Shown here piece by piece: positions 1-17,838 of a DNA stretch of 17,838 nt. The number at the start of each line of letters is the position of its first letter. The stretch's first letter is position 1. Origin of the DNA: an uncultured Devosia sp. (GTDB taxonomy: Bacteria; Pseudomonadota; Alphaproteobacteria; Rhizobiales; Devosiaceae); the NCBI RefSeq assembly GCF_946479885.1, contig NZ_CAMLHM010000070.1, forward strand, positions 1 to 17,838, given 5' to 3'. The position numbers and the translations under genes were made by a program. The notes below the pieces were generated by a model. That model had not been told where the DNA came from. It searched no databases and saw nothing but the letters and a program-made list of their open reading frames with translations.

Positions 1-1
1 G

Positions 2-151
2 CTGGGGGCTGGAACGCCGGCGGCCGAGGTCGCGTACGCCCTCGGCTATGCGGACCAGCCGCATCTCATTCGTTTGCTGCGCACCTTCATGGGCACGACG
101 CCCGGACAGGTCGCCCGGGCGTCGGCCGGCAGCCTCAGCGCACCTGGCTGA
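2..151 (+). CDS. AraC-family transcriptional regulator, C-terminal end (5' truncated by window)
   Basis: The frame starting at base 2 is open from the window edge to a TGA at 149-151 and encodes 49 residues. It reads AAEVAYALGYADQPHLIRLL, then RTFMGTTPGQVAR, which is the second helix-turn-helix of AraC/XylS regulators. The A-x-x-x-G-[YF]-x-[DS]-x-x-[HY]-[LF] core and the T-P-[GS]-[QE] ending of the family are both present. The DNA-binding domain is therefore complete at its C-terminus, and the ligand-sensing N-terminal part lies outside the window. The last 17 bases overlap the 3' end of the convergent epoxide hydrolase gene. AraC regulators often control a neighbouring catabolic gene, so the hydrolase is a candidate target. 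That is inference only. Its effector is unknown. Confidence 0.85.
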   Translation: MGAGTPAAEVAYALGYADQPHLIRLLRTFMGTTPGQVARASAGSLSAPG

Positions 152-1268
152 AGAAGCTCCTGATATCGGCAATCAGCGCGTCGGTGGCGTCGATTGTGGC
201 GAAGTGCCCGCCGCTCTCCATTTCGCTCCACTGCACGATATTGCTGAACGAGCGCTCGACGAAGGTGCGCACCGAACGGAAATCGTTGGGGAACGAGGCC
301 ACTGCCGTCGGCACCGCGGTCGGGATTTCGCGGTAGCCGCCACCGGTCTGGCCGGTTTCGAGGAAGAAGTTGCCCTGCTCGCTGCCCGAATTGGTGAACC
401 AGTAGAGCGAGGCATTGGTGAGGAACAGCTCGCGATCCATGGTCGCGGCCGCCTCGCCCTCGAAGCCGAAGAACAGTTCCGCATTCCAGGCCAGCTGGGC
501 GACCGGGGAATCCACAAGGCCGTAGGCATGGGTGCCGGGGCGCTTGGACTGGATATCGGCATAGCCATTGTATTTCTGGAATTTTTCGAGATTGGCAAAG
601 CCGGCCAGCTCGAACGGGCTGAGCTTGTCCATCTCGCCCGGCGCGCCGGACGGGAAGGCAAAGACCTGCTGCAGGTGCACCCCGATCAGACCCTCGGGCG
701 CCAGGATCGCCAGCTCCCGCGTCACCAGCGCGCCGCCATCGCCACCCTGGGCGCCGTAGCGGGTATAGCCCAGCCGCTTCATCAGCACATCCCAGGCTGC
801 CGCGGTGCGCACCGCTTCCCAGCCGGGGCCGGCGAGCGGGGTCGAAAAACCATAGCCAGGCAGCGACGGGATCACCAGGTGGAAGGCCTGGGCGCCCGGG
901 TTGCCATGGGCGCTCGGATTGGTGAGCTGGTCGATGACGGGCAGGAACTCGACCACGCTCGACGGCCAGCCATGGGTCAGCACCAGCGGCACCGCATCGG
1001 CCTCGGGCGACCGCACATGGAGGAAATGGATAGTCTGTCCGTCGATCTCGGTCAGGAACTGCGGATAGGCGTTGAGCTTGGCCTCCCAGGCGCGCCAGTC
1101 ATAGGAATTGAGCCACTGCTCGGCCAATTCGCGCATGAAGGGGACGGGCTGGCCGCGGCTCCAGTCGCGGGAGAAGGTGGTGGGAAACCGGGCCATGCGC
1201 AGGCGCAGGTGCAGGTCTTCGATCTGGGCGTCGTCGATGGCGATCTTGAAGGGAGTGATGGCGGTCAT
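135..1268 (-). CDS. Epoxide hydrolase, alpha/beta-hydrolase fold with EHN N-terminal domain
   Basis: A 377-residue protein resembling microsomal-type (EPHX1-like) bacterial epoxide hydrolases, which open epoxides to diols through a covalent ester intermediate. Residues 5 to about 110 form the EHN domain (FKIAIDDAQIEDLHLRL at the start). HGWP at 99-102 is the oxyanion motif. The nucleophile is Asp177 in GGDGG. Tyr289 in the lid segment LYWFT is a candidate epoxide-activating tyrosine. Asp329 (FPND) is a candidate acid, and His355 (GGHFA) is the catalytic base. Length fits the family. The ATG at 1268 is preceded by GAGGA about 8 bases upstream. No signal peptide is visible, so it is probably cytoplasmic. 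One oddity: the family nucleophile motif is usually GGDWG, but here the Trp is Gly178. The substrate cannot be told from sequence, and some relatives act on xenobiotic or terpene epoxides. Confidence 0.9.
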   Translation of the reverse strand: MTAITPFKIAIDDAQIEDLHLRLRMARFPTTFSRDWSRGQPVPFMRELAEQWLNSYDWRAWEAKLNAYPQFLTEIDGQTIHFLHVRSPEADAVPLVLTHGWPSSVVEFLPVIDQLTNPSAHGNPGAQAFHLVIPSLPGYGFSTPLAGPGWEAVRTAAAWDVLMKRLGYTRYGAQGGDGGALVTRELAILAPEGLIGVHLQQVFAFPSGAPGEMDKLSPFELAGFANLEKFQKYNGYADIQSKRPGTHAYGLVDSPVAQLAWNAELFFGFEGEAAATMDRELFLTNASLYWFTNSGSEQGNFFLETGQTGGGYREIPTAVPTAVASFPNDFRSVRTFVERSFSNIVQWSEMESGGHFATIDATDALIADIRSFFSQVR

Positions 1269-1289
1269 GTGTCGGTCCTCGCTGTTGCT

Positions 1290-1330
1290 GGCTTCGACCT
1301 CCGAAGCCTTGCCCCTGTTCTAGGGACAGG
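1290..1330. promoter_or_regulatory. Two inverted repeats in the leader of the epoxide hydrolase gene
   Basis: The 152-bp gap between hpt and the hydrolase gene carries two perfect dyads. The first is GGCTTCG-ACCTC-CGAAGCC (1290-1308), a 7-bp stem about 22 bases before the hydrolase start. The second is CCTGT-N7-ACAGG (1314-1330). They could be an mRNA hairpin and an operator respectively. The CCTGT dyad has the geometry of a dimeric repressor site rather than the direct repeats usual for AraC proteins. No convincing -35/-10 pair was identified. Confidence 0.35.
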
Positions 1331-1420
1331 CCCGATTTGGAGATTGAAGATTTCCGACAAAGCGAGGTGGCGGAGAGGTCGCAGCAGACCTCATGGTGTG
1401 CCTACGACTGGCCGCCTAGG

Positions 1421-1813
1421 TCAGGCTGGTTCGTTGCTCAGCATGCGGGCGATGAAGCTGCGGACTTCTTCGATGGCGATGCCGAGATCGGCGATGCGCT
1501 CGGAGGCCAGCGGCCGGCCGGCCTGCATCTCGACTTCGCAGCTCTTGGCGAGCTCGGCTATGGTCCAGGCGCCCACGCCGCTGGCGGCACCCTTGATGGA
1601 ATGGAGGTTGATGGCCAGGTCATCATAGGTGGCCGCCATTTCCAGGCGCCCGAAATAGGTTTTGACCGTGGTGTCGAACAGCCGAAGGATCTCGTATTCG
1701 AGGTTTTCGTCGCCCAGGCACTGCTTGGCCAGGTGCACCAGGTCGATGGGTCGCATCGCCCTAGTATGGGCTACCCGGTCGAGTTTCTCGACCGCTGCTG
1801 ATCGCTGCGCCAT
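1421..1813 (-). CDS. Hpt-domain phosphotransfer protein
   Basis: A 130-residue single-domain histidine phosphotransfer protein. It relays phosphoryl groups between a hybrid kinase receiver and a response regulator. The hallmark HSIKG motif places the phosphorylated histidine at residue 71. The helix after it (GAASGVGAWTIAELAKSCE) matches the Hpt four-helix-bundle pattern of Gly-rich turn, hydrophobic LA and Cys-x-x-x-E. An open frame extends upstream to 1867, but the ATG at 1813 has AAGGAG nine bases upstream, whereas the upstream start adds only an Arg-rich, non-conserved 18-residue tail. I therefore chose 1813. The gene is divergent from the giant polar-protein gene at 2174 and shares about 360 bp with it. 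Its partner kinase is not in the window. A link to cell-cycle phosphorelays is possible but unproven. Confidence 0.88.
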   Translation of the reverse strand: MAQRSAAVEKLDRVAHTRAMRPIDLVHLAKQCLGDENLEYEILRLFDTTVKTYFGRLEMAATYDDLAINLHSIKGAASGVGAWTIAELAKSCEVEMQAGRPLASERIADLGIAIEEVRSFIARMLSNEPA

Positions 1814-2173
1814 TCTGGCGGCTCCTTCACTGCTGCGGCGACGCGCCCGACGGACGGACAATGCCACATCAGCAGCCTAGAGCGGCCGGATGAACAGCTG
1901 ATTAAGCCACATCTTCGCCTTTCTTTGGCGGTTCTGATGCGCGCCATCTCCCCAGGAAATTAACCTTTGGGTAAGATTGCGCTCGGTTTAGCTCAAATTG
2001 AATGTATTAATGTGGTTTAAGCCAGCGCGCGGCGGCGAGGGTGGAGGAACGATGCGGGGCATTTGCATCGAATTGTTTCTATATGACCACAGGCCCGGAA
2101 ACGGGTGCGGAGTCATACCAGCTCCCGAAGTCCGCCTTGTTGCTGTGAAGCCGACGCGAGAGTTGTAAAGAGT
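1814..2173. promoter_or_regulatory. Divergent intergenic region (hpt / giant gene) with a CtrA-like site
   Basis: About 360 bp contain no convincing gene. The central part is much more AT-rich than its surroundings. TTAA-CCTTTGG-GTAA at 1960-1974 matches the alphaproteobacterial CtrA consensus TTAA-N7-TTAA at seven of eight fixed bases. A second pair, TTAA-TGTGGT-TTAA at 2007-2020, has both half-sites perfect but a 6-bp spacer, one short of the consensus. Either could control hpt, the giant gene or both. A TATATG at about 2081-2086 could be a -10 element for the rightward gene, but I see no good -35 at 17 bp. The CtrA call is motif similarity only. Confidence 0.35.
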
Positions 2174-5100
2174 ATGGCGAAGAACCCGACCCCCCAAAAC
2201 GATCCCGCCGCGCTGGCCTTCTCAGCCGTCGAAGACGCCCTCAAGGAATCGGTATTTAGCCTCGACAGCACGCCGCAGCAGGCGCCCGAACGCCGCCCGT
2301 CTGAGAATATCCGCTCGGAGCGCCTGCGCGCCGCCGACAAGATTGCCCAGCAGGCCGGCAGTGTCGCCAATGACGACCGCTTCCCCACCTCCAAGATTCT
2401 CTACAACCTGCAGAACCGCTCTTCGTCCGCGCCCACCTGGATCGCGCTCGTGCTCTCGGTGGTGTGGATCGCCGTTGCGGGTGCCGTCGCCTGGCTGCGT
2501 TATGGCTCGCAGATGGGCAATTTCGCCAGCTTCGTCGGCACCATTGATTTCATCGGCCTCGTCGCCATCCTGTTCCTGCCGGTCCTCGGCTTTTTTGCCG
2601 TAGCCACCCTGTTCCGTCGCGCGCAGGACCTGCGCAACGCCGCTTCCTCGATCACCCAGGCCGCCATCCGCCTGGCTGAACCCGAAGTGACGGCCGCCGA
2701 CAAGGTGGCCTCGGTCGGCCAGGCCGTGCGCCGCGAAGTCAACGCGCTTGGCGATGGGCTGGAACGCGCCTTGTCGCGCGCCGGCGAGCTCGAAGTGATG
2801 ATCCACAACGAGGTCACCGCCCTCGAGCGTACCTATTCGGACAATGAATCGCGCATGCGCGCGCTGATCGCCGAACTGGCAAGCCAGCGTGAAAGCGTGC
2901 TCACCAATACCGAGCGCGTGCGTGAAGCGATCACCGAAAGCCATACCGGCCTCGTCTTCGACCTCGACATGATCAGCCAGCGCATCGCCGGCACCATCGT
3001 CGAAAGCGGCGGCAATCTGACCCGTGCGCTCGAGACCGCCGGCAACACGCTGACCAACACGTTCGGCGAGCGCACCGAGAACTTCGTTTCTCTCGTGGAC
3101 AACCGGACCACCGATTTCATCTCCTCGCTCGACAACAGTGCCAATCGCCTGGCTTTGACCTTTGAAGACCAGACCGGCGCCATGTCCAATGCGCTTGATG
3201 CGCGCGCCGCTGACCTCAATGCTGGCGTCGAGAGCCGCATCGCCAAGCTGACCGATGCGCTCGATGCCCATTCAACCTCGATCGGCAACGCCATCGACTC
3301 GCGCACCCACCTGATCGAAGAGCGGACCGCCGCCCTCACCGGCTCGCTCGAAGAGCGGACGGTGTCGATCACGGGCCTCCTGGAATCGCGCACCGGCGAA
3401 CTGACTTCGGCGCTCGACGAACGCACTGCTGCCCTCTCGACCCTGCTGACCGATGGCGGCGCGTCCCTGCTCGAGCAGCTGCGCGAACGCGGCCACCAGG
3501 TCACCGGCGGCCTCGACATGATCGGCCAGCGCATTGCCGAGGACATTTCCGCCCGCTCGCGCGAGGCCGAGGTGCTGCTCAACGCGCTGACCCGCCAGCT
3601 CGACGAGTCGGTCTCCATCCAGCTCAATGCCATGGATAGCCGCCTGCAGTCGGCGGTGATCGAGATCAATGGCGCCCTGGACGACACGTCCGAACGTGCC
3701 CGCATCACCCTGGCGACGGCCGGGCAGGATTCGCTGAGCCAGTTCGACGCCCGCCTCAACGAAATTGCCGCCATTCTCGATACGCGCCTGCATACGCTGG
3801 ACAATGTCATCGGCGACAAGGGCGACAGCCTGATCGAGCGCCTCGACGCCCAGGGCACGAGCTTTGCCGCCCGCGCCAATGTGCTGGAAATGGCGCTCAA
3901 CGAAGAATCGGGCCGCTTCAACGACGTGGTGGCTGAACGCACCCGCGAAATGGGCGAAGTGCTCGGCGCCCGCACCAAGGCCATCACCGAGAGCCTGACC
4001 AACCGCACCCGCGAAATCTCGGATTCGCTGGAAGGTCATGCCGGGGTCATCGCCGAAGCGCTCGACGGCCGGACCAAGACCATCGACGATATCCTGGCCG
4101 CCCGCACGAACGAACTGGGCAGCACTATCGAAACCCGGGCGCTCGAACTCGACGAGACCCTGGCCAACCGCAGCCGCGACATGGGCGAAGCCATCCGCGT
4201 TCGCAGCCAGGAGCTGGGCGAGACCCTGACCGGCAGCACCAGCGCCTTCGACCAGGCCATTGCCGGCCGCACGCAACGCCTCGCCGACACCCTGTCGGAA
4301 AAGACCACCGCACTGTCGCTGGAACTGGACAGCCGCACCGGCACCCTGACCAGCCAGCTCGACGAGCGCACCGAAGCGCTGGTGACCCAGCTCACGGACC
4401 GCACGACCACGCTGACCAGCGAGTTCGACAGCCGCACCACCGAGCTGCGCGGCGCCCTCGATACCGGCACCCAGCAACTGGCCCAGGCCGTCGGCACGCG
4501 CACCCAGCAGCTGTCCGAAGCCCTCGGCACCCGCACCCAGGCGCTCAGCGATACGCTGGCGACCCACACGACCTCGATCGGCGAAACCATCGGCCTGCGG
4601 ACGGCCGAACTGGCCGAGACCATCTCCCAGCAGGGCGAGGAAGCCCGCACCAAGATCGACGGCTCGCTGCGCCTTGCCACCGATACGATGGGCGAGCGCG
4701 TCGGCAGCATGTCGACGCTGATCGCCGACAAGGTCAACGAGCTCAACAACAATCTCGGCCACGGCCTGGACAATGCCATTGCCCGCATCTCCGATGCCGA
4801 GCATGGCGTCACCGCGCGTATCGACCACGCCAGCGCCACCGTTGGCGAGAGCGCCCGCCGCGCCGCCGAACTCATCGAGACGGGCGTCAACTCCGCCCGC
4901 CAAGCCATCAGCGACATGGTCGACCAGCGCCTGGGCACCCTGCCCGAGGCCATCACCGCCCGCGCCGACATTACGGCCGAGCGCCTGGCCGCGCTCAATG
5001 CCACGATCAATACCTCGATCACCCAGTCGATGGCCGATCTCGAAGCCGGTGCCGATCGCATCGAGGAAACCATCGCCACCCGCATCACGGCGGCGACCCA

Positions 5101-7432
5101 GAACATCTCGACCGATATCACCAATACCGCCAACCGCATGGACAGCGCCGTGCGCACCGCGCTCGAGCAGATCCGCGTGGCTGCCGGCGATATCGACCAG
5201 TTGCTCACGGTCAAGGCCGTGGACGCGGTGGACACGATCGAGACCCGCCTCAGCGGCATCAACCGCTCGGTGGAACAGCACACCAACGCCTTCGCGGCCC
5301 TGGTGAACGAGAAATCGGACCAGCTGCAGGGCGCCCTGGCCAGCCACGGCAACCTGCTGCGCGACGCCCTGGGCGAGAATGCCCGCGAAGCCGAGGCCAT
5401 CATGGCCGTATCGACCTCGCGCATCCTCACCGATGTTACCGCGGCCCTGGGCAAGCTCAACGACAGCAACCTGCTGCTGCAGCGCGTGCTGGATGCCTCG
5501 ACGGCCAACCTCGCCAACCTCGAGACATCAGTCGCCCAGCAGACCTCGACCTACTCGACCACCGTCCGCGAGGCCATCGGCCAGACCGAACAGGCCGGCG
5601 CCATGGTCAGCCAGCATGTCGGCGCGCTCCAGGCCACGATCCGTGGCATGGTCGACGAGTTCTCGACCGTGCTCGGCCGGCTCGATGCCGAAGCTGCCAA
5701 CATGTCCCAGGCCTCGACGGCCCTGGCGCTCACCAGCGACGATGCCCTGCAGACGCTCGAAGATCGCCGCAGCGCCATGGACGCGCTGGCCCAGAGCTTT
5801 GCCTCGCGCGCCGATGATATCGACGGCCGCATGCGCCTCTTCGCGCAGTCGATCGCCGATACGGTCAATGACACGGAACGCCGCCTGATCGGCGCCCGCC
5901 GCGCCATGGACGACGCCCTGACGGCCACGACAGGCACCGTGGTGCAGACGCTGGAGCAGACCACCGGCACCATCACCGGGGCCATCCAGGCATCGACGCA
6001 GGACGTCACCGACGCGCTCTACGCCACCAACGAGCGCTTCACCTCGACGCTGTCGTCCAATGCCGGCCAGGTCGACAACGCCGTGCAGCGCGCCGCCGAG
6101 GCGGCCGCAGCCGCGCTCAACCAGACCGCTTCGTCGGTCCGGATGGCGCTCAGCGACCAGGCCAACCAGGTCAACAACGCCCTCGAGGACAATGCCAACA
6201 AGGTCAGCGACGTGCTGGCTGCCACCGCCGGCAACGTCACCGACGTGCTCAACACCACCACATCAACGCTGGCCGACACGATCAGCGACAGCTCGGTTTC
6301 GGTGCGCAACGCCATCGCCTCCAATGCCGGCCAGCTGCGCAACGCCATCGACCAGACCACCGGCACGTTCCGCCAGGCGCTGGACGAAACCTCGGGCGAA
6401 GTCACCAACCGCCTGGGCGAGTTCCGTGGCGCCGCCGACGCCGAAGGCCGCCGCGCCAATGCAGCACTGCAGCAGGCCCAGCAGATGATGGTCGTCGAAA
6501 TGCAGCGCGCCATCGAAGAGGCAACCCAGCGCTTCAACGATACCGCTCGCGCCATGCGCGAAACGGCACGTGAAGTGGGCACCGAGCTCGAAGCCACCCG
6601 CGCCGAACTGGCGCGCGGCGTCAACGAGCTGCCCGAGGAGACCCGCGCCAGCGCCGCCGCCATGCGCCGCGTCGTGGCCGAGCAGATCGAGGCGCTCAGC
6701 GAACTCAACGCCATCGTGCGCAGCCAGCCGGCTACGCACGACCTCAACGACCGCCGCCCGCCACGCCCTGCCCCGCGCGCCGAGCCCCGCAACGAGCCGC
6801 CGGCCTACCAGCCGCCGCGCCAGCCCGAGCCCGTCCGCGAAACCTACCGCGACGCCCCGGCTCGCCAGGCAACGACGCTGGTCGACCCGATCCGTCCGAG
6901 CGAACCGGTGCGCCGTGCCGAGCAGCCAGTGCGCCAGCCCGAGCCTGTGCGCCAGCCGGAGCCGGTGCGTCAGCCCGAGCCCCAGCCGGTCGCCGAGGCC
7001 GAGCCCGAAGCGCCCGCCCCTGCCGAGAATGGCGGTTGGCTGCGCGACGTGCTGCGCAATGCCACGGCCAAGCAGCAGAGCGCCCAGCCGCAGCAGACCG
7101 GGCTTTCGGGCCTGACCGAGGAAATCGCCAACGCCATCGACGATGGTGCCCTGGCCGATGCCTGGGCCCGCTACCAGGCCGGCGAATCCAACGTGTTCTC
7201 GCGCCGCATCTATACCCTGGCCGGCCAGGGCACTTACGACGACGTGCGCAAGAAGCTGCAGCGCGAGCCCGAATTCGCCCGCACCGCGCAGGCCTATATG
7301 AGCGAGTTCGAACAGCTGCTGAAGCGCGCCGCCGCCGGCGCCCATCCGGCCGCCGAGACCCGCGAATACCTGCTGAGCGACCGCGGCAAGGTCTATACGA
7401 CCCTGGCCCATGCCAGCGGCCGGCTGAACTGA
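2174..7432 (+). CDS. gpr: Giant apolipoprotein-like membrane protein, probable growth pole ring protein (GPR/RgsE-like)
   Basis: A 1752-residue protein. The order is a cytoplasmic N-terminus (1-86), two membrane segments (about 88-108 and 126-147), and then more than 1300 residues of predicted amphipathic helix. A Pro/Arg/Glu-rich linker follows (about 1517-1619), then a conserved-looking alpha-helical C-terminal domain (about 1620-1752, containing DAWARYQAGE). Within the helix, three arrays keep an exact 11-residue register (300-427, 589-819, 1251-1415), the periodicity of apolipoprotein helices. This layout matches the Agrobacterium growth pole ring protein and Sinorhizobium RgsE, very large membrane proteins that form a ring at the growing pole in Hyphomicrobiales. 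That identity is by architecture from memory, not by alignment. A GTG at 2105 would add 23 Cys/Arg-rich residues. I chose the ATG at 2174, whose Shine-Dalgarno is weak (GCGAGAG about 9 bases upstream). It is followed by a strong terminator and is divergent from hpt. Confidence 0.8.
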   Translation: MAKNPTPQNDPAALAFSAVEDALKESVFSLDSTPQQAPERRPSENIRSERLRAADKIAQQAGSVANDDRFPTSKILYNLQNRSSSAPTWIALVLSVVWIAVAGAVAWLRYGSQMGNFASFVGTIDFIGLVAILFLPVLGFFAVATLFRRAQDLRNAASSITQAAIRLAEPEVTAADKVASVGQAVRREVNALGDGLERALSRAGELEVMIHNEVTALERTYSDNESRMRALIAELASQRESVLTNTERVREAITESHTGLVFDLDMISQRIAGTIVESGGNLTRALETAGNTLTNTFGERTENFVSLVDNRTTDFISSLDNSANRLALTFEDQTGAMSNALDARAADLNAGVESRIAKLTDALDAHSTSIGNAIDSRTHLIEERTAALTGSLEERTVSITGLLESRTGELTSALDERTAALSTLLTDGGASLLEQLRERGHQVTGGLDMIGQRIAEDISARSREAEVLLNALTRQLDESVSIQLNAMDSRLQSAVIEINGALDDTSERARITLATAGQDSLSQFDARLNEIAAILDTRLHTLDNVIGDKGDSLIERLDAQGTSFAARANVLEMALNEESGRFNDVVAERTREMGEVLGARTKAITESLTNRTREISDSLEGHAGVIAEALDGRTKTIDDILAARTNELGSTIETRALELDETLANRSRDMGEAIRVRSQELGETLTGSTSAFDQAIAGRTQRLADTLSEKTTALSLELDSRTGTLTSQLDERTEALVTQLTDRTTTLTSEFDSRTTELRGALDTGTQQLAQAVGTRTQQLSEALGTRTQALSDTLATHTTSIGETIGLRTAELAETISQQGEEARTKIDGSLRLATDTMGERVGSMSTLIADKVNELNNNLGHGLDNAIARISDAEHGVTARIDHASATVGESARRAAELIETGVNSARQAISDMVDQRLGTLPEAITARADITAERLAALNATINTSITQSMADLEAGADRIEETIATRITAATQNISTDITNTANRMDSAVRTALEQIRVAAGDIDQLLTVKAVDAVDTIETRLSGINRSVEQHTNAFAALVNEKSDQLQGALASHGNLLRDALGENAREAEAIMAVSTSRILTDVTAALGKLNDSNLLLQRVLDASTANLANLETSVAQQTSTYSTTVREAIGQTEQAGAMVSQHVGALQATIRGMVDEFSTVLGRLDAEAANMSQASTALALTSDDALQTLEDRRSAMDALAQSFASRADDIDGRMRLFAQSIADTVNDTERRLIGARRAMDDALTATTGTVVQTLEQTTGTITGAIQASTQDVTDALYATNERFTSTLSSNAGQVDNAVQRAAEAAAAALNQTASSVRMALSDQANQVNNALEDNANKVSDVLAATAGNVTDVLNTTTSTLADTISDSSVSVRNAIASNAGQLRNAIDQTTGTFRQALDETSGEVTNRLGEFRGAADAEGRRANAALQQAQQMMVVEMQRAIEEATQRFNDTARAMRETAREVGTELEATRAELARGVNELPEETRASAAAMRRVVAEQIEALSELNAIVRSQPATHDLNDRRPPRPAPRAEPRNEPPAYQPPRQPEPVRETYRDAPARQATTLVDPIRPSEPVRRAEQPVRQPEPVRQPEPVRQPEPQPVAEAEPEAPAPAENGGWLRDVLRNATAKQQSAQPQQTGLSGLTEEIANAIDDGALADAWARYQAGESNVFSRRIYTLAGQGTYDDVRKKLQREPEFARTAQAYMSEFEQLLKRAAAGAHPAAETREYLLSDRGKVYTTLAHASGRLN
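2963..3538 (+). repeat. Duplicated LDMI(S/G)QRIA motif in the giant gene (2963-2989 and 3512-3538)
   Basis: Two 27-bp coding segments differ at only two bases and encode LDMISQRIA (residues 264-272) and LDMIGQRIA (residues 447-455). The first lies about 27 residues before the first 11-mer array. The second lies about 20 residues after that array ends. This suggests an older, larger duplication in which a cap or hinge motif flanks a block of 11-mers. Only the two endpoints are repeat units. The interval between them is ordinary coding sequence. Confidence 0.75.
3071..3454 (+). repeat. 11-residue repeat array 1 in the giant protein
   Basis: Eleven full 11-residue units plus one 7-residue unit, in continuous register (protein residues 300-427). 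Consensus is R-T-x-x-L-x-x-x-L-[DE]-x, for example RTAALTGSLEE, RTVSITGLLES, RTGELTSALDE. The short unit RTHLIEE lacks four residues, which would shift the helical face by about one turn. The DNA copies are diverged, so conservation acts on the protein. Confidence 0.9.
3938..4630 (+). repeat. 11-residue repeat array 2 in the giant protein (21 units)
   Basis: Twenty-one contiguous 33-bp units with no insertion or deletion (protein residues 589-819). They run from RTREMGEVLGA to RTAELAETISQ. The consensus is R-T-x-x-L-x-x-x-L-x-x. Position 1 is Arg in most units, position 2 is Thr, and positions 5 and 9 are hydrophobic. Eleven residues in three turns is the apolipoprotein/alpha-synuclein type of amphipathic helix and differs from a heptad coiled coil. 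Confidence 0.93.
5924..6418 (+). repeat. 11-residue repeat array 3 in the giant protein (15 units, variant consensus)
   Basis: Fifteen contiguous 33-bp units (protein residues 1251-1415), from ATTGTVVQTLE to ETSGEVTNRLG. The register is the same as in arrays 1 and 2, but the consensus has changed to x-[TN]-x-x-x-[VLF]-x-x-[AT]-[LI]-x. The leading Arg is nearly absent and Asn/Gln are frequent. The polar face is thus less charged than in array 2, which suggests a different partner or membrane affinity. Confidence 0.9.
6929..6982 (+). repeat. Three tandem 18-bp VRQPEP repeats in the Pro-rich linker
   Basis: Three near-identical 18-bp units at 6929-6946, 6947-6964 and 6965-6982 encode VRQPEP three times. 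They sit in a roughly 100-residue Pro/Arg/Glu-rich linker between the helical rod and the C-terminal domain. The high DNA identity indicates a recent slippage expansion, so copy number probably varies among strains. Confidence 0.88.
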
Positions 7433-7452
7433 GGTTTGGCAGGATGAACTAG

Positions 7453-7482
7453 AACGGCCCTGGGAAACCGGGGCCGTTTTTT
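7453..7482 (+). terminator. Rho-independent terminator of the giant gene
   Basis: An 11-bp stem (AACGGCCCTGG paired with CCGGGGCCGTT, one G-T wobble) closes a GAAA tetraloop and runs directly into six T residues, then GTTTT. It starts 20 bases after the TGA. It has no T-run on the other side, so it should act only on rightward transcripts. Confidence 0.93.
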
Positions 7483-7511
7483 GTTTTGGCGGGTGGTCGG
7501 TGGCGCTCCCC

Positions 7512-7679
7512 CCTTCTCCCCTTGAGGGAGAAGGTGCCCCTCCGGGTCGCGTAGCGCCCGAAGGCAGGCTCCGGGCGGATGAGGGGTCTCTTCTTGGGCG
7601 TCTGGCATGGGATGACGCAGCACCCCTCACCCTGACCTTCCGCTGCGTCAGGTCGTCCCTCTCCCTCAAGGGGAGAGGG
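7512..7679. repeat. REP-like palindromic element A, two inverted hairpins
   Basis: The left end (7512-7534) is a perfect 9-bp stem CCTTCTCCC/GGGAGAAGG with loop CTTGA. The right end (7657-7679) is CCCTCTCCC/GGGAGAGGG with loop TCAAG. The two ends are inverted copies of each other, differing at two of 23 bases. Inside there is a further stem, TGACGCAG (7613-7620) with CTGCGTCA (7643-7650), and a GATGAGGGGT/ACCCCTCA pair. Similar CCCCTCATCC...CTTCTCCCC palindromes are abundant in Hyphomicrobiales intergenic DNA. No gene was seen between the terminator at 7482 and this element. The right hairpin contains the stop codon of the degraded hydrolase gene. Confidence 0.85.
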
Positions 7680-8080
7680 TGGGCGTGCGGCGGAAGCGCT
7701 TGCCGCCGATCAGCACCCGGCATTCATCGCGCGCCGCGAACTCGGCCAATGACCAGATGACAGGCCGCCCGACCGACTTCGCGAGATGGAGCGCCTGCCC
7801 TGCCCCGGCGCAGATGGCGACATGGGCGCCGTAGGGGTCATCGGTGCGATTGAACAGCAGCAGATCAAGCGGTTCGAATGCCGTGACCTTCTCGGTCAGC
7901 GTGGCATCAGTCCAGAGCTCGCTCGACCGCCAGGGCTATGCCGAAATGCGCCAGCGCGGCATAGGCGTAACGCTGGCAATTGGCGCCATCGGACAGGTCG
8001 TGGCTGCCGTCGGGGATTTTCGCGCCGTCGTAGCGGACAGCGCGAAACCGGGGCGGCAATGTCGTCAGCAGATCATCCAT
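7666..8080 (-). pseudogene. NlpC/P60-like (C40-type) hydrolase, frameshifted
   Basis: The ATG at 8080 starts 2 bases after the stop of the upstream MFS gene, with GGGTGAGG across that stop as ribosome site. Frame 1 encodes MDDLLTTLPPRFRAVRYDG onward, including SDGANCQRYAYA with a likely catalytic Cys, but stops at 7907 after an uncharacteristic VERALD tail. The next frame is open from about 7935 to TGA at 7666. It continues the fold with RSSELWTDATLTEKVTAFEP, then LDLLLFNRTDDPYGAHVAI with a likely catalytic His, and VLIGGKRF. Both halves read as one small NlpC/P60-like cell-wall or amide hydrolase of about 140 residues. The register change lies at about 7910-7935 and is equivalent to losing 2, 5 or 8 bases. 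Family members I recall read LPPLRSSELW here, so an 8-base loss is plausible. A sequencing error is the main alternative. Confidence 0.72.
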
Positions 8081-8082
8081 CC

Positions 8083-9285
8083 TCACCCCGCGGCGACCGC
8101 GTCGTCCTTGGGTTGCATCATCTTCAGCGATAGCCAGATGCACAAGGCGCCGATGGCGGCGGCCAGCGCGGCGAACAGGAAGGCATGCGCGCCATAGAGG
8201 CCAATGAGCCAGCCGAAGCCGACCAGCGCCACCACCGAGGCAACCTGTTGCAGCACGGTGAACAGGCTCTGCGTTTCGGCCGCGATGTCCTCGCTGGTCC
8301 AGTTGGCGATGAAATGCACGCAGCCGAGATAGCCAAGGGCATAGGTGACGCCGTGGGTGAGCTGCAGCAGGAGTAGCACCCAGACTGGCGGCGAGAACGC
8401 CATCGCGGCCCAGCGCAGCACCGAGACGAGCGCCGAAATCAGGATCATGTGGCGGGCCGAGACCCGCCCGCCGAAGCGCTTCCAGATGAACATCATGCCC
8501 GCTTCGGCTGCAGCACCCAGCGCAATCAGCGGGCCGATAATGTCTTCGGAAATGCCCTGCTCTTTCCACAGCAGCGAGGCAAAGGCGTTGAGGATGATAT
8601 GGGTGCCGAAGATGATGGCAAAGCCGACCAGCGGCAGGAAGAACCACGGCTTGGTGATGATCTCCATCAGCTTGCCGGCGCTGGGACGAACGGCCGCCAC
8701 CGTCGCCTGATCGTGCGGCGCCCGGAAGGCCGGCAATTGCAAAGCAAGCGCCGCGCGCAGCAAGGTGAGGCCGACAAAGAGCGGCACGAAGATAGCGGAG
8801 CCGAACCACACCACGAGGAACCCGGTGACGCCGTTGAACAGCATGAAGCCCACCGTGCCCCAGGCCCGGATGGTGCCGAAATCGCTGCCGTTGCGCCGCG
8901 TCATGCGCATGGTGGCGGCGTCGAGCACCGGGCCGATGGCACCGGCCGGCATGGCCGCCAGCGTCCACAGCAGCAGGATGCCCCAGAACTCGTTGACGAA
9001 GAACAGCCCGATCGGGACGATGCCGGCGATCAGCGCGCCGATGACGATGGCCTGCCGCCAGTCGCTGGCGCGATCGGCCAGCCGCCCGACGACCAGATTG
9101 AGCGCCAGGATGACGAAGACCGGGACGGCATTGATGATGCCGATCTGCTCGGTGGAGATGCCCTTCTCGCTCAGCCAGATGGGCAGGAACATCGTGGCCG
9201 CACCCGGCGCCATGAAGAAGGTGAAGTAGAAGGCGGTAGTGCGGAATTCCGGCGTCAGGCGCGACCGCGCCAGGGTGAGCGACAT
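8083..9285 (-). CDS. MFS transporter, HcaT/MFS_1-like (copy 1)
   Basis: A 400-residue inner-membrane protein with about 12 predicted helices. It resembles the phenylpropionate permease (HcaT)/nucleoside:H+ symporter branch of the major facilitator superfamily. Supporting motifs are FGTIRAWGTVGF in the N-half, the G-R-L-A-D-R loop after TM2, and a C-half LLQLTHGVTYALGYLGCVHF segment like the L-H-A-x-T-F-G motif of HcaT. I chose the ATG at 9285 because its MSLTLARSRLTPEFR start aligns with the neighbour's MSAVFSRLDTPELR. A TTG at 9327 would add 14 residues that the neighbour's start does not support. There is no clear Shine-Dalgarno before 9285, only TATATTTTTC. It lies 92 bp downstream of its paralogue and 2 bp upstream of the frameshifted hydrolase. 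The substrate is unknown. Confidence 0.88.
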   Translation of the reverse strand: MSLTLARSRLTPEFRTTAFYFTFFMAPGAATMFLPIWLSEKGISTEQIGIINAVPVFVILALNLVVGRLADRASDWRQAIVIGALIAGIVPIGLFFVNEFWGILLLWTLAAMPAGAIGPVLDAATMRMTRRNGSDFGTIRAWGTVGFMLFNGVTGFLVVWFGSAIFVPLFVGLTLLRAALALQLPAFRAPHDQATVAAVRPSAGKLMEIITKPWFFLPLVGFAIIFGTHIILNAFASLLWKEQGISEDIIGPLIALGAAAEAGMMFIWKRFGGRVSARHMILISALVSVLRWAAMAFSPPVWVLLLLQLTHGVTYALGYLGCVHFIANWTSEDIAAETQSLFTVLQQVASVVALVGFGWLIGLYGAHAFLFAALAAAIGALCIWLSLKMMQPKDDAVAAG

Positions 9286-9377
9286 GAAAAATATACTCGG
9301 AGCACTGGGCCGGCGCGGCCGCGGCAAATCAGGATAGCGCTAATACACGGCAGTCCATATCGGTTTCACCGCCCCCG

Positions 9378-10574
9378 TCAATGCGCCTCCTTGGGCGGGC
9401 GGATGCGCAGGGAGACGAGGACGCAGACGATGGCCGCGGAGGCCGTGATGGTGGAATAGAAGAAGGCATAGGAGCCGAAATGCTCCACCAGTACGCCGAA
9501 GACGATCAGGGCCAGCATCGAGGCGCCCATATTGAGCATGTTGGCAAAGCCCTGGGCCTCGGCGGCATTGGCCTCGTTGGTCCAGTTGGCGATGAAATGC
9601 ACCACGCCGAAATAGCCCATGCCGAAGCTGAAGGCGTGCAGCATCTGCGTGAGGAACAGGATCTCCACCGGCGGGTTGAAAGCCATGATGGTGAAACGCA
9701 AGAGGCCCGCCACGGCGCAGACCAGGATCATGTTGCGCGCGGTGACGCGACCCCCGAAGCGGCGCCAGGCGAACATCAGGATCGCCTCGCCGGTGGCGGC
9801 AATGCCGAGCAGCGGGCCGAGGAAATAGCTTGGAATGCCGTTCTCGTGCCAGAGCAGGGCGGCAAAGCCGCCGATCAGCGCATTGCTGGAATTGACGAGC
9901 GAAAAGGCCAGCAGCGGCAGCACGAACCAGAGTTGCAGCGAGTCACGCAGCCGGCTCGGCGTGGCGGGGTTGCCAGTGGGCATATTGGCCAGGGTTGCCT
10001 CTGGCGCCGGCGCCCGGAAGCGCGGCAGGATGAAGGCGATGGCGGCGCGCAGCACGACGGTCGCCACGTAAAGGCCGACAAACACCCCCGAACCCAGCAC
10101 ATTGAGCAGAAGACCCAGGCCGGCGGCGGCAACGACATAGCCCACGGTGGCCCAGGCGCGGACGGCGCCGAAATCGGTACCGTTGCGCCGCGTCATGCGC
10201 ACGCTGGCCGCGTCGATGATGGGGGCGACCAGGCCATTGCTGGTGGCGGTCAGCGCCCACACGGCCAGGATGCCCCAGAATTCGGAGACCAGGAACAGCG
10301 GCAGCGGCGCCAGCGCCGAGAGCAGCGAAATGACGATCAGCGCCGTGCGCCAGTCATCGGCCTTGTCGGCAATGCGGCCCACGATGATGTTGAGCAGCAG
10401 CAGGCACAGGGTCGGCAGGGCGTTGATGATGCCGATCTGGTCGGCCGGCAGGCCATGCTCGCTGAGCCAGATGCCCAGGAAAACCGAGGCGACGCCGCCG
10501 GGCACATAGACCATGAACTGATAAATGGACGCACGCAGCTCGGGCGTGTCCAAGCGCGAAAAAACCGCCGACAT
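9378..10574 (-). CDS. MFS transporter, HcaT/MFS_1-like (copy 2)
   Basis: A 398-residue, roughly 12-helix transporter, paralogous to the downstream gene. Both share IWLSE-G-x-x-x-[DE]-QIGIIN, then VGR-[IL]-AD, MTRRNG-[ST]-DFG-x-[IV]-RAW-[AG]-TVG, FGGRV-[TS]-AR and VHFIANWT. The open frame reaches 10763, but the extra 63 residues are Arg-rich and unconserved. The ATG at 10574 has GGAG nine bases upstream, so I used that. Tandem MFS paralogues may transport related substrates or be redundant. Sequence does not tell which. It follows the Agt-like gene by 85 bp on the same strand. I see no terminator between them, so co-transcription from the agt promoter is possible. Confidence 0.9.
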   Translation of the reverse strand: MSAVFSRLDTPELRASIYQFMVYVPGGVASVFLGIWLSEHGLPADQIGIINALPTLCLLLLNIIVGRIADKADDWRTALIVISLLSALAPLPLFLVSEFWGILAVWALTATSNGLVAPIIDAASVRMTRRNGTDFGAVRAWATVGYVVAAAGLGLLLNVLGSGVFVGLYVATVVLRAAIAFILPRFRAPAPEATLANMPTGNPATPSRLRDSLQLWFVLPLLAFSLVNSSNALIGGFAALLWHENGIPSYFLGPLLGIAATGEAILMFAWRRFGGRVTARNMILVCAVAGLLRFTIMAFNPPVEILFLTQMLHAFSFGMGYFGVVHFIANWTNEANAAEAQGFANMLNMGASMLALIVFGVLVEHFGSYAFFYSTITASAAIVCVLVSLRIRPPKEAH

Positions 10575-10659
10575 GAAAGGCAACTCCGGGCGAATACAGC
10601 CCAGGGCCTTCCTGAATCGAATCGACGGCCAATACAAGGGCCGATTTGCAACGTTACTG

Positions 10660-11721
10660 TTACGCGATTGCGGCCAATGCGCCCACAGCCGGTCGCAACG
10701 GCTCGAGCGCGGCAAGGAATTGGGCCGCGCTGGCCTGCCAGGTGAACTTTTCGCCATGCGCACGCGCGTCGGCCCGACTGAGGGTGAGCGCCCGGGTCAC
10801 GGCCACATTGAGATCGACGTCCAGCGCGCCGGCTCTGGCATCGTTCAGCACATCGCGGGGCCCGGTGACGGGATAGGCGGCAACCGGCGTGCCCGAAGCC
10901 AGGGCCTCGGTGATGACATTGCCGAAGGTGTCGGTGCGGCTGGGAAAGACCAGCACATCGGCGCTGCGATAGGCCTCGCCCAGTTCCTCGCCATGGCGAT
11001 AGCCGAGGAACACCGCCTCGGGATGGTCGCGCATCAGCCGGGCGCGGTCGGGACCATCGCCCACCACGATCTTGGTGCCAGGGACCTTGAGATCGAGGAA
11101 CGCCTCAATGTTCTTCTCGGCGGCGACGCGGCCGACATGCAGCAGGTGCGGGCCGGGCAGATCATGAAACAGCGTCTTCTGACCGGGGCGGAAGCGGGCG
11201 CCGTCGACGCCCCTGCCCCACAGCGTCAGCCGGTCAAAGCCACGCGCCAGCAGGTCGTCGCGCAGCGACGGTGTCGGCACCATGGTGCGGGCGGCGGCGC
11301 CGTGGAACCAGCGCAGGTAGCCGTAGCTCCAGTCCTGCGGGATCGGCATCCGCATGGACAGGTATTCGGCAAAGCGGGTGTGGAAGCTGGTGGTGAAGGC
11401 CAGGTGCCGGTCCAGGCAATATTGCCGCGCCAGCAGGCCCAGCGGCCCTTCGGTGGCGATGTGGATGTGGTCGGCACCGATCGCATCGATCTGCGTCGCG
11501 ACGGCCCCGCCGCTCGCCAGCGACAGCCGGATCTCCGGATAGGTCGGCACCGGCAGGGTCCAGAATTTCTCGGGCGTCAGGTAATGCACCTCATGCCCGT
11601 CTGCCGTCAGCGTCTTGCCGACGCTTTCGAGGGTGCGGACGACGCCGTTGATCTGCGGCCGCCAGGCATCGGTGACGATGAGGATGCGGCGGGAGTGGTT
11701 TCGGTCGAGGGGATGGGACAC
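10660..11721 (-). CDS. agt: GT4 glycosyltransferase, probable Agt-type diacylglycerol glycosyltransferase
   Basis: A 353-residue GT-B fold enzyme. The N-lobe begins RRILIVTDAWRPQINGVVRT, with the Gly-Val-Val acceptor-side loop of MgtA/Agt enzymes. HIHIATEGPLG (85-95) and SFHTRF with candidate catalytic His114 follow. The C-lobe has HVGRVAAEKN (195-204), GDGPDR (221-226) and the nucleotide-sugar site TDTFGNVITEALASGTPV, where the usual first Glu of E-x7-E is Asp264 and the second is Glu272. The start is GTG at 11721; no better start is near, and its Shine-Dalgarno is weak. In Agrobacterium and marine alphaproteobacteria, Agt glycosylates diacylglycerol to glyco- or glucuronosyl lipids under phosphate starvation. 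It is paired there with PlcP, as here. The assignment rests on motifs plus that pairing. A GDP-mannose-dependent mannosyltransferase is the alternative. Confidence 0.8.
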   Translation of the reverse strand: MSHPLDRNHSRRILIVTDAWRPQINGVVRTLESVGKTLTADGHEVHYLTPEKFWTLPVPTYPEIRLSLASGGAVATQIDAIGADHIHIATEGPLGLLARQYCLDRHLAFTTSFHTRFAEYLSMRMPIPQDWSYGYLRWFHGAAARTMVPTPSLRDDLLARGFDRLTLWGRGVDGARFRPGQKTLFHDLPGPHLLHVGRVAAEKNIEAFLDLKVPGTKIVVGDGPDRARLMRDHPEAVFLGYRHGEELGEAYRSADVLVFPSRTDTFGNVITEALASGTPVAAYPVTGPRDVLNDARAGALDVDLNVAVTRALTLSRADARAHGEKFTWQASAAQFLAALEPLRPAVGALAAIA

Positions 11722-11791
11722 GGCAACACCACCACGGGTTTGAGTGTCCAGTTAAGGTCGTCCGAATCCACGTCGCTGGTGTGAACAACAT

Positions 11792-11809
11792 GTGACGGGT
11801 GGGTGACGG
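11792..11809 (-). promoter_or_regulatory. Candidate PHO box upstream of agt
   Basis: On the minus strand, CCGTCAC-CCAC-CCGTCAC is a perfect 7-bp direct repeat with a 4-bp spacer and an 11-bp period. That is exactly the geometry of the PhoB box (CTGTCAT-N4-CTGTCAT). Each half matches the consensus at five of seven bases, including the GTCA core. The box ends 70 bp before the agt start. It would link agt to phosphate starvation. No equivalent was found upstream of plcP. Confidence 0.5.
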
Positions 11810-11813
11810 CCTT

Positions 11814-11941
11814 ACCTCTCCCTCTGGGGGAGAGGTCGACCCATCTTTGGGTCGGGTGAGGGGGCCTTGCCCACGTTCCGCACCCAGTAAAGGCCCCCTC
11901 ACCCGGCGCTGCGCGCCGACCTCTCCCCCAAAGGGAGAGGT
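11814..11941. repeat. REP-like palindromic element B, between plcP and agt
   Basis: A 128-bp compound palindrome. The outer hairpins are ACCTCTCCC-N5-GGGAGAGGT at 11814-11836 and again at 11919-11941. Inside are GACCCA-TCTT-TGGGTC (11838-11853), a 16-bp perfect inverted pair (11853-11868 with 11890-11905), and CGGCGC-TGC-GCGCCG (11904-11918). The whole could fold as a cruciform or multi-branched RNA. It begins 5 bases after the plcP stop codon and ends 4 bp from the candidate PHO box of agt. Confidence 0.9.
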
Positions 11942-11946
11942 GAAGG

Positions 11947-12744
11947 TTATCCCGCGGCCCGGCGCAGGCGGAACTTGCGAGGTTCGCCGGCGACCATTTC
12001 GGTCCACTTGATCAGCTCGAACGCGCCGTCGGCATTCTCGACGATGGCGGTGCAGCTCTCCACCCAGTCGCCGGTATTGATGTAGTGGATGCCGTAGCGA
12101 TCATGCATGTCGGCAAAATGGATATGCCCGCAAATGACGCCGTCGACGCCCGATTCCTTGGCCTCGTGCACCAGGGCTTCCTCGAAGCGGCCGATGACGG
12201 ACACGGCATTCTTGACCTTCTGCTTGGCCCAGGCGCTCAGCGACCAATATTGCAGGCCCAGGCGGCGGCGCACCCAGTTGATGGCGATATTGACGCGCAA
12301 GGCGGCGTTGTAGGCCCAGTCGCCGACATGGGCGAGCCACTTGGCATTCATCACCACCACGTCGAACTGGTCGCCGTGGATGACGAGATAGGTCTTGCCC
12401 GATGCCGAGGTATGCACGGTCCGGTCGACGAACTCGACCTCGCCGAAATAGGTGCCGAGATATTCGCGCAGGAACTCGTCGTGGTTGCCCGGCAGGTAGA
12501 CCACGCGCGTGCCGGCATTGGCCTTGTCGAGCAGGATCTGCACCAGGATGTTGTACTCGGCCGGCCAGTGCCAGGATTTGGCCAGCCGCCAGCCATCGAG
12601 GATATCGCCGACCAGATAGATCGTCTCGGCATCGTGGGAGCGCAGGAACTCGATGAGCTGCCCTGTTCGGATCGGCTTCATGCCCAGATGCACATCCGAA
12701 ATGAATATGGCGCGGACCTGTCGGACTTCGCGGTCATCCGTCAT
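11947..12744 (-). CDS. plcP: LpxH-like metallophosphoesterase, probable phospholipase C PlcP
   Basis: A 265-residue calcineurin-like phosphoesterase. All metal-site motifs are present: SDVHLG (16-21), GDILDGW (46-52), GNHDE (86-90), HGDQFD (123-128) and GHIH (206-209). The protein belongs to the group usually annotated as UDP-2,3-diacylglucosamine diphosphatase. Alphaproteobacteria generally use the unrelated LpxI for that lipid A step. The Sinorhizobium relative is PlcP, which cleaves phosphatidylcholine to diacylglycerol when phosphate is limiting. The adjacent Agt-like glycosyltransferase, which would use that diacylglycerol, supports PlcP here. No signal peptide is visible, so it is probably cytoplasmic and membrane-peripheral. 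The start ATG at 12744 has AGGAG 11 bases upstream. A true LpxH role cannot be excluded from sequence alone. Confidence 0.82.
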   Translation of the reverse strand: MTDDREVRQVRAIFISDVHLGMKPIRTGQLIEFLRSHDAETIYLVGDILDGWRLAKSWHWPAEYNILVQILLDKANAGTRVVYLPGNHDEFLREYLGTYFGEVEFVDRTVHTSASGKTYLVIHGDQFDVVVMNAKWLAHVGDWAYNAALRVNIAINWVRRRLGLQYWSLSAWAKQKVKNAVSVIGRFEEALVHEAKESGVDGVICGHIHFADMHDRYGIHYINTGDWVESCTAIVENADGAFELIKWTEMVAGEPRKFRLRRAAG

Positions 12745-12853
12745 TCAAGCAGCGACTCCTGCGCATCGTGGAGGCGCACTTTATCCGGGGACGGGCCGAG
12801 AGGAAACCTGTGACCGCGAGAAGGTGGGGAAACGTATGAGCTCGCCAATCTCC

Positions 12854-12876
12854 ACCTCTCCCTTCGGGAGAGAGGT
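12854..12876. repeat. REP-like palindromic element C, single hairpin
   Basis: ACCTCTCCC-TTC-GGGAGAGAGGT is a solo copy of the same hairpin as in element B, with two extra bases (GA) in its right arm. It is followed by GAAGG and then the complement of the nagZ stop codon, the same arrangement as the right end of element B and plcP. The remaining 137-bp gap upstream of plcP shows no clear promoter. Confidence 0.78.
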
Positions 12877-12881
12877 GAAGG

Positions 12882-13994
12882 TCACCGTATCCGGCCCTTA
12901 AGCGCCACGATCCGCCCGTAGCTCTCCTTTATCCGTGCCGCAAAGGCCGGATCGGCTTCGGCTTCCGCCACCAGGATATCGAGGATCTCCTGCCCGAGGC
13001 CGGCGCGGTATTTGGCGGTGTTGGAAAACAGCAGCACGTCCGTGCCGGCGCGGACAGCCTGGGTCACCGTCTGCTCGAGCGTGAAATGATCGCGGATGGC
13101 GCCCATTTCGAGATCATCGCTGATGACGACGCCCTTGTAGCCCAGCTCGTCCCGCAGCACGCCGGTAATCCATTGCGGGGACAGCGAAGACGGCGTCTGG
13201 GCGCCGGCATCGGAATACTCGGCATGGTAGAGATGCCCCACCATGACCATGTCGACCAGATCATCGGCCATCAGCGCCCGGTAGGGATCGAGCTCGCTGG
13301 GCTGCCAGGTCTGGGTGATATCGACAAAGCCCTCGTGGCTGTCGGCGGTGGACGAGCCATGACCGGGGAAGTGCTTGAGTGCGGTCAGCAGCCCTGCGGC
13401 GTGGTGGGCCTTGATGAAAGCGGCATCGTAGCGCGCCACCACCGCCGGATCGTCGCTGAAGGCGCGGCCGAACTTGGCGATCACCTGGTTGTTGGGATTG
13501 AGATTGACGTCTGCCACCGGGCCGAAATTGACCGTGAAGCCAAGCTCGGCGATCGCGGTCGCCATCTGGGCATAGATCGCCTCGGCCTCGTCGGGGGAAT
13601 TGGCCGCGGCGATGGCGGCCGCATTGGGGATCTCCTTGAAGCCGACCGCCTCGGTAAGCCGTTCAACGGCACCGCCCTCCTGATCGAGCGTGATGAAGGG
13701 GAGCAGTTCAGGCGACGCTGCCCGAAACGCCGCATTCATCCTGGCCACGGCATCCAGACTCTTGACGTTGATCTTGAGCAGCATGACCCCGCCCAGCCGG
13801 CTCGCCGCCAGGTCATCGCGCAGGCTTTTGACGGCTGCATCGGTCGCGTCATCGCCCTGAAACCCGACGACGATCATCTGCCCGGCCATCTGCTCAAGCG
13901 TCGCCGCATGGGCGGACACGGGCAGCGACAGCAGGACCATCATGGCGGCAAGACGGCGGAACAGCATGGTGGCGGGCATCCCGGCAAGAATCAT
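12882..13994 (-). CDS. nagZ: Exported NagZ-like beta-N-acetylhexosaminidase (GH3)
   Basis: A 370-residue GH3 enzyme of the NagZ type, which removes terminal beta-GlcNAc from peptidoglycan fragments. Visible are LDQEGGAVERL (103-113), NFGPVADVN (156-164), and KHFPGHG (207-213) followed by Asp218-Ser-His220, the Asp-His general acid/base dyad of NagZ. The nucleophile motif is ISDDLEMGAI (291-300). Residues 10-30 (MLFRRLAAMMVLLSLPVSAHA) look like a Sec signal peptide with cleavage after AHA and no lipobox Cys. The protein is therefore predicted periplasmic, whereas textbook NagZ is cytoplasmic. ATGs at 13994, 13979 and 13967 are all possible starts. None has a strong ribosome site, and 13967 gives the neatest signal peptide. 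The gene ends in the palindromic repeat upstream of plcP. Confidence 0.9.
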   Translation of the reverse strand: MILAGMPATMLFRRLAAMMVLLSLPVSAHAATLEQMAGQMIVVGFQGDDATDAAVKSLRDDLAASRLGGVMLLKINVKSLDAVARMNAAFRAASPELLPFITLDQEGGAVERLTEAVGFKEIPNAAAIAAANSPDEAEAIYAQMATAIAELGFTVNFGPVADVNLNPNNQVIAKFGRAFSDDPAVVARYDAAFIKAHHAAGLLTALKHFPGHGSSTADSHEGFVDITQTWQPSELDPYRALMADDLVDMVMVGHLYHAEYSDAGAQTPSSLSPQWITGVLRDELGYKGVVISDDLEMGAIRDHFTLEQTVTQAVRAGTDVLLFSNTAKYRAGLGQEILDILVAEAEADPAFAARIKESYGRIVALKGRIR

Positions 13995-14292
13995 GGTTTT
14001 GACGATGGGCGGTCAATGTAGCCGAAACAATGGCCAGGGGGCCCGCCACCCCTATTTGGGGGATGTGCGGCCAAAGTCGCCATGCAATCCTTGATGCTGG
14101 CGACTTGGAGCGTCGGTCGTTCTTCAACCTTTCGTCCGATGAAGCCGTTGCCTTAAAGCGGGCGGGGATCTTGGGATCCTCGCCCGTGACATTTCACGTC
14201 GCTGACGCCCCAGCGGCGTTCGTACCTAGTATTTAGCCCAACTTTCCGGCCCTCCAACCCTACCCTAGCCATGTCAGGAGGGAGGGCCTGCC
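13995..14292. promoter_or_regulatory. Divergent intergenic region with a cluster of four hairpins
   Basis: No convincing gene. Four inverted repeats follow one another. 14071-14108 is a long stem, CCAA(A)GTCGCCA paired with TGGCGACTTGG with one bulge, extended by GCA/TGC. 14160-14185 is an 11-bp stem, GGGCGGGGATC with GATCCTCGCCC, loop TTGG. 14185-14198 is CGTGA-CATT-TCACG. 14205-14219 is ACGCC-N5-GGCGT. None is followed by a T-run, so they do not look like intrinsic terminators. They may form a structured 5' leader or a small RNA for the rightward gene. Confidence 0.5.
14276..14286 (+). promoter_or_regulatory. Strong ribosome binding site for the membrane/PPC protein
   Basis: AGGAGGGAGGG ends six bases before the ATG at 14293. 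It is the strongest Shine-Dalgarno sequence in the window and fixes that start. Confidence 0.85.
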
Positions 14293-16253
14293 ATGACACA
14301 CGATGATCATCAAGGTGACGGCGTCGGGCTCGGGCTGACCGTGCAAGCGGTGGCACTACTGGCCTTCATCGGGCTGGCGCTTGGCATCACCATCATCGCG
14401 ATCGGCATCGCCCTGTTCTCGGAGCCAGAGCGCCTGCGCTCCGAACTCATCGTCAACGTCATCCAGGTGCTGCTCATCGCCATGGCGGTTTCCGGGGTGT
14501 TTGCCTGGCTCAACCGCGCCAATACGGATCTGTTGGCGAGGGGCTTCAAGCACCTTCTGTCGATCCAGCGCGCGGCCGTCGGCTCATTCGCAATCGCCAG
14601 CGCAGCGACCGTGGCCATCCTGATTTTTGTCGCCCTGTCCGCAATGTTCGCCACCGAAGTCGAGCACGGCCTCTATCTGCTGCGGGCGATCGAGTTTCTG
14701 CTCAAGCTCGCGGCCATCAGCGCCATCATCGTGCTCATCACCATGCGCCGTCCGGCGCAGACCGTGGTGGTCCCAGCCAATCCGGCCGCCCCGGCCGTCG
14801 TGGAGGAGCCGGAACAGGGCCGGTTGGAATTCGGCAGCTTGACCTTTGCATTCGGGCTGGTGGTCATTGCCGGCCTGGTCGTGCCGACCGATGACCTGAT
14901 GCGGCTGGCGAACATGTTCTTTGGTGGCGACAAGAAGGTCGAGGATTATCTGCCCCAGCGCAGTGTGGTGACTGTCGAAGATGGTCTGAGCGAAGCAATG
15001 GTCGACGCCATCGAGGACATGCCCTGGCTGAGCGCCGAACTTGCAGTATTGAGCAGCCAGGACCGGAACGAGGTCGCGTTGGGGATGCAGGCGCAGATTG
15101 AAAGCGTGCTCTACGGCGTCGAGGTCGAAAATGCCAAACGCGTCGGCGCCTGGCCGCTGTTGGAGGCGATTTGCTACGGGCGCCATGACACGATGATCTT
15201 CGCCAACTCCGACAACAAGGTCCTCGCCGAGCACCTGGCCTATCTGTCGGTAGAAGGTCTGGTCGAATATCCCTATGGCGACGTCAATGCCATCGAGTTG
15301 ACCCGCCATGGGGCTCTCGCCATGTCCAAGTATCTCGACAAGAACTCGCTGCCTGCCTGTGATTTGCCGGAGCCCCTGCAGGACGACCCCACCAGCACAG
15401 GCACGACGGCTTCTCCGGCGATCATCGCGCGGGTCGATCGCATCGACCCCACCCAGGTCGACCAGACGATCAGCGGGCTCTCAAGCCTGCAGGAAATCGA
15501 AATAGCGAGCGGCGCAATATTCCGGCTTTCGCTGTCGCCTGGCAATTACCGGGCGAGCCTTCAGGCCATCGGTTCGGTGGACCCGTTCCTGCAATTGTTC
15601 GACGCCAATGGCGAATTGGTCGACGAGAATGACGACGGTGGCTTTACCGGAGCGTTCGACTCCGAACTGCGCTTCACCATCGTGCCGGGCGGGAAGTATT
15701 ACCTGCGCGCGTCCAGCTATGACGGTCGCCAGGGCATTGCCCGACTGATGGTGCAAGACGCCGCCATCGAGATCGACCCGACCGTCGATTTCTCGGCCCA
15801 GCAAATTGCCCGGCAGGTTCCGGCCACTCCATTGGGCGAGATCGCCGTTGTCCCGCCCGACGGAGCGGCATTCTCCTACCAGGCCACAGAGACGGGCGAG
15901 CACACATTCGCGTTCGCGCCGGAATCAGGCAGCGATCAAACCGGAATTGACCTGGTGGGTGTGCTGTTTCGCCTCGATGGCGATCGGCTGACGGAAATCG
16001 CCAGTGACGATGACGGTGGCGCCAATGGCCTATTCCCGCTGGTCACGGCTCCGCTCGAAGCGGGCAATGACTACATCCTGGTGCTCAAGCACTTTGAAAG
16101 CCTGCTGGCGTCGCAAACGTCGGTCATTGTGACGATCACCACCCCGAGCGGGTCGTCCAACGGCCTGCCAGCCGACGATGTCGGGTCGGTGGAGGTCACC
16201 GACCCGGCGCAAGCTGAACCAGAGGCGCCGGTGGCGCCTCCGACAGTGCTGCC

Positions 16254-16257
<4 letters not shown>
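14293..16257 (+). CDS. Uncharacterised five-helix membrane protein with two PPC-like periplasmic domains
   Basis: A 654-residue protein that I do not recognise as a named gene. Five membrane segments (about 17-42, 53-72, 96-119, 128-150, 183-197) have Arg/Lys-rich loops after helices 2 and 4. By the positive-inside rule the N-terminus is cytoplasmic and residues 198-654 periplasmic. Residues 225-350 are alpha-helical, and [16 protein letters not shown], then ELTRHG resembles a winged-helix-like end. Residues 405-488 and 525-616 are two beta-rich repeats. Each has a [24 protein letters not shown] strand/turn (DENDDGG 444-450, SDDDGG 571-576) and a Y-x-[IL]-x-[VAL] strand, like bacterial pre-peptidase C-terminal (PPC) domains; the Asp clusters could bind calcium. 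The C-terminus is a Pro/Ala/Glu-rich tail. It has a strong ribosome site and a hairpin-rich upstream region. A sensory or cell-envelope adhesion role is possible but unsupported. Confidence 0.85.
16222..16240. other. Perfect hairpin at the convergent gene ends
   Basis: GAGGCGCC-GGT-GGCGCCTC is an 8-bp perfect stem with a 3-base loop, inside the last codons of the membrane-protein gene and 15 bases before its stop. No T-run follows on either strand. It may slow or end transcription between the convergent genes, but it is not a canonical intrinsic terminator. Confidence 0.45.

Positions 16258-17838
<1,581 letters not shown>

Follow-up and report, generated by a model that had tools for sequence, protein, structure and literature searches.

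A probable hendecad coiled-coil rod in the Devosia orthologue of the polar growth protein GPR/RgsE

The stretch of DNA analysed here (the window; 17,838 nucleotides from an uncultured Devosia sp.) carries a gpr/rgsE-type gene at positions 2174-7432 of the + strand. Its product of 1752 amino acids, counted from the ATG at 2174, is established by sequence comparison as the Devosia orthologue of Sinorhizobium meliloti RgsE and Agrobacterium GPR. We propose, with a probability of roughly 0.65, that the rod part of this orthologue of a polar-growth organiser is a long, nearly straight hendecad coiled coil that joins chains to one another and for which contact with lipid would be unnecessary. Earlier work had already described this protein family, its role at the pole and its match to PF01442. 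In the literature searched, outside which a 2023 survey of hendecad families lies, we found no description for this family of a hendecad rod, of the 7/11 rule for its breaks or of length evolution by multiples of 11; likewise, PMC8262873 contains none of the terms repeat, 11-residue, 11-mer, undecad, 11 amino or heptad.

Orthology, architecture and gene neighbourhood

Homologues share the start at ATG 2174; an in-frame GTG upstream, at 2105, is a possible alternative. By tblastn, residues 65-1752 of the window protein match the RgsE-type locus of S. meliloti 4H41 (L073; 2094 residues from the start chosen here), to which the direct family comparison was made, with Agrobacterium GPR being compared by its published description. 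The N-terminal residues 1-280 gave one strong match per genome in six of six genomes, with an additional weak match in S. meliloti (8e-4), and were matched in 290 of 297 genomes sampled across the order, one of which had two matches. Identity to L073 amounts to 92 of 203 aligned columns in the N-terminal region and 66 of 156 in the C-terminal domain, and orthologous sequence runs through the N-terminal region, the rod and the C-terminal domain. Thus, the first-pass annotation was right to guess a GPR/RgsE homologue. The nearest locus among the best 80 genome matches, which represent 75 loci (L001-L075), is that of a Devosia MAG (94%, L031). In a protein homologue search, the 7987 candidates sharing most words were scored and the best 120 of 142 were listed; the majority of relatives listed are without any name, one from Devosia sp. 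Root635 is named 'apolipoprotein A1/A4/E domain-containing protein', and one from a Hyphomicrobiales MAG carries the name 'Kinesin-like protein'.

RgsE is SMc00190 of S. meliloti, reported at 2,089 amino acids (PMC7327166), and GPR is Atu1348 of Agrobacterium tumefaciens, with 2,115. A polar ring and a role in unipolar growth have been published for Agrobacterium and S. meliloti (PMC8262873, PMC7327166), and the reported partners of RgsE are RgsA, RgsS and TolQ (PMC7327166). The window protein is shorter than both, at 1752 residues, but like them it has two predicted N-terminal membrane segments, a giant helical middle with PF01442 matches and a conserved C-terminal domain. The two hydrophobic, predicted transmembrane segments (residues 83-111 and 115-150; 2420-2623 on the + strand, as are all features of this gene) were located by 19-residue hydropathy windows scoring at least 1.6, and two N-terminal hydropathy peaks are likewise found in RgsE (L073) and in L035, L041 and L053. 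The middle part, published for GPR/RgsE as apolipoprotein-like, is here read as a probable hendecad rod (residues 175-1511; 2696-6706), in which a hidden Markov model (HMM) and periodicity analysis follow a single 11-residue track with 14 heptad-type breaks. The rod is followed by a linker recognised by its composition as proline-rich (residues 1519-1620, 6728-7033; 27 Pro in 102 residues) and by the C-terminal domain (residues 1621-1752, 7034-7429). About 130 residues long, this domain shows conservation from Devosia through to Sinorhizobium, but was without a Pfam family in our scan, in which PF01442 was the sole family matched in the window protein at E <= 0.001.

Head-to-head with gpr lies an Hpt-domain gene (1421-1867, - strand; Pfam PF01627, 3.8e-07). 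Such a gene is present on the opposite strand within 2.5 kb upstream of gpr in 68 of the 75 loci from the best 80 matches, and three of the seven loci without it are gene fragments with fewer than 250 bases upstream. The phospho-accepting His is kept in 58 of 69 aligned Hpt rows, the window included, is replaced in 10 and falls in a gap in one, so the gene is sometimes retained without this residue. On the - strand, 8083-12744 holds two adjacent MFS transporter genes of the same family, then genes for a GT4 glycosyltransferase and an LpxH-like phosphoesterase; among the same 75 loci, MFS and LpxH-like matches recur in 41 each, and an adjoining GH3 gene in 29. A gene at 14293-16257 (+ strand) encodes 654 residues that include a bacterial pre-peptidase C-terminal domain; its product is matched in only one of these loci (L031, 39%), some of which end before this point, and the gene is perhaps a recent arrival.

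An 11-residue track broken by whole heptads

The first-pass annotation had described three in-register arrays of 11-residue units between positions 3071 and 6418, which are residues 300 and 1415 of the reading frame from ATG 2174. When the protein is laid out with 11 residues per line, array 1 (residues 300-427; 3071-3454) consists of seven units (300-376), the 7-residue unit RTHLIEE (377-383; 3302-3322) and four further units (384-427), and array 2 (residues 589-819; 3938-4630), recovered by layout and HMM alike, consists of 21 units, so that register and counts hold for both. Array 3 (residues about 1247-1415; 5912-6418) also keeps its register to about residue 1415, but the 15 units counted earlier become a 14-unit insert when the distances between anchors are used (402 - 248 = 154 residues). 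Identity at lag 11 is 0.18 over residues 181-1420, against 0.085 expected; within residues 861-1290, none of the lags up to 60 stands out.

The Fourier signal expected at a period of exactly 11 was present in arrays 2 and 3 (z 8.5 and 5.4) but not in array 1 (z 0.0) or in residues 210-1430 as a whole (z -0.2; 200 shuffles each); array 1 lacks it because the 7-residue unit splits its phase. At 3.667 residues per turn, arrays 1, 2 and 3 reach z 15.0, 18.0 and 10.4, respectively (200 shuffles), and the stretches between them, which keep the helical component alone, reach 9.3 and 7.1. For residues 210-1430 overall, z is 32 at 3.667 residues per turn versus 0.6 at 3.5 (200 shuffles), and a heptad coiled coil as the main period is therefore rejected. 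The period is 11/3 rather than 7/2, and eleven residues in three turns do make one continuous apolar face, as had been surmised.

An HMM with 11 cyclic states, for which array 2 was the starting point and 69 non-redundant homologues the training set, decoded residues 175-1511 as one track; one shuffled copy yielded 31 residues. The three arrays are simply the cleanest parts of this longer track. Positions 5 and 9 of the model are occupied by ILVMF in 83% and 94% of cases, small residues (Thr, Ala, Gly, Ser) predominate at position 2, Arg, Lys or His fills position 1 in 38%, and the remaining columns are polar and acidic. We take position 2 to be the a position of a hendecad, with d at 5 and h at 9. 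Hendecad coiled coils have a 3-4-4 spacing with a, d and h in the core (PMC9858780), and the rod columns show this apolar pattern together with whole-heptad phase changes; the column pattern is found in human apolipoprotein A-IV (apoA-IV) too. Residues 210-1430 contain one proline and 20 aromatic residues, with 11 Lys against 98 Arg and a net charge of -73; the full track (residues 175-1511) has two prolines and a net charge of -79.

All 14 phase changes in the window track, and all 21 in RgsE, correspond to one to three whole heptads in the HMM decoding. Across the 69 homologues, 828 of 890 phase changes were of heptad type and 62 were not, although these are not independent events because the homologues are related; where at least four units stood on either side, 146 of 147 were of heptad type. 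The decoder recovered simulated random phase changes evenly and reported none in sequences that lacked them; the heptad preference is thus not a decoding artefact. The earlier suggestion that the repeats could do without heptad coiled coils is weakened by the breaks, which are whole heptads, as in the grammar of a mixed hendecad/heptad coiled coil. By HMM, the break-free stretch around array 2 covers residues 566-955, or 35.5 units. The number of residues per turn has a median of 3.640 in 183 proteins and is 3.645 in the window protein, close to the value of 3.63 quoted for the undistorted helix (PMC9858780).

This grammar also bears on RTHLIEE, which had been suggested to act as a hinge that rotates the apolar face. 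By layout, HMM and comparison with relatives it is a single heptad; it rotates the face by no more than some 33 degrees (4 x 98.18 - 360), and 8 of 21 other Devosia-lineage proteins have a heptad break at the corresponding place. A hinge role is disfavoured both by the heptad grammar and by this recurrence. In RgsE and in L041, a protein from Rhizobium, this part of the chain also contains a heptad break, at a different distance from the RREV motif, and a heptad somewhere in this part may matter.

The PF01442 match and the apolipoprotein comparison

PF01442 matches the window protein in seven stretches (E = 8.8e-51; 172.8 bits against a curated cut-off of 90), and a profile search against solved structures matched apoA-IV chains at 2e-21; a search of solved structures with the single sequence gave no match at 1e-3. 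GPR and RgsE have been called apolipoprotein-like from PF01442 (PMC8262873, PMC7327166), and the label given to GPR draws in addition on its BLAST match with human apoA-IV (PMC8262873). Such matches favour the alternative published for GPR and adopted in the first-pass annotation, namely that the 11-residue helices rest on the membrane lipid of the pole or sort it. Published deletions of the apolipoprotein-like parts of GPR damage function (PMC8262873), which has been counted in favour of lipid binding and fits a coiled-coil rod equally. A membrane-lying amphipathic helix would need a continuous apolar face as well, and the case for a coiled coil is drawn from the periodicity of the sequence.

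We examined what the PF01442 match reflects by taking residues 566-955 (390 residues) and permuting them within their 11 columns, one column at a time, a procedure that keeps the make-up of the columns and loses the order of the units. Nine native or altered sequences were scored, including one heptad-dealt copy of two. The column-scrambled copies scored 109.0, 83.7 and 94.1 bits, compared with 95.2 for native residues 566-955 and the cut-off of 90. Copies that kept the two core columns alone scored 23.4 and 50.0 bits, and neither the one heptad-dealt copy tested nor two full shuffles gave any match to PF01442. Because column-scrambled copies score as the native sequence does, the match represents a period-11 column pattern and is not by itself evidence of ancestry or of lipid binding.

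A 198-residue stretch of apoA-IV was used as a control. The hendecad HMM decoded all of it without a break, and its two apolar columns of the 11 are 0.94 and 1.00 apolar, compared with 1.00 and 1.00 in array 2 of the window protein. The lipid-binding score D was calculated with a HeliQuest-type formula, its thresholds (upper, 1.34) and its hydrophobicity scale. In this test, which is a weak one, none of 1320 rod windows had D >= 1.34 (44 were grey and the maximum was 1.33), and only three of 181 apoA-IV windows reached the threshold, 29 being grey; mean scores, on the same weak test, were -0.03 for the rod and 0.29 for apoA-IV. Since human apoA-IV shares the narrow apolar seam and mostly stays below the lipid-binding threshold as well, neither property separates the two readings, and both were dropped or downgraded as arguments against an apolipoprotein-like role. 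The control therefore lowered our estimate for the hendecad rod from about 0.70 to about 0.65 and raised that for lipid binding from improbable to unlikely.

Four arguments for the rod survive this control: its charge, its near lack of proline, its heptad-type breaks and the scrambling test. The window rod resembles apolipoproteins A-I, A-IV and E in its 11-residue periodicity, in the same two-column apolar seam and in a PF01442 score above the curated cut-off, but it is far more acidic (net charge -79 over 1337 residues, compared with -3 over 198 in apoA-IV), has almost no proline (two, compared with seven in the apoA-IV stretch) and is interrupted by whole heptads, none of which was decoded in apoA-IV. 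The scarcity of Lys relative to Arg in residues 210-1430 also argues against lipid contact. Membrane binding by analogy to apolipoproteins is thus weakened, in that column make-up explains the match and the rod is acidic, even though apoA-IV shares the seam and the low score. We favour the hendecad rod over a membrane-lying helix on account of the grammar of its breaks and indels, its scarcity of proline and its net charge (-73 in residues 210-1430).

Rod length, rival folds and biological meaning

Motif spacings were compared in 19 of 25 proteins listed; left out were four in which motifs are missing (L035, L053, L041 and L073), L021, in which they are partly missing, and L019, in which the position of LNDSN is doubtful. 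Two regions of the rod vary most. One is the stretch before the GTLPE motif, where the spacing from RREV to GTLPE ranges between 493 and 1135 residues. The other is array 3, a Thr/Asn/Gln-rich insert that in 13 proteins brings the spacing to 248 + 11n residues (n = 4 to 19); in the other six of the 19 the spacing is exactly 248 residues and the array has no unit at all. The window protein has array 3, and L073 is not among the proteins scored. Between the two variable regions lies a central block (residues 921-1246; 4934-5911) that by HMM and motif spacing is richer in heptads and nearly fixed in length: GTLPE and LNDSNLLLQ are 174 residues apart in 15 of the 19 proteins, 200 in three and 394 in one. 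From its sequence, this block is a candidate docking site.

Array 3 had been said to exchange the Arg of the other arrays for Asn/Gln-rich units. It is indeed rich in Asn and Gln (27 of 169 residues, versus 15 of 231 in array 2), but Thr takes the place of the Arg most often (7 of 14 units; Asn in three, Ser in two, Ala and Gln in one each). The further suggestion that the change between arrays separates a membrane-binding part from a partner-binding part finds no support, as the three arrays resemble one another in charge and in lipid-binding score, and 6 of 19 proteins have no array 3; this absence also leads us to reject array 3 as a universal partner-binding part.

Length change was followed in a set of 196 sequences, of which 183 counted as full length and 157 of these had motif-anchored lengths. 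Sixty-four disjoint pairs were formed, of which seven were dropped for a missing rod end motif; the 57 used are more than 55% identical in the rod. Rod indels no more than five columns from an end were left uncounted, and in the C-terminal part end gaps were counted. Exact multiples of 11 residues made up 85 of 106 indels in the rod and 3 of 184 behind it, and 97 of the 106 rod indels were 0, 4 or 7 modulo 11. Within 62,588 rod residues, 9 of 106 indels fell outside this grammar, whereas behind the rod 162 of 184 did so within 13,779 residues, a contrast indicative of selection on register. In an alignment-free comparison, the difference in rod length was a multiple of 11 for 28 of the 41 pairs whose rods are unequal (p = 4e-20), and behind the rod this was so for 4 of 49 pairs.

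The excess of multiples of 11 is partly mutational, with tandem duplication contributing: for 45 of the 85 such inserts, no in-phase unit is a better match than the neighbouring one. This observation would suit a pattern that is a mere relic of 33-base slippage, free of structural constraint, an explanation that we nonetheless hold to be very improbable. The 33-base DNA repeats are degenerate, with a single array of 2.6 copies at 79% identity scoring at least 50; slippage of 33 bases does not produce the whole heptads that make up the old breaks; and the scarcity of out-of-grammar indels in the rod relative to the residues behind it speaks against an absence of constraint.

Fully extended and helical, the rod would be about 199 nm long at 0.1485 nm per residue, and that of RgsE 246 nm. 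An alpha-helix rises by 0.15 nm per residue, so that 1,700 residues would span about 255 nm. The GPR paper instead assigns 600 nm to 1,700 helical residues and argues from this that the chain has to be folded, a view that its authors also base on foci 50 nm wide (PMC8262873). In a rival reading of this kind, a single chain would make an antiparallel helical bundle, and thus a compact focus, in place of an extended rod of several chains. Designed helical bundles are among the profile matches (4uos at 3e-7 and 4tql at 5e-5), and apoA-IV, which shares the apolar seam, has been portrayed as one long helix, part of which lies in a three-helix bundle (PMC8262873). We hold folding back to be unlikely. 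Opposed to it are the single proline in residues 210-1430 and the gapless track, which offer no obvious turn, and the conflict between the 600 nm behind the published argument and an alpha-helix; moreover, we would expect a unit gained in one strand of a fixed bundle to require a matching gain in another.

If the extended rod is correct, the two N-terminal segments would fix the N-terminus at the inner membrane, and the 1337-residue rod would extend from there through the cytoplasm of the growing pole, or along the pole. The apolar seam would pair GPR chains with one another and so join them into the ring, while the rod would hold the C-terminal domain and the central docking block at set positions, facing partners. 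The small residues at position 2 would suit tight packing of a few chains, as has been argued for Ala in Scy and FilP of Streptomyces (PMC9858780). Tandem gain or loss of whole units would alter rod length quickly, and selection would remove changes that break the seam.

Compared by description, Streptomyces Scy may work alike. It is called a polarity protein (PMC3718342) and has a hendecad rod of more than 1000 residues, nearly all of them in hendecads (PMC9858780). Scy and FilP, which are DivIVA-related, have a DivIVA-like N-terminal motif (PMC9858780), whereas the window protein has the two predicted membrane segments instead; no DivIVA-like N-terminal motif was found in it by Pfam at E <= 0.001. 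A weak match links the window protein to ZorA of the Zorya anti-phage motor (NCBIfam 2.4e-08, under the cut-off; PDB chain 8vvn, 3.8e-08). It covers the ZorA tail alone, which is built by bundling five chains (PMC11890865). We set this match aside as homology, given that the composition bias for 8vvn (45.7) exceeds its score (34.3).

A bolder idea, which we regard as improbable, is that the rod is an evolvable spacer whose number of units sets a distance in the growth-pole ring and thereby tunes pole geometry between species. It draws on the coincidence that the extended helical length of about 255 nm is of the order of the Agrobacterium growth-pole ring, reported at 200 nm in diameter; among 21 Devosia-lineage proteins, the fully extended rod would measure about 178-262 nm. 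If the spacer reading is true, it would be a solution independent of that in Streptomyces Scy.

The published model for assembly of the GPR/RgsE ring leans on apolipoprotein similarity. If that similarity is the 11-residue pattern alone, the hypothesis of a lipid organiser loses its main sequence support. The rod model would predict instead that changes of 11 or 7 residues are tolerated and changes of 5 or 6 are not, and length variants found in nature could help to show what determines the size of the ring. The same caution would apply to other bacterial proteins with PF01442, 237 of 293 of which are reported from the Rhizobiales (PMC8262873).
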